Positions 1-64,000 of a stretch of 64,000 nucleotides of DNA are shown here, piece after piece. Positions within the stretch are counted from its first letter, which is position 1, and every line of letters starts with the position of its first letter. The stretch is from Pseudoclavibacter helvolus (GTDB lineage: Bacteria; Actinomycetota; Actinomycetes; Actinomycetales; Microbacteriaceae). A program made the translations under genes and the position numbers. The notes under the pieces are model-generated. The model saw only the letters and a program-made list of their open reading frames with translations, was not told where the DNA came from and searched no databases. The stretch covers positions 1-64,000 of the forward strand of contig NZ_JACHWJ010000001.1 in assembly GCF_014191305.1 (NCBI RefSeq). Direction: 5' to 3'.

Positions 1-1004
1 GTCGCGAGCGTCGAGATGAACTCGGCGAACGACTCGTTGAGCCACAGGTCGTTCCACCACTTCATGGTGACGAGGTCGCCGAACCACATGTGGGCGAGCT
101 CGTGGAGGATCGTGACGACGCGGCGCTCGCGCACCGCATCCGCGACCTTCGAGCGGAACACGTAGGTCTCGGTGAACGTGACGCATCCCGCGTTCTCCAT
201 GGCGCCCGCGTTGAACTCGGGGACGAAGAGCTGGTCGTACTTCGTGAACGGGTACGGAACCCCGAACGCCTTCTCGTAGTACTCGAAGCCCTGCTTCGTG
301 GTGCGGAAGATGTTGTCGGCGTCGAGGTTCGGCGCGAGGGATGCACGGCAGTACACGGCGAGTGGGATGGTGCGTCCGTCGATGGAGGTGAGCTCGTCGC
401 GCACGACCGTGTACGGACCCGCGACGAGCGCCGTGATGTAGCTCGAGATGCGCGGCGTGGTCGCGAAGTGCCAGACGGCGCGCTCATCGTCGATGGGCTG
501 AGGGGCCTGTGACGGCTCGTTGGAGATGACCTGCCAGGAGGCGGGGGCCGTGACGTGGAAGGAGAAGTTCGCCTTCAGGTCGGGCTGCTCGAACACCGAG
601 AACATGCGGCGGGAATCCGGCACCTCGAACTGCGAGTAGAGGTAGACCTCGCCGTCGGCAGGGTCGACGAAGCGGTGCAGTCCCTCGCCCGTGTGCATGT
701 AGATGGCATCGGCGTCGATGGTCAGCGTGTTGTGCTCGGCCAGGTTCGGCAGCTGGATGCGCACCCCGTCGTTGACCGCCGCGACGTCGAGCGCCTCGCC
801 GTTGAGCACAACGCTGTGCACCTGGCGGGTGATGGCGTCGATGAAGGTGGACGCACCCGGAACCGCCGAGAACGTCACCGTCGTGATCGAACGGAACGTC
901 TCAGGACCCGTCGTGAGGTCGAGGGCGACGTCGTAGTGCTCGACACCAAGCACTACTCCTCGACGCTCGACCGACTCAGCGCGAGTCAGGTTCTCTCCGG
1001 GCAT
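1..1004 (-). CDS. pepN: Aminopeptidase N (M1 family), N-terminal part; 3' end outside window
   Basis: Zinc aminopeptidase that removes N-terminal residues from peptides in the cytoplasm. The frame is open from an ATG at 1004 to the left edge of the window, giving 334 residues of a family that is usually about 850. It carries the M1 signature: HELAH at residues 301-305 and the third zinc ligand in NESF (Glu324), 18 residues beyond the motif, with the conserved MWFGDLVTMKWWNDLWL stretch between them. The start is supported by an AAAGGAGC ribosome-binding site a few bases upstream. It is divergent from the DsbA-like gene at 1081, so the 76 bp between them should hold both promoters. This is a different M1 enzyme from the one at 36836-38203. 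The identification is firm; the C-terminal domain cannot be judged. Confidence 0.95.
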   Translation of the reverse strand, partial: MPGENLTRAESVERRGVVLGVEHYDVALDLTTGPETFRSITTVTFSAVPGASTFIDAITRQVHSVVLNGEALDVAAVNDGVRIQLPNLAEHNTLTIDADAIYMHTGEGLHRFVDPADGEVYLYSQFEVPDSRRMFSVFEQPDLKANFSFHVTAPASWQVISNEPSQAPQPIDDERAVWHFATTPRISSYITALVAGPYTVVRDELTSIDGRTIPLAVYCRASLAPNLDADNIFRTTKQGFEYYEKAFGVPYPFTKYDQLFVPEFNAGAMENAGCVTFTETYVFRSKVADAVRERRVVTILHELAHMWFGDLVTMKWWNDLWLNESFAEFISTLA

Positions 1005-1080
1005 TCCAGCTCCTTTGGTGTCAGGTGCCCGGGGGTTCCGGGCTTGCGGCGCGGCCAGCCTAGTCCTGCCGAGTAGGCTT

Positions 1081-1695
1081 ATGCGTATGCCCGCACCGAT
1101 CAAAGTAGATTTCTGGTTCGACCCGATCTGCCCATTCGCTTGGATGACCTCGCGGTGGATCGACGAGGTCGCCCGTCAGCGTGACCTCGATGTCACCTGG
1201 CACATCATGAGCCTCGAGCTCTTGAACGAGGAGAAGGACATCCCGCAGTCGTACCGCGACATGCTGCAGGGAACGTCCCGCCTCGGCCGTGTCGTCTCCG
1301 GTGTCGAGCAGGACCTCGGCAACGAGAAGGTCAAGGCGCTCTACGACGCGCTCGGCACGCGAATCCACCCGGGCGGACGCAAGGACCGCGACGCGGTGCT
1401 GCAGGAGGCCATCGCGGAGCTCGAGATTCCCGAGTCCATCGTCGAGCGCGCCGATGCAGGCGAGTTCGACGAGCGGTACCGCGCGAGCCACCTCTCCGGC
1501 ATGGAGCGTGTCGGCGACGAGGTTGGTACCCCCATCATCGCCATCGACGGCGTCGCGTTCTTCGGCCCCGTCATCTCCCCGGCACCGAAGGGCGAGGAGG
1601 CGCTTCGCCTGTTCGACGGTGTTGTCATGGCCGCATCGGTCGACGGCTTCTTCGAGCTCAAGCGCAGCCGCACGCGTGGACCGGTGTTCGACTGA
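1081..1695 (+). CDS. DsbA-family protein of the mycothiol-dependent nitroreductase (Rv2466c-like) type
   Basis: Thioredoxin-fold protein of 204 residues. The opening segment (VDFWFDPICPFAW), the MSLELLNE stretch and the C-terminal GTPIIAIDGVAFFGPV and FELKRSRT blocks match what I recall of the mycobacterial Rv2466c family, which uses mycothiol to reduce nitro compounds or disulfides. The usual CPWC active site is CPFA here (Cys17-Pro-Phe-Ala20), so only the first cysteine remains. A one-cysteine thiol-transfer mechanism with mycothiol is possible (inference). The ATG at 1081 is preferred; another ATG lies two codons later. The stop overlaps the rpiB start by one base, so the two are translationally coupled. 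First gene of a three-gene operon with rpiB and a Nei-type glycosylase. Confidence 0.85.
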   Translation: MRMPAPIKVDFWFDPICPFAWMTSRWIDEVARQRDLDVTWHIMSLELLNEEKDIPQSYRDMLQGTSRLGRVVSGVEQDLGNEKVKALYDALGTRIHPGGRKDRDAVLQEAIAELEIPESIVERADAGEFDERYRASHLSGMERVGDEVGTPIIAIDGVAFFGPVISPAPKGEEALRLFDGVVMAASVDGFFELKRSRTRGPVFD

Positions 1696-2240
1696 TGCGC
1701 ATTCACGTCGCCACGGATCACGCCGGCCTCGAGTTCTCGCAGCAGCTGCAGGAGCACCTGCGCGACCAGGGCCACGAGGTCGTCGACCACGGGCCCGCCG
1801 AGTACGACGCGCTCGACGACTACCCCTCGTTCTGCATCAACGCCGCTCAGGCCGTCGCCAACGATTGGGCGAATGGCTCCAAGTCGCTTGGCGTGGTCTT
1901 CGGTGGCTCTGGCAACGGCGAGCAGATCGCCGCCAACAAGGTCACAGGGGTGCGCGCCGCGCTGGCATGGAGCGACGCCACGGCGCAGCTCGCCCGCGAG
2001 CACAACAACGCCAATGTGATCTCGATCGGCGCGAGGCAGCACGAGATCGTCGACGTGCTGCGCTTCATCGACATCTTCATCGCCGAGCCGTTCCCTGGCG
2101 AAGAACGTCACCTGCGTCGCATCTCGCAGCTGGCAGAGTACGAGCAGACGGGCAAGATCGCCGGCAAGTCGATGCTCGGCGCGGTTGGTACCGTCGTACC
2201 CCCGATGGTGGAGTCGGAGACACCGGCGGGGAATGCCTGA
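1695..2240 (+). CDS. rpiB: Ribose-5-phosphate isomerase B (RpiB/LacAB family)
   Basis: Interconverts ribose 5-phosphate and ribulose 5-phosphate in the non-oxidative pentose phosphate pathway (cytoplasm). The N-terminus MRIHVATDHAG and the block GGSGNGEQIAANK (about residues 70-82) are typical. As in the mycobacterial enzymes, a glutamate (Glu76) in the GSGNGE motif replaces the cysteine used by E. coli RpiB as catalytic base. At 181 residues it is somewhat longer than the usual 150-160, with a C-terminal tail after the QLAEYEQTGK segment. The ATG overlaps the stop of the upstream gene, and its own end overlaps the next gene by 8 bp, so the three genes form one transcription unit. Confidence 0.93.
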   Translation: MRIHVATDHAGLEFSQQLQEHLRDQGHEVVDHGPAEYDALDDYPSFCINAAQAVANDWANGSKSLGVVFGGSGNGEQIAANKVTGVRAALAWSDATAQLAREHNNANVISIGARQHEIVDVLRFIDIFIAEPFPGEERHLRRISQLAEYEQTGKIAGKSMLGAVGTVVPPMVESETPAGNA

Positions 2241-3195
2241 GGGTCATTCCGTTCACCGCATCGCCCGCCAGTTCACCGCGAACTTTGCCGGGCGAGTCGT
2301 GGCCGCTTCCTCGCCCCAAGGCCGTTTCGCTGAGGGAGCCGGGGAGATCGACGGTCGTGAGATGGTCGAGACGTTCGCCGTCGGCAAGCACATGTTCTCG
2401 CGCTTCGACGGCGGCGTCTGGCTGCGTGTGCACCTCGGAATCTACGGGGCGTGGGACTTCTCTGGCCAGGTCTCGACGACGCTCGGGCAGACGGGGGAGT
2501 ACTCGCGCAAGCGTCCCGGCGTGACGATCGAGGACTCGCGCGGCGAGACTTCCCTGTCGAGCATCGGCGCCCCGCGGCGCACACGATTGAAGATGGCGGA
2601 GGCGGAGCGCGAGCAGGAGCTCTCGCAGTGGCCGCCTGAGCCTGTCGGCGCCGTGCGGCTTCGCCTTCTCACGGCGGAGACGTGCGCAGATCTGCGCGGA
2701 CCGACGGCGTGTGAGCTCATGACGGGCGACGAGGTCGCTGCCCGCATCGAGAAGCTCGGCCCTGACCCGCTCGTCGACCGTGGCGCGAAGGCCGAGGCGC
2801 GGTTCCTCGAGCGAGCTCGCGGGAAGCGCACGCCGATCGGCATCGTGCTCATGGACCAGCAGATCGTCAGCGGGATCGGCAACGTGTACCGGGCGGAGAT
2901 GCTCTACCGGGCGGGCATCAACCCGCACACGCCGACGTCGCAGCTCACGGATGAGCAGCTCAGGGAGCTGTGGCGTGACTGGACGAAGCTCCTCAAGATC
3001 GGTGTCGAGGTCGGCCAGATGATGACGATCGACGGGCTCCGCGGCAAGGCGAAGGCGGCGGCCCTCGAGAACCGCGAGGACCGGCACTGGGTGTACGGCC
3101 GAGCGGGGGAGCCGTGTCGCGTATGCGGCACGCCGATCGCGCTGGAGGAGATGCAGGCGCGCAAGCTCTACTGGTGCCCCGGCTGCCAGCTCTGA
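2233..3195 (+). CDS. Fpg/Nei-family DNA glycosylase (Nei2/endonuclease VIII-like)
   Basis: Base-excision repair glycosylase/AP lyase for oxidised bases. Starting at the ATG at 2233 the protein begins MPEGHSVHRIAR, placing the catalytic Pro2 and Glu3 exactly at the N-terminus after methionine removal, which fixes the start although a longer frame exists. The protein is 320 residues. A GKHMFSRF motif carries the conserved beta-hairpin lysine. The helix-two-turn-helix block reads GIGNVYRAEMLYRAGINP. A C-terminal zinc finger (CRVCG then CPGC) ends the protein. PEGHS rather than PELPE suggests the Nei branch rather than MutM. It overlaps rpiB by 8 bp and is the last gene of the operon. No clear terminator follows before the convergent gene at 3242. 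Confidence 0.9.
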   Translation: MPEGHSVHRIARQFTANFAGRVVAASSPQGRFAEGAGEIDGREMVETFAVGKHMFSRFDGGVWLRVHLGIYGAWDFSGQVSTTLGQTGEYSRKRPGVTIEDSRGETSLSSIGAPRRTRLKMAEAEREQELSQWPPEPVGAVRLRLLTAETCADLRGPTACELMTGDEVAARIEKLGPDPLVDRGAKAEARFLERARGKRTPIGIVLMDQQIVSGIGNVYRAEMLYRAGINPHTPTSQLTDEQLRELWRDWTKLLKIGVEVGQMMTIDGLRGKAKAAALENREDRHWVYGRAGEPCRVCGTPIALEEMQARKLYWCPGCQL

Positions 3196-3241
3196 CCTGC
3201 AGGCGTTGCGCCCGCACGCGAAGAGCTGACAGCCGGTAGCG

Positions 3242-6200
3242 TCACCGCAGCGAGCGGATGGATGCTGCGGCGCGCTTGGCGTCGCGAAGCCGCGCCTCGT
3301 ACGTGGTGGCGATGACCACGAGTACTGTGCCGGCCAGCGCGAGCCACACCCACCAGGGCACAACTCCCGCGACGACGGCGAGCTGCTGCCGGAATGCGGT
3401 GACGGCGTGGAGCACGGTGATGATCGCGCCCAGGACAAGCGGCGCCTGCAGGCGGCCGACCGCACCCCAGATCGTCACCGCGACGGCGATGAGGCCAAGC
3501 GCGATGAGGCGCCACGGTTCGGAGTCTGCAAACTGGGCGAGGTAGCTCGGGACCAAGAGCAGAGCCAGCCCGGGGGCCAGCGCCGGCCAGCTGCGGAGCG
3601 TCGGCCGGATCGCGAGGAAGTGCGCCCCGCCTGCGAGGAGGGTTGCGGCGAGTGGCACCGTCGCGAGTTCAAGCCAGCGGACAGGGCCCTCGCTCTGTAC
3701 GACGCCGGTGAAGGCGACGAGGGCCACGGCGGAGAGCGCGAGAACGGGGACGCGCAGCGACTGCGGGCCGCCTGGCACCCGATTGGCCCCCGACAGCGTC
3801 GGCAGGAGCTCCGGCCTGAGGAGAGCGGTGAGCGAAAGCGCACAGAGCGCGACGACCCAGGTGAGCGCGAGCGCCTGGGTGTTGGAGACTTCGCTGCGCA
3901 GGATGCTCGGGAGTGAGGACACCACGAGTGCGGCGACGGCCAGTGGCACGAGCACCGTGGACGCGAGGGACGCGAGCCGCGGGTTCTCGAGCTGGTGCTG
4001 GCGGCGCCAGAGTGCGCTCGCGAAGAGCAGCACGAGGCACGCCGGGAGGACACCCCAGACCGGGAGCGCGATCGGAGTCAGCGGCCCCTGGACCGCGAGG
4101 ACAAGCGCTGGTCCGAGCACGGCCGCCGAGATCGACGCACCGACTCCGAGGGCATTCACCGATGCGCGCAGCCACCCGGCGACGGGCACCACGGCGCAGA
4201 CGACGACGAGCGCGAGGGTGAGGAGTGCAAGCGCGAATTCGGGCACCGACAGCGCGAGGACGCGTGACTCCGCGGGGTCGAGCGGCTGGGCGACGGCGGC
4301 GATGGCTCCCGCGCTGAGCCAGATACCTGGGGCGGCGGCAAGCCAGAGCAGGCTCTCGACGCTGGATGCCCGTGGCTCGCTCCCTTGTCGGTCGAATCTC
4401 GCAGTCGCGACTCCCGCCGCGAAGAGCACGAGGAAGGCGCCTCCGAAGGCGACGAAGATGGATGCTCCGTCCCAGTTCGCGAGGACCTCCCACACCCAAG
4501 CGAGTGCGAGGACGGGGACGCCGAAGTAGCGCAGCACGGCGTAGGGAGACCGCGCGCCGAGTTGCCCACTGGAGACGATGGACGTCGCGGCGAAGAGGGC
4601 GACCGCGAGGGGGAACGGGGTCCAGCTTTCGAACCCTTCGCCGGGCGCGGCCGAGGCGGCGGCCGGCGCGAGCAGGGTTCCGAGGAGCGCCGTGCCGAGC
4701 CCAAGCGCGCGGAGCGCAACTCCGTCGCCCCGACGTATCCCGTGCGGGGCCAGGAGCACGCCGAGCATGGCGGTGAGGGCGCCGATGACGCCGGCGGTCG
4801 CGACGAGTTGAATCGGGTTCGTGCTCTCGAGGTCGATGAGCTGAACGTGGTGCACCAGCATCCACGCCGCCAGTAGCCCGGACGCGTAGCTGGGGAGTCT
4901 CGTCAGGAGCCCCGCTTCGACACTCAGGCGGGCGACCAGGACGATGGCTGCAAGGACGATCCCGACCAGCAACAGTGTTGTGCCCGTCTGCTGCGCGACC
5001 CAGATGTTGGTGGGCGCGGTCGGGGTCCAGATCGCGAGGGAGAGGCTCTGCGATGCGAGGGCCAGGAATCCCACGAGGGCGATGCCTGCGCGCCCAGTCG
5101 GGCTGACGAGTCTGGCGGGGAGTCCGGCGGCGACGACTGAGGCCAGCAGTGCGAGCCCCAGCAGGAGAAGACCACTCTCGAACCGCGTCATGAGGAGGAC
5201 GCCGGTGGCAACGGCGGCGCCGAGCGCCGTCAGGAGCGCGACGAGCAGCTTGCGACGTGCCCTGGCCTCGTCGTCTGCCCAGACGGGGCGGAGCAGCAGC
5301 CAGGTCACCGCGCCGACGAGCAGCACGCATGCAGTGAGCCAGAGCAATGCCTCCACGCTCGTGAGCAGGCCGGTGAAGATCCCGCTTCGATTGACGTCGC
5401 CCGTCAGGTTGGCCGCGACGTGCGCGAGCGCTGCGAGCACGGCAACCCCTCCCGCCGATGAGCTCAACGAGACAAGCAGCGGACGCGCGTGGACGGGAAC
5501 GCGCACCAGGGTCGCCGTCACGGCGACCGCGAGTGCGAGGGCTGTGCCGACGATGAAGTACAGCAGCGTGCTCGCGGGAGTGTCGGCCGAGGTGATGGCG
5601 GGGACAACAAGCGAAACTGCGAGGCCGGCCGCGAGCACGGAGGCGGACGCGCGTGCCGGTTCGCCGGCCTTGCGCGCCCTGCCGAACCACCAGAGCAGCA
5701 GTCCGGCCACAACAAGCGGAGCCCCGGCGGGGAGATGGAAGGCCTCCGAAGTGCGGATACCAGGGGTCGCGATCGCGAACACGTACCAGGCGAGGGTGAG
5801 CAGGCCGACACCGATCCACGCCAGGAACGCTCTGCCTCGCGCCTGGAACAGGCCAGAGGGAGAGAGCGCGAGCAGGATCGGCACGAGCGCGGAAACCGCG
5901 ATCGTCGCCGTGAAGTACTGGGCTCCCGCCGGCTGGCCGAACGCGCTCGTGAAGATCGGGGTGCTTGCAAGCGAGACGACCGCGACCGCAGCGGCAGCCA
6001 GCTCGGCAGGGAGAGCGCGTGCGGCCGGTGCGCCACGGAGCCGTGCGGCGAGCATTCCGCCTGCCGTCAGGGCGCCTGCGGCGACACCGAGCGACGCCGC
6101 GACGGCCGGGAGGTATTGGGTCGTCACGAACGAGGTGACCACTGCCGCGAGCGTCGCCCAGAGCGACGGGGCGAGCACGGCCAGGAGCGGCGCGACCGCA

Positions 6201-8815
6201 GGTACATCCGGCTCCCGTGGTCGGCGCAGGGCGACGACGACGATCGCAACGCAGAGCAGGGCACCGAAGGCGGCACTCGCGAACCAGAGCGCGCCGAGTG
6301 GCCACACGGCGTCGGTGAGGAGGGCGTCAGCGTCGCTGCGGTTGGCCGTCGACCGAACGAGTGCGAGGAGGGCAAACGATGCCACGAGCGCGGGGATCGC
6401 AGCGGAGTAGGCGAGCAACGTGCGTTCCGCAGCAGCGAGCCACGGCCTCGGGAGCAGCAGCGTCGCGGTGAGGAGCATGACGATGCCGAGATACGCGCAG
6501 GTGATGGCGAGGTTGGTGCCGGATGCGCTCGACGAGCCCCATGCGTCGCGCACGAAGGCGACGAGCAGCGGCACGGCGAGCAGCTGCACTGCCGTAAGTG
6601 CGGTGAGCACCGGCCGAAGCGCCGCAGCCGGCGTCCTCGTGGAGAAGCGGAGGCAGAAGGTGAGGGCTGCGGCGGCCACCAGCGCGGCGATCTCAAGCGG
6701 TGGCAGCGCGAGCCCAGAGCCGACCACGGCGAGGATGGCGACTGCGGCAGTGCTTTGCAGGACGACGCGCAACGCAGCCTTGGGCTGTGCGCTCTCCGTG
6801 CTGTCAGCGGCGGAGCGCTTTGCGAGCAGGATCGCGACGATAACCGCCCCGGCGCCGATCGTCAGGTTCGCGATCGTGACGCCGAGCGGGCCGGGGACGC
6901 TGCCAGCGGCGCACAGCGCGAGGAAGGATCCGGCTGCCGTGAGCGCGGGCGTGAGCTGCTGCATCCGCCCGGGGACGAGCTGCAGGATGCCGGTCGCACC
7001 CGCGAGGCCCACCGCGGCGCTTGCTATGGCCCACCAGGTGCCGTTTTCCGCACCAGCGAAGGCCTCCGCCATCCCGGCCTGGTCGGCGCCCACCAGCGCA
7101 AGAAGGTAGTCGACGTGAAGGACGTTGACGGCAAGCGAGATGACCGGGACTATGGCGGCGGCGAGAGTCGTCCACGTCAATGCCGTGACTGCGAGCTGGA
7201 GGGCTGTGGCCTCTGGCTGCTGAGATGCGGCGAGCCGCGCCCTGAGCACCTGGGCGGCGGCGAGCGCGATCGGGATGAGGGCAAGCGAGAGCGCGAGGCG
7301 GATCGGCCCGACGAAACCGAGCGGCACGGCACCAAGCGCGAGGGCAGTGAGCACCCCGAGCGAGATGAGCAGGCTGCGGCCGCCGAGCGCGCCGCGCTCT
7401 CGGCTGACGAGCCAGGCGAGGAGCGCCGCAGATGCCGCGGCGAGAGCGAAGAGGACCACGTAGCCGAGCCACGATTCGTCGCCCGTCGCGGCAGCCACGC
7501 CCGCGAGCACGCCCCCGGTCAGCGCGACGACGCCGGTCACGGCGAGGATCCATCGCTCGAGCGATCGCGGCGTGGCGTCGCTGAACGAGTTCGCAGCACT
7601 CGGCGTCGCCCCAGGGGCGAGCTGCGCTGGCTGTTTGACTCGCAGCAGGACGTGCAGTCCGGACGCCGCCCCGGCGAGCACAAGCGCAAGGACGAGGCGT
7701 TGGACGGGGCTCAGGATCGCGGAGGTCACTCCGGCGACGGTGAGCGCGATTGCCGGGAGCAACGTGAGGCTTGCGGCGATGCCGGGGGCTCGAAGGCTGG
7801 CGAGGCGATGCCATGCCTCGAAGGCCGCGGTCGCGACGAGCAGTCCAACACCCCAGTAGAGGGTCCCTGGAACCGAATCAGCGCCGAACAGACCGGTGGC
7901 TTGGACGGCCCACACATCGAGGATCACGAGCACGATGCCGAGTGCGGCGATGCCCTCGGCCGTGGCCGAAAGCCGGCGGCGCTTCAGGAGGCTCGCGGTT
8001 GCGATGACCGCGAGGGTCACCCCGGCGGTGATGGCCGCCTTGACTTCGACGCCGAAGACGACCCACGCGAAGGTGAGGAAGACGATCGCGGCGATGCTGA
8101 GGAGCCCGATGCCGAGTACAAGCAGCAACAGCTGCACGCTCGAGCGCCGTGGCCGCTCTGGTTGAGAGGGCTGAGCGCGAGGCAGGTGCTGCGCGGGCGG
8201 ACCCTGCCGTTGCCCGGCGTGCTGGGCGGCCCAGCGGTCGACCGGCGACTGCGCGGGGGCGAGCGGATGCGCGGGCTGCGCACTCTGGGATGGCTGAGCA
8301 CTCGCGTGCGGGTGCTGCCGAGGGGCAAGGTGGCCCTGGCCCTGGCCCTGGCTCTGGCTCGGGCCCTGGACTTGCGCTGGGGCCGAGGCCTGCGCTGAGC
8401 CGGAAGCGACGTCGGCTCCCAGATGGCCTACGGCGCCGCCGAGGAGCTTCGCGTGGTCGGCGGCGAGCACGGCGTCGCTGCCCTGCTTGTGCTCCTGAAG
8501 CGCGTGCTGGCGGCGGTTCTCCTCGGCCCGTGCCTGCTCGGCGCGGCGCACGTCGGCGGCCTTGGCGCGCGCCAGTTCGTTGGTGGCGACGATGAACTCA
8601 CCTCGGGCGAGCAACGGGTCCCTGGCCTGCGCTCCAAGCTCGAGGAGATGGCCGATGACGGCCTGGTCGCGAGTGAAGCCGCAGTGCGCGCATGAGCTTC
8701 CTGGCGCCCCGTAGGTCTCGAAGCACGACGGGCATTTGCTCGGGTCGGTGAGATCGCCCAGCGTCTTCGGGAACCGTGGCCTTTGGGCTTGTCTGCCCGC
8801 TCCTGCGTCAGTCAC
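3242..8815 (-). CDS. Giant polytopic membrane protein, SCO7613 C-terminal-domain type
   Basis: A 1857-residue protein of unknown function. It begins with a zinc-ribbon-like cluster (Cys28, Cys31, Cys42, Cys45) and a charged helical segment. A low-complexity linker rich in Gln, Pro, Ala and Gly follows to about residue 220. The rest is a very long run of Ala/Leu/Val-rich transmembrane helices; several dozen are visible. It resembles the large actinobacterial membrane proteins annotated as SCO7613 C-terminal domain proteins. The GTG at 8815 has an AGGGGG site about 8 bases upstream. The linker is encoded by an array of near-identical 6-bp units (8331-8366). Transcribed alone, with the DUF6891-like gene upstream on the same strand. 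No function can be inferred. Confidence 0.8.
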   Translation of the reverse strand: MTDAGAGRQAQRPRFPKTLGDLTDPSKCPSCFETYGAPGSSCAHCGFTRDQAVIGHLLELGAQARDPLLARGEFIVATNELARAKAADVRRAEQARAEENRRQHALQEHKQGSDAVLAADHAKLLGGAVGHLGADVASGSAQASAPAQVQGPSQSQGQGQGHLAPRQHPHASAQPSQSAQPAHPLAPAQSPVDRWAAQHAGQRQGPPAQHLPRAQPSQPERPRRSSVQLLLLVLGIGLLSIAAIVFLTFAWVVFGVEVKAAITAGVTLAVIATASLLKRRRLSATAEGIAALGIVLVILDVWAVQATGLFGADSVPGTLYWGVGLLVATAAFEAWHRLASLRAPGIAASLTLLPAIALTVAGVTSAILSPVQRLVLALVLAGAASGLHVLLRVKQPAQLAPGATPSAANSFSDATPRSLERWILAVTGVVALTGGVLAGVAAATGDESWLGYVVLFALAAASAALLAWLVSRERGALGGRSLLISLGVLTALALGAVPLGFVGPIRLALSLALIPIALAAAQVLRARLAASQQPEATALQLAVTALTWTTLAAAIVPVISLAVNVLHVDYLLALVGADQAGMAEAFAGAENGTWWAIASAAVGLAGATGILQLVPGRMQQLTPALTAAGSFLALCAAGSVPGPLGVTIANLTIGAGAVIVAILLAKRSAADSTESAQPKAALRVVLQSTAAVAILAVVGSGLALPPLEIAALVAAAALTFCLRFSTRTPAAALRPVLTALTAVQLLAVPLLVAFVRDAWGSSSASGTNLAITCAYLGIVMLLTATLLLPRPWLAAAERTLLAYSAAIPALVASFALLALVRSTANRSDADALLTDAVWPLGALWFASAAFGALLCVAIVVVALRRPREPDVPAVAPLLAVLAPSLWATLAAVVTSFVTTQYLPAVAASLGVAAGALTAGGMLAARLRGAPAARALPAELAAAAVAVVSLASTPIFTSAFGQPAGAQYFTATIAVSALVPILLALSPSGLFQARGRAFLAWIGVGLLTLAWYVFAIATPGIRTSEAFHLPAGAPLVVAGLLLWWFGRARKAGEPARASASVLAAGLAVSLVVPAITSADTPASTLLYFIVGTALALAVAVTATLVRVPVHARPLLVSLSSSAGGVAVLAALAHVAANLTGDVNRSGIFTGLLTSVEALLWLTACVLLVGAVTWLLLRPVWADDEARARRKLLVALLTALGAAVATGVLLMTRFESGLLLLGLALLASVVAAGLPARLVSPTGRAGIALVGFLALASQSLSLAIWTPTAPTNIWVAQQTGTTLLLVGIVLAAIVLVARLSVEAGLLTRLPSYASGLLAAWMLVHHVQLIDLESTNPIQLVATAGVIGALTAMLGVLLAPHGIRRGDGVALRALGLGTALLGTLLAPAAASAAPGEGFESWTPFPLAVALFAATSIVSSGQLGARSPYAVLRYFGVPVLALAWVWEVLANWDGASIFVAFGGAFLVLFAAGVATARFDRQGSEPRASSVESLLWLAAAPGIWLSAGAIAAVAQPLDPAESRVLALSVPEFALALLTLALVVVCAVVPVAGWLRASVNALGVGASISAAVLGPALVLAVQGPLTPIALPVWGVLPACLVLLFASALWRRQHQLENPRLASLASTVLVPLAVAALVVSSLPSILRSEVSNTQALALTWVVALCALSLTALLRPELLPTLSGANRVPGGPQSLRVPVLALSAVALVAFTGVVQSEGPVRWLELATVPLAATLLAGGAHFLAIRPTLRSWPALAPGLALLLVPSYLAQFADSEPWRLIALGLIAVAVTIWGAVGRLQAPLVLGAIITVLHAVTAFRQQLAVVAGVVPWWVWLALAGTVLVVIATTYEARLRDAKRAAASIRSLR
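8331..8366. repeat. Six tandem 6-bp units (TGGCCC-type) inside the giant membrane protein gene
   Basis: Three exact TGGCCC units, two TGGCTC units and one GGGCCC unit lie head to tail. On the minus strand they encode alternating Gln-Gly and Gln-Ser dipeptides in the linker between the zinc ribbon and the first membrane helix. The unit is a multiple of three, so copy-number change by slippage would keep the frame and only alter linker length. Confidence 0.85.
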
Positions 8816-8954
8816 TCTGCGTATCCCCCTGGGGTTGTCTGGCCGTCAGCCTAGCGAGCGTGCCGCCGAGATGCCGGTTTTCAGACAGGAGTTGGGGAGG
8901 ACTGCCCCGCGATCGGGGCCAGGCGTTGGAGCTATCGAGCGTTGAATGCCGAAC

Positions 8955-9617
8955 TCAGGCGCTGACGAGCGGGAGCCGCTTTCGCCAGTTGCTGATTGAG
9001 ATCGCGATTCGGCTCGACGCCTGCTCGTCCCAGTCGACGGCGAGCCCGTTGCTGCGCATCGTCGTTGCGATGAGGAGGCCGAGCTGGCGAGCCGCCAGGG
9101 CACGTTCCTCGGGAGTGCTCGCGCCGTGCGTGGTGAAGAGGCCAAACGCCAGGAAGAGCTGCGCGTCGTCCCCGGACAGGCGCTCTGCGTCCTGCTGGTG
9201 GAAGAAGACGTAGCCGGTCTGCCCGTCTGCGGTCTTCTCGGCTTCGATCTCGGCGTGCCCGCAGTCCTGGCAGCAGGCGAAGTTCATGCGGGCGACGACG
9301 CCAGCCCGCTCAAGGTCAGCGAAGGCAGCGCGGAGCTTCTCGTAGTCGCCCTCGCTTGACCAGTCGCGCTGACAGTCGGCGAGGTCGTCCCAGGTTGCGG
9401 TCACGATGCGCTCGATCTCGTCAGCACGAACGGGCAGCGCCTCGTCCTCGGCGAACGAGCCTGCCGTTTCGAGGGCCTCGTCGAGGGAGACGAAGCCGGG
9501 CCTGATGAGTTCGACGGTCTTGGCGCGGAGGGTCTCCCGCGGGTTGTGAACGCCGTGCGGTTGGTGCTCGGCCTGGGGTGTGGTCGAGGCTGGGCGGAGG
9601 TACTTGAACAGATCCAC
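8955..9617 (-). CDS. DUF6891-like protein
   Basis: A 220-residue soluble protein. The segment RPGFVSLDEALET, the WDDLADCQRDW block, a CCQDCG cysteine cluster (possibly metal binding), the YVFFHQQDAERL stretch and the GLFTTHG block match my memory of DUF6891 proteins of actinobacteria, whose role is unknown. A second part (about residues 160-215) continues with 'RQLGLLIATTMRSNGLAVDWD'-like sequence. The start is a GTG at 9617. It shares a 111-bp divergent region with the GNAT at 9729. About 140 bp separate it from the giant membrane protein downstream on the same strand, a gap with no recognisable feature beyond that gene's ribosome-binding site. Confidence 0.65.
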   Translation of the reverse strand: MDLFKYLRPASTTPQAEHQPHGVHNPRETLRAKTVELIRPGFVSLDEALETAGSFAEDEALPVRADEIERIVTATWDDLADCQRDWSSEGDYEKLRAAFADLERAGVVARMNFACCQDCGHAEIEAEKTADGQTGYVFFHQQDAERLSGDDAQLFLAFGLFTTHGASTPEERALAARQLGLLIATTMRSNGLAVDWDEQASSRIAISISNWRKRLPLVSA

Positions 9618-9728
9618 GGCGGAGACTCTACGTCTCTGCGACTGGTACGTCCAACCGCGAGCTGTTCAGGGTCGCCTTCATATGCGGCCGACTTCCATGC
9701 GCGGCCGCGGCGGGTGGAGACTGACTGC

Positions 9729-10178
9729 ATGACTGACTGGAACGTGCGCCCCGTGACTTCGCTGGACGAGCCGGCCTGGCGTGAGCTGTATCGCGGCTAT
9801 CGGGAGTTCTACAGGGTCCCCGCCGACGAGTCGAAACTGGACGTCGTCTGGTCGTGGTTGGGTGATGAGGCCCACGAGACGCACGGCTTCGTCGCGGTCG
9901 ACGAAGAAGGGCGCCTGGGCGGGATCGCGCACGTGCGTCGTTTCGCGAGGCCCCTGTCCGCGACGACGGGACTCTACCTCGACGACCTCTTCACGTCGCC
10001 AACCGTGCGCGGAGGTGGGGCAGGCAAGGCGCTCCTCATGCATCTCGGCGACTACGCGCGCGAATCAGGACTGAGCGTCGTGCGCTGGATCACCGCCGAG
10101 GACAACACGACCGCGCGGCGGCTCTACGACGCCGTTGCGAAGCAGACTCCCTGGGTGACGTACGACATCGTGTCGTAA
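9729..10178 (+). CDS. GNAT-family N-acetyltransferase
   Basis: A 149-residue single-domain GNAT fold. The acetyl-CoA-binding motif is visible as VRGGGAGKALLMHL after the beta4 strand TTGLYLDDLFTSPT, and the C-terminal block ITAEDNTTARRLYDAV is characteristic. The substrate cannot be read from sequence. The ATG at 9729 gives the conserved-looking start MTDWNVRPVTSLDE; the longer open frame upstream runs through the promoter region and is unlikely to be translated. It is divergent from the DUF6891-like gene, and 106 bp separate it from the DUF2252 gene downstream, so the two could be cotranscribed. Confidence 0.85.
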   Translation: MTDWNVRPVTSLDEPAWRELYRGYREFYRVPADESKLDVVWSWLGDEAHETHGFVAVDEEGRLGGIAHVRRFARPLSATTGLYLDDLFTSPTVRGGGAGKALLMHLGDYARESGLSVVRWITAEDNTTARRLYDAVAKQTPWVTYDIVS

Positions 10179-10284
10179 CCGTCGGACGCGCTCGCCAGTT
10201 CCGGCTACCGGCGTTCACCCATTCACGAGAGACTGGCCCGGATCGGGCTCGAGCCCGACACCCTGACGAGGAAGGCCTTCCCCG

Positions 10285-11709
10285 ATGCCGACACACCTCA
10301 GCCGCCTGCAGCGCGATCGCGCGCCTCGGCCAACCCGCGACGAGCTCTACGCTGCCGGCAAGGCGCTCCGCAAGACGCAGCCGCACGTCGAACACGCGAT
10401 CTTCGTCGCGGGGGAGCGCGAGCCTGGGGCGATCCTGGCAGAGCAGAACGCGGCAAGGCTGCCCGACCTTGTGTCGCTGCGCATGGGGCGGATGCTCGCG
10501 AGCCCCTTCACGTTCTACTGCGGGACCGCCGCGATCATGGCTCACGACCTCGCGCAGGGGGTCAGCACGGGCATCCAGGTTGTCGCGTGTGGCGACGCGC
10601 ACCTCAGCAACTTCGGGCTGTTCGGGTCGCCCCAGCGCACGCTCGTGTTCGACCTCAACGACTTCGACGAGGCGGCATCGGCGCCGTGGGAGTGGGACCT
10701 CAAACGGCTCGTGGCGAGCGTCGTCGTCGGCGCTCGTGACCTCGGGCTGACCGAGGAGAAGACGCGCAAGGCAGCCCGGCGGGCCGCGGCCGCCTACCGG
10801 GAGGGCATGCGAGAGATGGTTGGCCACTCGGCCCTCGACCGCTACTACCTGCGACTCGACACGGATGTGGCACATCCGTCGTTCCGGACCGAGGCGCAGG
10901 AGGTCCTCGCGAAGGCGACGAAAAGCGCGAGGAAGCGCACCTCGCAGAAGTTCGTCGACAAGCTCACCGAGCGTGCCGCGGACGGGACGAGGCTCATCGT
11001 CGAGAACCCACCCGTCATGATGCACGTCTCACCCGAGGCGGAGTCGCGCGTCGAGGAGCTGTTCGAGCAGTACCGCGCCACGGTGAGCACCGACGTGGCC
11101 TTCCTGCTCGGCAACTTCACGCTCACGGACGTCGCTCGGCGGGCAGTGGGGGTCGGCAGCGTCGGCACGCGATGCTTCATCCTGATCCTGACGGGTCCGG
11201 CGGGCGAGGCGCTTGTCCTACAGGTCAAGGAAGCGCCGGCATCGGTGCTCGAGACCTACGGGGACGTCGATCCGAGGCGCCTCCTGCAGGCTCGATCACG
11301 CGAGGAGTACGACGAGCTCGGCGAGGGCTACCGGGTCGTCAGCTGCCAACGCATCCTGCAGGCGGTCTCCGACCCCTTCCTCGGTTATCTGCGGTTCGAG
11401 GGGGAGGACGGCGTGCTGCGCGACTATTACGTGCGCCAGTTCCGCGACATGAAGGGCTCGGTCGAGCTTGAACAGCTCAACTCTTCCGAGTTCACGAAGT
11501 ACGTGGAGGCCTGCGGAACCCTGCTGGCGAGAGCCCACGCGCAGAGCCCCATCGCGCCGATGATCGCGGGGTACCTCGGCAAGAGCGGCTCGTTTGACGA
11601 CGCGATGGCGGAGTGGGCCATCGGCTACGCGGAGCAGTCGGGGCTCGACTACGCCGAGCTGCTCGCGGCCCGCGACCGCGGCGACTTCGAGGCCGTCTCC
11701 GACCGGTAG
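10285..11709 (+). CDS. DUF2252 domain protein
   Basis: A 474-residue protein covering the DUF2252 family over its whole length. Conserved blocks include LRMGRMLASPFTFYCGTA (about residues 65-82), GDAHLSNF (103-110) and DLNDFDEA (123-130), followed by WEWDLKRL. The last blocks resemble the catalytic and metal-binding loops of kinase-like phosphotransferases, but no substrate is established for the family. A purine-rich GAGGAAGG lies upstream of the ATG at 10285. It converges on the siderophore-interacting protein gene with only 6 bp between stops, leaving no room for a classical terminator. Confidence 0.85.
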   Translation: MPTHLSRLQRDRAPRPTRDELYAAGKALRKTQPHVEHAIFVAGEREPGAILAEQNAARLPDLVSLRMGRMLASPFTFYCGTAAIMAHDLAQGVSTGIQVVACGDAHLSNFGLFGSPQRTLVFDLNDFDEAASAPWEWDLKRLVASVVVGARDLGLTEEKTRKAARRAAAAYREGMREMVGHSALDRYYLRLDTDVAHPSFRTEAQEVLAKATKSARKRTSQKFVDKLTERAADGTRLIVENPPVMMHVSPEAESRVEELFEQYRATVSTDVAFLLGNFTLTDVARRAVGVGSVGTRCFILILTGPAGEALVLQVKEAPASVLETYGDVDPRRLLQARSREEYDELGEGYRVVSCQRILQAVSDPFLGYLRFEGEDGVLRDYYVRQFRDMKGSVELEQLNSSEFTKYVEACGTLLARAHAQSPIAPMIAGYLGKSGSFDDAMAEWAIGYAEQSGLDYAELLAARDRGDFEAVSDR

Positions 11710-11715
11710 TCGGCC

Positions 11716-13509
11716 TCAGCTCGCGGGCGGGCGCTGCAGCTCGAGCGCCTCGTGGTCCCATCCGAGCGGCGTCGCGCGGACGAGTCGCCAGCCAGCTCTC
11801 CTGGCAAGCGACTCGAGGTCCTGCAGGCTCCGTGGCGGGGTCCCCGTGGCGGCGTAGGCGAGGAGCGCGTGCTCGGCCGCGTGGGCCGATGGCGCCGAGC
11901 TCTCGGGTTGGAACAGCTCGATGATGACGGCGGCACCCGCCCGCTCGGCCAACCGAGTGAGGAACGCGACCGCTTCCTCGTCGGTGCGCTGCGCGAGGGC
12001 AAGCGCCGAGGCAACGACGTCCGCGTCAGTAGCGCCGAAGCTCTCGGCGGCCTCGAACTCGCTGCCGGGCTGTGACTTGCGCGCCGCGTCCAACTCGAGG
12101 AGCGAGCCGACAACGGTGACCCGTGTCGCACCGGCAAGCGCGTTCGAGAAGGCGACGCTTCCCGGCCCCGTCACGGCGACCGCATGAGCTTCCCTCAGCG
12201 TCTGCAGGCCCGTGACTCCTCTGGCGACGAAGTCGAAGCCGATTGCCGCCTCGACTTTCTCCTGCAGTCGAGCGAAACTGTCGGCGGAGCGCCTACGGAG
12301 CGTCGCACCGTTGGCGGTCAGGTACGGCGGCCTTCCCGTTCGCAGGGAGTCCGCCAGGTGTGCGAGCGACAGCAGGAGCTCGGCCTCGACAGCGTCGTCG
12401 AGGCTCTCGCGGAGGTGCTCGTCTTCCAGGATCACGTCGCCGGCTGGCCCGAGGGCCACGAGGCCCGTGGAGACCCGCACCGCATCGAACGCGGCGAGGG
12501 CCTGCACCAGGGCCCGGACGCCGCCCTCGTCGAGCGCGAGGTCGCCCGCGAGGGCCGCGATCGGACGTGGGGTGCTCGCGACGGCATCCAAGAGACCCGT
12601 CGAGAGCGCGGCCCGCGCGGCGAACCATGGGACAGGAGAGAGGAGCTCGTCGAGTTCGAGCGGATGCTGCCGTGCCGCATCTGCCGTCTCGAGTACCGGG
12701 ACAGCCTGGGCCGCCTGCTCGGTCGCGTGCCAGTACCCGGTGATGTTGACGTGGGTCTTCGGAATGCCGCGGTCGCGGGCGCACCAGCGCCGGAGCGGGA
12801 GTAGAGAGCGGCTCTCGCCCGCGACCCACACGTACCCGGTGCCCGCGGGGAGTTCGCGTGCCATGACGGCGCCCACGAGGGCGCTCTCCGCGCCCGACGA
12901 GGCGACGACCCAGCGCAGTTCGTCGCCGTCGCGGATGCTGAGCTGCTGGATGGCGTGCTCGTCCTGCACCTCCACGATGACGATCGCCGGGACGTCGCCA
13001 GGTCGTTCGTCGAGGTAGCGACCGATGGCCGGGAGCGCGGTCTCATCACCGGCGAGCAGCATCCACTCGACGTCGGACGGCAGCACAAGCGACGACTTAG
13101 GGCCCACGATGTGGAGGGAGTCACCCACAGCTGCGGCCTCAGCCCAGGTTGCCGCCGGGCCATCGCCGTGCCGGACGAAGTCGAGCTCGAGTTCGCCCAG
13201 CGCCGCATCGAAGCGGCGGGGAGTGTAGTCGCGCGTGAGCGTGACCCCGCTGTCGGTCCAGTCGATCGAGTGCGCGCGCTGGATGGGCAGCGCCTCGGCG
13301 ATCGGGCCCCCGTCGGCGAAGACCAGTTTGACATGATCATCGAACCCCGTGCTCACGAACTCCGGCAGGTCGAAGCCGGAGTTCGTGAACTCCTGGAGCT
13401 GCGGGCCGGTGAGCGTGACGCGACGCATTCGCGGCGTCACGTCGACAACTCGACTCACGGTGAGCTCGCGGAGGACAAGGGGATGGGTGACGAAGTTGCG
13501 CTGCGGCAT
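11716..13509 (-). CDS. Siderophore-interacting protein (ViuB/SIP family) fused to an O-methyltransferase-like domain
   Basis: A 597-residue two-part protein. Residues 1 to about 265 form a SIP/ViuB-type NAD(P)H:flavin ferric-siderophore reductase: FAD-binding half with TPRMRRVTLTG and RDYTPRRFD, then the SIP half with WMLLAGDETALPAIGRYL and the terminal HVNITGYWH. Residues about 290-597 look like a small-molecule methyltransferase. A helical dimerisation/winged-helix segment (FAARAALSTGLLDAVAS) precedes an apparently degenerate Rossmann half in which the glycine-rich SAM loop is weak (AHAVAVTGPGSVAFS). The reductase would release iron from imported siderophores in the cytoplasm; the added domain's role is unknown. 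The ATG at 13509 has an AGAAGG site upstream. It lies 53 bp downstream of the broken binding-protein gene, in the same direction. Confidence 0.85.
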   Translation of the reverse strand: MPQRNFVTHPLVLRELTVSRVVDVTPRMRRVTLTGPQLQEFTNSGFDLPEFVSTGFDDHVKLVFADGGPIAEALPIQRAHSIDWTDSGVTLTRDYTPRRFDAALGELELDFVRHGDGPAATWAEAAAVGDSLHIVGPKSSLVLPSDVEWMLLAGDETALPAIGRYLDERPGDVPAIVIVEVQDEHAIQQLSIRDGDELRWVVASSGAESALVGAVMARELPAGTGYVWVAGESRSLLPLRRWCARDRGIPKTHVNITGYWHATEQAAQAVPVLETADAARQHPLELDELLSPVPWFAARAALSTGLLDAVASTPRPIAALAGDLALDEGGVRALVQALAAFDAVRVSTGLVALGPAGDVILEDEHLRESLDDAVEAELLLSLAHLADSLRTGRPPYLTANGATLRRRSADSFARLQEKVEAAIGFDFVARGVTGLQTLREAHAVAVTGPGSVAFSNALAGATRVTVVGSLLELDAARKSQPGSEFEAAESFGATDADVVASALALAQRTDEEAVAFLTRLAERAGAAVIIELFQPESSAPSAHAAEHALLAYAATGTPPRSLQDLESLARRAGWRLVRATPLGWDHEALELQRPPAS

Positions 13510-13562
13510 GGGCCTTCTCGTTGGGGCGTGCGGTGGAGGTGTCTCGAGGTACTGCCGTGGGC

Positions 13563-14222
13563 CTAGGCGAACTGCTGCTGGATGTTGTCGAGCAGGTCCA
13601 TCGTGCGGATGTAGTCAGCGCGGTAGGCCCAGTAGGGGAGGTCGTGGACCTGGCCGCTCTGGAAGGCGGGGAGGCCGGCGTAGACGGGGTCGCCAGCAAG
13701 CGTTGCGGGGTCGGCGCCTCCATCGACGAAGCTGAACGCGAAGATCATCGGGGCGGTGAAGACCTGGCTCACCTGCTCGGTCGAGAGCTCGAACGAGTCG
13801 CCGGTGCCGTAGACCTCGAAGTCGGGGTTGTCGGCGATAACGGGGGCAGGCTCGAAGCCGACCGCCGCGAGCGTCTGGGGCAGCGCGGAGGATTCCGGGA
13901 GTGAGTACGGTGTGCCGTCGGCCGTGAGGACGAGGTAGTTGACGGGCGTCGCTGGGACCGTGATCGCCTCGGCGACCTCGGCCACCTTGGTGTCGTATGC
14001 CGTGAGGAGCTCCTGCTCCTTCTCGGTCTGGCCGAGCACGTCGTCGGCGATGAAGCCGAGCTGGTCCTGCCAGGTCAGGAGCGCGTTCGAGACGATGACG
14101 GTCGGCGCGATCTCCGTCAATCGGTCGTAGCTCTCGACCGCCTGCATCGATGAGAAGCCCTGTCCGCCGGCGATGATGAGGTCGGGATCCTGCTCGAGGA
14201 TCGCCTCGAAGTCGAAGCCGTC
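13563..14222 (-). pseudogene. Fe-siderophore ABC transporter substrate-binding protein, N-terminus deleted
   Basis: C-terminal two thirds of a FecB/FhuD-type periplasmic binding protein. In-frame coding can be read from 14222 (DGFDFEAILEQDPDLIIAGG) to the stop at 13563. The signal peptide, lipobox and first lobe are absent: directly upstream the frame hits a stop (14225-14223), and the opposite strand becomes a FecCD permease that also lacks its beginning. An ATG at 14147 could start a 194-residue fragment, but it would be unexported and non-functional. The same direction and spacing as the SIP gene suggest an original binding-protein/SIP operon. The break is a deletion scar or an assembly join (see findings). 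Confidence 0.85.
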
Positions 14223-14524
14223 CTATGCGGGTCCTGACGATCGTGGCCGTGACGTTGCTGTGCGGGGCCGCGACGGCGGCAGCTGGGCCAATCGCCTTCA
14301 TCGGACTCATGGTGCCGCACGCCGTCCGCTGGCTCACAGGCCCAGATCAGCGGTGGATCCTGCCGTTCTCGCTGGTGCTTGCGCCCGTCCTCCTGCTGCT
14401 CTCCGACATGATCGGGCGACTCGTTGTGTACCCAGGGGAGCTGCAGGTCGGCATCATCGCCGCCTTCCTCGGCGCACCGGTCCTGATCTTCCTGGTTCGG
14501 CGCACGAGGGGCAGCGCGCTGTGA
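14223..14524 (+). pseudogene. FecCD-family siderophore permease, only the C-terminal third remains
   Basis: About 99 residues matching the end of a FecCD/BtuC-type permease: RVLTIVAVTLLCGAATAAAGPIAFIGLMVPH, the GPD motif and the terminal helices. An intact permease is about 330-350 residues, so roughly 240 residues are missing. The missing part lies exactly where the divergent binding-protein gene is also cut. The stop overlaps the GTG of the second permease remnant, showing the original operon order. The fragment starts at a fortuitous ATG (14225) with no ribosome-binding site. Confidence 0.85.
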
Positions 14525-15164
14525 CGCGCGCGGCAGAGCCGATCGCAGGCACCGAGCAGGTCCGCCTCGTTGTCGTCGACTGGCGTCTGCCACGGGCGCT
14601 CCTCGCAGCGCTCTTCGGGGCGGCACTCGGACTCAACGGCGCCATCTTCCAGTCTCTGACCCGTAACGCCCTCGGAAGCCCAGACGTCATCGGCTTCAAC
14701 ATGGGCTCATACACCGGGGTGCTCGTCGTCATGCTGGCGGGCGGCAGCGGCTTTCTCCTCATCGCGAGTGGGGCCGTCGTCGGCGGTCTCATCACGGCGT
14801 TCCTCGTTTACCTCCTCGAGCACAAGCGCGGAGTCCAGGGCTTCCGTCTCATCATCATCGGCATCGCCCTGAGCGCCATGCTCGGGTCGCTCAACACGTG
14901 GATCATCGTGAAGGCCGACGTCGCCTTCGCCATGCAGGCCGCGGTCTGGGGGCGGCGCCGCAACTCGCGCGGCGCCTCACCAGCGCGGGCGCATCCATCG
15001 ATCTGGTCACCTCGGCCCTTGTCGGCGCCGCGCTCCTGAGCATCGCCGACCTCATCGCGCAGCACGCGCTCCCCGGCGTCTCGCTCCCAGTCGGCGCGGT
15101 CACGGTGAGCATCGGCGGCCTCTATCTCGTCTGGCTCCTCGCAAGGGAGACCAAGACCAGGTGA
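14521..15164 (+). pseudogene. Second FecCD-family siderophore permease, internal deletion with frameshift
   Basis: The first part (GTG at 14521) encodes a recognisable FecD-type N-terminal half through LPRALLAALFGAALGLNGAI, the RNALGSPDVIGF motif and on to MQAAVWG at about 14952. The reading frame then jumps by one, and the sequence continues as the last helices of a FecCD permease (AAPQLARRLTSAGASIDLV to ARETKTR, stop 15164). Between the halves roughly 130-150 residues are missing. The junction is at about 14945-14957. Without the shift the frame ends at 15039. The product cannot be a working permease. Together with the cut binding protein and first permease, the importer is dead although its ATPase is intact. 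Confidence 0.85.
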
Positions 15165-15173
15165 AGACTTACC

Positions 15174-15203
15174 GGGCAGGCGGGCAGGCGGGCAGGCGGG
15201 CAG
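15174..15203. repeat. 8-bp tandem repeat GGGCAGGC, 3.75 copies
   Basis: Three exact GGGCAGGC units and a partial fourth fill most of the 85-bp gap between the broken permease and the ABC ATPase gene, and are followed by a CAGAC-rich stretch. FecCD and ATPase genes normally overlap or nearly touch in such operons, so this looks like a later expansion between them. Confidence 0.9.
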
Positions 15204-15249
15204 ACGGACCGACAGACGAACAAGGACACGGACGGAAGGCGGTGGCGGC

Positions 15250-16047
15250 GTGACGAAGCTCACTGGTGCTGGACTTGTGGTCGGCTCCGGCGACCGGGTG
15301 GTGATCGAAGGCGTCGACGTGTCGATACCCGAAGGTTCCTTCACGGTGATCGTCGGGCCGAACGCCTGCGGTAAGTCGACGCTCCTCAAAGCCCTCGCGA
15401 GGCTCATCCCGGCGAGCGCGGGGCAGGTGCCCCTCGACGGCAAGGCCATCCACGAGCTCCCATCGAAGGAGCTCGCCAGGAGGCTGGGCCTCCTGCCGCA
15501 GTCGTCGCTCGCTCCCGACGGCATCACCGTGCAGGACCTCGTGTCGCGCGGACGCTTCCCGCATCAATCGCTGCTCTCTCGCTGGTCACGCGAAGATGAA
15601 CGGGTCGTCGCGGAGGCCATGGCGGCGACCGGCGTCACTGACCTCAGGGGCCGCCTCCTCGACGAACTCTCCGGAGGGCAACGGCAGCGCGTCTGGGTGT
15701 CGATGGTGCTCGCGCAGGAGACACCCATGCTGCTCTTGGACGAGCCGACGACCTTCCTCGACATTGCACATCAGGTGGAGCTGCTCGACCTGATCGAGCG
15801 GCTGCGCGGCGAGGGCAAGACTGTTGTCGCCGTGCTCCACGAGATCAACCTCGCCGCCAGGTACGCCTCGCACCTGATCGCGATGCGGGACGGAAGGATC
15901 GTCGCGGAGGGGAGCCCGAGCGAAGTCGTCACGGAGGAGCTGGTGGGGCGCGTCTTCGATCTGCCCTGCCGGGTCATCCTAGATCCTGACACCGGCACGC
16001 CCGTGGTCTTGCCGAGGAGGCGACCCGCCCCCGCGGACGTTAGGTAG
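15250..16047 (+). CDS. Fe-siderophore ABC transporter ATP-binding protein (FecE/FepC type)
   Basis: A 265-residue cytoplasmic ATPase subunit. Walker A is GPNACGKST (residues 36-44, with Ala in place of the usual Gly), the signature is LSGGQRQRVW, Walker B is LLLDEPTTFLD and the H-loop is VLHEINLAARY. All catalytic elements are present, so the gene itself looks sound. Its GTG start lies after a tandem-repeat spacer and has only a weak purine stretch (GGCGGTGGCGGC) as ribosome-binding site. It should energise the two upstream permeases, both of which are broken, so it is an orphan here unless another permease pair exists elsewhere in the genome. Confidence 0.9.
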   Translation: MTKLTGAGLVVGSGDRVVIEGVDVSIPEGSFTVIVGPNACGKSTLLKALARLIPASAGQVPLDGKAIHELPSKELARRLGLLPQSSLAPDGITVQDLVSRGRFPHQSLLSRWSREDERVVAEAMAATGVTDLRGRLLDELSGGQRQRVWVSMVLAQETPMLLLDEPTTFLDIAHQVELLDLIERLRGEGKTVVAVLHEINLAARYASHLIAMRDGRIVAEGSPSEVVTEELVGRVFDLPCRVILDPDTGTPVVLPRRRPAPADVR

Positions 16048-16071
16048 GCCCAGGCAGGTCTGGGCCTGGGC
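16048..16071. terminator. Short hairpin between convergent genes
   Basis: An 8-bp perfect stem, GCCCAGGC paired with GCCTGGGC across an 8-base loop, lies just after the ATPase stop and before the end of the convergent murE-type gene. There is no T-run on either side, so it is a weak or bidirectional terminator candidate. Confidence 0.45.
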
Positions 16072-16108
16072 AGGGAATCTCGAGGTCGAGCCGCTCCTTG
16101 GAGTCAGG

Positions 16109-17737
16109 CTATGAAGCGCGCCGCTCCTGTGCAGAGCTGACCGCATCCGCCGAACCGAACGCCGACGGTGGCTGCGGCGCGAGCCAGCCGTGTGCGCGCA
16201 GCGCGGTTGCGGCGGCGTCGCGGGCGGAGTACGGAACGATGCGCCCGTCGACCTCGACGTCGGCGCGATGCCCGTGCCCGCCGACGAAGATGAGGTCGCC
16301 CGGCTTGGCCATCGCGACGGCGTGCTCGATGCCGGTCGCCGAGTCGGCGATCTCGTAAAGTTCGCGCTCCGGGAACTCGGTGCGGATGGTGTCGACGAGG
16401 GTGCGGCGGATGCCGTCTGGGTCCTCGGTACGAGGGTTGTAGTCGGTCACGATGACGACGTCCGATTCCTCGCTCGCAGCCCGCGCCATCTCAGGTCGCT
16501 TGCCCTTGTCGCGGTCTCCATCGGCGCCGAAGATCATGAAGAGCCTCCCCGGTGTGAAGGGGCGAAGTGCGTGGAGCACGGCGCGGAAGGATGCGGCCGT
16601 GTGGCCGTAGTCGACGTACACGCGCAGCTCGGACTCGCCGGAGACGAGGTCGAGGCGGCCCGGGACCACCGGGTGCAGTCCATCGCTGGCGTCGAGCGCT
16701 ACGCGAATCTGGTCGAGCGATGCCAGACCGGCGCCGATGACCGAGACGATCGCGAGCGACAAATCGAGCGCGGTGAACGCGCCTGGGAGGCCGATTCTGG
16801 AGCGGAGCTCTTCGCCGTCTGGCCCCCGCAGCGTGAAGTCGGTGCGTTCGAGGCCTTCGGCGTCGATGTGCAGCACCCAGTCGGCGTCATCGGCCCTGTC
16901 CGCCGTGTCCCTGGCCACGGTGACTACGGGGATCAGCGCCTCGCGGGCGGCGCGGCGACCCCACTCGTCCTCGATTGCGATGACGCCGCGCTTCGCATGT
17001 TTTGGCGTGAAGAGAGTGAGCTTCGACGCGAAGTAGTTCTCGAGCGTGCCGTAGACGTCGAGGTGGTCCTGCGAGAGGTTCGTGAAGATGGCGCTCTCGA
17101 AGGGCAGCCCGTCGACGCGTCCGCCGTCGAGCCCATGCGAGGAGACCTCGATGGCCGCGGCCTGGACGCCGTCCTCGGTCATGCGAGCGATGAGTCCGTG
17201 CAAGTAGTCGGACTCGGGCGTCGTGAGGCGGCCCGAGAGTCGCGTCTCGAGCCTCGCGTCGCCCACGATGCGCTCGACGGTTCCCGACAGCCCCGCCTTG
17301 AGGCCAAGGGAGAGGAACAGGGCGTGCAACAGGTAGCTGGTGGTGGTCTTGCCGTTGGTGCCGGTCACGGCGAAGAGCGTCGGCGTTGCCGATTCGGTGC
17401 CGAAGACCGCCGAGGCGGCACTGCTCATGACATCTCTGGGGTTGTCGACAACGATGGCCGGGAGCTCGTGCTCGGCCGCTCGTGCTGCACCTGCGGCGTC
17501 GGATAGCACGGCGACAGCGCCGGCTCGGACGGCGGCGGGGAGGAAGTCTGCCCCGTGCAGGTGGGCGCCGGGGATCGCAACGTAGAGATCACCCGGGCGG
17601 ATGCGCCGCGAGTCGCTGGAGACGCCGGTCACCTGGATCTGTGCGCCTGTAGGGGGCATCGTGCCTCCGGTCGCATCGGCGACGGCAGTGAGAGGAACAG
17701 CGTGAGGACTGTTGGGGCGTGCCAGGTCTGACTGCAA
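16109..17737 (-). CDS. murE: Mur ligase, MurE type (UDP-MurNAc-tripeptide synthetase)
   Basis: Cytoplasmic ATP-dependent ligase that adds the third amino acid to UDP-MurNAc-L-Ala-D-Glu in peptidoglycan synthesis. It has 542 residues: an N-terminal UDP-binding domain with GVSSDSRRIRPGDLYVA, the ATP loop TGTNGKTTT (125-133), the AIEVSSHGLDGGRV block and the C-terminal domain with FGADGDRDKGKRPEM. The substrate motif that reads DNPR in diaminopimelate-adding enzymes is YNPR here (Tyr433-Asn-Pro-Arg436, preceded by Asp432), which argues against standard meso-DAP specificity. The start is TTG at 17737, chosen for the AGAGGA site 7 bases upstream. It stands alone rather than in a dcw cluster, so it may be a second copy. 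Confidence in MurE type is high; the substrate is open. Confidence 0.85.
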   Translation of the reverse strand: MQSDLARPNSPHAVPLTAVADATGGTMPPTGAQIQVTGVSSDSRRIRPGDLYVAIPGAHLHGADFLPAAVRAGAVAVLSDAAGAARAAEHELPAIVVDNPRDVMSSAASAVFGTESATPTLFAVTGTNGKTTTSYLLHALFLSLGLKAGLSGTVERIVGDARLETRLSGRLTTPESDYLHGLIARMTEDGVQAAAIEVSSHGLDGGRVDGLPFESAIFTNLSQDHLDVYGTLENYFASKLTLFTPKHAKRGVIAIEDEWGRRAAREALIPVVTVARDTADRADDADWVLHIDAEGLERTDFTLRGPDGEELRSRIGLPGAFTALDLSLAIVSVIGAGLASLDQIRVALDASDGLHPVVPGRLDLVSGESELRVYVDYGHTAASFRAVLHALRPFTPGRLFMIFGADGDRDKGKRPEMARAASEESDVVIVTDYNPRTEDPDGIRRTLVDTIRTEFPERELYEIADSATGIEHAVAMAKPGDLIFVGGHGHRADVEVDGRIVPYSARDAAATALRAHGWLAPQPPSAFGSADAVSSAQERRAS

Positions 17738-17920
17738 TGGTGTTCCTCTCGGAGTGCGCTCGGGCGCCGCGGATAGTCTTCACTGCAACGCCTCGGCCGG
17801 CGCTGGGGCGACGAACCTCAGTCACGCCAGCGTGCAGATAACAAGAAGATAACGACGGCTTCTATGTGAACAACCTGGCGAACATGTGAGCCGTCTATGT
17901 GTCTCGCATGAGGGAACGCG

Positions 17921-17946
17921 AAAGGCCCCCTCGAGAGGGGGCCTTC
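17921..17946 (-). terminator. Rho-independent terminator downstream of tRNA-Pro
   Basis: A 12-bp stem built of AAGGCCCCCTC and its complement with almost no loop, followed on the minus strand by TTTCGCG. It lies 28 bp beyond the 3' end of the minus-strand tRNA-Pro gene. It is also positioned to separate the tRNA from the murE-type gene further along the same strand. Confidence 0.7.
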
Positions 17947-17973
17947 GGTTGGACCTGCGCTGTGTCAGATCGC

Positions 17974-18050
17974 TGGTCGGGGTGACAGGATTCGAACCTG
18001 CGACTTCCCGCTCCCAAAGCGGGCGCTCTACCAAGCTGAGCTACACCCCG
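17974..18050 (-). tRNA. tRNA-Pro (anticodon UGG)
   Basis: A full cloverleaf can be read on the minus strand. The acceptor arm CGGGGTG pairs with CACCCCG. The D-arm contains GCTCAGCTTGGTAGAGC. The anticodon stem CCCGC/GCGGG encloses TTTGGGA (anticodon TGG), and the T-arm holds GTTCGAATC. The discriminator A is followed by an encoded CCA (17974-17976). Its far end faces the tRNA-Gly at 18193 on the other strand, and the 140 bp between hold the promoters of both. Confidence 0.95.
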
Positions 18051-18192
18051 GTGCCGATCGCTCGGCGAACCGCAGGTAATGCTACCGGATGCGCGAGGTC
18101 ACTCAGACCACATCCGGAGTTTCGACGCGCGGACTGAGGCGCAGGTTCACGGACCTGGCCGAGATGGGGTAGCATTCTCTTCGTCCCGATTC

Positions 18193-18266
18193 GGGGCTGT
18201 AGCTTAGTGGTAAAGCCTCTGTCTTCCAAACAGATGATGCGAGTTCGATTCTCGTCAGCCCCTCCA
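18193..18266 (+). tRNA. tRNA-Gly (anticodon UCC)
   Basis: Acceptor stem GGGGCTG pairs with CAGCCCC. The D-loop contains AGCTTAGTGGTAAAGC. The anticodon stem TCTGT/ACAGA encloses CTTCCAA (anticodon TCC), and the T-arm contains GTTCGATTC. Discriminator T is followed by an encoded CCA. It reads glycine codons GGA and GGG. Confidence 0.95.
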
Positions 18267-18270
18267 AGGA

Positions 18271-18312
18271 AAAGCCCGGTCAGGCCCGCAAAGGTCAGGC
18301 TGGGCTTTCTTG
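18271..18312 (+). terminator. Terminator of tRNA-Gly
   Basis: AAAGCCC at 18271-18277 pairs with GGGCTTT at 18302-18308, with partial pairing inside and CTTGT following. It starts 4 bp after the encoded CCA of tRNA-Gly and ends exactly at the stop of the convergent methyltransferase gene, so it may serve both. Confidence 0.6.
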
Positions 18313-19695
18313 TCAGCTGCGGCGGAACCGCGTGAGGAACGCCTCGACGCGGCTGCGGGCGGTGCGCGGTGGGGCAGGGGCTGCTGTCGGCGGTGCCGGG
18401 ATTGGCGCCGGACGCTGCCCGCCGCCTGGCTGGCTCTGGAACGCGCGCCCCTCGAGGAGCGCTCGGTCGACGGCTAGGGCGAAGTGGGCAACCTCGCCGA
18501 GCAATTCGACCAGTTGCGCGGCCGTGGGCTCTGGGCTGGTCTCCCGGATTGCGGTCAGGAGCGCCGTCTCGCCGATGGGGAAGTACGCGCCGAAGGGCGT
18601 GGTCGAGGGGATGCACGTCGCGAAGTCGAGGCCGCGAACCCGCTCGAGCGTCGTCACGGCGACCTCGCCGCCGGCTTCGTCCTCCAGAAGCACGCCATGG
18701 CCCTGTTCCTGCCAGCGGAGCGCGTTGACCGCCGTGCTGAGCGCCCAGACGAGGTAGGAGGCAATGTGGCCGGCCGCTACGCCGTGCTCATGGAGGAGCT
18801 CCGCGAGGGACTCGTGCTCCGCAGTCGCAGTCGGAACCTCTGCTCGGGGCGGTGCTGGTGTGACCGTGCCGAAGTCCGCGACGAGCACATCCTGATAGTC
18901 GAGCAGCGACGTCGAAGGGCGTCCGCTCCAGTGGCCCTGACGTACCTCGAAGTTAGCGAAGCCCGCGTCGCGGAGGATATCCTCGACCCGCTCGCGGGGG
19001 TGCGCGATCACAAGCTCGGGATTCTCACGATTCTCGACCCGGCTCTCGCCGAGCTGCCAGGGGAGTAGGTACGCCGAGCGGCCGGCGGCGACCAGCTTCT
19101 CGACCTCAGGGTCGAGGAGGAAGAACGTCGCGACGAGGCGCCCCGTGTCCGGCTTGAGCGTGCGCGCGGCCTCCTCCAGGTAGTTGCGCACCGTCGCGAG
19201 GTCGACGTGGGTCAGCACGGAGATCATGAAGACGCGGTCGAGACTGTGGTCGTCGAACGGGAACGCGTAGCGGGCTCCGACGAGTTCACCGTCGGGATTG
19301 TATGGCTGGCTGACGACGTCGATCAGGTCGAAGGTGAAGTTCGCTCGGCGGCTCGCGATGTTCTCCCTCGCCCAGGCGATGGCCTCGGCGTTGGGGTCGA
19401 GGCCGAAGTACGCCTGGTCGTCGGTGAGTCGCGACGCGAGATCGAGGGCGACCCTCCCGAAACCGCAGCCGAGGTCGAGCACTCGGGCGTCTGCGGGCAG
19501 TGCACGCTCCTGCACGACGACGTCGGCGTAGTGCGCCCCGATGCGAGCCTCGGTGCCGCCGTTGAGCTTGTGCTGCAGGCTCTCCGGGGCCACCGCAGTG
19601 ATGGCGCCCTCGTGACTCGGAGCGGGCGACAGCGCCGAGGTCAGTTCGGAGAGGGCGCTCGTGAGCACGGCGACGGCAGTGTCGGGTGTCGGCAT
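18313..19695 (-). CDS. Class I SAM-dependent methyltransferase with unusual C-terminal extension
   Basis: About 460 residues. An N-terminal helical region precedes a standard class I methyltransferase domain (roughly residues 50-250): LDLGCGFGRVALDLA is the SAM-binding motif I, FGLDPN the motif with the acidic residue, and LTHVDLATVRNYLEEAARTLKP the motif III region. After about residue 270 comes a second domain without a recognised family (HGVAAGHIASYLVWALSTAVNALRW) and a proline-rich tail ending in a basic helix. The substrate is unknown. The ATG at 19695 has AGGGTG upstream; a GTG three codons earlier is the alternative. It lies 25 bp downstream of the SNF2 gene on the same strand, probably cotranscribed. 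Confidence 0.8.
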   Translation of the reverse strand: MPTPDTAVAVLTSALSELTSALSPAPSHEGAITAVAPESLQHKLNGGTEARIGAHYADVVVQERALPADARVLDLGCGFGRVALDLASRLTDDQAYFGLDPNAEAIAWARENIASRRANFTFDLIDVVSQPYNPDGELVGARYAFPFDDHSLDRVFMISVLTHVDLATVRNYLEEAARTLKPDTGRLVATFFLLDPEVEKLVAAGRSAYLLPWQLGESRVENRENPELVIAHPRERVEDILRDAGFANFEVRQGHWSGRPSTSLLDYQDVLVADFGTVTPAPPRAEVPTATAEHESLAELLHEHGVAAGHIASYLVWALSTAVNALRWQEQGHGVLLEDEAGGEVAVTTLERVRGLDFATCIPSTTPFGAYFPIGETALLTAIRETSPEPTAAQLVELLGEVAHFALAVDRALLEGRAFQSQPGGGQRPAPIPAPPTAAPAPPRTARSRVEAFLTRFRRS

Positions 19696-19719
19696 GAGCT
19701 TCACCCTAGCGGCGAGGCA

Positions 19720-22700
19720 TTACAGCAGCAGTCCGCGGATATCGTCGGCCGAGAGCTCGGTGCTGAAGAGCTCGTCGTCGTCGATGACGGCGTCGAAGAG
19801 CTTCGCCTTGCGCTCCTTGAGCGCCATGACCTTCTCCTCGATCGTGCCCTCGGCGATCATCCGGTAGACCATGACGCGTCGCTCCTGCCCGATGCGGTGT
19901 GTCCGGTCGATGGCCTGCTCCTCGCTCGCGGGGTTCCACCACGGGTCGAGCAGGAAGACGTAGTCCGCCTCGGTGAGGTTTAGCCCGAACCCGCCGGCCT
20001 TGAGGCTGATGAGGAAGACGGGCGCCGTGCCCTCCTTGAACGACGCGATGACCTCGGCGCGCTTCGTCGTCGTCCCGTCGAGGTACACGAACGGGATGCC
20101 CTCGGCTTCGAGTCGAGCGGCGACGAGTTTGAGGTACGAGGTGAACTGGCTGAAGACGAGCGCCCTGTGCCCCTCGGCGGCGACGTCGGTCAGGTGCTCG
20201 AGCAGCGCATCCAGTTTGCTCGAGGGCACGCTTCCGGGTGCCATGCCGTCGAGGCCCGCCTGGATGAGCGCGGGGTCGAGAGCCAGCAGTCGCAGCAGCG
20301 TCAGCGAGCGGAACACGGTGAAGCGGTTCTTGTCGAGGTCCTCGAGCAGCCCGAAGAGCTTTTGGCGCTCGCGCTGCAGGTAGAGGTCGTAGAGCTGGCG
20401 GTGCTCCTCGCTCAACTCGATGAAGAGCGTCTGCTCCTGCTTCTCCGGCAGTTCGGGGGCGACGCGCTGCTTGGTGCGACGGAGCAGGAAGGGGCGGATG
20501 CGAGCCCTGAGGCGAGCGAGTCGCTTGGCTCTCACCTCGGCGCTCGCGGGCTCGCTCAGTCCCGCGCCGACGCCCTCGCTCACTCCCTGTCGCTTCCCCT
20601 CGATGGTGCGCACATACTCCTCGCCGAAGCGCCGAGCCGAGGGGAACAGGCCGGGTGCCGTGATCGCGAGGAGCGAGTGCAGCTCGGTGAGGGAGTTCTC
20701 GAGCGGGGTTCCGGTGATCGCCAGCTTGAACGGCACCTCAAGCTCGCGCGCGCACTCGCTCACGAGTGAGTTCGCGTTCTTCACGAACTGTGCTTCGTCG
20801 AGCACGAGCCCCGACCATCCGGTTTCCTCCGCCACAGCGCGGTAGGCGTCGAAGTCAAGGCGGAAGAGCGCGTAGCTCGTGACGACGATGCTCGCGCCAG
20901 CGGCGATGTCGGCGATGCGGCGCCCGGATGTGCCTTGCGTCGCTTCGACGACGCGCGTCGTCAGCTCTGGGGCGAACTTGGCTGCCTCTGAGGCCCAGTT
21001 CGCGACCACCGAGGTGGGCGCGACAACCAGGAGCGGCGCGGGGCTCTCGCCGTGCGGAGCCTGCTCGCGTGCGTGCTGGGCGAGGGCCAGCGTCTGAAGT
21101 GTCTTGCCGAGTCCCATGTCGTCGGCGAGGATGCCGCCGAGCTTGTTCCGCCACAGGAACGCGAGCCAGTTGAGCCCCTCCTGCTGGTACGTGCGCAGGG
21201 ATGCAGTGAGCCCGCGAGGGGGGTCCACGGGTGATGGTGCGTCTTCTCGCAGCTCCCTGAGCAGCTCGCGCCACTCGACGGCCGGCTTGGCCTCGTCGGC
21301 GAGATCTTCGAAATCTGACCAGAGGCTCGCGTGCCGCCGGCTGATCTGCAGTCGGTTCGGTTCCCACTCGTTGAGGCCCTGGGCTTCGCTGATGAGCTCG
21401 CGCAGCGGTTCGAACGCCGGGTGCTTGAGGGAGAGGTAGCTGCCGTCGATGAGCAGCAGTCGCGGCCTGCCGAGAGCGAGTGCCCTGAAGAGCTTCGTGA
21501 AGGGGATGACCTTGCCGTCCACCGTGACGGTGACGCCGAGGTCGAACCAGTCGTGGCGCTCGGTCGGCACGGTGGTGACCGTGAGGTTTGGTGCCCCGCG
21601 CAGCTCTCGGTAGGCGGGTGGTGTGCCGACGGTCTCGACGCGGAGGCCGGGCAGCCGCTCGAGGTGCGGGAGGGTCTCGGCGGCGAAGCGGGCCGCGTCG
21701 ATCTGCGTGAGCGTGACCCGCACGGGCAGTGAGCCCGGGGCGTCAACGTCGTCTGGCATCCAGTCACGCGGGAGGACGCCCTCGTCGAGCACCGAGGCGA
21801 TCGCGGGCAACGCGGCGAGAGATCGCGGGTTCGCCCATTTCCACCGCAGCTCGAGGCTGTGCCGCGGGCCGAAGGTCGTGGTGAGGACAAGCTCGGGAGG
21901 CGTCGGTGCCGGGATGAGCACCGACGCGTCCGCACTGCCGAGTCGCAGGCGCGCTGCGAGCTCCGGTAGGTGGGCCACCTCGAACTCCGCGGCGTCGTCG
22001 TTCGGCACCGTGAACTGCGCCCTGCGGGCACTGCCAGGCCTGAGGAGATCCAGCTGCGGCCCTGAGAGTCGCGTGTCGCTCGGAGCCAGACGGATGCAGT
22101 CGGGCTCGTCGGCGTCGAAGACATAGACGCCGTGGTCGCCGACCGGCCGCGCCGTGTCAAAGGTGGCCGCCGCTTCGCCGAGCACCAGCAGCGGGGCGAC
22201 CACCAGCCCGGCCTCGGTCCTGCGCGCATCGAGCGAGAGGCTGGACGTCGCCTCGAGCGTGATGCTCGCGCGCTTGCCGGTTCCGACGAACGCGATGTCG
22301 AGCGCGGCTGCTTCCTCGAGCATCGTCCACATCACGGGGCTCGGTGCTTCGTCGAGGAACACCCACTCGCTGTCCTGACCTGGTTCCGGTGGTCGTGCGG
22401 CGCGGTGCAGCGCGAAGAACTGAGCGAACCAGGCCTGGTGCCGCGGGTCGATGTCCCGGCGCCCGCGCAGGTGCTGCAGCTTTGCCCACGTCAGATCGCC
22501 CTTGACCCACTTGCCTCGGACGCCCTGCATGACGGGCCTCACCCCGAGGCGCAGCTCGTCGAGCCCAACCCCGGCACCCTCTTCGCCCGAGAACGCGCGT
22601 CGGGAGGTCGGGCCGTTCCAGCGGTACATGGTGCGGGGGATGAGCTCCCGCACTTCGAACTGGAGGGCAAGCGGCACAACCCGCTCGTGAGTGGTCGGAG

Positions 22701-22785
22701 CCTCTGCCCGGCTCGGCTCTTCCAGGAGTCGTCCGAGCGCGCTCCGCCAGGACGCTGGCGCTTGGCTCTCGCTGGGATGGGTCAC
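19720..22785 (-). CDS. SNF2/RapA-family DEAD-like helicase
   Basis: A 1021-residue nucleic-acid-dependent ATPase of the bacterial SNF2 group. The N-terminal 480 residues are an actinobacterial accessory region without clear motifs. The helicase core then runs to the C-terminus: LADDMGLGKT (Walker A, motif I), LVLDEAQFVKN (motif II, DEAQ), LAITGTPLENSLTEL (motif III), LVFSQFTSYL (IV), LISLKAGGFGLNLTEADYV (V) and DRTHRIGQERRVMVYRMIAEGTIEEKV (VI). Such proteins remodel protein-DNA or RNA polymerase complexes; the partner is not evident here. The start is GTG at 22785 without a strong ribosome-binding site. An AlkZ-like protein lies 44 bp upstream in the same direction, so a DNA-repair-related operon is plausible. 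Confidence 0.9.
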   Translation of the reverse strand: MTHPSESQAPASWRSALGRLLEEPSRAEAPTTHERVVPLALQFEVRELIPRTMYRWNGPTSRRAFSGEEGAGVGLDELRLGVRPVMQGVRGKWVKGDLTWAKLQHLRGRRDIDPRHQAWFAQFFALHRAARPPEPGQDSEWVFLDEAPSPVMWTMLEEAAALDIAFVGTGKRASITLEATSSLSLDARRTEAGLVVAPLLVLGEAAATFDTARPVGDHGVYVFDADEPDCIRLAPSDTRLSGPQLDLLRPGSARRAQFTVPNDDAAEFEVAHLPELAARLRLGSADASVLIPAPTPPELVLTTTFGPRHSLELRWKWANPRSLAALPAIASVLDEGVLPRDWMPDDVDAPGSLPVRVTLTQIDAARFAAETLPHLERLPGLRVETVGTPPAYRELRGAPNLTVTTVPTERHDWFDLGVTVTVDGKVIPFTKLFRALALGRPRLLLIDGSYLSLKHPAFEPLRELISEAQGLNEWEPNRLQISRRHASLWSDFEDLADEAKPAVEWRELLRELREDAPSPVDPPRGLTASLRTYQQEGLNWLAFLWRNKLGGILADDMGLGKTLQTLALAQHAREQAPHGESPAPLLVVAPTSVVANWASEAAKFAPELTTRVVEATQGTSGRRIADIAAGASIVVTSYALFRLDFDAYRAVAEETGWSGLVLDEAQFVKNANSLVSECARELEVPFKLAITGTPLENSLTELHSLLAITAPGLFPSARRFGEEYVRTIEGKRQGVSEGVGAGLSEPASAEVRAKRLARLRARIRPFLLRRTKQRVAPELPEKQEQTLFIELSEEHRQLYDLYLQRERQKLFGLLEDLDKNRFTVFRSLTLLRLLALDPALIQAGLDGMAPGSVPSSKLDALLEHLTDVAAEGHRALVFSQFTSYLKLVAARLEAEGIPFVYLDGTTTKRAEVIASFKEGTAPVFLISLKAGGFGLNLTEADYVFLLDPWWNPASEEQAIDRTHRIGQERRVMVYRMIAEGTIEEKVMALKERKAKLFDAVIDDDELFSTELSADDIRGLLL

Positions 22786-22829
22786 CGGTGCAGTCTACGA
22801 ACCACCACCCCCAATCGCGCTCTCGAGGC

Positions 22830-23951
22830 TTACGCCAGGAGCTGCTCGCCGATGGTGAGCGTGCCCTCGAGGCCGAGGAAGGCGGCGTAACGGTCAGCCT
22901 GCGCGCGTATCTCGCGCTCGGCGGTCGCCGAGAATGCTCCGGAGATGGGGCTCGCGACCACGCGCGTGCGCTTCGCGGTGCTCGTCTTCGACCAGAGCCC
23001 CACGCACCTCCCGTGACGGACGACCGTCGCCCGGAACATCCCGTTGCCGCCTGGCACGATGAGGTCGGCGTGATCCGGATGCACGCTCGCCGAGCGGTCC
23101 TGGTACCCGAGAATCCACTCGTCGAAGCCCGGCAGGAGGAGCGTCGCGGCGCTCTTCCGCAATTCCTGACGTTCGAGCGTCTCAGCGTCCGCGAGGTAGC
23201 TCGAGCCCTCGACCTGCACGTGCGCGAGCGAATCGCCGAGCTCGTCGATCGCGGCTCTGAGCTCGGCGAGCGGGAGCTTGCACCAGTACTGGATATCGGC
23301 GAGCGTGGCGGGGCCGTGCCCGCGCAGGTAGCGCCCGACGAGTTCCCGCACGGCGGCATCGTGGTCCATGGTCGCCGAGTTCGTGATCCATTCGGTGCCG
23401 ATGACCAGCTGCTGCTCGGTGCCAGAGAATGGTCCGTAGACGAGGGTCGCGTCGAGCGAGAGCAGCCACAGCAGGTGGGCGCCTCGCTGCCCTCCCGTCG
23501 CGATGCCGTCGCGTTCCCAGGCCGCGAAGAGCTCGGCGCGAGTGAGGTGCCTGGACTCGCCGCGTGCATCCATCTCGTTCTGCAGGGACGCTCGAGCGGC
23601 TTGCTCGGCGTGTGCGTCGATCCCCAGATCCTGGTGCCGCTTGCGCATGGATGCCCGGGTGCGGTCGGCGGTCAGCTGCTGGACCCAGGCGAGGTCGCGC
23701 GCGGGTACAACGTGGAGCGTGCCGCGCAGGGGCCAGCAGCGCACGAGCTCGCCTCGGTCGAAGCTGGCCCTGACGTCGGCGATCGGTGCGCCGGAGCGCA
23801 GCCCGAGCGACCAGAGCGCGCCGGGCAGGTCTTGTCCCTGCAAGGCCAGGAGTCGGTCGGCGGTCTCAGCGACGCCTCGGCGGTCGCCGGTGAGGCCGAG
23901 CGCGCGCTGGCGCAGCCCGAGCAGCTCGGCGCGCGAGAGATCAGCAGTCAC
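22830..23951 (-). CDS. Winged-helix DNA-binding protein, AlkZ/YcaQ-related (HTH_42)
   Basis: A 373-residue protein of the HTH_42/AlkZ superfamily, DNA glycosylases or relatives built from tandem winged helices. The block LLALQGQDLPGALWSLGLR carries the QxQ motif (Gln-Gly-Gln) associated with AlkZ-type glycosylase activity. RCWPLRGTLHVVPARDL and LLLPGFDEWILGYQDRSA are further family hallmarks. Whether this one unhooks crosslinks or is an uncharacterised actinobacterial paralogue cannot be decided. The GTG at 23951 is preferred; the longer frame upstream crosses the ArsR gene antisense and is not credible. It is divergent from the ArsR gene (90 bp) and upstream of the SNF2 gene. Confidence 0.8.
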   Translation of the reverse strand: MTADLSRAELLGLRQRALGLTGDRRGVAETADRLLALQGQDLPGALWSLGLRSGAPIADVRASFDRGELVRCWPLRGTLHVVPARDLAWVQQLTADRTRASMRKRHQDLGIDAHAEQAARASLQNEMDARGESRHLTRAELFAAWERDGIATGGQRGAHLLWLLSLDATLVYGPFSGTEQQLVIGTEWITNSATMDHDAAVRELVGRYLRGHGPATLADIQYWCKLPLAELRAAIDELGDSLAHVQVEGSSYLADAETLERQELRKSAATLLLPGFDEWILGYQDRSASVHPDHADLIVPGGNGMFRATVVRHGRCVGLWSKTSTAKRTRVVASPISGAFSATAEREIRAQADRYAAFLGLEGTLTIGEQLLA

Positions 23952-23994
23952 CGGTCCAGTCTCGCGGATGCAGGTGGTGTTCGGGAAGCGCACA

Positions 23995-24019
23995 GGCGGC
24001 CCCCTTGTGGGGTGCCGCC
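23995..24019. other. Hairpin in the AlkZ-like/ArsR divergent region
   Basis: GGCGGC and CCCC pair with GGGG and GCCGCC around a TTGT loop, with one bulged base on each side. It lies 23 bp before the ArsR start codon. It could be a transcript structure or part of a regulatory site. Confidence 0.4.
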
Positions 24020-24035
24020 GCGAGGCGTAACGTAC

Positions 24036-24047
24036 AACCAAATGGTT
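24036..24047. promoter_or_regulatory. Inverted repeat AACCA-AA-TGGTT overlapping the arsR start codon
   Basis: Perfect 5-bp arms around a 2-bp spacer. The ATG of the ArsR-family gene (24042) lies inside the site. Position and symmetry fit an autoregulatory operator of the adjacent ArsR-type repressor. The role is inferred from position, not shown. Confidence 0.55.
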
Positions 24048-24419
24048 ACACGACAGCTTAGTGAGGACGACGTCAGCCGCCTCTTCCAGGCCCTGGCGGA
24101 TGCGACGAGGCGAGACATCCTCACGCGGGTGCTCCGCGAGGAGCAGTCGGTGACGAGCCTCGCCGAGGCCTACGCCATGAGCTTCGCGGCCGTGCAGAAG
24201 CACGTCGCCGTGCTCACTCGCGCGGGGCTTACGCGGAAGCGGAAGCAGGGGAGAGAGCAGCTGGTGCAGGCCGAGCGCAGCACGATTGGGGCCGCGACAC
24301 GGCTCCTCGAGTCCTACGAGCGGCTCTGGCGAGAACGCACCGCGCGCATCGACGACCTGCTCGCCGAGGACGACCAGACCGGAACACCAACCAAGCGCGC
24401 CGACGCTGGCGAGCAGTGA
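24042..24419 (+). CDS. ArsR-family winged-helix transcriptional regulator
   Basis: A 125-residue repressor. The winged helix-turn-helix spans about residues 8-85: LFQALADATRRDILTRVL, then the recognition helix in AYAMSFAAVQKHVAVLTRAGL and wing RKRKQGREQLV. No metal-binding cysteine motif is present (the ELCVCDL box of ArsR/SmtB is absent). This places it in the non-metal subgroup normally paired with an AHSA1/SRPBCC gene, exactly the next gene here. The ATG at 24042 gives MVTRQLSEDDVSRLF. There is no strong ribosome-binding site, so a leaderless or very short-leader transcript is possible. Confidence 0.88.
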   Translation: MVTRQLSEDDVSRLFQALADATRRDILTRVLREEQSVTSLAEAYAMSFAAVQKHVAVLTRAGLTRKRKQGREQLVQAERSTIGAATRLLESYERLWRERTARIDDLLAEDDQTGTPTKRADAGEQ

Positions 24420-24435
24420 TCGAAAGGAAGATGTC

Positions 24436-24921
24436 ATGCCCGTCATCTCAACGCAGAAGGACGCGGAACAGCTCACGCTGACCGTCGTCACGGAGCACGC
24501 GGCCACGCCCGAGCGTGTCTGGCAGCTGTGGGAGGACCCTCGTCAGCTCGAACGCTGGTGGGGCCCGCCAACCTGGCCCTCGACGGTCGACTCGTTCGAG
24601 TTCGCGCCGGGAGGCAACGTGTCCTCCCACATGACCGGCCCCGACGGCAGTACTGCGGGGGAGTGGTGGGAGTTCATCAGCATCGAACCGCATCACACGC
24701 TGTCGTTCGACAACGGCTTCGCGCACGACGACGGATCGCGCAACCTCGAGCTGCCCGTCACTCGTTGCACCGTCACGATCGAGGCCGCCGGCGCGCTCAC
24801 CCGCATGACCACCGTGTCTGTCGTCTCATCACCAGCTGATTTCGACAGCGTCATGGAGATGGGCATGGATGAGGGCATGACCGAGGCAATGGGCCAGATC
24901 GACGGCGTCCTCGCCAGCTGA
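24436..24921 (+). CDS. SRPBCC/AHSA1-domain protein
   Basis: A 161-residue START-like (AHSA1) protein. The hallmark segment ATPERVWQLWEDPRQLERWWGP (about residues 21-42) and the WWEFISIEPHHTLSF strand pair are visible. These proteins have a hydrophobic ligand cavity; the ligand is unknown. AAAGGAAG lies just upstream of the ATG, 16 bp after the ArsR stop, so the two form an operon as is common for this pair. The product may be the effector or the target function of the ArsR-type regulator (inference). Confidence 0.87.
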   Translation: MPVISTQKDAEQLTLTVVTEHAATPERVWQLWEDPRQLERWWGPPTWPSTVDSFEFAPGGNVSSHMTGPDGSTAGEWWEFISIEPHHTLSFDNGFAHDDGSRNLELPVTRCTVTIEAAGALTRMTTVSVVSSPADFDSVMEMGMDEGMTEAMGQIDGVLAS

Positions 24922-24939
24922 TTCCACTCGGCCACACAG

Positions 24940-24979
24940 CGGCGCCCAGGGCAACGGCGGAGCGTTGCGCTGGGCGCCG
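24940..24979. terminator. Strong bidirectional hairpin between AHSA1 and MHS transporter genes
   Basis: CGGCGCCCAG and CAACG pair with CGTTG and CTGGGCGCCG around a 6-base loop, with 2-base internal mismatches, giving about 15 paired positions. It sits between convergent genes, 18 bp from each stop. No long T-run is seen, which is common in high-GC actinobacteria. Confidence 0.7.
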
Positions 24980-24996
24980 TCTGGCGTCGTCTTGCT

Positions 24997-26436
24997 CTAC
25001 TTGTTGATCTTGCCGACGAGGTGCTCGCCGGCCGCGATGCGCTTGGAGTCGTCGCTGCCCGGGATGACGTTGCCGCGCAGCGAGCGCCCGGCGGTCTCCT
25101 TGAAGGTCAGTACCGAAATGAGCCCGATGAGGCCGGCACCGGCCAGGTAGAAGCCCGGGATGAGCACGTTGCCGGTCTGGTCGATCAGCCAGGTGTTGGC
25201 GGACGCCGCGGTGCCGCCGAAGATCGCCGTCGAGATGTTGTAGCCGATCGCGAAGCCCGAGTAGCGGACCGCAGTCGGGAACAGAGCAGGCAGCGTCGAG
25301 GAGATCGTCGAGATGATCATCACGAGGAACAGGCCCAGGATGCCGAGGCCCGCGATCTGCGCGATGAGCGAGCCGGTCTGGATGAGCATCACCGCGGGCA
25401 CCGAGAACACCGTGAAGCCGATACTTGCGGCGATGAGCTGCGGTTTTCGGCCGATGCGGTCGGACAGTGCGCCGAACGGCAGGATGACGGCCATCATCAG
25501 GAGCTGGATGATCACGAGAGAGAAGGTCGACTCGGCGGTGCTCTGGTCGAGGGTCGTCGACAGGTACGTCGGCATGTAGGTCAGCACGAGGTAGAAGGCG
25601 ACGTTGATGAGGATCACGAAGCCGAACAGCTTGAGCACCTGCAGCGGGTAGTTCTTGAGGAGCGAGACGAGGGCGCCCATCGCGGACTGCTTCTCGCCCG
25701 GCTCCTTGACGTCGTCGACAAACGTCTCCGACTCGCTGAGGTGGCGGCGCATCCACAGGGCGACAAGGCCGAGCGGGAGCGTGAGGAGGAAGGGCAGGCG
25801 CCACCAGCCCTCGAGCATCCCGTCGTCGCCCACGATGAAGGCGAGCGTCGTGCACAGGATCGCGGCGGCACTCGCGCCCGCGAGCGTGCCGAACTCGAGG
25901 AACGAGCCGAAGAACCCGCGCTTGTCGTCCGGTGCGTGCTCCGACATGAAGATGGCGGCGCCCGCATACTCGCCGCCCGCAGAGAAGCCCTGCAGCATGC
26001 GGAGCAGGATGAGCAGGAGCGGGGCAGCGAAGCCGATCGAGTCGAACGAGGGCAGCAATCCGATCGCGGCCGTCGAGAGGCTGATCATGATGATCGTGAA
26101 GACCAGCACCTTCTGACGTCCGATGCGGTCTCCCAGCGGCCCGAGGACGACGCCCCCGAGGGGGCGGACAAGGAAGGAGACGGCGAAGGTCGCGAACGTG
26201 AAGATGAGGGGCAGCGCGCTGTCAGAGTTCTTATCGAACGTGAAGAACAGCTCCGAGATGTAGATCGCGAGGTAGCCGTAGATGCCGTAGTCGAACCACT
26301 CGATCGCGTTGCCGATCGCGGAACCGGCGACCGACTTCCGTGCGGTCTTGCGTTGGATGGGCGTGAGGTCGATCTCGCGGGTCAGCGGCGGCAGAGTGGC
26401 AGCTGTTCCACCATTGCTGGACTGATCAGAGGACAT
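24997..26436 (-). CDS. MFS transporter, metabolite:H+ symporter (MHS/ProP-like) family
   Basis: A 479-residue, 12-helix cytoplasmic-membrane symporter. GNAIEWFDYGIYGYLA in helix 1, GPLGDRIGRQKVL after helix 2, RMLQGFSAGGEYAGAA in helix 4 and GALSDRIGRKPQ in the second half are hallmarks of the MHS group (ProP, KgtP, ShiA). ProP-like members take up proline, betaine and ectoine. The start ATG has AAGGAGCG 4 bases upstream. It is the third gene after the ectoine-hydrolase-like M24 gene and the M20 gene on the same strand (63 bp gap), so ectoine or a similar compatible solute is the best substrate guess. Other small acids remain possible. Confidence 0.88.
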   Translation of the reverse strand: MSSDQSSNGGTAATLPPLTREIDLTPIQRKTARKSVAGSAIGNAIEWFDYGIYGYLAIYISELFFTFDKNSDSALPLIFTFATFAVSFLVRPLGGVVLGPLGDRIGRQKVLVFTIIMISLSTAAIGLLPSFDSIGFAAPLLLILLRMLQGFSAGGEYAGAAIFMSEHAPDDKRGFFGSFLEFGTLAGASAAAILCTTLAFIVGDDGMLEGWWRLPFLLTLPLGLVALWMRRHLSESETFVDDVKEPGEKQSAMGALVSLLKNYPLQVLKLFGFVILINVAFYLVLTYMPTYLSTTLDQSTAESTFSLVIIQLLMMAVILPFGALSDRIGRKPQLIAASIGFTVFSVPAVMLIQTGSLIAQIAGLGILGLFLVMIISTISSTLPALFPTAVRYSGFAIGYNISTAIFGGTAASANTWLIDQTGNVLIPGFYLAGAGLIGLISVLTFKETAGRSLRGNVIPGSDDSKRIAAGEHLVGKINK

Positions 26437-26499
26437 TGGGCGCTCCTTGCTGAAAGTTCCACACGGGTAATGGCCCAGTGCAACGCGCGCACCTGGGTA

Positions 26500-27744
26500 T
26501 TACCGGGATACCTCCTGGAGTCTAAGCGCTATCAACGCGTATGCGCGCGCGGCGAGCAGGAGGTCGGCGACCTGGACGCGCTCCTCCGGCTGGTGCGCCT
26601 GCGTCTTGATATCGCCGGGACCGAGGATCACGACGGGCACTTCGTGGTGGCGTGCGATGAAGCCGCCCTCGCACGCTGCGCTCCACCCGCCGATGTTCGA
26701 GGTGCCGCCCGCGTCTTCGACGGCGCGCACGGCGGCGGCGGGCACTGCCGAGTCCGGCGGGGTAAGGAATCCGGGCATGGCCATGTCGAGGTGGCCGGTG
26801 ACGGTGACGCGGTCGCCGTTGAGCATCTCGCTCCCGGCGATGGCCGAGCGGATGCGAGCGAGCACCTCGTCGAGGATCTCTTCCGGTTCTTCGTCGGGCA
26901 GCACCCGGCGGTCCACGTAGAGCGTGCACTCTTCGGCGACGATCGAAGTGCCGTGGCCTCCTGCGATCATGCCGACGTTCCAGCTTCCGGTGCCGATGAG
27001 TCCGGGGACAGCAGCGGAGAGTTGGGCGATGCGCCTCGCGTCGTCCTCGATTGCCTGCACGGCAATGGCTGCCGCGGTGATCGCGTTTGCGCCGTCCGCC
27101 GGGTTGCCGGCGTGTGCCGCCGCCCCGCGGAGCGTGATGATCAAGTTGGTCGCGCCGCGGCAGGCGACCACGGTGTCGAGGCCCGTCGGCTCCGCGACGA
27201 TGCAGGCCGAGTACGGCGCGGGGTCGCCTTCGGCGCGCAGCTCGCGCGCGGTCGGCGCGTCGGCGATGTAGCGGAGCGCGCCCGTCGCGGTGTCCTCCTC
27301 GTCGACCGTGCAGAGCAGGGCGAGCCGAATCTCCGGTCGCTCGGCGTGAACGGCCGACATCGCGGCGACAACCGCGGCGAGGCCGCCCTTCATGTCGACC
27401 GCGCCGCGCCCGATGAGCATCCCGTTGACCAGGCGCGGCTCGAACGGGGCGCCGAGCCAGCCGGCGCCGGCCGGGACGACGTCGCTGTGGCCGAGGAAGA
27501 GGAGCGCGGGGCCGTCTCCCGACCCGAGCTGCGCCAGGAGGTTGTGCCGCCCCGGCGCCACCTCGGTCAGCGTGACCTGGGCCCCGGCCCTCTCGCACAG
27601 AGATGCGAGGACCTCGACGGTCGCCGCTTCCGTCTCGCCCGGGTTCTCACCCCGGGCGCGGATGAGCTCGGCCGTGTCGGCGACGATGCGCTCGAGGTCG
27701 AGCCGATCCAGCACTTCGACCTCGACGGCGCTCAGCCCGCTCAT
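26500..27744 (-). CDS. M20-family deacylase/peptidase (ArgE/DapE/Acy1 type)
   Basis: A 414-residue zinc-dependent amidohydrolase. Metal-binding blocks are all present: FLGHSDVVPAG, GRGAVDMKGG, TVDEED (catalytic Glu and metal Glu), AEPTGL and KTQAHQPEERV near the C-terminus. The intervening dimerisation domain contains the usual GAAAHAG. The family removes acyl groups from N-acyl amino acids. Its ATG overlaps the stop of the ectoine-hydrolase-like gene (ATGA), so it is translationally coupled to it. The natural guess is hydrolysis of N-acetyl-2,4-diaminobutyrate, a close relative of the ArgE substrate N-acetylornithine (inference). The start at 27744 is fixed by this overlap; the upstream extension is antisense-type sequence. 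Confidence 0.87.
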   Translation of the reverse strand: MSGLSAVEVEVLDRLDLERIVADTAELIRARGENPGETEAATVEVLASLCERAGAQVTLTEVAPGRHNLLAQLGSGDGPALLFLGHSDVVPAGAGWLGAPFEPRLVNGMLIGRGAVDMKGGLAAVVAAMSAVHAERPEIRLALLCTVDEEDTATGALRYIADAPTARELRAEGDPAPYSACIVAEPTGLDTVVACRGATNLIITLRGAAAHAGNPADGANAITAAAIAVQAIEDDARRIAQLSAAVPGLIGTGSWNVGMIAGGHGTSIVAEECTLYVDRRVLPDEEPEEILDEVLARIRSAIAGSEMLNGDRVTVTGHLDMAMPGFLTPPDSAVPAAAVRAVEDAGGTSNIGGWSAACEGGFIARHHEVPVVILGPGDIKTQAHQPEERVQVADLLLAARAYALIALRLQEVSR

Positions 27745-28952
27745 GCATCGCCCTTCACGATGAGCTCGCGCGGCGCGCTCGTCAGGACCTCGACGCCGGC
27801 CTCGGTGATACGGATCGACTCGGAGACCTCGAAGCCGAACCCCGTCATCCACATGCCAGCAATGAGGTGGAAGGTCATGTTGGGGGCCAGCACCGTCTCC
27901 TCGCCCGAGCGGATGCTCACGGTGTGCTCTCCCCAGTCGGGCGGGTAGCCGATGCCGATCGAGTAGCCGAGGCGTGAGGCCTTGCTGAGACCCTGCTTCG
28001 CGAGCACCGCATCCCACGCCGCGACCGCGGCGTCGGGGGTCTGGCCCGGGCGGAGGAGGTCGAGCGCGGCCTCGAAGCCGTCGAGGGTGGTCGCGGCGAC
28101 TCGCTGCAGCTCGGCGCTCGGCTGGCCGAGGCTCACGGTGCGGGCGAGCGGCGCGTGGTAGCGGCGGTGGGCGCCCGCGAGCTCGAGGGAGACGGCCTCT
28201 CCGGCGACGATCTGCGCGCTCGACCACGTGAGGTGAGGCGTGTCAGCCCCCTCACCGGCCAGCATCATCGGCACGATGGAGGGGTAGTCGCCCTCGGCGT
28301 CTCCTATACCAGCGGCCTGGGCGGCCTGGATCTCGGCGGCGACGTCGCTCTGCCGCCTGCCGCCGCGCAGCGCCTCGATGCCGACGGCCATGGCGTGTGA
28401 GCTCACGGCGGCCGCCGCTCGCATGAGCGACAGCTCCGCCTCCGACTTCACGAGGCGCACCCAGTTGACGAGCTCGCGGCTGTCCACGAGGTCCCATTCC
28501 GGGAGCCGCCGCTGCAGCGTCAGGAACGAGCGGACCGAGAAGAAGTGCGCCTCCGCCTCATAGCCGACGACCATCCGCCGATCCGCCTGGCCACGCTCAC
28601 GCAGTTCCGTCGCGGCCCAGTCCATGGGGTGCACCTCCGCCCGGTGCACGAGGCTCTCCGGGTAGCCGGCGACCTGTTCGCTCGGCAACCAGGTCGTGTG
28701 GTGCGTGCCGTGCGCGTCCATCGCCCGCATGACAAGGAGGAGGTCGCCCTCGGCCGGCACGTAGAGGAACTGCGGCATGTAGAACGACCAGGCGTTGTAG
28801 CCCGTCAGGTAGTAGAGGTTGGCCGGGTCGGTGACCAGGAGCGCGTCGAGGCCGGCGTCCTGCATCCGCACCCTCGTGTTCGCGAGCCTGACGTCGAACT
28901 CTCTGCGGCTGAAGCCGGCCTTCTCCTGGCCGACGTCTCCGAGCTGCGACAT
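27741..28952 (-). CDS. M24/creatinase-fold hydrolase, ectoine hydrolase (DoeA/EutD)-like
   Basis: A 403-residue pita-bread-fold protein with an N-terminal creatinase domain (TDPANLYYLTGYNAWSFYMPQ, AMDAHGTHHTTWLP, VHPMDW) and a C-terminal M24 domain (GDYPSIVPM, TPHLTW, RRYHAPLARTV, SIGIGYPPDWGEHT, MTFHLIAGMW, EVSESIRIT). These blocks match my recollection of DoeA, which opens the ectoine ring to N-acetyl-2,4-diaminobutyrate. The aspartates that bind metal in aminopeptidase P are replaced (LELAGAHRRYHAPL), as expected for the creatinase-like subgroup. The ATG at 28952 has AGGGAG 8 bases upstream. First gene of an operon with the M20 and MHS genes. A peptidase of the Xaa-Pro group is the alternative, less likely. 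Confidence 0.78.
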   Translation of the reverse strand: MSQLGDVGQEKAGFSRREFDVRLANTRVRMQDAGLDALLVTDPANLYYLTGYNAWSFYMPQFLYVPAEGDLLLVMRAMDAHGTHHTTWLPSEQVAGYPESLVHRAEVHPMDWAATELRERGQADRRMVVGYEAEAHFFSVRSFLTLQRRLPEWDLVDSRELVNWVRLVKSEAELSLMRAAAAVSSHAMAVGIEALRGGRRQSDVAAEIQAAQAAGIGDAEGDYPSIVPMMLAGEGADTPHLTWSSAQIVAGEAVSLELAGAHRRYHAPLARTVSLGQPSAELQRVAATTLDGFEAALDLLRPGQTPDAAVAAWDAVLAKQGLSKASRLGYSIGIGYPPDWGEHTVSIRSGEETVLAPNMTFHLIAGMWMTGFGFEVSESIRITEAGVEVLTSAPRELIVKGDA

Positions 28953-29069
28953 GTGGTTTCTCCCTCTCTTGCGGCGGTCCCGAGAATCTACTCGCTCGGA
29001 GGGTGGCCCGACTGCATGTAGTTCAATGGATGCGCGATCACCACCCCGTTCATCGCCCAGGGAGCTCAC

Positions 29070-30491
29070 GTGCCAGACAACTCGACACCAGAAGACTCCG
29101 AGAAGGACGACGGCGCCGTCGACTACTCGCAGCGGGACTACCAGGCGCCGACCGGCTATCGGGCTCCGGACTTCGTGTCGAAGTGGGCGGCCCAGGACAG
29201 CAGGGGAGACGCGCAACGGCTTGCGGACGAGCAGCGCGAGGCCGAGCGCAAGGCCCAGGAGGCGGCAGAGGACCCATACGACGCACCCGGCACGTGGCAG
29301 GACAGCGACACCCCGACCGGACTGCCAGACCCGCGGCGCACGCTGGAGGAGCTCGACGCACTGGTCAACCGCGACGCGGCTTCGCAGTCACCCGGCTTTG
29401 TGCTCCCTGGGGCCGGTCCGGGCGAGGAACTCACCCAGCCCTTCGACGCCGACCTCGACCGCCAGGAGCTGCTGACCCGCGTCGCGACGGACAGTAACGC
29501 TCTCCTCGGAAAGCGCGTGCGCGATGTGCAGGGCGCAGTCGGCGGAGGCCGCCCCGGGGGCGGTGCAGGGCGAGGAGGGGACGCAGCCCGGACCCCGCCG
29601 AACCCGCTCCAGACACCGACGGGCGGCACCCCGTCCACGGCCAAGCCGGACACCAAGGCGCCGAAGAAGGGCGGCGGCGGCTGGTTCGGCTTCATCGCCG
29701 CGATCCTCGCGATCACGTTCGCCATCTCCGGCATCTCCTTCATCGCCTGGGTTGTCATCGTCGTCTCGCTCATCTCGAGCATTGCCCTCATGCGTGCCGG
29801 CGGCGGGCGGCGGGCAGTCGGAATCATCACGCTGGTCATGACGGTCGTGGCGCTGGTCATTCAGCTGATCGGCTCGACCGGCGGTTCGATCCGCGGCGCC
29901 GTCACAGAGCTGTCCGGCGGCACCGGAACGCTCGACCTCAACGCGACGGCCAGCGTCTCGGGGAGCGGCAACGCGAGGTTCGACGTGGTCCTGCCAGGGG
30001 GCTCGGACGACATCGGCCTGCTGCAGGTCGAGTTCGAGGGTGAACGGCTGCGCATCTACGACGTCGACGTGGAAGGCGAGCAGATGGGCGGCTCGTCCCT
30101 CTCCGCCTACGACGACTACTCGGGCCTCGCCATCGTCAACGAGTGGACGGACGACGAGTTCCGGGCCATCGACATCGAGGCGGAGGGGGATTGGACGGTG
30201 ATGCTCGTCTCCCTCGACACCCTCCCGTCGTTCGACAGCGAGTACACGGGTTCCGGCTCGGAGGTAGTCCTCTACACGGGCAACGGCGGCGACGCGACCT
30301 TCGCGTTCGAGCCTGACCAGAGCATCGGGATCGACACGTTCGGTGCGGACAGCTGGTACGAGAGCTCGAACGAGGTCACGTCACTCACGCGCCCGTTCCA
30401 AGCGGGCCCGACGATCATCCGGATCGAGCTGTACGACGAGACGGCGTGGAGCATCCGCTTCGACGGAACAGCGCCGACTCCGACTACCTGA
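29070..30491 (+). CDS. Hypothetical membrane protein with large extracytoplasmic domain
   Basis: A 473-residue protein without a recognised family. The first 200 residues are acidic, proline/glycine-rich and probably disordered (DYSQRDYQAPTGYRAPDFVSKWA, then a Gly/Pro stretch). Two adjacent transmembrane helices follow (about 205-245 and 255-280, FGFIAAILAITFAISGISFI and IITLVMTVVALVIQLIG). The remaining 190 residues look like a beta-rich extracytoplasmic domain with repeated short strands and a Trp/Asp/Gly-rich end. The GTG at 29070 is supported by GGAG 5 bases upstream. It is divergent from the ectoine-hydrolase-like gene; no partner suggests a role. Confidence 0.75.
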   Translation: MPDNSTPEDSEKDDGAVDYSQRDYQAPTGYRAPDFVSKWAAQDSRGDAQRLADEQREAERKAQEAAEDPYDAPGTWQDSDTPTGLPDPRRTLEELDALVNRDAASQSPGFVLPGAGPGEELTQPFDADLDRQELLTRVATDSNALLGKRVRDVQGAVGGGRPGGGAGRGGDAARTPPNPLQTPTGGTPSTAKPDTKAPKKGGGGWFGFIAAILAITFAISGISFIAWVVIVVSLISSIALMRAGGGRRAVGIITLVMTVVALVIQLIGSTGGSIRGAVTELSGGTGTLDLNATASVSGSGNARFDVVLPGGSDDIGLLQVEFEGERLRIYDVDVEGEQMGGSSLSAYDDYSGLAIVNEWTDDEFRAIDIEAEGDWTVMLVSLDTLPSFDSEYTGSGSEVVLYTGNGGDATFAFEPDQSIGIDTFGADSWYESSNEVTSLTRPFQAGPTIIRIELYDETAWSIRFDGTAPTPTT

Positions 30492-30502
30492 GCCGAGCCT
30501 GG

Positions 30503-31020
30503 TCAGGCCGAACGGCGGTAGCGCAGCTCGGGGCGCCCGCGCTTGCCGTAGACAGACTCGACGTCAGCGAGCCCACGAGCGCAGAGGTGGTCGAGGTAGC
30601 GGCGGGCGGTGACGCGAGAGAGGCCGCACACCTCGGCGACGTCGAGGGTCGACAGCCACTCCGCCCCCAGCTGCGAGGCGACGAGCTTGATCGTCGGCTC
30701 CGAGAGGCCCTTCGGGAGCGGCCTGCCCCGCCCCGGTGGTACCTGAATCGACTGCGTTCCTGGGCGGTCGCGCGGCTGCGATGGTGCGCCAGTGCCGCGG
30801 CGGGCCAGCATCCCGTCGATGTCCTGCTGCCGAAGCGGCGACGTCGGTGTGCTGTCCGCTGGCTTCTTCGGGGACGCCACTCGCGTGTCTCGGTAGTTGG
30901 CGAGCCTGGCCTCGAAGTTCGCCCGGGAGAAGGGCTTCACGAGGTAGTCGGAGATGCTGGCCGTAGCCAGCTGCGCGACCGAGAGCCGATCGTTGGCGGA
31001 GGAGATGATGATCGCGGCCA
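30503..31020 (-). pseudogene. CitB/DctR-type response regulator, N-terminal half of receiver domain deleted
   Basis: Coding sequence reads from about 31020 as the last part of a receiver domain (MAAIIISSANDRLSVAQLA is beta4; DYLVKPFSRANFEARL carries the conserved Lys-Pro). A linker and a C-terminal helix-turn-helix follow (WLSTLDVAEVCGLSRVTARRYLDHLCARGLADVESVYG, RPELRYR). The phosphorylated aspartate and everything before it are missing. Beyond the junction the DNA becomes a tctA permease end on the other strand. Such regulators normally sit divergently next to tripartite tricarboxylate transporter genes with a sensor kinase. A longer frame to 31108 exists only by reading antisense to tctA. 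Confidence 0.8.
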
Positions 31021-31253
31021 TCCTCGGACCGCTCGCAGAGACGGAGCTGCGTCGTGCGCTCGCCGTCAGCGAAGGCGACCTGGGCATCCTGATCGACCCG
31101 CCGATCACGATCGCGATCTACGTGCTGATGGTCGGGGCGATCGTCATCAGCGCCGTCCAGCACCTGCGCACCCGCACACGCGAGAAGCAGGTCCTCAAGG
31201 CCAAGACAGAAGCCGTCGCCGTCCAGGCTGGCGCGCGAGAAGACGCCGGGTAG
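31018..31253 (+). pseudogene. Tripartite tricarboxylate transporter TctA-type permease, only the C-terminus remains
   Basis: About 78 residues matching the end of TctA: LGPLAETELRRALAVSEGDLGILIDPPIT, one more membrane helix and a charged tail. An intact TctA is about 500 residues, so more than 400 residues and the partner genes tctB and tctC are absent. Its beginning abuts the cut response regulator on the other strand at about 31020. The remnant is too short to function. Confidence 0.8.
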
Positions 31254-31264
31254 CCGGTCGAAGT

Positions 31265-31340
31265 GGGGGATGCGCCGCGACGGGCGGATGGATGCGCGTG
31301 GGCGCGCACACCCGCCCGTCGGCATGCGCAGGCATCCCCC
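31265..31340. repeat. Large imperfect inverted repeat (cruciform-like) between the tctA remnant and tig
   Basis: Outer arms GGGGGATGC / GCATCCCCC and inner arms CGACGGGCGG / CCGCCCGTCG pair, and the central loop contains a further TGCGCG / CGCGCA stem. The whole 76-bp structure lies 12 bp after the tctA stop. Probably the old terminator of the tct operon, though without a T-run, or a REP-like element. Confidence 0.65.
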
Positions 31341-31527
31341 TCCCCGGGCGGGCGCGCACAAGAATCCTGATTGCCGGTAGAGTGCTGTCGTTTGTGGGTG
31401 CCGTAGGCTGTTCGCAGCCGCATCAGTGCGGCGATACGCCCATCTGGGTGGTGCGCGGCGTGCAGTCGCACCCCGCTCCACGCGCGAATCCGCGCAGTCA
31501 CCCCACGTATCTCAGGAGATGCCCCAC

Positions 31528-32907
31528 GTGAAGACCTCGGTCGAACAGATCAACCCGACCCGCGTCAAGCTGACGATCAACGTAGAACCGGCTGAACTCA
31601 AGCCATACGTCGACGCGGCCTACCGCACCATCGCAGAGCAGATCCAGGTCCCCGGCTTCCGCCGCGGCAAGGTTCCGACGCCGATCATCGACCAGCGTGT
31701 CGGTCGCGCCGCCGTCCTCGACCAGGCGATCTCCGATGGCCTCGACGTGTTCTTCAACCAGGCCGTCGCCGAGTCCGACGTGCAGCCGCTCGGCCGCCCG
31801 AAGGCAGACGTCATCGAGACGCCCAACGTCGCGGACTTCGCTGGCGACCTCGTCGTCGAGGTCGAGGTCGACTCGCGTCCCTCGATCGAGCTCCCCTCGT
31901 ACGACGGCATCAAGGTCGAGGTCGAGGCAGCAGCCGTAGACGCGGCTGACGTCGACGCCGAGCTCGAAGAGCTCCGCAAGCGCTTCGGCACGCTCGTAAC
32001 GGCTGACCGCCCGATCGAGGACGGCGACTTCGTGACGCTCGACCTCATCGCGACGGTCGACGGCGACAAGGTCGACGAGGCAGAGGGCATCTCGTACGAG
32101 CTCGGTTCCGGCCAGCTCCTCGAGGGCACCGACGAGGCGCTCCTCACGCTCACCGCTGGCGAGGAGACGACCTTCCGTTCCACGCTGCTCGGTGGCGAGC
32201 ACGAGGGCAAGGAAGCCGAGATCACCGTGACCGTGCAGTCGGTCAAGGACCGCGAGCTGCCCGAGATCGACGACGAGTTCGCGCAGATCGCAAGCGAGTT
32301 CGACACGATCGAGGAGCTCCGCGCTGACCTCGAGACGCAGGCCAAGAGCAAGAAGACGTTCGCTCAGGTGGACGCGGCACGCGAGAAGATCGTCGAGCAG
32401 CTCCTTGAGCTCGTCGAGATCCCGCTCCCCGAGACCCTCATCAACGATGAGGTCACGCGCCACCTCGAGCAGGAGGGCCTCCAGCCCGACGACGAGCACG
32501 GTGTCGAGGTTCGCGCCAACGCTGAGAAGTCCTTCCGCCAGCAGGTGCTCCTCGACGAGGTCATCAAGGCCGAGGGCGTCGAGGTCGAGCAGGACGAGCT
32601 CACGCAGTTCCTCATCCAGTCGGCAGCTCAGTACGGCATGGCTCCGCAGGAGTTTATCGGTGTGCTGCAGGAGAACAACCAGCTCCCGGGCATGATCGGC
32701 GAGGTCGCACGCTCGAAGGCGATCCTCTTCGTCCTCGACAAGGCTGAGGTCGTTGACACCAACGGCGACGCCGTCGACATCTCCGAGTTCACGGTTGCCG
32801 TCCAGCGCGCCAAGGACAAGGCAGCAGCGGCCGATGCCGAGACGGCCGACGCCGTCGAGACCGAAGAGGTCGCTGCAGACGAGGCCAAGGAAGAAGAAGC
32901 CAAGTAG
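31528..32907 (+). CDS. tig: Trigger factor
   Basis: Ribosome-bound chaperone and peptidyl-prolyl isomerase (459 residues). The N-terminal ribosome-binding domain contains the signature GFRRGKVP. The FKBP-type domain follows around residues 150-240 ([32 protein letters not shown]), then the helical C-terminal chaperone domain and an acidic Ala/Glu-rich tail. The GTG at 31528 is chosen because AGGAG ends 9 bases upstream and translation then begins [17 protein letters not shown], the usual start of actinobacterial Tig; the ATG at 31519 would sit on top of the ribosome-binding site. It leads the conserved tig-clpP-clpP-clpX block and is separated from clpP1 by a terminator. Confidence 0.95.
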
Positions 32908-32924
32908 CTTCTCGTTCCAGTTCG

Positions 32925-32962
32925 CGAAGCGCCGCCGGCATCACGCCGGCGGCGCTTCGTGC
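32925..32962 (+). terminator. Terminator after tig
   Basis: A stem of about 15 bp, CGAAGCGCCGCCGGC with its exact complement around a 5-base loop, begins 18 bp after the tig stop. It separates tig from the clpP operon, which then needs its own promoter in the remaining 100 bp (a CTACTAGATT stretch near 33028 is a -10-like candidate). Confidence 0.8.
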
Positions 32963-33067
32963 ATGCGGCGACGGATGCGCGGCACCGTGTGCCGTGGGCG
33001 AACAGGCCAACGCTGGCCTCGCAGCTCTACTAGATTCGGTGACGACCGTTAGGGAAATGGAGCGACC

Positions 33068-33682
33068 GTGGCTGATATTCAACTGCCGAACAGCGTCTTC
33101 GACAGGCTTTTGAAAGACCGCATCATCTGGCTCGGGTCCGAGGTGCGCGACGAGAACGCGAACGAGATCTGCGCGAAGATCCTGCTGCTTGCTGCAGAGG
33201 ACCCAGAGCGTGACATCTACCTCTACATCAACTCGCCAGGTGGATCGATCACCGCAGGTATGGCGATCTTCGACACGATGGAGTTCGTGCCGAACGACAT
33301 CGTCACCGTGGGTATCGGCATGGCGGCCTCGATGGGTCAGCTGCTGCTGACCGCAGGGGCGCCTGGCAAGCGATACATCACGCCGAACGCGCGAGTCCTG
33401 CTGCACCAGCCGCACGGCGGCTTCGGTGGCACGGCGAGCGACATCCAGACCCAGGCGCAGCTGATCCTCGACATGAAGGCACGCCTCGCGTCGATCACGG
33501 CGCAGCGCACTGGCAAGAGCCTCGACCAGATCAACGAGGACGGCGACCGCGACCGCTGGTTCAACGCCGATGAGGCGCTCGCCTACGGCTTCGTCGACCA
33601 CATCCGTTCGTCGGCAACCGAGGTCACGGGCGGCGGCGGCACGAAGCGCGACGCCGAGACCAAGTCCGAGTCGGCAGAGTAA
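33068..33682 (+). CDS. clpP1: ATP-dependent Clp protease proteolytic subunit (first copy)
   Basis: Self-compartmentalising serine protease subunit, 204 residues. The catalytic triad is visible as Ser88 (GMAASMGQ), His113 (LLHQPHGG) and Asp158 (NEDGDRDRW). The GTG start at 33068 has GGAG 6 bases upstream. Actinobacteria carry two different ClpP proteins that form a mixed ring stack, and the second copy follows 14 bp downstream. The C-terminus has a Gly-rich, charged tail. In actinobacteria the pair is often under ClgR control; no convincing ClgR box was recognised here. Confidence 0.95.
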
Positions 33683-33696
33683 GGAAGCCAGAGCAT

Positions 33697-34368
33697 ATGA
33701 ACACCCCATTTCTGACCGGCGGCTCGCCAGCAGGCGTGCAGAGCCCCTCGTCGCGGTACATTCTGCCGACGTTCGAGGAGCGCACGGCCTACGGCTACAA
33801 GCGCCAGGACCCGTACGCGAAGCTCTTCGAGGACCGCATTATCTTCCTCGGCGTGCAGGTGGACGACGCTTCGGCTGACGACATCATGGCCCAGCTCCTC
33901 GTGCTCGAGAGCCAGGACCCCGACCGCGACATCACGCTGTACATCAACTCGCCAGGCGGCTCGTTCACGGCCATGACGGCGATCTACGACACGATGCAGT
34001 ACATCCGTCCAGAGGTCTCCACGGTGTGCCTCGGCCAGGCAGCTTCCGCTGCCGCCGTGCTGCTCGCGGCCGGACAGCCGGGCAAGCGTCTGGCTCTGCC
34101 GAACGCTCGTGTCCTCATCCACCAGCCCTCGACCGGCGGTGCCGGCCAGGGGCAGGCGTCTGACATCGAGATCCAGGCGCAGGAAGTACTGCGGATGCGC
34201 ACGTGGCTCGAGGAGGCGCTCTCGCGTCACTCCGGCACGTCGCTCGACAAAGTCAACCGCGACATCGAGCGCGACAAGATCCTGTCGGCCAACGAGGCCC
34301 TCGAGTACGGCCTCATCGACCAGGTGCTCACGAGCCGCAAGGGCGCCGAGCCGGTCATCATCGACTAG
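33697..34368 (+). CDS. clpP2: ATP-dependent Clp protease proteolytic subunit (second copy)
   Basis: Second ClpP, 223 residues, with Ser117 (GQAASAAAV), His142 (IHQPSTGG) and Asp189 (NRDIERD). The longer N-terminus ([24 protein letters not shown]) is typical of actinobacterial ClpP2 and is probably processed. It is cotranscribed with clpP1 (14 bp gap, AAGGAAG ribosome-binding site). ClpX, the unfoldase partner, follows 125 bp downstream after a hairpin. Confidence 0.95.
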
Positions 34369-34402
34369 TTCGAATCGACCGGACTGCGACACGAAGTACC
34401 GA

Positions 34403-34440
34403 GATGGCCGCGCTGGGGGAGTCACCCTGGCGCGGCCATC
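34403..34440 (+). terminator. Hairpin between clpP2 and clpX
   Basis: GATGGCCGCGC pairs with GCGCGGCCATC, with an inner GGG/CCC stem around AGTCA. No T-run follows. It may terminate or attenuate clpP transcription and so set the ratio of clpX to clpP message. Confidence 0.6.
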
Positions 34441-34493
34441 CGGGCAATGTCGGTGGTTCGGGTTAGTCTTGGCAGACCGCGAAGGAGGTCCTC

Positions 34494-35771
<1,278 letters not shown>

Positions 35772-35813
35772 CTCGCCCGAGTTCGACCAGAGCTCGACGT
35801 TGTCGAACGAGTT

Positions 35814-35851
35814 CGGAAGCCCCGCGTGTGCTCACGCGGGGCTTCCGCCGT
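35814..35851 (+). terminator. Terminator after clpX
   Basis: CGGAAGCCCCGCGTG pairs with CACGCGGGGCTTCCG around a 4-base loop, 42 bp after the clpX stop. A perfect 15-bp stem, with only CCGTTC following. Confidence 0.75.
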
Positions 35852-35957
35852 TCAGCAGTCGCACGCTGGGAGCTGGGCAGCAGGGCGGTGGGGAACAGAT
35901 GCGCCGCACGACATTAAGAGCGCATGCCTCGCGCGTCCAGCCAGGGAGGCGCCGCGC

Positions 35958-36839
35958 GTGAAGGTCACCGAGCTGCGCATCGACGATGCGCTCGTCCTGA
36001 GTGCCAACTCCGAAGAGTTGAGCGGACGCGAGCGACGGCTGGCGCTCGAAGTGCTCTCCACCGGTGACCGCGAACGACTCCGTGGGATGAGCGATGCCCG
36101 AGCGGACGCCTTCCTCGCGGGTCGGCTGCTCGTTCACGCGGGACTCGCGAGCCTCGCTCCGCGTCTCGATCTCCCCCCTTCAACTCTCGTTCCAGAGCGC
36201 CACGTTCCCGGTTCCGATCTGCCTCCTTCAAATCTCGGGATGGGTTTCGCGCTTCGGGATGGGTTGCAACCCATCCCGAAGCGCGAAAACCATCCCGAAA
36301 CGAAAGGGTGGGAGCAGGCACCGGAGCAGACGCGAGAGTGGGCGCGGGAGCGGGGGCAGGTGTCCGAGGGCGGCGGAAACCTAATGCAGGCGGTGGCGCT
36401 CGAGGTCGTGTGCTCGCGCTGCGGTTCGAGTGGGCACGGCAAGCCGAGCCTCCCGGGCGTACCTGTGCTGGTCAGCATCGCGTACGCCGGCCCGACGGTC
36501 TTCGTCGCGCTCGCGAGCGCGGATGGCTGCTTGGCGCTCGGCATCGACGCCGAAGCGCTGGGACTCGACAGCGAAAAGCCGGCACTCAACAGCGAAAGCC
36601 CCAGCCCCCGCGTCGAGTCCGACGTCGAGTGCGGACCGGCCGGGGACCTCGAGCGTTGGACGGTCGTCGAGGCGGTCCTCAAGGCCGACGGTCGGGGGCT
36701 CCGGGTCGACCCAGCCGAGGTGGAGTTCGATGGAGATGCTCTGGCGCGTGTCGGCGACGATGACGCGGCCTACCGCATCCACCGGACTGTCATCGACGAC
36801 CGATTCCTCGTGGCGGTCGCTCTGAGGATGATCGGCTAG
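35958..36839 (+). CDS. 4'-Phosphopantetheinyl transferase-like protein with inserted segment
   Basis: Transfers phosphopantetheine from CoA to a carrier-protein serine. Family blocks are DARADAFLAGRLLVHAGL, the CSRCGSSGHGKPSLPG segment, SIAYAGPTVFVALA, LGIDAEALG (the GxDxE magnesium site) and ERWTVVEAVLKADGRGL (WxxxEAxxKA). These match Sfp/EntD-type enzymes. The GTG at 35958 with AGGGAGG upstream gives 293 residues, about 60-70 more than usual. The excess lies between about residues 72 and 150 and is encoded by DNA holding a 64-bp palindrome (36235-36298) and proline/charge-rich filler. It converges with the M1 peptidase gene next to the Pls-type synthetase, its likely client. The inserted segment may or may not abolish activity. 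Confidence 0.75.
   Translation: MKVTELRIDDALVLSANSEELSGRERRLALEVLSTGDRERLRGMSDARADAFLAGRLLVHAGLASLAPRLDLPPSTLVPERHVPGSDLPPSNLGMGFALRDGLQPIPKRENHPETKGWEQAPEQTREWARERGQVSEGGGNLMQAVALEVVCSRCGSSGHGKPSLPGVPVLVSIAYAGPTVFVALASADGCLALGIDAEALGLDSEKPALNSESPSPRVESDVECGPAGDLERWTVVEAVLKADGRGLRVDPAEVEFDGDALARVGDDDAAYRIHRTVIDDRFLVAVALRMIG
36235..36298. repeat. 64-bp near-perfect palindrome inside the phosphopantetheinyl transferase gene
   Basis: Two 31-bp arms with a single mismatch meet at a palindromic centre (GGGTTGCAACCC). Each arm contains two copies of CGGGATGGGTT separated by CGCGCTT-type sequence. The element is translated in frame. It looks like a REP/MITE-type insertion; no target-site duplication could be identified. 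Confidence 0.9.
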
Positions 36840-38203
36840 AGCCTCTGGCGAGGAAGCCGGGACACCCTCGCCGGTGCACCTGCCGGGAGCTCCGGGAGCG
36901 CAAGCTGGTACAGCCACGCGTCGAAGAGCTCATGGAGGGGAGCCGCCGGAACGACTGCCGCGGCATGCTCGAGGAACTCCGCGGTCGACGCCACGGAGGA
37001 TCGCTTCTTCTGCGTCCAGCTCGTCAGGATCTCGAAGAAGGCGGAGTCGCCGATCGTGAGGCGCAGCGCGTGCAGGGTGAGCGCACCGCGCTTGTACACA
37101 CGGTCGTCGAACATATCGGCGGCGCCGGGGTCGCCGAGCAGGAGATCCTGCGGCAGTCTAGAGAGCGAGCGCCAGTAGTGCCTGGCGAGCTCGTCGGCGC
37201 TCTCGGCGCCGCTTGCCTCGGACCAGATCCATTCGGCGTAGCAGGCGAAGCCCTCGTTGAGCCAGATGTGCTGCCAGCCGGCCACGCCGACGCTATTGCC
37301 GAACCACTGGTGCGCGAGCTCGTGCGCGACGAGCCGCTCCTGTCCGCGCGCCCCGTCGATCTGGTTGGCGCCGAAGATGGCCATGCCCTGGGCTTCGAGG
37401 GGAATCTCGAGGTCGTCGGCGGTCACGATCACGGCGTAGGTGTCGAAGGGGTACGGGCCGAACGTCAGCTCGAAGGTGCCCATCATCTTCGCGAGGTCGG
37501 CGAGGTCGGTGCCGACCCGGCGGGCGAGCGAGTGCGGGTAGTGCAAGTGGCCGGCGACTCCGGCGAGCTGCACGTCCTCGCGCTGGTACCGCCCGATCTG
37601 GAGGGTCACGAGGTAGCTGGCGGTCGGCGCCGCCTCCTCGTAGACCCACGTGGTCAGCCCGCCAGAGGCTCGCTTCGAGGTGAGGGAGCCTGTCGCGACG
37701 ACGTCGTAGTTGCTGTTGACTGAGACCTGGATGCGGTAGCTCGCCTTGTCGCCGGGGTGGTCGTTGCAGGGGAACCAGGTCGGGGCGCCCGTTGGCTGCG
37801 AGGCGACGATGATGCCGTCTTCGAGTTCCTCCCAGCCGATGACGCCCCATCGGGAGCGTCGGGGACGTGGCGCGCCCTCGTAGACGACCTCGAGTGCGAT
37901 TTCGTCCCCGACTTCGACTCGCTTCGAGAGAGTGACCTTGAGCTTGCGGTCGCTCTGCTTGAAGCGTGCCTGCTTGTCACCGCGAACAGTGACTTTGCTC
38001 ACGCGGAGGCCGACGAGGTCGAGCGAGAACGCGGTGAGCGGCACGGCCGTGCGGATGCTGAGGGTCGCGGTGCCGGAGAGTCGGTTGTTCTGCATCCGGT
38101 ACTTGAGCGCCAGCTCGTAGCGTTCGACCCTGATGCTGACGTCCCCGCTCTGCGGGGTGTAGGGGTTGCCGGGCAGTGGCTCTGGTGCCGCCGCGCGGAT
38201 CAT
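36836..38203 (-). CDS. M1-family metallopeptidase coupled to the Pls-type synthetase
   Basis: A 455-residue zinc peptidase with HELAHQWFGN (His294 to His298) and LNEGFACYAEW (third ligand). It is shorter than PepN, lacking the large C-terminal domain, with the N-terminal beta domain containing SQPTGAPTWFPCNDHPGDKASY. No signal peptide is seen. The ATG at 38203 overlaps the stop of the synthetase gene (ATGA), so the two are translationally coupled, and its stop overlaps the stop of the convergent PPTase gene by 3 bp within one CTAG. M1-type aminopeptidases are known as poly-epsilon-lysine-degrading enzymes in producers, so trimming or self-protection against a polyamine peptide is a reasonable role (inference). 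Confidence 0.85.
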   Translation of the reverse strand: MIRAAAPEPLPGNPYTPQSGDVSIRVERYELALKYRMQNNRLSGTATLSIRTAVPLTAFSLDLVGLRVSKVTVRGDKQARFKQSDRKLKVTLSKRVEVGDEIALEVVYEGAPRPRRSRWGVIGWEELEDGIIVASQPTGAPTWFPCNDHPGDKASYRIQVSVNSNYDVVATGSLTSKRASGGLTTWVYEEAAPTASYLVTLQIGRYQREDVQLAGVAGHLHYPHSLARRVGTDLADLAKMMGTFELTFGPYPFDTYAVIVTADDLEIPLEAQGMAIFGANQIDGARGQERLVAHELAHQWFGNSVGVAGWQHIWLNEGFACYAEWIWSEASGAESADELARHYWRSLSRLPQDLLLGDPGAADMFDDRVYKRGALTLHALRLTIGDSAFFEILTSWTQKKRSSVASTAEFLEHAAAVVPAAPLHELFDAWLYQLALPELPAGAPARVSRLPRQRL

Positions 38204-41200
38204 GAAACCTTCGACTGGTAGGCGCGCAGCTTGACGGCACGCCATGGGCCGATGGGGTTGCCGCTCCAGCGGCTGCCGACGGGAACCGACTCACCGCGCA
38301 TGACCAGGGACGCTGGCCCCACGGTGGCGTGAGCGCCGATCGTGGCGGCCGGGAGGATCACGCTGTGCGGTCCGAGCGTTGCGCCTGCTTCGAGGGTGAC
38401 GGTGTCCATGCTCATTATTCGATCATGGAATAGGTGAGTCTGGACAACGCAGCCCCGGTTGACGGTGGCTCCGTCGCCGAGTGTGACCAGATCGGCTTCC
38501 GGCAGCCAGTACGAATCGCACCAGACGCCCTTGCCGATCTTCGCGCCGAGCGAGCGGAGCCACATCGCGAGAGCCGGCGTTCCGGCGGCGCCTCGGGCGA
38601 ACCAGGGGGCCGCGACCATCTCGACGAATGTGTCGGCGACCTCGGTGCGCCACACGAAGCTCGACCACAGTGGCTGCTCGGAGACGCGGATGCGCCCCAC
38701 GATGACCCACTTGGCGAGGGTCGAGACGGCAGCGGATGCTGCTGCTGCCGCGAGCAGCACGAACCCGGACAGGACGATGCTCCAGCCGACGCCGACGGTC
38801 GTCTCGATGGTGGCGAGCCCGAAGAGCACGCCGAGCCCGAGGCCGCAGGTCACGATGACGGGGACGATGCGGCACAGCTCCCAGAGGGCTCGCGCGACTC
38901 GGAGCGCCTGCGGCGGGTTGTAGGTGCGGGATTCGTCGCCGTCGACCGTGACGCGGCGGAGGCGGACGGGCGGGGAGCCGAGCCAGGACGAGCCGGGCTT
39001 CGCCTTGGCGGGCGCGGCGGAGAGCACGGCGACGAGGCCGTCGCGGGGGACCGAGTGGCCGGCGGCGGCCATGCCCGAGTTGCCGAGGAACGCTCGCGCG
39101 CCGATGCGGGCGCGCTCGATGCGCATCCACCCGTTGTGCAGTTCGTAGGAGGCGACCATCGTGTCGTCGGCGAGGAACGCGCCGTCGTCGATCTGGGTCA
39201 TCGAGGGGAGGAGTAGCACGGTCGAGGCTTCGACGTCGCGGCCGACCTTGGCGCCGAGCATGCGCAGCCAGACGGGCGTGAAGAGGCTCGCGTAGAAGGG
39301 GAAGAGCATGGTGCGGGCCGCGTCGAGGAGACGCTCGATGCACCAGGCCTGCCAGGCGACCCGCGAGCGCACGGGGTGCGTGCCCTCGGTGAGCCCGATC
39401 GAGAGGAGCCGGACGAAGACGACCACGAGCCCCGCGAAGGTCACTCCGGTGGCGAGCACTGCGGGGGCGAGCCAGGCGAACGCGGCGAGTGCAGCATCTC
39501 CGAGTGAGTCGGCACCGCGCATCCCGGCTGCGACGACAACTCCACCCACGCCGAAGGAGAACAGCGGGAGGAGCGCGAGCGCGACGGAGGCGACGGCGTA
39601 GACGGCGGCCCAGCCGAAGGGTTCCGGCGGGCGCTCGGCCGGCCAATCGCTGGCGCGCACCTTGCCGACCCGAACGGCGGGCGAGCCCGCCCAGCTCTTG
39701 CCGGAGCGAACCCGGCCGAAGACCGCGGACCCTGGCGCGATCTCTGCGCCCTGGCCGATCTTCGTGCCGGGCGCGAGCGTGCTGCGCGCGCCGACGGTTG
39801 CGCCGGCGCCGATGCGGATGCCGCCGATGCGGACGAGCGCGCCGTCGATCCAGTACCCCGTGAGGTCGACTTCCGGCTCGATGGCGGCGCCGTCGCCGAG
39901 CTGCAGCATGCCGGTCACGGGAGGGAGCGAGTGCAGGTCGACGTTGTTGCCGACCTTCGCGCCGAGTGCGCGAGCGTAGTAGACGACCCAGGGCGCTCCC
40001 GCGAGGCCGACGGCGTCGATCTGGGTGGCTACCTGCTCGGCGAGCCAGAGGCGCATGTGCGTGGATCCGCCCCGCCGGTAGTCGCCGGGCTTCAGGCGGA
40101 AGAGGAGGATGCGCGCGGCGGCGACCGAGATCGCCATCTTGCCGAATGGGGTCACGAAGACGACGAGCATGACGATGATGAGCCAGGCCGGCGCATCCGG
40201 GAGTACGTCGAAGCCGGGGAGGAGCTGCAGTAGCGCGCTCGCCGTGAGCAGGTAGGTGACCCAGCGTGCGCCGGCCAGGATGTGCAGGGGGAGACCGGCG
40301 ACGAGCTGCAGGATGCGCGCCGACAGCGGCGTGGGCCCTGGCGTGCTGAAGGAGGTCGGTAGTTCGTCCTCGTCGTCGAGCGCTTCGGTGATCGACTCGG
40401 TCATTGCGCCGAGGCGGGGGTGGTCGTAGACGTCGGCGACGGTGAACTCGGGCACCCTGGAGCGGACTCGCGTGACGAGCTGGGCGGCCGAGAGCGAGCC
40501 TCCGCCGAGGTCGAAGAAGTCAGCGTCCTCGCTGCCGATGGGCAGTCCGAGGACGGCCTGCCACTGCTCGGCGAGCCAGGCGACGTGGCCGTCGAGGTCT
40601 CCGGAGACTTCGTCGGCTCCCGGTAGCGGCCAGGGGAGGGCGTTCTTGTCCACCTTGCCTGAGGTGCGGGTCGGCAGGGACTCGACCTCGGCGAGGAGCG
40701 GCACGAGCGCCTTCGGGAGCTGCTCGCCGAGCTCGGCTCGCGCGAGCTGGCGTTCGTAGCCTGGCCCCGTCACGATGTAGCCGACGAGGATGGAGACGCC
40801 GGCCGAGGTCTTGCGGACCGCGACGGCCGACCCGGTCACGCCGGTCACGGCCTGCAGCGCCGCCTCGACTTCGCCGAGCTCGATGCGTCGGCCGCCGATC
40901 TTGACCTGGTCGTCGGCGCGCCCGAGGAACACGAGTCCCTCTGCCTCGTACTTGACGAGGTCGCCCGAGCGGTAGGCGCGTTCCCAGCCAAGGCTCTCCA
41001 TGGGGGCGTATTTCTCGGCGTCCTTGGCAGGGTCGAGGTAGCGGGCGAGGCCCACGCCGCCGATGATGAGCTCGCCGGACTCGCCCTCGGCGACGCGCTT
41101 GCCCTCGGCGTCGACCACCGCGAGCTCCCAGCCGTCGAGCGGCAGGCCGATGCGGATGGGCGGGGTACCGTCGAGCAGAGCAGCGCAGGCGACGACGGTC

Positions 41201-42138
41201 GCCTCGGTCGGTCCGTACGTGTTCCATACCTCGCGGCCTTCGCCGACGAGGCGCTGCGTGAGCTCGAGCGGGCAGGCTTCGCCGCCGAAGATGAGGAGCC
41301 TGACCTGCTCGATGGTCTCGCTCGGCCAGAGCGCGGCGAGGGTCGGCACCGTGGAGACGACGGAGATCTGGTGTCTGAGCAGCCACGGGCCGAGATCTTC
41401 TCCGGAGCGGACCAGCGATCGCGGGGCCGGCACGAGGCACGCGCCGTACCGCCAGGCGAGCCACATCTCCTCGCAGGAGGCGTCGAAGGCGACGGAGAGG
41501 CCGGCGAGCACGCGGTCTCCGGGCCCGATCGGGTCCTGCTGGAGAAAGAGCTTCGCCTCCGCGTCGACGAACGCCGCGGCCGATCGGTGCGAGACCGCGA
41601 CGCCCTTCGGTACTCCAGTTGATCCCGATGTGAAGATCACCCAGGTATCGTCGTCCAGGTGTGGTCCGTCGAGTTCGGCGAGGCTGCTGCTCTCGGGATG
41701 CGGGGCCCCGCCGTCGAAGAGGCTGACGGGTTCGCCCGCCTGCTGGTCGCCGTCGGCCGCGAGCACGAACTCGCCGTCGCCCTGGATGGTGCCGCGCACC
41801 TTGGCCTCACCGAAGACAAGCACGGCCCGCTCGTCTGGGTCATCGACGTCGACGGGCACGTAGGCGGCGCCGGCGGCGATGATCGAGAGGATCGCGATGT
41901 ACAGCTCTCGCGTGCCGGAGACGAGTCGCACGCCGACCTTGTCGCCCCTCCGTACCCCCGCATCCTGCAGCAGCTTGGCCGTCTGCGCGACGTAGGCCGT
42001 CAGGTCCTGGTAGCTGAGCGGGGCGTCGCCGTCGTCGATCGCGATGGCGTCGGGATGCGCGGTGGCCGTCGCCGAGAGCACGTCGATGAGCGTGCGGGGC
42101 GTGGGGGCTGCCGCGGATCGGTCCAGAGGGGATTGCAC
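38200..42138 (-). CDS. Pls/PosA-family single-module non-ribosomal peptide synthetase (poly-amino-acid synthetase-like)
   Basis: A 1312-residue membrane enzyme. Residues 1 to about 500 are an adenylation domain: VIFTSGSTGVPKG, FDASCEEMWLAWRYG, NTYGPTEATV, YRSGDLV, GRADDQVKIGGRRIELGE and PTRTSGKVDKNALPW. A thiolation domain follows with FFDLGGGSLSAAQL (Ser548 would carry phosphopantetheine). The C-terminal 700 residues alternate membrane helices with three left-handed-beta-helix (hexapeptide) segments, the architecture of poly-epsilon-lysine synthetase. No condensation or thioesterase domain is present. The amino acid is unknown; a basic diamino acid (lysine, diaminobutyrate, diaminopropionate) is typical for the family. 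The start is GTG at 42138, with no clear ribosome-binding site. It is followed by the coupled M1 gene and convergent PPTase. Confidence 0.88.
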   Translation of the reverse strand: MQSPLDRSAAAPTPRTLIDVLSATATAHPDAIAIDDGDAPLSYQDLTAYVAQTAKLLQDAGVRRGDKVGVRLVSGTRELYIAILSIIAAGAAYVPVDVDDPDERAVLVFGEAKVRGTIQGDGEFVLAADGDQQAGEPVSLFDGGAPHPESSSLAELDGPHLDDDTWVIFTSGSTGVPKGVAVSHRSAAAFVDAEAKLFLQQDPIGPGDRVLAGLSVAFDASCEEMWLAWRYGACLVPAPRSLVRSGEDLGPWLLRHQISVVSTVPTLAALWPSETIEQVRLLIFGGEACPLELTQRLVGEGREVWNTYGPTEATVVACAALLDGTPPIRIGLPLDGWELAVVDAEGKRVAEGESGELIIGGVGLARYLDPAKDAEKYAPMESLGWERAYRSGDLVKYEAEGLVFLGRADDQVKIGGRRIELGEVEAALQAVTGVTGSAVAVRKTSAGVSILVGYIVTGPGYERQLARAELGEQLPKALVPLLAEVESLPTRTSGKVDKNALPWPLPGADEVSGDLDGHVAWLAEQWQAVLGLPIGSEDADFFDLGGGSLSAAQLVTRVRSRVPEFTVADVYDHPRLGAMTESITEALDDEDELPTSFSTPGPTPLSARILQLVAGLPLHILAGARWVTYLLTASALLQLLPGFDVLPDAPAWLIIVMLVVFVTPFGKMAISVAAARILLFRLKPGDYRRGGSTHMRLWLAEQVATQIDAVGLAGAPWVVYYARALGAKVGNNVDLHSLPPVTGMLQLGDGAAIEPEVDLTGYWIDGALVRIGGIRIGAGATVGARSTLAPGTKIGQGAEIAPGSAVFGRVRSGKSWAGSPAVRVGKVRASDWPAERPPEPFGWAAVYAVASVALALLPLFSFGVGGVVVAAGMRGADSLGDAALAAFAWLAPAVLATGVTFAGLVVVFVRLLSIGLTEGTHPVRSRVAWQAWCIERLLDAARTMLFPFYASLFTPVWLRMLGAKVGRDVEASTVLLLPSMTQIDDGAFLADDTMVASYELHNGWMRIERARIGARAFLGNSGMAAAGHSVPRDGLVAVLSAAPAKAKPGSSWLGSPPVRLRRVTVDGDESRTYNPPQALRVARALWELCRIVPVIVTCGLGLGVLFGLATIETTVGVGWSIVLSGFVLLAAAAASAAVSTLAKWVIVGRIRVSEQPLWSSFVWRTEVADTFVEMVAAPWFARGAAGTPALAMWLRSLGAKIGKGVWCDSYWLPEADLVTLGDGATVNRGCVVQTHLFHDRIMSMDTVTLEAGATLGPHSVILPAATIGAHATVGPASLVMRGESVPVGSRWSGNPIGPWRAVKLRAYQSKVS

Positions 42139-42259
42139 GCAGCAACGCTACCGGCCGAAGGTAACGCGGTGGTTGCCGATCGTCTTCGCGCCGCGGGGAC
42201 GCGTCCGTATTTCACCCACTGGATTTCGAGGAGTCGTTGTCGAACCTGACTTTCTCCCG

Positions 42260-42278
42260 TAAGGTAACCCTAGCCTTA
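42260..42278. promoter_or_regulatory. Candidate DtxR/IdeR iron box 1
   Basis: TAAGGTAACCCTAGCCTTA is a 19-bp imperfect palindrome close to the remembered consensus TTAGGTTAGGCTAACCTAA. It lies 121 bp before the HtaA-type gene and 122 bp before the synthetase gene, so it could govern either or both. Confidence 0.6.
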
Positions 42279-42296
42279 CTTAGCGTTACCTAACCC
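42278..42296. promoter_or_regulatory. Candidate DtxR/IdeR iron box 2
   Basis: ACTTAGCGTTACCTAACCC abuts box 1. The right half (ACCTAACC) matches the consensus well, the left half less so. Tandem overlapping boxes are common upstream of strongly iron-repressed genes. Confidence 0.5.
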
Positions 42297-42398
42297 GTTC
42301 CACCGGGTGGCGCCCCCAACGTGAGGCTTTCGGTACACGGCACTCGCCGCGCATCTGCGCGCGTGTCGGCGAGCCGTGGCTTCTACTCAGGAGAACTC

Positions 42399-44066
42399 AT
42401 GACAGCAGTGCAAGAACGGAAGGCCGGCCGGTCGTCCGCGCTGGCTCGCGGTGGCGCGACACTCGCCGCCGCTGGCCTCATCGCGGCGGGCCTCGGCCTG
42501 GGCGCAGCACCGGCGTCGGCCGCTGAAGGCGACGCAAACGTCGAGAACGTCTCGTTCTCGTGGCAGCTCAACGACGAGACCGGTGGCGGCGCCTACTTCG
42601 GCGGCTGCAACTTCCTCGTCGCGGGAGCGGCGGGAGACAGCGGCTCCTCGCGTCTCTGGACCGAGGCGGACGGCTTCTACAAGGCATCGGAAGGCAACGT
42701 GACCATCACGAAGCTGAACGCTGCTGGCGAGCAGATCGCTCCCACCTGGGGTACGAAATGCCAGACGCCGGCGGGCGGCAACGTCTCGCCGAGCGCCGGC
42801 TCGACGAGCAACAACCGCGTCAACTTCGCGGCTGGCACGGGAACGGTCAACCCCGCGACCGACACCGGCACCATCTCGTGGGAGGGTGACTTCACGATCG
42901 TCTTCTACGATGGTCTGACGTACTGGACGGTCTCCGACCCAGTGCTGAACGTCGTCAACGGCGTCGGAACGCTCAAGGGCACGGCCTCCGGCTACGGAAC
43001 CTCGATGGAGGACATGACGCAGTGGGTGCCGATCGCTCCAGAGCAGATCGACCTCGCCACGCTCGACGGTGTCGACATCACGGCAACCGGCGTCTCGGTC
43101 ACCCCCGACTACGCAGGCGTCGAGGTTACGACGGCGGGCACGCCGCAGAACCGATCGGCCGCGAGCTGGGGCTCGTTCCCGCAGTCGCTGGTCGACTTCA
43201 ACAACAAGACCGGCCAGTCCTCCTACTGGTACTCCTCGGGCGGCGCAGCTGACCCGAAGAAAATCGCGAAGGGCTTCTCCGCGACCTACGCGGAGATCGT
43301 CACTCCTGAGGTTCCCGGCACGCCCGACGGCAACGTCGACGTGGTCATCCCCGAGTTCGAGGAGCCGATCGATCCAGAGACCGGTTCGTTCTCGTGGGCT
43401 TGGGCTGACCCGAACGGCGCCAACCTCGGCACCGCTGTGCAGACCGGCGACAGCTTCGTCGCCAACGGCTCGATCAGCGACGTCGCCGTGATCGACACGC
43501 GTGCTGGTGGCACGGCGTCGTACGGCTGGACGGTCTCCGGACAGTCCACCGACTTCAGCAACGGCACCGACACAATCTCGGCCGCCAACCTCGGCTGGGC
43601 TCCCAAGCTCGCTGAGGGTACGAGCCCGAGCGTGACAAAGGGTGCTGCCGCGACCGGCCTCAACACGGCGCAGCAGCTCGCGACGTCGAACGCCGCCGCA
43701 AGCGCAACCCTTGGTGCTGACCTCACGCTGACGGTCCCCACCACCACGAAGCAGGGCGCGTACTCCGCGACCCTCACCATAGCGTCTAGGTCGCCGTTCC
43801 AGACCTCGGTGATCTGCTCATCGACTACCCGCGCGGATTCGCCCTTTTCAAGGAGCTTTCGGATGCGCTCAGACTCTTTGCGGGGCCAGTGGCCGAAGAA
43901 CGCCCAACCGAGTGGCGCGAAGGCTTCAGCTGCGAGCTGTACTTCCCTGGTCAGGGACTCGATCGAATCTGCCATGGTCAGATGGCATTCGGTGATTCGC
44001 TCACTTCGACGAGTCCGCGGCGGCACGCACGGAGCCCCGCTGAGCTCGGGGGAGAGCTGGATTTAG
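42399..44066 (+). CDS. HtaA-type haem-binding surface protein, 3' end lost at a scar
   Basis: Secreted haem-acquisition protein. Starting at the ATG at 42399 (CAGGAGAACTC upstream), a basic segment and hydrophobic core end in an Ala-x-Ala signal-peptidase site (GAAPASAAEG). The HtaA-like domain covers about residues 45-300 (SFSWQLNDE, GGAYFGGCNFLVAGAAGD, LWTEADGFY, YWYSSGG). A second beta domain begins SFSWAWADPNG and ends GAYSATLTI. Around 43780 the native coding sequence stops. The last 95 codons to 44066 (SPFQTSVICSSTTRADSPF onward) are antisense to another gene and not real protein. No membrane or sorting signal remains. Iron regulation is suggested by the two boxes upstream. Confidence 0.8.
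   Translation: MTAVQERKAGRSSALARGGATLAAAGLIAAGLGLGAAPASAAEGDANVENVSFSWQLNDETGGGAYFGGCNFLVAGAAGDSGSSRLWTEADGFYKASEGNVTITKLNAAGEQIAPTWGTKCQTPAGGNVSPSAGSTSNNRVNFAAGTGTVNPATDTGTISWEGDFTIVFYDGLTYWTVSDPVLNVVNGVGTLKGTASGYGTSMEDMTQWVPIAPEQIDLATLDGVDITATGVSVTPDYAGVEVTTAGTPQNRSAASWGSFPQSLVDFNNKTGQSSYWYSSGGAADPKKIAKGFSATYAEIVTPEVPGTPDGNVDVVIPEFEEPIDPETGSFSWAWADPNGANLGTAVQTGDSFVANGSISDVAVIDTRAGGTASYGWTVSGQSTDFSNGTDTISAANLGWAPKLAEGTSPSVTKGAAATGLNTAQQLATSNAAASATLGADLTLTVPTTTKQGAYSATLTIASRSPFQTSVICSSTTRADSPFSRSFRMRSDSLRGQWPKNAQPSGAKASAASCTSLVRDSIESAMVRWHSVIRSLRRVRGGTHGAPLSSGESWI
43780..43974 (-). pseudogene. Unknown gene, only the first 65 codons remain
   Basis: From the ATG at 43974 a credible protein start reads MADSIESLTREVQLAAEAFA, then PLGWAFFGHWPRKESERIRKLL and VVDEQITEVWNGDLDA. 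Codon usage and helical pattern look genuine. After about 43780 the frame runs antisense into the HtaA-type gene, so the rest of this gene is missing. I do not recognise the family with certainty. It meets the htaA-type gene tail to tail at the scar. Confidence 0.6.
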
Positions 44067-44378
44067 TGAGCGGTTAGGCTGCGATCGCGGCGGCGAGCCC
44101 GGCGATTTTTGTCCGGTCGGAAGCCCGATAAGTCGGGACAATCCGCCGTCTGGTCGAAGTTGCCCGCGCGGCCAACAGCTCGGCGTTCAGGTCAGCGACG
44201 GAGGCAGTTCAGCTTTCCCGATGCGTGAGGCGATGCGTGTGGTCGACATCGGGGCTGCTCGTCGGCTCCAATGGAAACCACCACCATGCGAAAACGCCCC
44301 GGGTTCAGTTCCATGACGAGCTGGGGCGACTTTTCGACGTAGCGTGCCGCGACCTCCGAAGAGTCTTGTTCGGACAGC
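43975..44378. other. Gene debris region, no intact gene
   Basis: About 400 bp without a convincing complete gene. On the minus strand a stretch ending at a TAA (44074-44076) reads like the C-terminus of a protein (DLNAELLAARATSTRRRIV to KIAGLAAAIAA). A separate 62-codon frame at 44192-44380 begins MLSEQDSSEVAARYVEKSPQ. The two are in different frames and separated by stops, as in a decayed or deleted gene. No transposase motif was recognised. Confidence 0.5.
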
Positions 44379-44407
44379 AAAATGGAGGGGCCGAAGCCCC
44401 TCCATTT
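44379..44407 (-). terminator. Rho-independent terminator of the M3 peptidase gene
   Basis: AATGGAGGGGC pairs with GCCCCTCCATT around a CGAA/TTCG loop. On the minus strand it is followed by TTTTGC. It begins 4 bp after the stop of the M3 peptidase. Confidence 0.85.
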
Positions 44408-44410
44408 CAG

Positions 44411-46489
44411 CTACTGCAGTCCGCGTCGTTTCAGCAGCGGCTCGATCGGCGCTGGTCCACCGAGTAGGTCGCTGACCAGGCCTAATGCGTCCCGGGAGCC
44501 GCCTGGTTCGAGGATCTTCCGGCGGAACTGTTCACCCGCTTCGCGCAGGTCGGCCTGCTCCGCGAACCAGTCGACCGTTGCCGCGTCGAGCACCTCGCTC
44601 CAGATGTAGCCGTAGTAGCCGGCGCTGTAGCCGCCGGCGAAGATGTGCTGGAAGTAGGGGAGCGTGTAGCGGGGTGGCACGGCGGGAAGGTCGAGTCCAT
44701 AGCGGCGCAGCACCTCCTGCTCGAACGCCTCTACATCGGTGACCTCGGCGGCTGCTTCTGGTGACAGCGAATGCCACTCGAGATCGATGACCGATGCCGC
44801 GAGGTACTCGCTCGTGCCGAAGCCCTCGTTGAACGACGCCGAATCGAGGAGACGCTCGACAAGCTCCTCCGACAGCTGCTCGCCGGTCTCGTGGTGCCTC
44901 GCGTAGTTGCGCAGCACCTCGGGCCACAGCATCCACATCTCGTTGACCTGGCTTGGGAACTCCACGAAGTCACGCGGAACGTTCGTGCCGCCAAGGCTCG
45001 GGTATCCGACAAGGGCGAAGAGCCCGTGCAGCGCGTGCCCGAACTCGTGGAACAGCGTCTCCACCTCGTCGAACGTGAGCAAAGTTGGTGAGCCCTCGGC
45101 GGGCTTCGGGACGTTGAGCGTGTTGAGCACCACCGTCGGCTCGCCGAGCAGACGGTTCTGCTGGATGACCGAATTCATCCACGCCCCGCCGCGCTTCGAG
45201 TCGCGCGTGTACAGGTCAAGCGAGAACAGGCCGACCTCGGTGCCGTCCTCGTTGCTCACCTCGTACACAACAGCGTCTGCGTGGTGGCCGCGCAGCTCGG
45301 GGCGTCCCGTGAACGTGACCCCGAAGAGGCGGTTCGCGGCGTAGAAGACGCCGTTCTCGAGCACGGCTTTCGCCTCGAAGAACGGACGCATCTGCGAGGT
45401 GTCAACCGCGTAGTCACGAGCGCGGACCTTCTCGGTGTAGAACGCCCAGTCCCACGGCTCGAGCGCGAAGCTCGGCTCGCCAATCGCAGCCTGCTCGGCG
45501 TCGATCGTCGCCTGCAGCACCTCCTGCTCACGGCGCGCGTTGGCTGCAGCCGGGGTCGAGAGCTGCTCAAGGCGCGCGCGAATCGCGGCTGCGCTTCCCG
45601 CCGTCGACTTGGCCGCAGCCGCCTCAGCGTGGTTCTCGAAGCCGAGCAGTTGGGCGCGCTCGGCGCGGACTCGCACCATCTCGAGCGCAGTAGCCCGGGT
45701 GTCGTGGTCGCCACCGCGGCTGCCGCGCGCCGATGAGGCCTCGAACAGCTTGCGACGCGTCTCGCGGTTCGTGAGCGTCGACAGCAGCGGGTGCCCCGTG
45801 AAGAGCACCAGCGAGATCAAGTACTTGCCGCTCAGGCCGCGGGCCTCAGCGGCAGCGGATGCGGAAGCGATGGCGCCCTCGTCGAGGCCAGCAAGCTCCT
45901 CGGCGGAGTCGACAACCAACGCGAGCGCGTTGCTGTCGGCCTGCAGCTTCTGGTCGAACTGGACCTCGAGCTCCGAGAGGCGCCCGTTCAGCTCACGGAG
46001 GCGAGCCGAAGACGCGTCGTCGAGGCCGGCACCCGCAAGGCTCGAGTTGCGATGCAGCTTCTCGACGAGGAACCGCTGTTCGTCGGTGAGCCCGGCCTGC
46101 TCACGGCCGTCGAACACCGACTGGATGCGCGCGAACAGCTGACGATTCAGCGTGATGGAATCTTCGTGGGCGGTCAGGCGAGGCCCGATCTCCGCTTCAA
46201 TCTTGTCGATGCCGGGGGTCGCGTCGCCCGAGCTCAGCGTGAAGAAGACCGCGACAGTTCGCTCGAGGAGCTGACCCGAGCGCTCGAGAGCCTCGACCGT
46301 GTTCGAGAAGGTCGCGGGCTCCGGGTTCGCGACGATCGCGTCGACCTCAGCAAGCTGTTCTGCCATACCGGCCTCGAACGCGGGGAGGAAATGCTCCTCA
46401 CGCACCTCTCCGAACGGCGGCAACTGATAGGGGAGCGCGCTGGGGGTTGCGAACGGGTTCTCGGCATCGAGCTGCACGGTCTGGGTCAT
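44411..46489 (-). CDS. M3-family metallopeptidase (oligopeptidase A/Dcp type)
   Basis: Cytoplasmic zinc oligopeptidase of 692 residues that degrades short peptides. The zinc motif HEFGHALH begins at His481, followed by the downstream glutamate in the DFVEFPSQVNEMW block. The C-terminal YFQHIFAGGYSAGYYGYIWSEVLDAATVDWF segment is typical of the family. Length fits oligopeptidase A/peptidyl-dipeptidase Dcp (about 680). The ATG at 46489 is chosen because it gives the family-like start (ENPFATPSALPYQLPPFGEVREEHFLPAFEAGM); the longer frame upstream runs antisense through low-quality sequence. Monocistronic with a good terminator. Confidence 0.93.
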   Translation of the reverse strand: MTQTVQLDAENPFATPSALPYQLPPFGEVREEHFLPAFEAGMAEQLAEVDAIVANPEPATFSNTVEALERSGQLLERTVAVFFTLSSGDATPGIDKIEAEIGPRLTAHEDSITLNRQLFARIQSVFDGREQAGLTDEQRFLVEKLHRNSSLAGAGLDDASSARLRELNGRLSELEVQFDQKLQADSNALALVVDSAEELAGLDEGAIASASAAAEARGLSGKYLISLVLFTGHPLLSTLTNRETRRKLFEASSARGSRGGDHDTRATALEMVRVRAERAQLLGFENHAEAAAAKSTAGSAAAIRARLEQLSTPAAANARREQEVLQATIDAEQAAIGEPSFALEPWDWAFYTEKVRARDYAVDTSQMRPFFEAKAVLENGVFYAANRLFGVTFTGRPELRGHHADAVVYEVSNEDGTEVGLFSLDLYTRDSKRGGAWMNSVIQQNRLLGEPTVVLNTLNVPKPAEGSPTLLTFDEVETLFHEFGHALHGLFALVGYPSLGGTNVPRDFVEFPSQVNEMWMLWPEVLRNYARHHETGEQLSEELVERLLDSASFNEGFGTSEYLAASVIDLEWHSLSPEAAAEVTDVEAFEQEVLRRYGLDLPAVPPRYTLPYFQHIFAGGYSAGYYGYIWSEVLDAATVDWFAEQADLREAGEQFRRKILEPGGSRDALGLVSDLLGGPAPIEPLLKRRGLQ

Positions 46490-46559
46490 GCGTTCAACCC
46501 TAGGCGCGACCACCGACGCGGCACGCGCATCCACCTTCCGCGCAGAGCGAAAGGTGCCG

Positions 46560-46895
46560 CTACGCGCGGGGCGCTGGCTCCGGGAAGAGGTCCTCGTCCT
46601 CGTCGAAGACGTCGTGCTCGTCGCCGTCCGCGACACCCACACCTGCACCGGCTGGCTCATCGGCCCCGCTCACGTGCACCGAGCCGTCAGCGCGCAACGC
46701 CACGCGCGGGCCCTGCTCGAGTTCGGCAACGGGACGCCCCTCGAGCCAGGTCAGGGTCCACCACAGCTTTGAGAGGTCGCCGAGAGAGGGCACGAGGAGC
46801 CGCTCCTGCGCAGAGCAGGCCTCGACGAACGCCGGGTACTTCTCAAGCGAGCGGGGCGGGACGGAACCCGCCCGCCACCGCTCGCCGATCTGCAT
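46560..46895 (-). CDS. Small hypothetical protein with acidic tail
   Basis: A 111-residue protein: an N-terminal 70-residue segment (MQIGERWRAGSVPPRSLEKYPAFVEACSA, then SLGDLSKLWWTLTWLEGRPVAELE), followed by a Gly/Ala stretch and a highly acidic tail (DGDEHDVFDEDEDLF). The family was not recognised. The ATG at 46895 lies 2 bp after the stop of the upstream N-acetyltransferase-like gene, a strong sign that both are real and cotranscribed. Confidence 0.65.
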   Translation of the reverse strand: MQIGERWRAGSVPPRSLEKYPAFVEACSAQERLLVPSLGDLSKLWWTLTWLEGRPVAELEQGPRVALRADGSVHVSGADEPAGAGVGVADGDEHDVFDEDEDLFPEPAPRA

Positions 46896-46897
46896 GC

Positions 46898-47425
46898 CTA
46901 GCCCTCGCTCTGCTGGCGCGAGTCGACCGTGATCTCGAAGCGCACCTCGTCGCTGCGGCTGCCCATGCGGGCCGATTGCTGCAGGCCGACCTCGTCTTCG
47001 GCGTCGACGAGCCACGAGATGGCATCGAAGCCGCGCTTCGCGGCCGCCGCGAACACGGCGCCGAGGAGCTCCTCGTTGACGGCGGCCCGGTTCGAGTCGG
47101 CCCCCGAGTATTTAGCCTCGATGTTCAGCACCGTGCGAGCGCCGCGGATGTCGAGCCGTTCGCGGAACAGCACATACCCGCGCGGCTCGCCCTCGACAAA
47201 CGCGATCATGCCCTCGAGGTTGCCCGTCTTGCTCGCCACGTGACGCCAGACGCCGAGCGCGCGGCCGTCGTTCGAGCTCTCGCCGAGCGCATCCACGTGC
47301 TGTGCGAACAGCGGCTGCCAGACGAAGTAGTCCGTCGGGCCCATGGCCCTGACCTCGATGCTGGGGCGCGCCGCGGCACGGTCCCGCGTGCGCTTGCGGG
47401 GCTTGGCTTTCTCAGGAACTGTCAT
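46898..47425 (-). CDS. GNAT-like N-acetyltransferase
   Basis: A 175-residue protein whose core looks like a GNAT fold: EVRAMGPTDYFVWQPLFAQHV at the start, MIAFVEGEPRGYVLFRERL as the central strands, VLNIEAKYSGADSNRAAVNEELLGAVFAAAAKRGFDAISWLV as the acetyl-CoA region and a terminal EVRFEITV strand. The classical QxxGxG/A loop is degenerate, so catalytic status is uncertain. The ATG at 47425 opens a basic leader (KAKPRKRTRDR). The gene follows valS by 67 bp on the same strand and precedes the small acidic protein by 2 bp. Confidence 0.65.
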   Translation of the reverse strand: MTVPEKAKPRKRTRDRAAARPSIEVRAMGPTDYFVWQPLFAQHVDALGESSNDGRALGVWRHVASKTGNLEGMIAFVEGEPRGYVLFRERLDIRGARTVLNIEAKYSGADSNRAAVNEELLGAVFAAAAKRGFDAISWLVDAEDEVGLQQSARMGSRSDEVRFEITVDSRQQSEG

Positions 47426-47492
47426 GCCGGCCCTGACTCCTCTTCTGTCACTGACGTCGCTGCTGCACTTCAGACTTGGGGGAACCCCCAGC

Positions 47493-50120
47493 CTACGACG
47501 ACGCCTCGGTCTGCGGGGCAACGAGCAGTTCGATATCCCGCACCTCGAGCGTCTCGGCGACCGCGAAATCGAGCTGCTCGATGCGGCCGACGTGGCGGAG
47601 ATCCGCGGAAGCGAGGCGAAGCAAGGCCACCGATTCCTCGGGAGCCGCGATGACGGCGCTCGCGACCGGCGTCTTCTGGGAAGCCTTCGCTGCGGTCTTC
47701 GCGCCGCGGATGCTTGTGAGCGCGGTGCTCGTGAGCGCAAGCAGCGAGCCATCCGCGTCGCCGGCGGCTGCGAGGTCAGCGGCGGTCGGCCAGGCTGCCG
47801 TGTGCAGCTCGGAGTCGTGCCACCACGACCATGATTCGGCGGTCGCGAACGGGATGAACGGGGCGAACAGGCGCAGGAGCACGTCGATCGCAGAGCGCAT
47901 CGCGGTGACGGCGGAGGCCTGGGCGGCCGCATCGTCTCCAGCGCCGTACGCGCGCTCCTTGACGAGCTCGAGGTAGTCGTCACAGAACGTCCAGAAGAAC
48001 GTCTCTGTGACCTCGAGCGCGCGCGCGTGGTTGTACTCGGAGAACGCCTTGGTGGCCTCGCGGACGACGCGGTTCAGCTCAGCGAGCATCGAGCGGTCGA
48101 GGGGCTCGGTGACCTCGCCGACGTGGTCGCCGTAGCCGAGGACCAGCTTCGAGGCGTTGAGCACCTTGATCGCGAGGCGGCGGCCGATCTTGATCTGTGT
48201 CGGGTTCTTCGGGTCGAACGCCGCGTCGGTGCCGAGGCGGCTGGACGCCGCCCAGTAGCGAACTGCGTCGGAGCCGTGCGCCTCGAGCATGTCGGCTGGC
48301 GTGACGACGTTGCCCTTCGACTTCGACATCTTCTTGCGGTCGGGGTCGACGATGAAGCCGGAGATCGTGGCGTTCGACCAGGGTGCGACTCCGTGCTCGA
48401 GCTGCGCGCGGAGCACAGTCGAGAAGAGCCAGGTGCGGATGATGTCCTGGCCCTGCGGGCGGAGGTCGTACGGGAAGACGAGCCCGAAGAGCTCCTCGTC
48501 CGACTCCCAGCCGCCTGCGAGCTGCGGCGTGAGGGAGGAGGTCATCCAGGTGTCCATGACGTCGACCTCGCCGAGGAAGCCTCCAGCTTCGCCACGCTGC
48601 GCCTCGGTGTAGCCGTTCGGCACGTCGGACGACGGGTCGACCGGCAGCTGCGACGCATCCGGGGTGATGGGCGACTCGAACTGCACCTCGCCGTTGGCGT
48701 CGATGGGGTACCAGACGGGGATCGGAACGCCGAAGAAGCGCTGGCGCGAGATGAGCCAGTCGCCCGAGAGGCCCTCGACCCAGTTCTCGTAGCGCACGCG
48801 CATGAAGTCTGGCCAGAACGCGATCTCGCGGCCGAGCTCGATGAGGCGCGCCTTCAGCTGGGGGTCGGTCGCGCCGTTCTTCACGTACCACTGGCGGGTC
48901 GAGACGATCTCGAGCGGGCGGTCGCCCTTCTCGAAGAACTTGACGGGGTGCTGGATGGGCTTTGGGTCGCCGACGAGGTCGCCGGATGCCTGCAGCAGCT
49001 CGACGACTGCCTTCTTGGCGCTGAACACGGTCTTGCCGGCGAGCTCCGCGTAGGCGGTCTTGCCGGCCTCGCTCGTGATGGCCTCTGGGGCCTCGGCGAT
49101 GAGGCGGCCGTCCTTGCCGAGCACGGTGCGGTTCGGGAGCTTCAGCTCACGCCACCAGACGACGTCGGTGACGTCGCCGAACGTGCAGATCATCGCGATG
49201 CCGCTTCCCTTGTCCTTCTGGGCGAGCGGATGCGCGAGCACGGGCACCTCGACGCCGAACAGCGGCGTCGTGACCGTGGTGCCGAAGAGCGGCTGGTAGC
49301 GCTCGTCGTCCGGATGCGCGACCAGCGCCACGCAGGCGGGGAGCAGCTCGGGGCGGGTCGTCTCGATGTAGATGGGCTCGCCGCCCTCGCGAGCGAAGCC
49401 GATGCGGTGGTACGCGCCTGGCTGCTCGCGATCCTCGAGCTCAGCCTGGGCCACGGCCGTGCGGAACGTGATGTCCCACAGTGTCGGGGCCTGGTCCTGG
49501 TACGCCTCGCCACGCTCGAGGTTGCGGAGGAATCCGAGCTGGCTCTTGCGGCGCGAGGAGTCGTCGATGGTGCGGTAGCTCTGTGTCCAGTCGACGGACA
49601 GCCCGAGCTGGCGCCAGAGCTCCTCGAAGGCCTTCTCGTCTTCGATCGTGAGCTGCTCGCACAGCTCGATGAAGTTGCGGCGCGAGATGGGCAGCTGGTC
49701 GGCGGCCTTGATGCTCTTGCCGTCGCCACCCTCGTGCGGGGGCGTGAAGTCGGCGACGTAGGGCAGCGACGGGTCGCAGCGCACGCCGTAGTAGTTCTGC
49801 ACGCGACGCTCGGTGGGGAGGCCGTTGTCGTCCCAGCCCATCGGGTAGAAGACGCGCTTGCCGCTCATGCGCTGGAAGCGCGCGACGACGTCGGTATGCG
49901 TGTAGGAGAAGACGTGGCCGACATGGAGCGAGCCGGAAGCCGTTGGGGGAGGCGTGTCGATCGAGTAGATGTCGCCACGCGTCGCGCCGTCGCGGTCGAA
50001 GCGGTAGGTGCCGGAGTTCTCCCAGCGCTCACCCCACTTGACTTCGAGGCCTTCGAGGACGGGCTTGTCTGGGATGCCCTGAGTCGAGGAAGAAGAGGGA
50101 ACTGAGGGCGAGCTGGACAT
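47493..50120 (-). CDS. valS: Valyl-tRNA synthetase
   Basis: Class Ia aminoacyl-tRNA synthetase, 875 residues. The HIGH-type motif is SGSLHVGHV near residue 64, KMSKS is KKMSKSKGN, and the editing domain contains YIETTRPELLPACVALVAHPDD. The start at 50120 gives MSSSPSVPSSSSTQGIPDKP. The C-terminal half after KMSKS has the anticodon-binding helices, but no obvious long coiled-coil arm as in E. coli ValS; it ends soon after an EVRDIELLVAP strand. This fits the shorter archaeal-like ValS branch (from memory). No T-box leader was seen upstream. Confidence 0.95.
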   Translation of the reverse strand: MSSSPSVPSSSSTQGIPDKPVLEGLEVKWGERWENSGTYRFDRDGATRGDIYSIDTPPPTASGSLHVGHVFSYTHTDVVARFQRMSGKRVFYPMGWDDNGLPTERRVQNYYGVRCDPSLPYVADFTPPHEGGDGKSIKAADQLPISRRNFIELCEQLTIEDEKAFEELWRQLGLSVDWTQSYRTIDDSSRRKSQLGFLRNLERGEAYQDQAPTLWDITFRTAVAQAELEDREQPGAYHRIGFAREGGEPIYIETTRPELLPACVALVAHPDDERYQPLFGTTVTTPLFGVEVPVLAHPLAQKDKGSGIAMICTFGDVTDVVWWRELKLPNRTVLGKDGRLIAEAPEAITSEAGKTAYAELAGKTVFSAKKAVVELLQASGDLVGDPKPIQHPVKFFEKGDRPLEIVSTRQWYVKNGATDPQLKARLIELGREIAFWPDFMRVRYENWVEGLSGDWLISRQRFFGVPIPVWYPIDANGEVQFESPITPDASQLPVDPSSDVPNGYTEAQRGEAGGFLGEVDVMDTWMTSSLTPQLAGGWESDEELFGLVFPYDLRPQGQDIIRTWLFSTVLRAQLEHGVAPWSNATISGFIVDPDRKKMSKSKGNVVTPADMLEAHGSDAVRYWAASSRLGTDAAFDPKNPTQIKIGRRLAIKVLNASKLVLGYGDHVGEVTEPLDRSMLAELNRVVREATKAFSEYNHARALEVTETFFWTFCDDYLELVKERAYGAGDDAAAQASAVTAMRSAIDVLLRLFAPFIPFATAESWSWWHDSELHTAAWPTAADLAAAGDADGSLLALTSTALTSIRGAKTAAKASQKTPVASAVIAAPEESVALLRLASADLRHVGRIEQLDFAVAETLEVRDIELLVAPQTEASS

Positions 50121-50237
50121 GCACACTCCGTGTCGATGTTGGCGGCACCGAGTCTGGGGTGCCTGTTGTGAACCCATCTAGGGTAGCCGCTTCCGGGGTG
50201 ACGCGGGTTGCCGGGCGGGTCGCCTGCGAGGGTGCGG

Positions 50238-50272
50238 AAAAGCCCCTCAAGGGCGCATCCTCGAGGGGCTCA
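50238..50272 (-). terminator. Terminator downstream of pckG
   Basis: AGCCCCTC pairs with GAGGGGCT around a 14-base loop. On the minus strand the stem is followed by TTTTCC. It is the second of two hairpins after pckG. Confidence 0.7.
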
Positions 50273-50320
50273 GCTGCGGGCACAGGGGCTCGAGCCGCCA
50301 GCTTTCCAACAGCTGGGAGT

Positions 50321-50359
50321 TGTGCGCCCCTCCGCGCCACGCGCGCGCGGAGGGGCACA
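50321..50359. terminator. GC-rich hairpin immediately downstream of pckG
   Basis: TGTGC-CCCCTCCGCGC pairs with GCGCGGAGGGG-CACA with one bulge and a 5-base loop. It lies 40 bp after the pckG stop, so with the next hairpin it forms a double terminator. The 279-bp gap between pckG and valS holds these hairpins and the valS promoter; nothing else was recognised. Confidence 0.6.
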
Positions 50360-50399
50360 TCTTGCGGCGAGTGGTCGGAGTCCCTCCCGCCGCCGTCTG

Positions 50400-52301
50400 T
50401 CAGGCCCCGATGGGGGCCTTGGTCTGAGTGGATGTGGCAGCCGCATCCAGTGCACCGTGGACGGCGTCGAGCTCGGTGTAGAGGGCCGCTGGCACCTTCT
50501 CGCCGATGCTGTCGAAGTACTCGCGCGTCACGCCCACCTCGACGAGCCACGATGCTGGGTCGACCGTGAAGATCTCCTCGAGCGCCGCCGGGTCGAAGCC
50601 CTCGAGGCCCGAGATGTCGATGTCGCTCGTCACGGGCAGCTGGCCAATGGGGCTCTCGAGCGCCTCTGCGCGGTTCTCGAGCCGGTCCACGATCCACTTC
50701 ACGGCGCGCACGTTCTCGCCGAAGCCGGGCCAGAGGAACTTGCCGTCCTGGTCCTTGCGGAACCAGTTGACCTGGAAGATGCGTGGGGCCTTGTCGCCGA
50801 GGTCGGCACCGATGTTCAGCCAGTGGCCCCAGTAGTCGGCCATGTGGTAACCGGCGAACGGCTGCATGGCAAACGGGTCGCGGCGCAGGATGCCGACGGG
50901 TCCTTCAGCCGCGGCGGTCTGCTCGCTCGCGAGCGTCGCGCCGAGGAAGCAGCCGTGCTTCCAATCCTTGGACTCGAAGACCAGCGGAACGTTGCTCGCG
51001 CGGCGGCCTCCGAACAGGATGGCGTCGACAGGCACGCCGTCCGGCGCCTCCCAGGCGGGGGACAGGGTCGGGCACTGCGAGGCGCGCACGGTGAAGCGGG
51101 CGTTGGGATGCGCAGCCTTGGTCCCGGATTCCGGGGTCCAGTCGTTGCCCTGCCAGTCGATGAGGTGTGCAGGCGTCTCGTCGGTCATGCCCTCCCACCA
51201 CACGTCTCCGTCGTCCGTCAGCGCGACGTTCGTGAAGATGGTGTTCGTCTTAATGGTCTCCATCGCGACGGGGTTGGTGTCGTAGCCCGTGCCCGGTGCG
51301 ACTCCGAAGAAGCCGAACTCCGGGTTGATGGCGTTGAGGCGCCCGTCTGCGGCCTTGCGCATCCACACGATGTCGTCGCCGAGCGTCTCGACCTTCCAGC
51401 CGTCGAGCTTGGGCTTCATCATCGCGAAGTTCGTCTTGCCGGTCGCCGACGGGAACGCGCCCGTGAGCGTGTACGTCTTGCCCTCGGGGCTCGTGACCTG
51501 GATGAGGAGCATGTGCTCGGCCATCCAGCCCTCGTCGTGGCCCATCGCCGAGGCGATGCGCAGCGCAAAGCACTTCTTGCCGAGGAGCGCGTTGCCGCCG
51601 TAGCCGGAGCCGAACGAGATGATCTCGCGCGTCTCAGGGAAGTGGGTGATGTACTTCGACTCGTTGTGCGGCCAGGCGACGTCCGGACGGCTCGTGCCGT
51701 CCTCGAACTCAAGTGGGAAGCCGACGCTGTGCAGGGCCTTCACCCAGTCGCGGCCTGGCGTGAGGTGCTCGAGGGCGCCGTCGCCGGAGCGGGTCATGAG
51801 CGCCATCGAAAGCACGACGTAGGGGGAGTCGGTGATCTCGACGCCGTACTGCGTGATCGCGCCGCCGAGCGGCCCCATCGCGAACGGAACGACGTACATG
51901 GGGCGTCCGCGCATGGAGCCGTCGAAGAGGCCACTGAGCTCGGCCTTCATCTCGGCGGGTGCACGCCAGTTGTTCGTCGGGCCTGCGTCTTCCTCGTTCT
52001 CCGAGCAGATGTAGGTGCGGCTCTCGACACGGGCGACATCGCCGGCGTCGGAGCGGGCGAGGTAGGAACCGGGGCGAAGCTCTTCGTTGAGCTTGATGAG
52101 TGTGCCTGCTTCGACCATCTCGGCGGTGAGTGCGTCGATCTCCGCCTGCGAGCCGTCACACCACACGATGCGGCTCGGCTTCGTGAGTGCGGCGATCTCG
52201 CGAACCCAGTCGTTAACTTCTGGGTTCGCCGCCCGCTGCGGGACGTCGAGGTGAGGTTGTGCGTGTCGAGTCATTTCGATGCTGCTTTCACGGTTCTGCA
52301 T
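50400..52301 (-). CDS. pckG: Phosphoenolpyruvate carboxykinase (GTP)
   Basis: Gluconeogenic enzyme converting oxaloacetate and GTP to phosphoenolpyruvate. It has 633 residues from the ATG at 52301 (GGAG upstream); an ATG at 52274 would give the more usual length. GTP-PEPCK blocks are abundant: [30 protein letters not shown], the kinase loop [49 protein letters not shown] and [16 protein letters not shown]. In the kinase loop the usual FPSACGKTN cysteine is Thr287. Divergent from a RamB-like regulator, which in corynebacteria controls acetate and gluconeogenic genes, so regulation of pckG by its neighbour is plausible. Confidence 0.95.
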
Positions 52302-52391
52302 GCCAGCTATCTCCGGCTCACATGCGTACATGGCGTCGTACACCCAGTGTTGACCCGCCCGACGCACCAAAGGATGGAGATTGGCCGAGAA

Positions 52392-52405
52392 AAATGGCAA
52401 AATTT
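52392..52405. promoter_or_regulatory. Weak RamB-like motif between pckG and the RamB-like gene
   Basis: AAATGGCAAAATTT sits in the 138-bp divergent region in an otherwise GC-rich context. On the other strand it contains TTTTGC, resembling half of the TTTGCAAA-type RamB site recalled from corynebacteria. Offered as a candidate only. Confidence 0.3.
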
Positions 52406-52439
52406 CACGCATCAGCAATTCAGATGCCCGGAGGCACCC

Positions 52440-53957
52440 ATGAGCGGACTCGGTCCTTTCCCCGCTGCGCAAAAATCGTCAGCATCCAGAGGGAAAGGTG
52501 GCGCAGTGGACTCCCTCCTGCTCGGGCGGCGCATCCGCTTCTTCCGCAAGGAACGCTCGCTCACACTGGAAGCCCTCGGCGAGAAGACGGGCCTCCTCGC
52601 GAGCCAGCTGTCGCTCATCGAGAACGGCAAGCGCGAACCAAAGCTCTCCGTGCTGCAGCAACTCGCCGACGCATTCGACGTCGAGCTCAGCGACATGCTC
52701 GCCAACACGCCCCCTGACGACCGCTCCCGCCTCGAGATCGAGGTCGAGCGAGCCCAGACCTCAACCGTCTACCGGGAACTCGGACTGCCCCGCATCCCCT
52801 CCACCAAGTCGCTCTCCGACGAGGTGCTCCGCGCCCTTGCCGGCATGCACAGCGAGATCGTGCGGCGCCAGACCGAGGCGAGCGCGACCCCGGAGGAAGC
52901 ACGCCGTGCCAACACCGAGCTTCGCCTCGCGATGCGCGCCCACGACAACTACATGCCAGACCTCGACAAGCTCGCCGACGAGCTGCTCAGCCGCGTCGAC
53001 CACACCCGTGGCGCACTCATGCACCACTCGGTTGGCAAGATGGCGGACCACCTCGGGTTCCAGCTCATCTACGTCAACGACCTACCCCGCTCGACCCGCT
53101 CCATCACCGACCTCGAGAACGGCCGCATCTACCTGCCGCCTGCCTCCATCCCTGGCGGGCACGGGCTGCGGGCGATGGCGCTGCAGGCCATGGCGCACCG
53201 GGTGCTCGGTCACCGTCGCCCGGAGGACTACGCGGACTTCCTGCGCCAGCGTCTGGAGATCAACTACTTCGCGGCGGCCTGCCTCATGCCGGAGGCGCGG
53301 TCGGTCGCGTTCCTCCGTGACGCGAAGGAACGCCGCGACATGGCCGTCGAGGACTTCCGTGACGCGTTTGGCGTGACCCACGAGGCCGCAGCCCTTCGGA
53401 TGACGAACCTGCTCACCTCCCACCTCGACATCAAACTGCACTTCCTGCGCGTCGACGACAAGGGCTCGATCTCGAAGGCCTACGAGAATGACGGGCTCCC
53501 GCTTCCGCAGGACGTCACGGGGTCAGTTGAGGGACAGTTCGTGTGCCGTAAGTTCTCGGCGGTGAGCTCCCTGGCCCGCACGAACCGCACGACCGAGACG
53601 TACCAGTACACGGACACCCCGGCCGGCACGTTCTGGTGCTCGACGCAGACAGGCCACGCGGATGCTGGCGAGTTCTCCATCACGATCGGGGTGCCGTTCG
53701 ACGAGGCACGCTGGTTCCGTGGGCGCGACACGAAGCAGCGCGCATCCTCGACCTGCCCGGACGGCGCCTGCTGCCGCACGCCGGGCGCTGACCTCAGCGA
53801 GCGCTGGTCGGCGAAGGCCTGGCCGAGCGCTCGGGTGCACGCGCACGTCTTCTCGCCGCTGCCCACCGGAGACTTCCCAGGCGTCGACCAGCGCGAAGTG
53901 TTCGAGTTCCTCGAGCGCCACGACATCGACGCCGACAGGGCGACCGCAGACGCCTAG
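52440..53957 (+). CDS. RamB/ScfR-type transcriptional regulator (XRE HTH plus IrrE-like and C-terminal domains)
   Basis: A 505-residue regulator. The N-terminal XRE helix-turn-helix spans about residues 28-85 ([50 protein letters not shown]). A central DUF955/IrrE-like segment contains [39 protein letters not shown]; the classical HExxH is degenerate (MAHRVLGH). The C-terminal domain has the Cys-containing blocks [15 protein letters not shown] and CPDGACC. This is the layout of RamB of Corynebacterium and related short-chain fatty acid regulators. The ATG at 52440 with GGAGG 5 bases upstream fixes the start; the huge upstream frame is antisense to pckG. Confidence 0.88.
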
Positions 53958-53970
53958 GTGGGGCGCGGGC

Positions 53971-53997
53971 GTGCTTTCTGGGGGAAAACCCCCGCAC
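53971..53997. terminator. Hairpin after the RamB-like gene
   Basis: GTGC and GGGGG pair with CCCCC and GCAC around an AAAA loop, with TTTCT bulged on one side. It lies 14 bp after the stop. A terminator candidate without a T-run. Confidence 0.5.
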
Positions 53998-54052
53998 AGG
54001 TGTGAGGGAGGCTCCGTGTTGCCCGGAAGCGCGCGACCATAGCGTTGTGGAC

Positions 54053-55282
54053 ATGAAGAACAACGTCAAGCAGTTGAGTCTGACCTCGCTGCACCTCGCC
54101 GCCGGCGGCGTCATCGCGCCGCTCCTGCTCTCACTCCTCTTCGGCCTGCTCGGCCTCGGCGTCGGACTCCTCTTTGTGCTCGGCGTCGGCGTCTTCTTCC
54201 TCGCCGGTCTCGCGTTCGCTTTCCGGGGTATCTCGGCCTTCGAGCGGCGCCGGGTCGCGGCCCTCTACAACCGGCCGCTCGACGACTCCGGGATGCGCCG
54301 CTCTCGTCGCCGGGACGGGTGGCGGTTTGTGCTCACGCCGCTCGTCCAGTTCGCCGACGGGGCCAACTGGAAGGCGATGCTGCACCTCGTGATCGTCGCC
54401 GTGCTCGGCACGCTGACGCTCGGTGCGCTCCAACTGGGCGTCTCCGGTGTGTTCGCGCTCTTCTCCCCGCTCCAGAACCGGGAGGACCTCAGCCTGTGGG
54501 GCATGGACTTCGCGGTCACCCCGTTCATCGGCGTCCTCATCGGCATCGGGATGCTGCTGGTCGCCATCGCGCTCATCGTCGCGTTCGCGTACGTGCAGCG
54601 CGCCGCATCCGTCAGCCTCCTCTCCCGTGACCGGGAGCAGCAGCTCGAGGAGGAGGTTCGGGACGCGGGCCGCCGCCGTACCGTCGCCGTGCGTGGCGCT
54701 GCCACGGAGCGCGACCGCATCGAGCGGGATCTGCACGACAGCGTGCAGCCCCGCCTCGTGTCGATCGGGATGACGCTCGGCATGGCCAAGCAGAAGCTCG
54801 GCTCAGACCCGACCCGCGCGGCGGAGCTCATCGACGAGGCACACGCCTCGACGAAGGAGGCCGTCACCGAGTTGCGTCAGCTCGCCCGCGGTTTCCAGCC
54901 CGCAGTGCTCACCGACCGCGGCCTCGATGCCGCCCTCTCCGGACTCGCCGCCCGATCCCACATTCCCGTGGTGCTCGACGCCCAGCTGCCCGGCCGCTGC
55001 TCGAAAGACGCGGAGGCCGCCGTATACTTCGCGGTCGCCGAGTCGCTCGGCAACGCGGCGAAGCACTCGGGGGCCTCGGAGATCTCGGTGCAGGCCCGCA
55101 TGCGCGGCTCGATGCTCTGGGCGCGCATCCAGGACGACGGACGTGGCGGCGCACGGCTCATCCCCGGCGGCGGACTCGACGGAGTGACCGACCGCATCGA
55201 AGCCGCTGGCGGCGGTATCACGATCTCCAGCCCGCCAGAAGGACCCACGACGATCGAGGTGAGCGTGCCATGCGCATCCTGA
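54053..55282 (+). CDS. Two-component sensor histidine kinase (NarL/LiaS class)
   Basis: A 409-residue membrane kinase. Two N-terminal helices (about 10-60) and two further helices (105-180) flank a cytoplasmic stretch. The dimerisation/phosphoacceptor region reads TERDRIERDLHDSVQPRLVSIGM, the HisKA_3 type in which the His of LHD is phosphorylated. The ATPase domain has VAESLGNAAKHS (N-box) and DDGRGG (G-box). The start is ATG at 54053 without a clear ribosome-binding site; a TAGCGT element 7 bases upstream could make the transcript nearly leaderless. It overlaps the response regulator gene by 13 bp. Confidence 0.9.
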   Translation: MKNNVKQLSLTSLHLAAGGVIAPLLLSLLFGLLGLGVGLLFVLGVGVFFLAGLAFAFRGISAFERRRVAALYNRPLDDSGMRRSRRRDGWRFVLTPLVQFADGANWKAMLHLVIVAVLGTLTLGALQLGVSGVFALFSPLQNREDLSLWGMDFAVTPFIGVLIGIGMLLVAIALIVAFAYVQRAASVSLLSRDREQQLEEEVRDAGRRRTVAVRGAATERDRIERDLHDSVQPRLVSIGMTLGMAKQKLGSDPTRAAELIDEAHASTKEAVTELRQLARGFQPAVLTDRGLDAALSGLAARSHIPVVLDAQLPGRCSKDAEAAVYFAVAESLGNAAKHSGASEISVQARMRGSMLWARIQDDGRGGARLIPGGGLDGVTDRIEAAGGGITISSPPEGPTTIEVSVPCAS

Positions 55283-55998
55283 TCTGCGAAGACTCCGCGC
55301 TCCTGAGAGAGGGCATTGCCCGCCTGCTCGAGGACGCCGGTCACACCATGGTCGGCATCCTCGCCGACGACGGGCGCCTCGACCGACTCGTCGCCGAGAC
55401 CGACCCCGAGCTCGTGATCCTCGACGTTCGCCTCCCGCCGGGGTTCACCGACGAGGGGATCCGCGCGGCGCTCCGGCTCAGGGCAAGTGACCCAGGCCTG
55501 GCCGTGCTCGTGCTCTCGCAGTATGTCGAGGAGCGCTACGCGTCAGAGCTCATCTCGAGCTCGCGCGGCGGCCTCGGCTACCTGCTCAAGGACCGGGTCG
55601 CCGACGTCGAGCAGTTCCTCGCCGGCGTCGACAGTGTCGCGGCGGGTGGCACGGTGCTCGACCCGGAGGTCGTCGCCCAGCTCCTCGCCCGTAAGACGAG
55701 GGATGCGCGCTTCGAGCGGCTCACACCCCGTGAGTCGGAGGTGCTTGGCCTCATGGCCGAGGGCCGCTCGAACCACGCCATCGCAGAAGCGCTCCACGTG
55801 AGCGCTGGCAGCGTCGAGAAGCACATCTCGGCTGTCTTCCAGAAGCTCGAGCTCGACCAGGGCGATGGCGGCAACCGCAGGGTGCTGGCCGTCCTCGCTC
55901 ACCTCGACGGGCAAGGGCACGCGCCCCGTCAGCACTCACAGACACACCTCGATGGACAGGGCCACGCGGCCCGCGCCACGAACGGAGAACTCCGATGA
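55270..55998 (+). CDS. LuxR/NarL-family response regulator
   Basis: A 242-residue regulator. The receiver domain starts MRILICEDSALLREGIARLL, with the phosphorylation site in VILDVRLPPG and the conserved Lys in GYLLKDRV. The LuxR-type helix-turn-helix is RLTPRESEVLGLMAEGRSNHAIAEALHVSAGSVEKHISAVFQKL. After it comes an extra tail of about 30 residues with two copies of HLDGQGHA, encoded by a 45-bp imperfect direct repeat. Partner of the upstream kinase and coupled by ATGA to the DUF4097 gene downstream. Confidence 0.92.
   Translation: MRILICEDSALLREGIARLLEDAGHTMVGILADDGRLDRLVAETDPELVILDVRLPPGFTDEGIRAALRLRASDPGLAVLVLSQYVEERYASELISSSRGGLGYLLKDRVADVEQFLAGVDSVAAGGTVLDPEVVAQLLARKTRDARFERLTPRESEVLGLMAEGRSNHAIAEALHVSAGSVEKHISAVFQKLELDQGDGGNRRVLAVLAHLDGQGHAPRQHSQTHLDGQGHAARATNGELR
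55900..55974. repeat. Imperfect direct repeat (45-bp period) at the end of the response regulator gene
   Basis: CACCTCGACGGGCAAGGGCA and CACCTCGATGGACAGGGCCA are spaced 45 bp apart and encode HLDGQGHAPR and HLDGQGHAAR. A local duplication that lengthens the C-terminal tail without breaking the frame. Confidence 0.8.
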
Positions 55999-56834
55999 CC
56001 ACTCCAATTCTCGAACCGGACACGCGCCCGGACGCTCAGGGTGACAGCCCGAAGCGCTTCGGCTGGATCACGATCTCGGTCGCCATCGTCGGCGGTCTTG
56101 TCGTCGCCGGGACGCTGACCAGCGCCGTGTTCAACAACCTCCGCGACGTCATGCGCGACGAGACGACGATCACTCAGTCCGTCTCCGGAGTCTCGTCGCT
56201 GCGTGTCGACGCCGAATCTGTCGGCATGGAGATTCAGTTCGGCGACGTCTCGGAAGCCGAGCTGCGCGTCGAGACGCGCGGCTTCAGGTCTGCGAGCGAG
56301 TGGCAGCTCGAGACCGAGGGCGGCGAGCTCTCCGTCGAGCGGGTGAGCGGCGGCCGGGGCGGCGGCCCCTTCGGTGGCGAGCAGGAGCTCACGCTGACAC
56401 TCCCGAAGACCCTCGAAGGTGAAGACCTGGACGCCCAGATCACCGTCACCTCTGGTGCTGCGAGCATCGAGGGCGACTTCGGCGACCTCGTCATCGAGAC
56501 GAACTCCGGCGCCAGCAACTTCGACGGGTCTGCCGCCAACCTCACTGCCACGACAGGGTCCGGAGCGTCCAACATCGATGCCGACGTGGCCGGCGAGCTT
56601 GTCCTCTCGACCAGCTCCGGGGCGCTCAACGCGGTCTTCGGCGGCACCCAGCCGACGAGCATCAACATCTCGTTGGAGTCTGGCTTCGGCAGCGTCTCGC
56701 TCCCGGACGGCGAGTACAAGGTCGAGTCGAACCTCAACGAGTCGGGCGCCGCGAACGTCAATGTCCGCCAGTCAGATTCGTCGAAGAGCACGCTCTCGGT
56801 GTCGGTCGGCTCGGGATTGCTGACGGTTGAGTAG
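55995..56834 (+). CDS. Membrane-anchored DUF4097-type beta-helical protein
   Basis: A 279-residue protein: a short cytoplasmic N-terminus, one transmembrane helix (about 24-46, WITISVAIVGGLVVAGTLTSAVF), then an extracytoplasmic repeat-rich beta domain of the DUF4097 type. Strand repeats such as SGAASIEGDFGDLVIETNSGASNFDGSAANL are visible. The start ATG overlaps the response regulator stop (ATGA). In LiaFSR-like systems such a protein senses or modulates envelope stress signalling, which fits the kinase/regulator pair upstream (inference). Confidence 0.8.
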   Translation: MTTPILEPDTRPDAQGDSPKRFGWITISVAIVGGLVVAGTLTSAVFNNLRDVMRDETTITQSVSGVSSLRVDAESVGMEIQFGDVSEAELRVETRGFRSASEWQLETEGGELSVERVSGGRGGGPFGGEQELTLTLPKTLEGEDLDAQITVTSGAASIEGDFGDLVIETNSGASNFDGSAANLTATTGSGASNIDADVAGELVLSTSSGALNAVFGGTQPTSINISLESGFGSVSLPDGEYKVESNLNESGAANVNVRQSDSSKSTLSVSVGSGLLTVE

Positions 56835-56865
56835 CCCGGTTGAGTAGCTCGGTCGAGGAGCTCGG
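56825..56865. repeat. 13-bp tandem repeat covering the stop of the DUF4097 gene
   Basis: Units GGTTGAGTAGCCC, GGTTGAGTAGCTC and GGTCGAGGAGCTC follow head to tail. The stop codon of the DUF4097 gene lies in the first unit. The rest of the 64-bp gap to the convergent ABC gene shows no clear terminator. Confidence 0.75.
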
Positions 56866-56898
56866 CAGATCCCTTCTCGCGGGATGCACCCGGTCAGC

Positions 56899-58536
56899 TC
56901 AGCGCACCTCGAGGCTCTTATGGGCTTCGAGGAGGGCGCGGCTGGCCGGGTGATTCGGCGCGCGGAAGAGCTCGGCGACAGGCGCCGTCTCGACGAGTTC
57001 GCCGTGGCTCATGACGGCGACACGGTCGGAGAGCTGGGCTACGACGGCCAGGTCGTGCGAGATGAAGAGGCAGGCGAGGCCAAGCTCGTCGACGAGCCGC
57101 TGGATGAGCGTGAGCACCTGCGCCTGCACGGTCACGTCGAGCGATGACACCGGTTCGTCGCACAGCAGCACCTCGGGCTTCGGTGCGAGGGCCCTGGCGA
57201 TGGCCACGCGCTGGCGTTGCCCACCGCTGAGGTGCAGCGGCCGGAGCCCCGCGATCGATGCGTCGAGGCCGACCTGCTCCAGCGCCGCGCTGATGCCGGC
57301 GCGGTTGGCGCGCGCCGAGGTCGAGCGCCCCGCCGTGAGCGCGTCGGCGAGGATCTCGCCCGTCGTGCGGCGCGGATCGAAGCTCGAGAGCGCGTCCTGC
57401 GGAACGTAGCCGAGCTTGGGCCGCCGCTTCCGGCGGAGTCTCTCCGGCGCGGGGGTCCAGGGTTCACCGAGGAACACGACGGACCCGGCGTCGGGCCGCT
57501 CGAGGCCAAGCGCGATGCGCGCGAGGGTCGATTTTCCGGAGCCCGAGCTTCCGACGATGCCAAGCGTTTCGCCGCGGGAGAGTCGGAACGATGCCTCCTG
57601 CACTGCCCGGACGGGCGGGGCCCCGACGCTGCGGAAGGCCTTGGAGACGCCACGCACCTCAAGGATCGGGGGAGTCGCATCCGCCGGCGCCTCGGCGTCG
57701 GGGGAGCCGGAGCCGGAGCTTGACTTCGGCTGCGCGGCCAGCAGCTCGCGCGTGACGCGGTGTTCCGGCTGCCGGAAGAGCTGCTCAGTTGATGCCGTCT
57801 CGACGATGAGGCCCTCGCTCATGACGGCGACCCGGTCGGCGAGGCGCTGCACGACGCCGAGGTCGTGCGTGATGAACAGGATCGTCGTGCCGTCGGCCTT
57901 GAGCGTCTCGAAGAGCGTGATGAGCTGCGCCTGCACCGCCTGGTCGACCGAGCTCGTCGGCTCGTCGGCGATGAGGAGCTCGGGATCGCCCGCCAGCGCG
58001 GCCGCGATGAGCACGCGCTGGCGCTGGCCGCCTGAGAGCTGCCCGCTGCGGCGCCGCGCGATCGTCGCTGGCTCCTCGAGGCCGACACGGGCCAGCAACT
58101 CGAGCACTCGGGCACGCCGAGCCTCGCGGCCGAGGTCACTGTGCAACCTGATTGCGTCCTCAACCTCGCGCCACACGGGGCGGAGGGGGTCGAGCGCCAC
58201 AAGCGCATCCTGGTGCACGAGCCCGATGCGTGCGCCGCGGATCGCTCGCCAGGCGCTGTCGCCGCTCCTCGCCGGCAACGCGGTGCCGTCGAGGCGCAGC
58301 GCGTTGGCCTCGATTCGCGCGCCCTCGCCGCTCAGCCCGAGCAGCGACCTGGCCGTGACGGACTTCCCCGATCCCGATTCGCCGACCAGCGCGAGGCACT
58401 CGCCGCGCCGCACCTCGAAGGTGACCCCGCGCACGGCCTCGAAGTCGCCGAACGAGACCCGCAGGTCCTCGACCTCCGCGACGGGCGGCGCGCCCCGCGC
58501 ATCCGGGTCTGCGCCGGTGTTGGTAGTGGTGATCAC
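56899..58536 (-). CDS. Dipeptide/oligopeptide-type ABC transporter, fused double ATP-binding protein (DppD-DppF)
   Basis: A 545-residue protein with two complete ABC ATPase domains. Domain 1 (about 20-260) has Walker A GESGSGKS, signature LSGGQRQRV, Walker B LLIADEPTSSVD and H-loop FITHDLGVV. Domain 2 (about 290-540) has GSSGSGKST, LSGGQRQRVAIARAL, LLCDEPVSSLD and FISHDLAVV. The linker is Ser/Gly/Pro-rich. The GTG start at 58536 overlaps the stop of the permease gene (GTGA). It powers import by the two permeases and the lipoprotein upstream in the same operon. Confidence 0.93.
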   Translation of the reverse strand: MITTTNTGADPDARGAPPVAEVEDLRVSFGDFEAVRGVTFEVRRGECLALVGESGSGKSVTARSLLGLSGEGARIEANALRLDGTALPARSGDSAWRAIRGARIGLVHQDALVALDPLRPVWREVEDAIRLHSDLGREARRARVLELLARVGLEEPATIARRRSGQLSGGQRQRVLIAAALAGDPELLIADEPTSSVDQAVQAQLITLFETLKADGTTILFITHDLGVVQRLADRVAVMSEGLIVETASTEQLFRQPEHRVTRELLAAQPKSSSGSGSPDAEAPADATPPILEVRGVSKAFRSVGAPPVRAVQEASFRLSRGETLGIVGSSGSGKSTLARIALGLERPDAGSVVFLGEPWTPAPERLRRKRRPKLGYVPQDALSSFDPRRTTGEILADALTAGRSTSARANRAGISAALEQVGLDASIAGLRPLHLSGGQRQRVAIARALAPKPEVLLCDEPVSSLDVTVQAQVLTLIQRLVDELGLACLFISHDLAVVAQLSDRVAVMSHGELVETAPVAELFRAPNHPASRALLEAHKSLEVR

Positions 58537-59417
58537 GATGCCTGCCTCGTGCGTTGCTGCATGATGCGGCCGAGCAGCGTCGCCGTGACGGCCGCGCCGA
58601 CGATGGCCGTTCCAGGGAAGATCGTGAGCCACCAGCTGCCGGTCGGCAGGTAGAGACGGCCGGTCGAGAGCATCGACCCCCACTCTGGGCTGGGCGGCGG
58701 CTCGCCGAGCCCGAGGTAGCTGAGGGCGGCGGCCCAGACGATCGCCTGCCCGAGACCAAGCGTCGCGAGCGAGAAGAGCGGCCACGCGACGTTCGGCACG
58801 AGCGTGCGCGCAAACGTGTGCCAGCGCGACCGTCCGAGCACGAGGTCGGCCTCAACGTAGCCGCTCGCCCGCACGCGAAGCACTTGCGAGCGGATGAGCC
58901 GGGCGTACCCCGGCGCTGTCGAGAGGCCGACGGCGATGGTCGTCGTGACGACGCCAGGGCCCGCGAGCACGATCAGCAGGAGCGCGAGCAGAATGCCGGG
59001 GAACGCGAAGAACACCTCGACGATCCTCGTCGTGCCGAAATCGAGCCACTTCGGGCCGAGGCCTGCCGCGAGCCCGAAGACGGCGCCGAGCAACAGCCCG
59101 ATGGCAGTCGCCAGCGCACCGATCGTGAGCGACGAGGCGGCACCGTGCACCACCCGCGTGTAGACGCCGCGCCCCGATTCGTCAGTGCCGAACGGATGCG
59201 CGGGGCTCGGCGCCGAGAAGGCGTCTGCCGGATTCACGGCGAGCGGGTCGCCGGGCGCGAGCACTGAGGGGAGGGCCGCGGCGATGACGTAGAACGCGGC
59301 CACGCCGAGCCAGAGCACGAGAGAGAGCCGGTGCCGCGAGCCGGACTGCGTGCGGGCGCCGCGCCGCGTCGTCGAGCCTGAGCGCGCATCCCGGACCGCC
59401 GCCGCTTCGAGGCTCAT
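58533..59417 (-). CDS. ABC transporter permease (DppC type)
   Basis: A 294-residue inner-membrane permease with about six helices. An N-terminal cytoplasmic segment precedes the characteristic HPFGTDESGRGVYTRVVHGA block after the first helix. The EAA-type loop that docks on the ATPase lies around GYVEADLVLGRSRWHTFARTLVPNV. It is coupled to the DppB-type permease upstream (ATGA, 59414-59417) and to the ATPase downstream. The substrate is probably a peptide or nickel-type ligand, as for the PepT family; it cannot be narrowed from sequence. Confidence 0.92.
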   Translation of the reverse strand: MSLEAAAVRDARSGSTTRRGARTQSGSRHRLSLVLWLGVAAFYVIAAALPSVLAPGDPLAVNPADAFSAPSPAHPFGTDESGRGVYTRVVHGAASSLTIGALATAIGLLLGAVFGLAAGLGPKWLDFGTTRIVEVFFAFPGILLALLLIVLAGPGVVTTTIAVGLSTAPGYARLIRSQVLRVRASGYVEADLVLGRSRWHTFARTLVPNVAWPLFSLATLGLGQAIVWAAALSYLGLGEPPPSPEWGSMLSTGRLYLPTGSWWLTIFPGTAIVGAAVTATLLGRIMQQRTRQAS

Positions 59418-60445
59418 GCGCTTGCTCCGCTGCGCCCGGGCATCGCGGCGATGCCAGGCGTCCCCGCCCAGTCACCCGCCCGGTCGCGCGCGCGTGGGTC
59501 GATGAGCGGCTCGACGAGGTCGGTGATGACCGTGACGAGCATGTAGGCAGCGGCGACGACGATGAGCACGCCGATGACGTACGGCACGTCCCGGGCCCCG
59601 ACGGCGTCGAGCAGCGACCGCCCGAGGCCCGGTCGCGCGAAGATCGTCTCGACCACCACCGCTCCGGAGACAAGCGAGCCGAGCGCCCAGCCGCTGAGCC
59701 CAACGGCGGGGATGGCCGCGTGGCGCAGCACATGCCGCCAGAAGATGCCGCTCCGCCCCTCGCCGCGTGCCCGAGCGGCGAGCACAAACGGCGACTCGAG
59801 GGCGTCGAGCATCTGCTCGCGCATGACCTGGCCGAGGTACCCGGCGAGGGGGAGGGCCAGCGTGACACTCGGGAGGATGAGCCCGCCGAAGCCGGGCCCC
59901 GAGACGGCGACGGGGAGCCCGAGCATGCCGGCGAAGACCAGCACGAGGACGGCGGCGAGCCAGAAGTGCGGCACGGCGGCGGCGATGACCTCGAGCGTCG
60001 AGGCGATGCCCCACGCGAGGCGTCCGCCTCCGGTCGACCACCAGGCCACGGCGAGCGCGATGACCCATGCGAGCAGTAGCGAGAGGCCGGCGAGCGCGAG
60101 CGTGCCTGGCAGCTGTTCCCCGATGAGGCCAGCCACGCTCTCGCGCTGCGCGTAGCTGAAACCGAGGTCACCCGTCGCGGTTCGCCAGAGCTGAGACCGG
60201 TACTGGATGAACAGCGGCTGGTCGAGGCCGTTCTCCGCGCGTGCCTGCGCGACCGCCTCGGCGCTTGCGTTCGAGCCGGGGCCGCCGAGGATCGCGAGGA
60301 CGGGGTCGCCGGGCACGGCGCGCACCGCGAAGAACGTGACGGTGATGACCGCCCACAGCACGAAGACGACGCCGCCGAGACGAAGAAGGATGCGCGGAAT
60401 CAGCGGCACCAGGCGTGCCGCGCGACCCCGCGCATCCGTCGTCAC
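59414..60445 (-). CDS. ABC transporter permease (DppB type)
   Basis: A 343-residue permease. Helix 1 is followed by VRAVPGDPVLAILGG and the ARAENGLDQPLFIQYRSQLWRTATGDLGFSY block typical of DppB/OppB. The ATPase-docking loop is FVLAARARGEGRSGIFWRHVLRHAAIP. The GTG at 60445 begins MTTDARGRAARLVPLIPRI. It lies 37 bp downstream of the binding-protein gene. All expected helices are present, so the transporter looks complete. Confidence 0.92.
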   Translation of the reverse strand: MTTDARGRAARLVPLIPRILLRLGGVVFVLWAVITVTFFAVRAVPGDPVLAILGGPGSNASAEAVAQARAENGLDQPLFIQYRSQLWRTATGDLGFSYAQRESVAGLIGEQLPGTLALAGLSLLLAWVIALAVAWWSTGGGRLAWGIASTLEVIAAAVPHFWLAAVLVLVFAGMLGLPVAVSGPGFGGLILPSVTLALPLAGYLGQVMREQMLDALESPFVLAARARGEGRSGIFWRHVLRHAAIPAVGLSGWALGSLVSGAVVVETIFARPGLGRSLLDAVGARDVPYVIGVLIVVAAAYMLVTVITDLVEPLIDPRARDRAGDWAGTPGIAAMPGRSGASA

Positions 60446-60482
60446 TCGTCGATTGTCTCGCGTGCGGTGCTCTGCCGTCCGT

Positions 60483-62132
60483 CTACTCGATGGTCACGTT
60501 CACGAGTGACGGCACGTTGACGTTCGGCTGCAGGCGGAAGCCGTGCACATTGTCGCCGTGCGCGAACTGCACCGTCTGGTCGTAGAGCGGGAGGACGGTG
60601 CCGCTGTCGATGATGAGCTGCTGCGCCTCGCCGTAGAGCCGCTCGCGCTCTGCCTCGTCGGTCGTCTTCACCGCCGCCTCGAGGGCCTCGTCGAGCGCGG
60701 GCAGCGAGAGGCCCGTGTTGTTGGCGTGGTAGCCGCTCGGCGCTGGAGTGATGCTGTCAGTCGAGTAGACGATGCGAAGCACATCGGCGGAGTTCTTCGA
60801 GTAGGGCGCGACGATCGCGTCGAACTCCCACGTGCCGCTGCGCTCGTACCAGGTCGAGAGGTCGAGCAGCTCGAGCTGCACGTCGAAGCCGACCTCGGCG
60901 CTGGTCGCCTTGATCTGCTCGAGCACGGAGATCTCGGCGGGGATCGACTGGTTCGTGGAGACGGGGAACGCGACCTCGAGGCGCTCGCCGTTCTTGGTGC
61001 GCACGCCGTCGGCGTCGCGCTGCGTCCATCCGGCTTCGTCGAGGAGGGCGGATGCGCGCGCCGCGTCGAACCCGAACGCGTCGGGGTGCGACGTCGCGAA
61101 CGGCGTGGCGCTCGACAGCACGGAGGTGGAGCGCTCGAGGGTGCCGAAGTAGAGCGACTCGACCGCCGCATCGATGTCGGCCGATGCGGCGAAGGCCTCA
61201 CGCACCTTGGAGTCGTCGAACGGCGCGCGGGTCGTGTTGAGCTCGATGCGAGCCGTCACGCCGGGGCGTGCCCCGATGAGGGTCTCTTCGGTGCCGTTCG
61301 ACTGGAACTGCGAGAGCGCATCCGGCTGCACCGAGTCGATGATGTCGGCCTGGCCCGACTGCAGCGCGGCGAGGCGCGTGGCGGCGTCAGGGATGAACTT
61401 CCACTCGATCGTGTCGACGGCGGCGCCCGGCTGCCCCTCGGTCGTGACGCCGTCCTCCGGAGCCGTGGTGTGGTTCTCGTTGCGGGTCAGCACGACCTGC
61501 GACTGCTTGTCCCATGCCTCGACCTTGAAGGCACCAGTGCCGATGGGGGCGAGGCAGTTCTCGTCGGTGCCTCGCTCGAGGCCGGCGGGCGATTCGATGG
61601 CGAGCCAGGTCTGTGCGAGCGATTCGAGGAGCGCGCTGTCTGGCTCGCTGAGGTCGAGGCGCACCGTGTGCTCGTCGACGGCAACGGCCTCGGAGACCTT
61701 GCCGAGGGCGAGGATCGCGGTCGATGATGCGGTATCGGGGTTCTTGATGTGCTCGACGTTGGCGACGACGGCTTCGGCGTCGAAGGGCGTGCCGTCGGTG
61801 AAGGTCACGCCCTCCTTGAGTCCGATGGTCCAGCTGAGCTGGTCGTCTGCCGACTCTGCGCCTGTCGCGAGCCACGGCACGATCTCGCCCGCGTCGTTCT
61901 TCGAGAACAGCGACTCCAGGAACTGGTTGGCCAGGATCGCCTGGGGCCAGTTGCCTCCGACGTGCGGGTCGAGGCAGGTCGGTTCGGCGTCTCCGGACGC
62001 GTACCTGAGGGTTTGCGGCTCGTCTGAGGTCGTGGCCTCGCTCGAACACGCGGCAAGTGGCACGATGAGGGCTGCGGAGAGGGCGAGGAGCGCAACGGGC
62101 TTCGCCGAACGGCGGGTGACTGATACTGGCAC
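60483..62132 (-). CDS. ABC transporter substrate-binding lipoprotein (family 5, DppA/OppA type)
   Basis: A 549-residue extracytoplasmic binding lipoprotein. The signal peptide ends in a lipobox, VPLAAC, with Cys29 as the lipid anchor. The family-5 fold is clear: TLRYASGDAEPTCLDPHVGGNW, FLESLFSKNDAGEIVPWLATGAE, WTIGLKEGVTFTDGTPFDAEAVV, and PIGTGAFKVEAWDKQSQVVLTRNENH. The start is GTG at 62132 with no ribosome-binding site. A TACACT -10-like element 6 bases upstream suggests a leaderless transcript. First gene of the importer operon and divergent from a TetR regulator 49 bp away. Confidence 0.92.
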   Translation of the reverse strand: MPVSVTRRSAKPVALLALSAALIVPLAACSSEATTSDEPQTLRYASGDAEPTCLDPHVGGNWPQAILANQFLESLFSKNDAGEIVPWLATGAESADDQLSWTIGLKEGVTFTDGTPFDAEAVVANVEHIKNPDTASSTAILALGKVSEAVAVDEHTVRLDLSEPDSALLESLAQTWLAIESPAGLERGTDENCLAPIGTGAFKVEAWDKQSQVVLTRNENHTTAPEDGVTTEGQPGAAVDTIEWKFIPDAATRLAALQSGQADIIDSVQPDALSQFQSNGTEETLIGARPGVTARIELNTTRAPFDDSKVREAFAASADIDAAVESLYFGTLERSTSVLSSATPFATSHPDAFGFDAARASALLDEAGWTQRDADGVRTKNGERLEVAFPVSTNQSIPAEISVLEQIKATSAEVGFDVQLELLDLSTWYERSGTWEFDAIVAPYSKNSADVLRIVYSTDSITPAPSGYHANNTGLSLPALDEALEAAVKTTDEAERERLYGEAQQLIIDSGTVLPLYDQTVQFAHGDNVHGFRLQPNVNVPSLVNVTIE

Positions 62133-62181
62133 CCGCAGAGTGTAACCGTGTTTATGGACACCATGCAGAAATGAGTCGGAG

Positions 62182-62841
62182 ATGACTGAAAACGAGGAGC
62201 GGGCCGCGCGCCGGGGCCGGCCGTCGGCTTCGAGTCGGGAGACTCTCGAAGAGGCGGCCCTCGAGCTGTTCCTCGAGCAGGGGTACGAGCAGACGAGCGC
62301 GAGCGACATCGCACGTCGTGCTGGCGTCGCCCGGAGCTCGTTCTTCAACTACTTCACCGCGAAGGCCGACGTGCTGTGGGTCGGCCTCGACCCGCTCCTG
62401 GCCGGCATTCCGTCGGTACTGGATGCGGCCGCCGCCGATCTCGCAGACGCGGGGCTGAGCGAGCAGGCTGGACGGGCCGAGGTGGGAGCCGGGGGAGCCG
62501 GCCTCGCCGAGCTGCGCCGGGTGCTTCTCGCGATCTCCGAGACTGTCCGGCCCGAGCACATCCCGTGGGCCGCTTCCCTCCGCGAGATGACCGGCACGGG
62601 GGACGACCTCGCCGCGACGGGCTCGAAGCGCATGCTCGCGCAGCAGGCGGCGTTGGTTCGCTACCTGGCGCGTACGGAGCCGGAGTTGGATGCGCTCCAG
62701 CGGTCGGTCTGTGTCGGTGCGATCGTCGCTGCGGTCGTCGCGGCGGGCAGTGTCTGGATCGAGGCAGGCCCAACCCGCGGAAGCCTGGCCGAGCTCGTCG
62801 ACAAGGCGACGGCGCCGATCCTGCGTGCCTACGGCGGCTAG
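62182..62841 (+). CDS. TetR-family transcriptional regulator
   Basis: A 219-residue repressor. The N-terminal helix-turn-helix is ETLEEAALELFLEQGYEQTSASDIARRAGVARSSFFNYFTAKADVL, residues about 20-66. The Ala/Gly-rich C-terminal helices form the ligand domain, not assignable to a ligand class. Divergent from the peptide-type ABC operon with 49 bp between the start codons; the short GTGT-CCATAA-ACAC inverted repeat near 62148-62161 is a possible operator. Control of the importer is the natural inference. Confidence 0.88.
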   Translation: MTENEERAARRGRPSASSRETLEEAALELFLEQGYEQTSASDIARRAGVARSSFFNYFTAKADVLWVGLDPLLAGIPSVLDAAAADLADAGLSEQAGRAEVGAGGAGLAELRRVLLAISETVRPEHIPWAASLREMTGTGDDLAATGSKRMLAQQAALVRYLARTEPELDALQRSVCVGAIVAAVVAAGSVWIEAGPTRGSLAELVDKATAPILRAYGG

Positions 62842-62918
62842 CGGCGTGGGTCGGCTCCGCACGTTGCACTTGCCTATGCTGCTCAATCAGAGGTAAGTCG
62901 GTACGATTAAACGGTAGT

Positions 62919-62941
62919 TTCTATGTTCTAAGAATGTAGAA
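62919..62941. promoter_or_regulatory. AT-rich 23-bp imperfect palindrome upstream of the DUF222 gene
   Basis: TTCTATGTTC and GAATGTAGAA are inverted around TAA with two mismatches. It lies in an AT-rich patch (62880-62960) that stands out from the surrounding GC-rich DNA, about 75 bp before the GTG start. Operator or promoter role is possible; the protein that would bind is unknown. Confidence 0.45.
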
Positions 62942-63014
62942 AATACCTGGTCTAGCTATTGAGATAGTGTGCGCCAAGAGGTAGGCTGTTGGTGATCCCG
63001 GGGGGGAGGTCATC

Positions 63015-64000
63015 GTGGTCCTTGAAGTCCAGAATTTCGGTGCAGATCGTACGACTGCGTCCCGCGCCGCGAGTGCCGGTTCCTTGACGGAGATGGCCGA
63101 GTCGCGATCGCGGGTTATGGCCGAGTCGGCGGTGGTGGATGCGCTGGTCGCGTCACCCGGCCAAGTCGCGGGCTTACTTGCGGCGGAGATCCCGGTTGTG
63201 ATCAGCGAGCTCGCGGGGCGTCGGCGCGCTTTGGATGCGGCGCTCGTGGAGGTCGCCGGGGAAGCGCTACGACGTGACGAGGAGTCGTCGGCGCCGGACG
63301 CGCTCGCGCGAGCGGCCGGGTTCTCCTCGCTCGCAGAGCTGCTGCAGCATCTGCTTGGCGTGGAGATGCGAGACGCGCGAATGCTCGTAGAGCTCGCCGA
63401 AGCGACCCGGTCGGGCCGGTCGCTCACAGGAGAACCGCTGCTGCCCGCGCGTCCAGCGGTTGCCGGAGCGCTCGCCACGGCGCGCGTTTCGGTTGCGCAG
63501 GCGTTCATGATCGTGAAGGGGTTGAAGGCCGCCGCAGTTCGCGCTGAACCAGCGCACGTCGACGCTGCGGAGACGGAGCTTGTTGCGTCGGCGCAAGGTG
63601 TGACTCTAGTCAGAGCCGATTCCGATGGCATCGATTCTGCGGGCGCCGACCTGGAAGCCGCGGTGCCGGCGACGCCGGAGGAGCTGCGCGTGCAGGCGTC
63701 CGCGTGGGTTGCGTTCCTCGATCCGGACGGGGCGGAACCACGCGCGGAGGCGATCGCGCGCAAGCGCGGTCTGTGGGTTCGGCAGGCCGCGGACGGCACG
63801 GTGCGGGGTCGCTTTGTTGCCACACCCGAGCAGGGCGAGCTGCTCGTGAAGACGCTCGAGACCCTCACCTCGCCCCGCCGCACGGTTGAATGCGAGCGGA
63901 CCCGCACCCCAGGACTCGAAGAGACGACCGCCGGCGATGATCGCGGCGACTCTAAAGGGGTGGGCGCGGGTGGTCTGGACGCTGATGATGGGCAAGCTGG
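63015..64000 (+). CDS. DUF222/HNH (13E12-type) protein, N-terminal part; 3' end outside window
   Basis: The frame is open from the GTG at 63015 (GGAGG 5 bases upstream) to the right edge, 328 codons. The N-terminal DUF222 domain is recognisable: DALVASPGQVAGLLAAEIP, LARAAGFSSLAELLQHLLGVEMRDARMLVELAEATRSGRSL, ALATARVSVAQAFMIVKGL and the hallmark block DPDGAEPRAEAIARKRGLWV with GRFVATPEQGELL. In full-length members an HNH nuclease domain follows, which would lie outside the window. These are abundant in actinobacteria, often in several copies per genome, and may be mobile; their role is not settled. Confidence 0.85.
   Translation, partial: MVLEVQNFGADRTTASRAASAGSLTEMAESRSRVMAESAVVDALVASPGQVAGLLAAEIPVVISELAGRRRALDAALVEVAGEALRRDEESSAPDALARAAGFSSLAELLQHLLGVEMRDARMLVELAEATRSGRSLTGEPLLPARPAVAGALATARVSVAQAFMIVKGLKAAAVRAEPAHVDAAETELVASAQGVTLVRADSDGIDSAGADLEAAVPATPEELRVQASAWVAFLDPDGAEPRAEAIARKRGLWVRQAADGTVRGRFVATPEQGELLVKTLETLTSPRRTVECERTRTPGLEETTAGDDRGDSKGVGAGGLDADDGQA

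What the first reader, a model, noticed from the sequence alone, without database searches (positions are those of the whole stretch)
35958..42138. Compact poly-amino-acid (Pls/PosA-type) synthetase cluster with its own peptidase and PPTase
The 1312-residue synthetase has one adenylation and one thiolation domain followed by membrane helices and three hexapeptide-repeat segments. It has no condensation or thioesterase domain, the layout known from poly-epsilon-lysine synthetase. An M1 peptidase is translationally coupled to it (ATGA), and a PPTase converges on it with overlapping stops. A maker, an activator and a possible trimming enzyme in 6.2 kb suggest a self-contained system for an isopeptide polymer. 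Iron-box-like sites lie upstream, so iron or host-like conditions could induce it. The monomer is unknown.
Basis: partly seen in the sequence, partly recalled or inferred. Interest (0 to 1): 0.75.

Follow-up and report, generated by a model that had tools for sequence, protein, structure and literature searches.

The report
Poly-lysine antibiotic synthetase operon
This is an ordinary copy of the known bacterial enzyme pair that makes and cuts the natural antimicrobial polymer epsilon-poly-lysine, next to a gene that probably activates the enzyme; the nearby iron switch most likely belongs to a different gene.

Summary
The anatomy is real. window:38200-42138(-) encodes a 1312-aa A-T-Pls/PosA-terminal-domain synthetase. 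A short M1 peptidase overlaps its stop by 4 bases (ATGA), and an Sfp-type PPTase ends convergently with overlapping stops. The monomer can be predicted: the ten pocket residues (DAESIGTVVK) are identical to those of the solved A domain of S. albulus epsilon-poly-L-lysine synthetase (64.9% identity) and differ from a probable PosA (DMEHNGTVSK). The published pls-pldII operon has the same 4-bp overlap (PMC4361855), and a Corynebacterium pls with adjacent peptidase gene makes epsilon-poly-L-lysine in Streptomyces (PMC8117764). M1 follows pls in 80 of 80 kept relatives; 117 of 299 genomes sampled from the family carry the synthetase over the curated cut-off. So it is a new member of a known kind. 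Two additions: a convergent PPTase is found in 35 of 80 loci (28 by a motif-checked profile, 20 by tblastn); and the single good iron box goes with the divergent HtaA-type gene, because in one relative pls lies 1290 bases from the box while htaA stays 138 bases from it. Product and iron response were not measured.

The parts
38200..42138 (-). pls: epsilon-poly-L-lysine synthetase (A domain aa ~12-508, T domain ~521-581 with Ser548, membrane/hexapeptide terminal domain 610-1296)
36836..38203 (-). pldII-like short M1 metallopeptidase, 455 aa, HEXXH-X18-E present, start overlaps pls stop (ATGA)
35958..36839 (+). Sfp-type phosphopantetheinyl transferase (GIDAE and WTVVEAVLK motifs), convergent, end overlaps that of the M1 gene; Pfam match below the family cut-off
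42260..42278 (+). DtxR/IdeR-type iron box in the divergent intergenic region; assigned to the HtaA-type gene, not to pls
42399..44066 (+). HtaA-domain protein (neighbour, probably iron regulated; not part of the polymer system). ATG at 42399 preferred over GTG 42321; where the true gene ends within this open frame was not settled

Best explanation
A Pseudoclavibacter-type member of the known epsilon-poly-L-lysine system. The A domain activates L-lysine (pocket shown to be identical; activity inferred). The T domain, after phosphopantetheine is added by a PPTase (inferred: the convergent one or the genome's second Sfp-type enzyme), holds lysyl-thioester. The membrane-bound three-fold hexapeptide domain joins epsilon-amino to alpha-carboxyl repeatedly and the chain leaves the cell (inferred from published Pls and PosA). 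The translationally coupled M1 peptidase is PldII, which cuts the polymer to protect the producer and set chain length (by position and family; function shown only in Streptomyces). The iron box serves the divergent HtaA-type gene.
For: 314 of 484 aligned residues (64.9%) are identical to the S. albulus Pls A domain 7WEW, and the ten pocket residues DAESIGTVVK are identical. The same code occurs in 101 of 112 rows (window, 7WEW and one piece of the window's own genome counted); the 11 others are plasmid- or phage-collection relatives fetched for contrast, and the Acinetobacter one reads DMEHNGTVSK, with the residues published for PosA. A-domain tree of 31 rows: window and 7WEW lie on the same side of a split with support 1.000 from PosA-like and other types. 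TIGR02353 714 bits. M1 follows pls on the same strand in 80 of 80 loci by tblastn, at most 2173 bases away; 79 of 80 by a stricter open-frame rule. A Streptomyces plasmid record annotates the same 4-base overlap of Pls and M1 family metallopeptidase. Published: pls-pldII 4-bp overlap and operon; C. variabile pls, with adjacent peptidase gene, makes epsilon-PL in S. coelicolor; PldII repression lowers tolerance and gives longer polymer.
Against: No product was measured. In the published C. variabile case the native host and C. glutamicum made no detectable polymer, so the operon may be silent here. The window M1 is 43% identical to the Streptomyces NBC_01454 one; no sequence of S. albulus PldII itself was in hand. 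Two plasmid records with the Pls pocket have no annotated M1 next to pls, so the pairing is not universal. The PPTase scores below Pfam's cut-off. The window M1 starts without an obvious signal peptide (by eye), while PldII is reported outside the membrane.
Confidence: 0.92

Rival explanations
1. The synthetase polymerises another diamino acid (ornithine, diaminobutyrate, diaminopropionate, beta-lysine), giving a different or new polymer.
For: The family includes such enzymes with other pockets.
Against: All ten pocket residues equal those of Pls 7WEW. The published beta-lysine code is DGESISVVNK; the other codes seen here are DMEHNGTVSK, DLEDIGSVVK, DLEDIGTVVK, DFECLSVVTK, DFECLSAVTK, DFEALGTVTK and DFEYLGTVTK. 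Poly-diaminobutyrate and poly-diaminopropionate synthetases lie at 31-33% identity to a proven Corynebacterium Pls; the window is 64.9% identical to Pls in the A domain.
Confidence: 0.05
2. The operon is induced by iron limitation through the box at 42260-42278.
For: The box is good (2 mismatches, 0.01 expected), lies 122 bases from the pls start, and is found between pls and htaA, close to both, in three relatives, L062, L101 and L103 (2 mismatches each).
Against: In L102 the box (3 mismatches) is 1290 bases from pls and 138 bases from htaA. In the 400 bases upstream of pls a box with up to 4 mismatches occurs in 1 of 80 named loci, and that one (L062) is the Pseudoclavibacter with the same htaA neighbour.
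Confidence: 0.1
3. The synthetase or peptidase is a dead remnant.
For: None found beyond lack of product data.
Against: Intact frame, T-domain Ser548 and pocket aspartate and lysine, M1 zinc motif. Three unnamed same-genus genomes keep pls at 94.7-97.5% identity full length, and L062 at 93.4%.
Confidence: 0.03

Closest known systems
epsilon-poly-L-lysine synthetase Pls with PldII, Streptomyces albulus (A domain 7WEW)
   Same: Ten pocket residues; A-T-terminal-domain order and peptidase gene directly downstream with a 4-bp overlap
   Different: 64.9% A-domain identity; here an Sfp-type PPTase converges on the operon and an HtaA-type gene diverges from it
Pls of Corynebacterium variabile (PMC8117764)
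   Same: Actinobacterial Pls in an operon with a peptidase; shown to give epsilon-PL in S. coelicolor
   Different: Other genus; the word phosphopantetheinyl does not occur in that paper's main text
PosA, delta-poly-L-ornithine synthetase, Acinetobacter baumannii (PMC10522769)
   Same: Same overall architecture and terminal domain
   Different: The probable PosA of an Acinetobacter contig (L116) has pocket DMEHNGTVSK and 37.4% A-domain identity, and no M1 gene beside it in the 6.9 kb seen

Membership tests
epsilon-poly-L-lysine synthetase (Pls) | A-T-terminal domain (TIGR02353), no condensation or thioesterase domain | tested here: met
epsilon-poly-L-lysine synthetase (Pls) | Lysine pocket as in proven Pls | tested here: met
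   DAESIGTVVK identical to 7WEW
epsilon-poly-L-lysine synthetase (Pls) | A-domain phylogeny within the Pls group, apart from PosA and others | tested here: met
   split support 1.000, (31 of 112 rows, chosen by hand)
epsilon-poly-L-lysine synthetase (Pls) | Peptidase gene downstream in an operon | tested here: met
   ATGA overlap; M1 in 80 of 80 kept relatives. Shared transcription itself not tested
epsilon-poly-L-lysine synthetase (Pls) | Product is epsilon-poly-L-lysine | not testable with these tools
   needs LC-MS or an in vitro assay
PldII-type M1 peptidase | Short M1 protein with HEXXH-X18-E zinc site (motif recalled), next to pls | tested here: met
   compared with a Streptomyces M1 beside pls, not with S. 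albulus PldII itself
PldII-type M1 peptidase | Degrades epsilon-poly-L-lysine, sits outside the membrane | not testable with these tools
   reported for Streptomyces (abstract and passages)
Sfp-type PPTase | (V/I)GxDxE-like and WxxxEAxxK motifs (recalled) | tested here: met
   GIDAE, WTVVEAVLK
Sfp-type PPTase | Pfam ACPS family score over the curated cut-off | tested here: not met
   19.9 bits against 25
PosA (delta-poly-L-ornithine synthetase) | Ornithine pocket with Met218, His260, Asn280, Thr304, Ser313 | tested here: not met

The most novel reading that the evidence does not exclude
In Micrococcales the poly-lysine operon travels with its own convergent PPTase, making a three-gene portable unit. 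In Pseudoclavibacter the polymer genes are, in addition, functionally paired with a haem/iron-capture gene, so that antimicrobial polymer and iron capture are deployed together.
Probability: 0.12. Interest if true: 0.35.

Novelty: new member of a known kind. Interest (0 to 1): 0.15.

Why it matters
It extends a known food-preservative pathway to another actinobacterial genus and supplies a compact pls-pldII-PPTase set that could be expressed in a laboratory Streptomyces host. It also weighs against a tempting idea, iron control of poly-lysine synthesis at this locus.

Tried and rejected
Iron control of pls: rejected as the main reading (in L102 the box is far from pls and near htaA). A first scan for boxes upstream of pls assumed a start at position 10001, wrong for the loci with short left flanks; it was redone with true starts: 1 of 80, L062.

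A PPTase that is the only possible activator: rejected. The genome has three PPTase-family matches: an AcpS-sized 125-aa frame, a match inside a 540-aa frame whose translation shows GVDIE and WTAKEAALK (L086), and the window's. On the carrier side, two carrier domains passed the cut-off in the whole genome, in an 87-aa frame (ACP-sized) and the Pls T domain, so the link PPTase-Pls stays likely but not exclusive.

PPTase counts: a first profile (37 of 80 loci) had been built from hits that included other-strand shadow frames and gave L101 the wrong orientation; I replaced it by a motif-checked one (28 of 80). That one misses L009, L010, L012, L014, L017, L020 and L062, which tblastn finds (20 of 80 by tblastn, 35 of 80 by either), and L101, positive by tblastn. 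Both tests start from the window's own protein, so distant PPTases elsewhere may be missed.

M1: L030 fails the open-frame rule but has a tblastn match. A 1000-base stretch (L105, genome G234) was fetched and not used beyond the blanket scan. No structure was predicted, since the family and its published model (PMC10522769 section 13) made it unnecessary. Tree rows: 31 of 112 A domains chosen by hand for spread; the terminal-domain tree holds 29 of them, without 7WEW and L113.

Full report
What is there. The window holds a 1312-aa synthetase on the minus strand (38200-42138), a 455-aa M1 peptidase starting inside its stop codon (ATGA at 38200-38203) and a PPTase on the plus strand (35958-36839) whose end overlaps that of the peptidase by 4 bases. 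Families: AMP-binding, PP-binding and TIGR02353 'Pls/PosA family non-ribosomal peptide synthetase' at 714 bits against a cut-off of 423. Peptidase: PF01433 and PF17900, with HEXXH-X18-E intact. PPTase: weak Pfam match below the cut-off, but the two Sfp-type motifs are present (motifs recalled). To one side lie clpX, clpP and trigger factor, to the other an HtaA-domain gene read divergently.

Where it is from. Among the 80 loci kept from the GTDB species set, the highest synthetase identity is to Pseudoclavibacter sp. AY1H1 (L062, 93%), with ClpX 99% identical. Of six same-genus genomes sampled, own included, five carry a strong TIGR02353 match and one does not. Of 299 genomes drawn from the family, 117 exceed the curated cut-off. 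So the gene is common but patchy.

Monomer. Ten pocket positions were read from an alignment of 112 synthetases (110 loci, the window and 7WEW). The window reads DAESIGTVVK, the same as the S. albulus epsilon-poly-L-lysine synthetase A domain 7WEW, and as 101 of 112 rows in all (window, 7WEW and one piece of the window's own genome, L089, included). The 11 others come from the plasmid and phage collections and were taken for contrast; among them an Acinetobacter synthetase reads DMEHNGTVSK, agreeing with the residues published for PosA, which acts as a positive control of the extraction. A-domain identity to 7WEW is 314 of 484 positions (64.9%), against 33.7-38.8% to those 11. The A-domain tree of 31 rows places the window with 7WEW on the Pls side of a branch of support 1.000; the terminal-domain tree of 29 rows shows the same division, also with support 1.000, though it cannot include 7WEW. 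Jiang et al. (PMC8117764, results and discussion read) use the same pocket argument for lysine and showed the product for Corynebacterium variabile by expression in S. coelicolor. They also list Microbacterium among genera with pls homologs.

Peptidase. M1 follows pls on the same strand in 80 of 80 kept genome loci by tblastn, at most 2173 bases away, and in 79 of 80 by a stricter frame rule. Two plasmid records with the Pls pocket, R. opacus pROB01 and S. viridifaciens pKVP2, show no annotated M1 beside it. A Streptomyces plasmid record annotates Pls and an M1 metallopeptidase with the same 4-base overlap, and passages of PMC4361855 state the 4-bp overlap and single operon for S. albulus pls-pldII. 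The abstract and passages of PMC9223678 report that repressing pldII lowers tolerance and gives longer polymer.

PPTase. A convergent PPTase lies 3' of pls in 35 of 80 loci: 28 by a profile with a catalytic-motif check and a 4.5-kb limit, 20 by tblastn, 35 by either. By record title the 28 are Microbacteriaceae, Arthrobacter and its relatives, Humibacillus and one MAG titled Propionibacteriaceae; none of the 35 is titled Nocardia, Rhodococcus, Tsukamurella, Mycobacterium, Mycolicibacterium or Williamsia. Both tests start from the window's protein and could miss distant PPTases there. PPTase genes are also annotated downstream of non-Pls family members in Shinella and Aureimonas. In the window's genome the Pls T domain is one of two carrier domains over the cut-off, but three PPTase-family matches exist, one of them a second Sfp type. 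The pairing is thus likely, not proven. In my searches I noticed no listed title or abstract that describes a PPTase linked to pls; most of those papers were seen as listings only.

Iron. One DtxR/IdeR-type box with 2 mismatches lies at 42260-42278, between pls and htaA (consensus recalled; a strict form and a half-site form gave none). L062, L101 and L103 have it at 2 mismatches between the two genes. In L102 the two genes lie further apart: the box (3 mismatches) is at 12035, htaA begins at 12173 and pls starts at 10745. The box therefore goes with htaA. Upstream of pls in the 80 named loci (400 bases, up to 4 mismatches) a box occurs only in L062. A shared effect on pls in the undivided arrangement cannot be excluded.

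Verdict. A new member of a known kind, well explained; interest low.

Noticed in passing
L102 10745-12035: In one Pseudoclavibacter-type relative the stretch between pls and the iron box is about 1.2 kb longer than in the window, which looks like an insertion splitting the divergent pair; its content was not identified.
   Followed up: partly
window 42139-42200: A stretch just upstream of pls (AACGCTACCGG...AAGGTAACGCG..GGTTGCCGA) looks well conserved, by eye, in four relatives, also in L102 where htaA lies further away; it may be the pls promoter.
   Followed up: no
L111 and L120: Alphaproteobacterial Pls/PosA-family synthetases (pocket DFEALGTVTK) have a PPTase gene downstream, directly in L111 and after one GNAT gene in L120; their monomer is not known to me.
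   Followed up: no
L110 (Rhodococcus erythropolis pLRE138): A plasmid-borne family member with pocket DFEYLGTVTK is overlapped by a BPL-N domain gene, followed by an acyltransferase-like gene; it could make a different polymer.
   Followed up: no
L119 (Skermanella mucosa pSM-2): A family member with pocket DFECLSVVTK lies next to ectB (diaminobutyrate transaminase), pointing to a diaminobutyrate polymer.
   Followed up: no
L116 (Acinetobacter contig filed as phage): The contig filed as 'Acinetobacter phage MD-2021a' carries a probable posA annotated as entF_2 beside greB and a tRNA, so that part looks chromosomal.
   Followed up: no
window 50208-53957: A 1249-aa open frame (TTG start) matches, in Pfam, only helix-turn-helix families, around aa 770-830; the true start may lie far inside it.
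   Followed up: no
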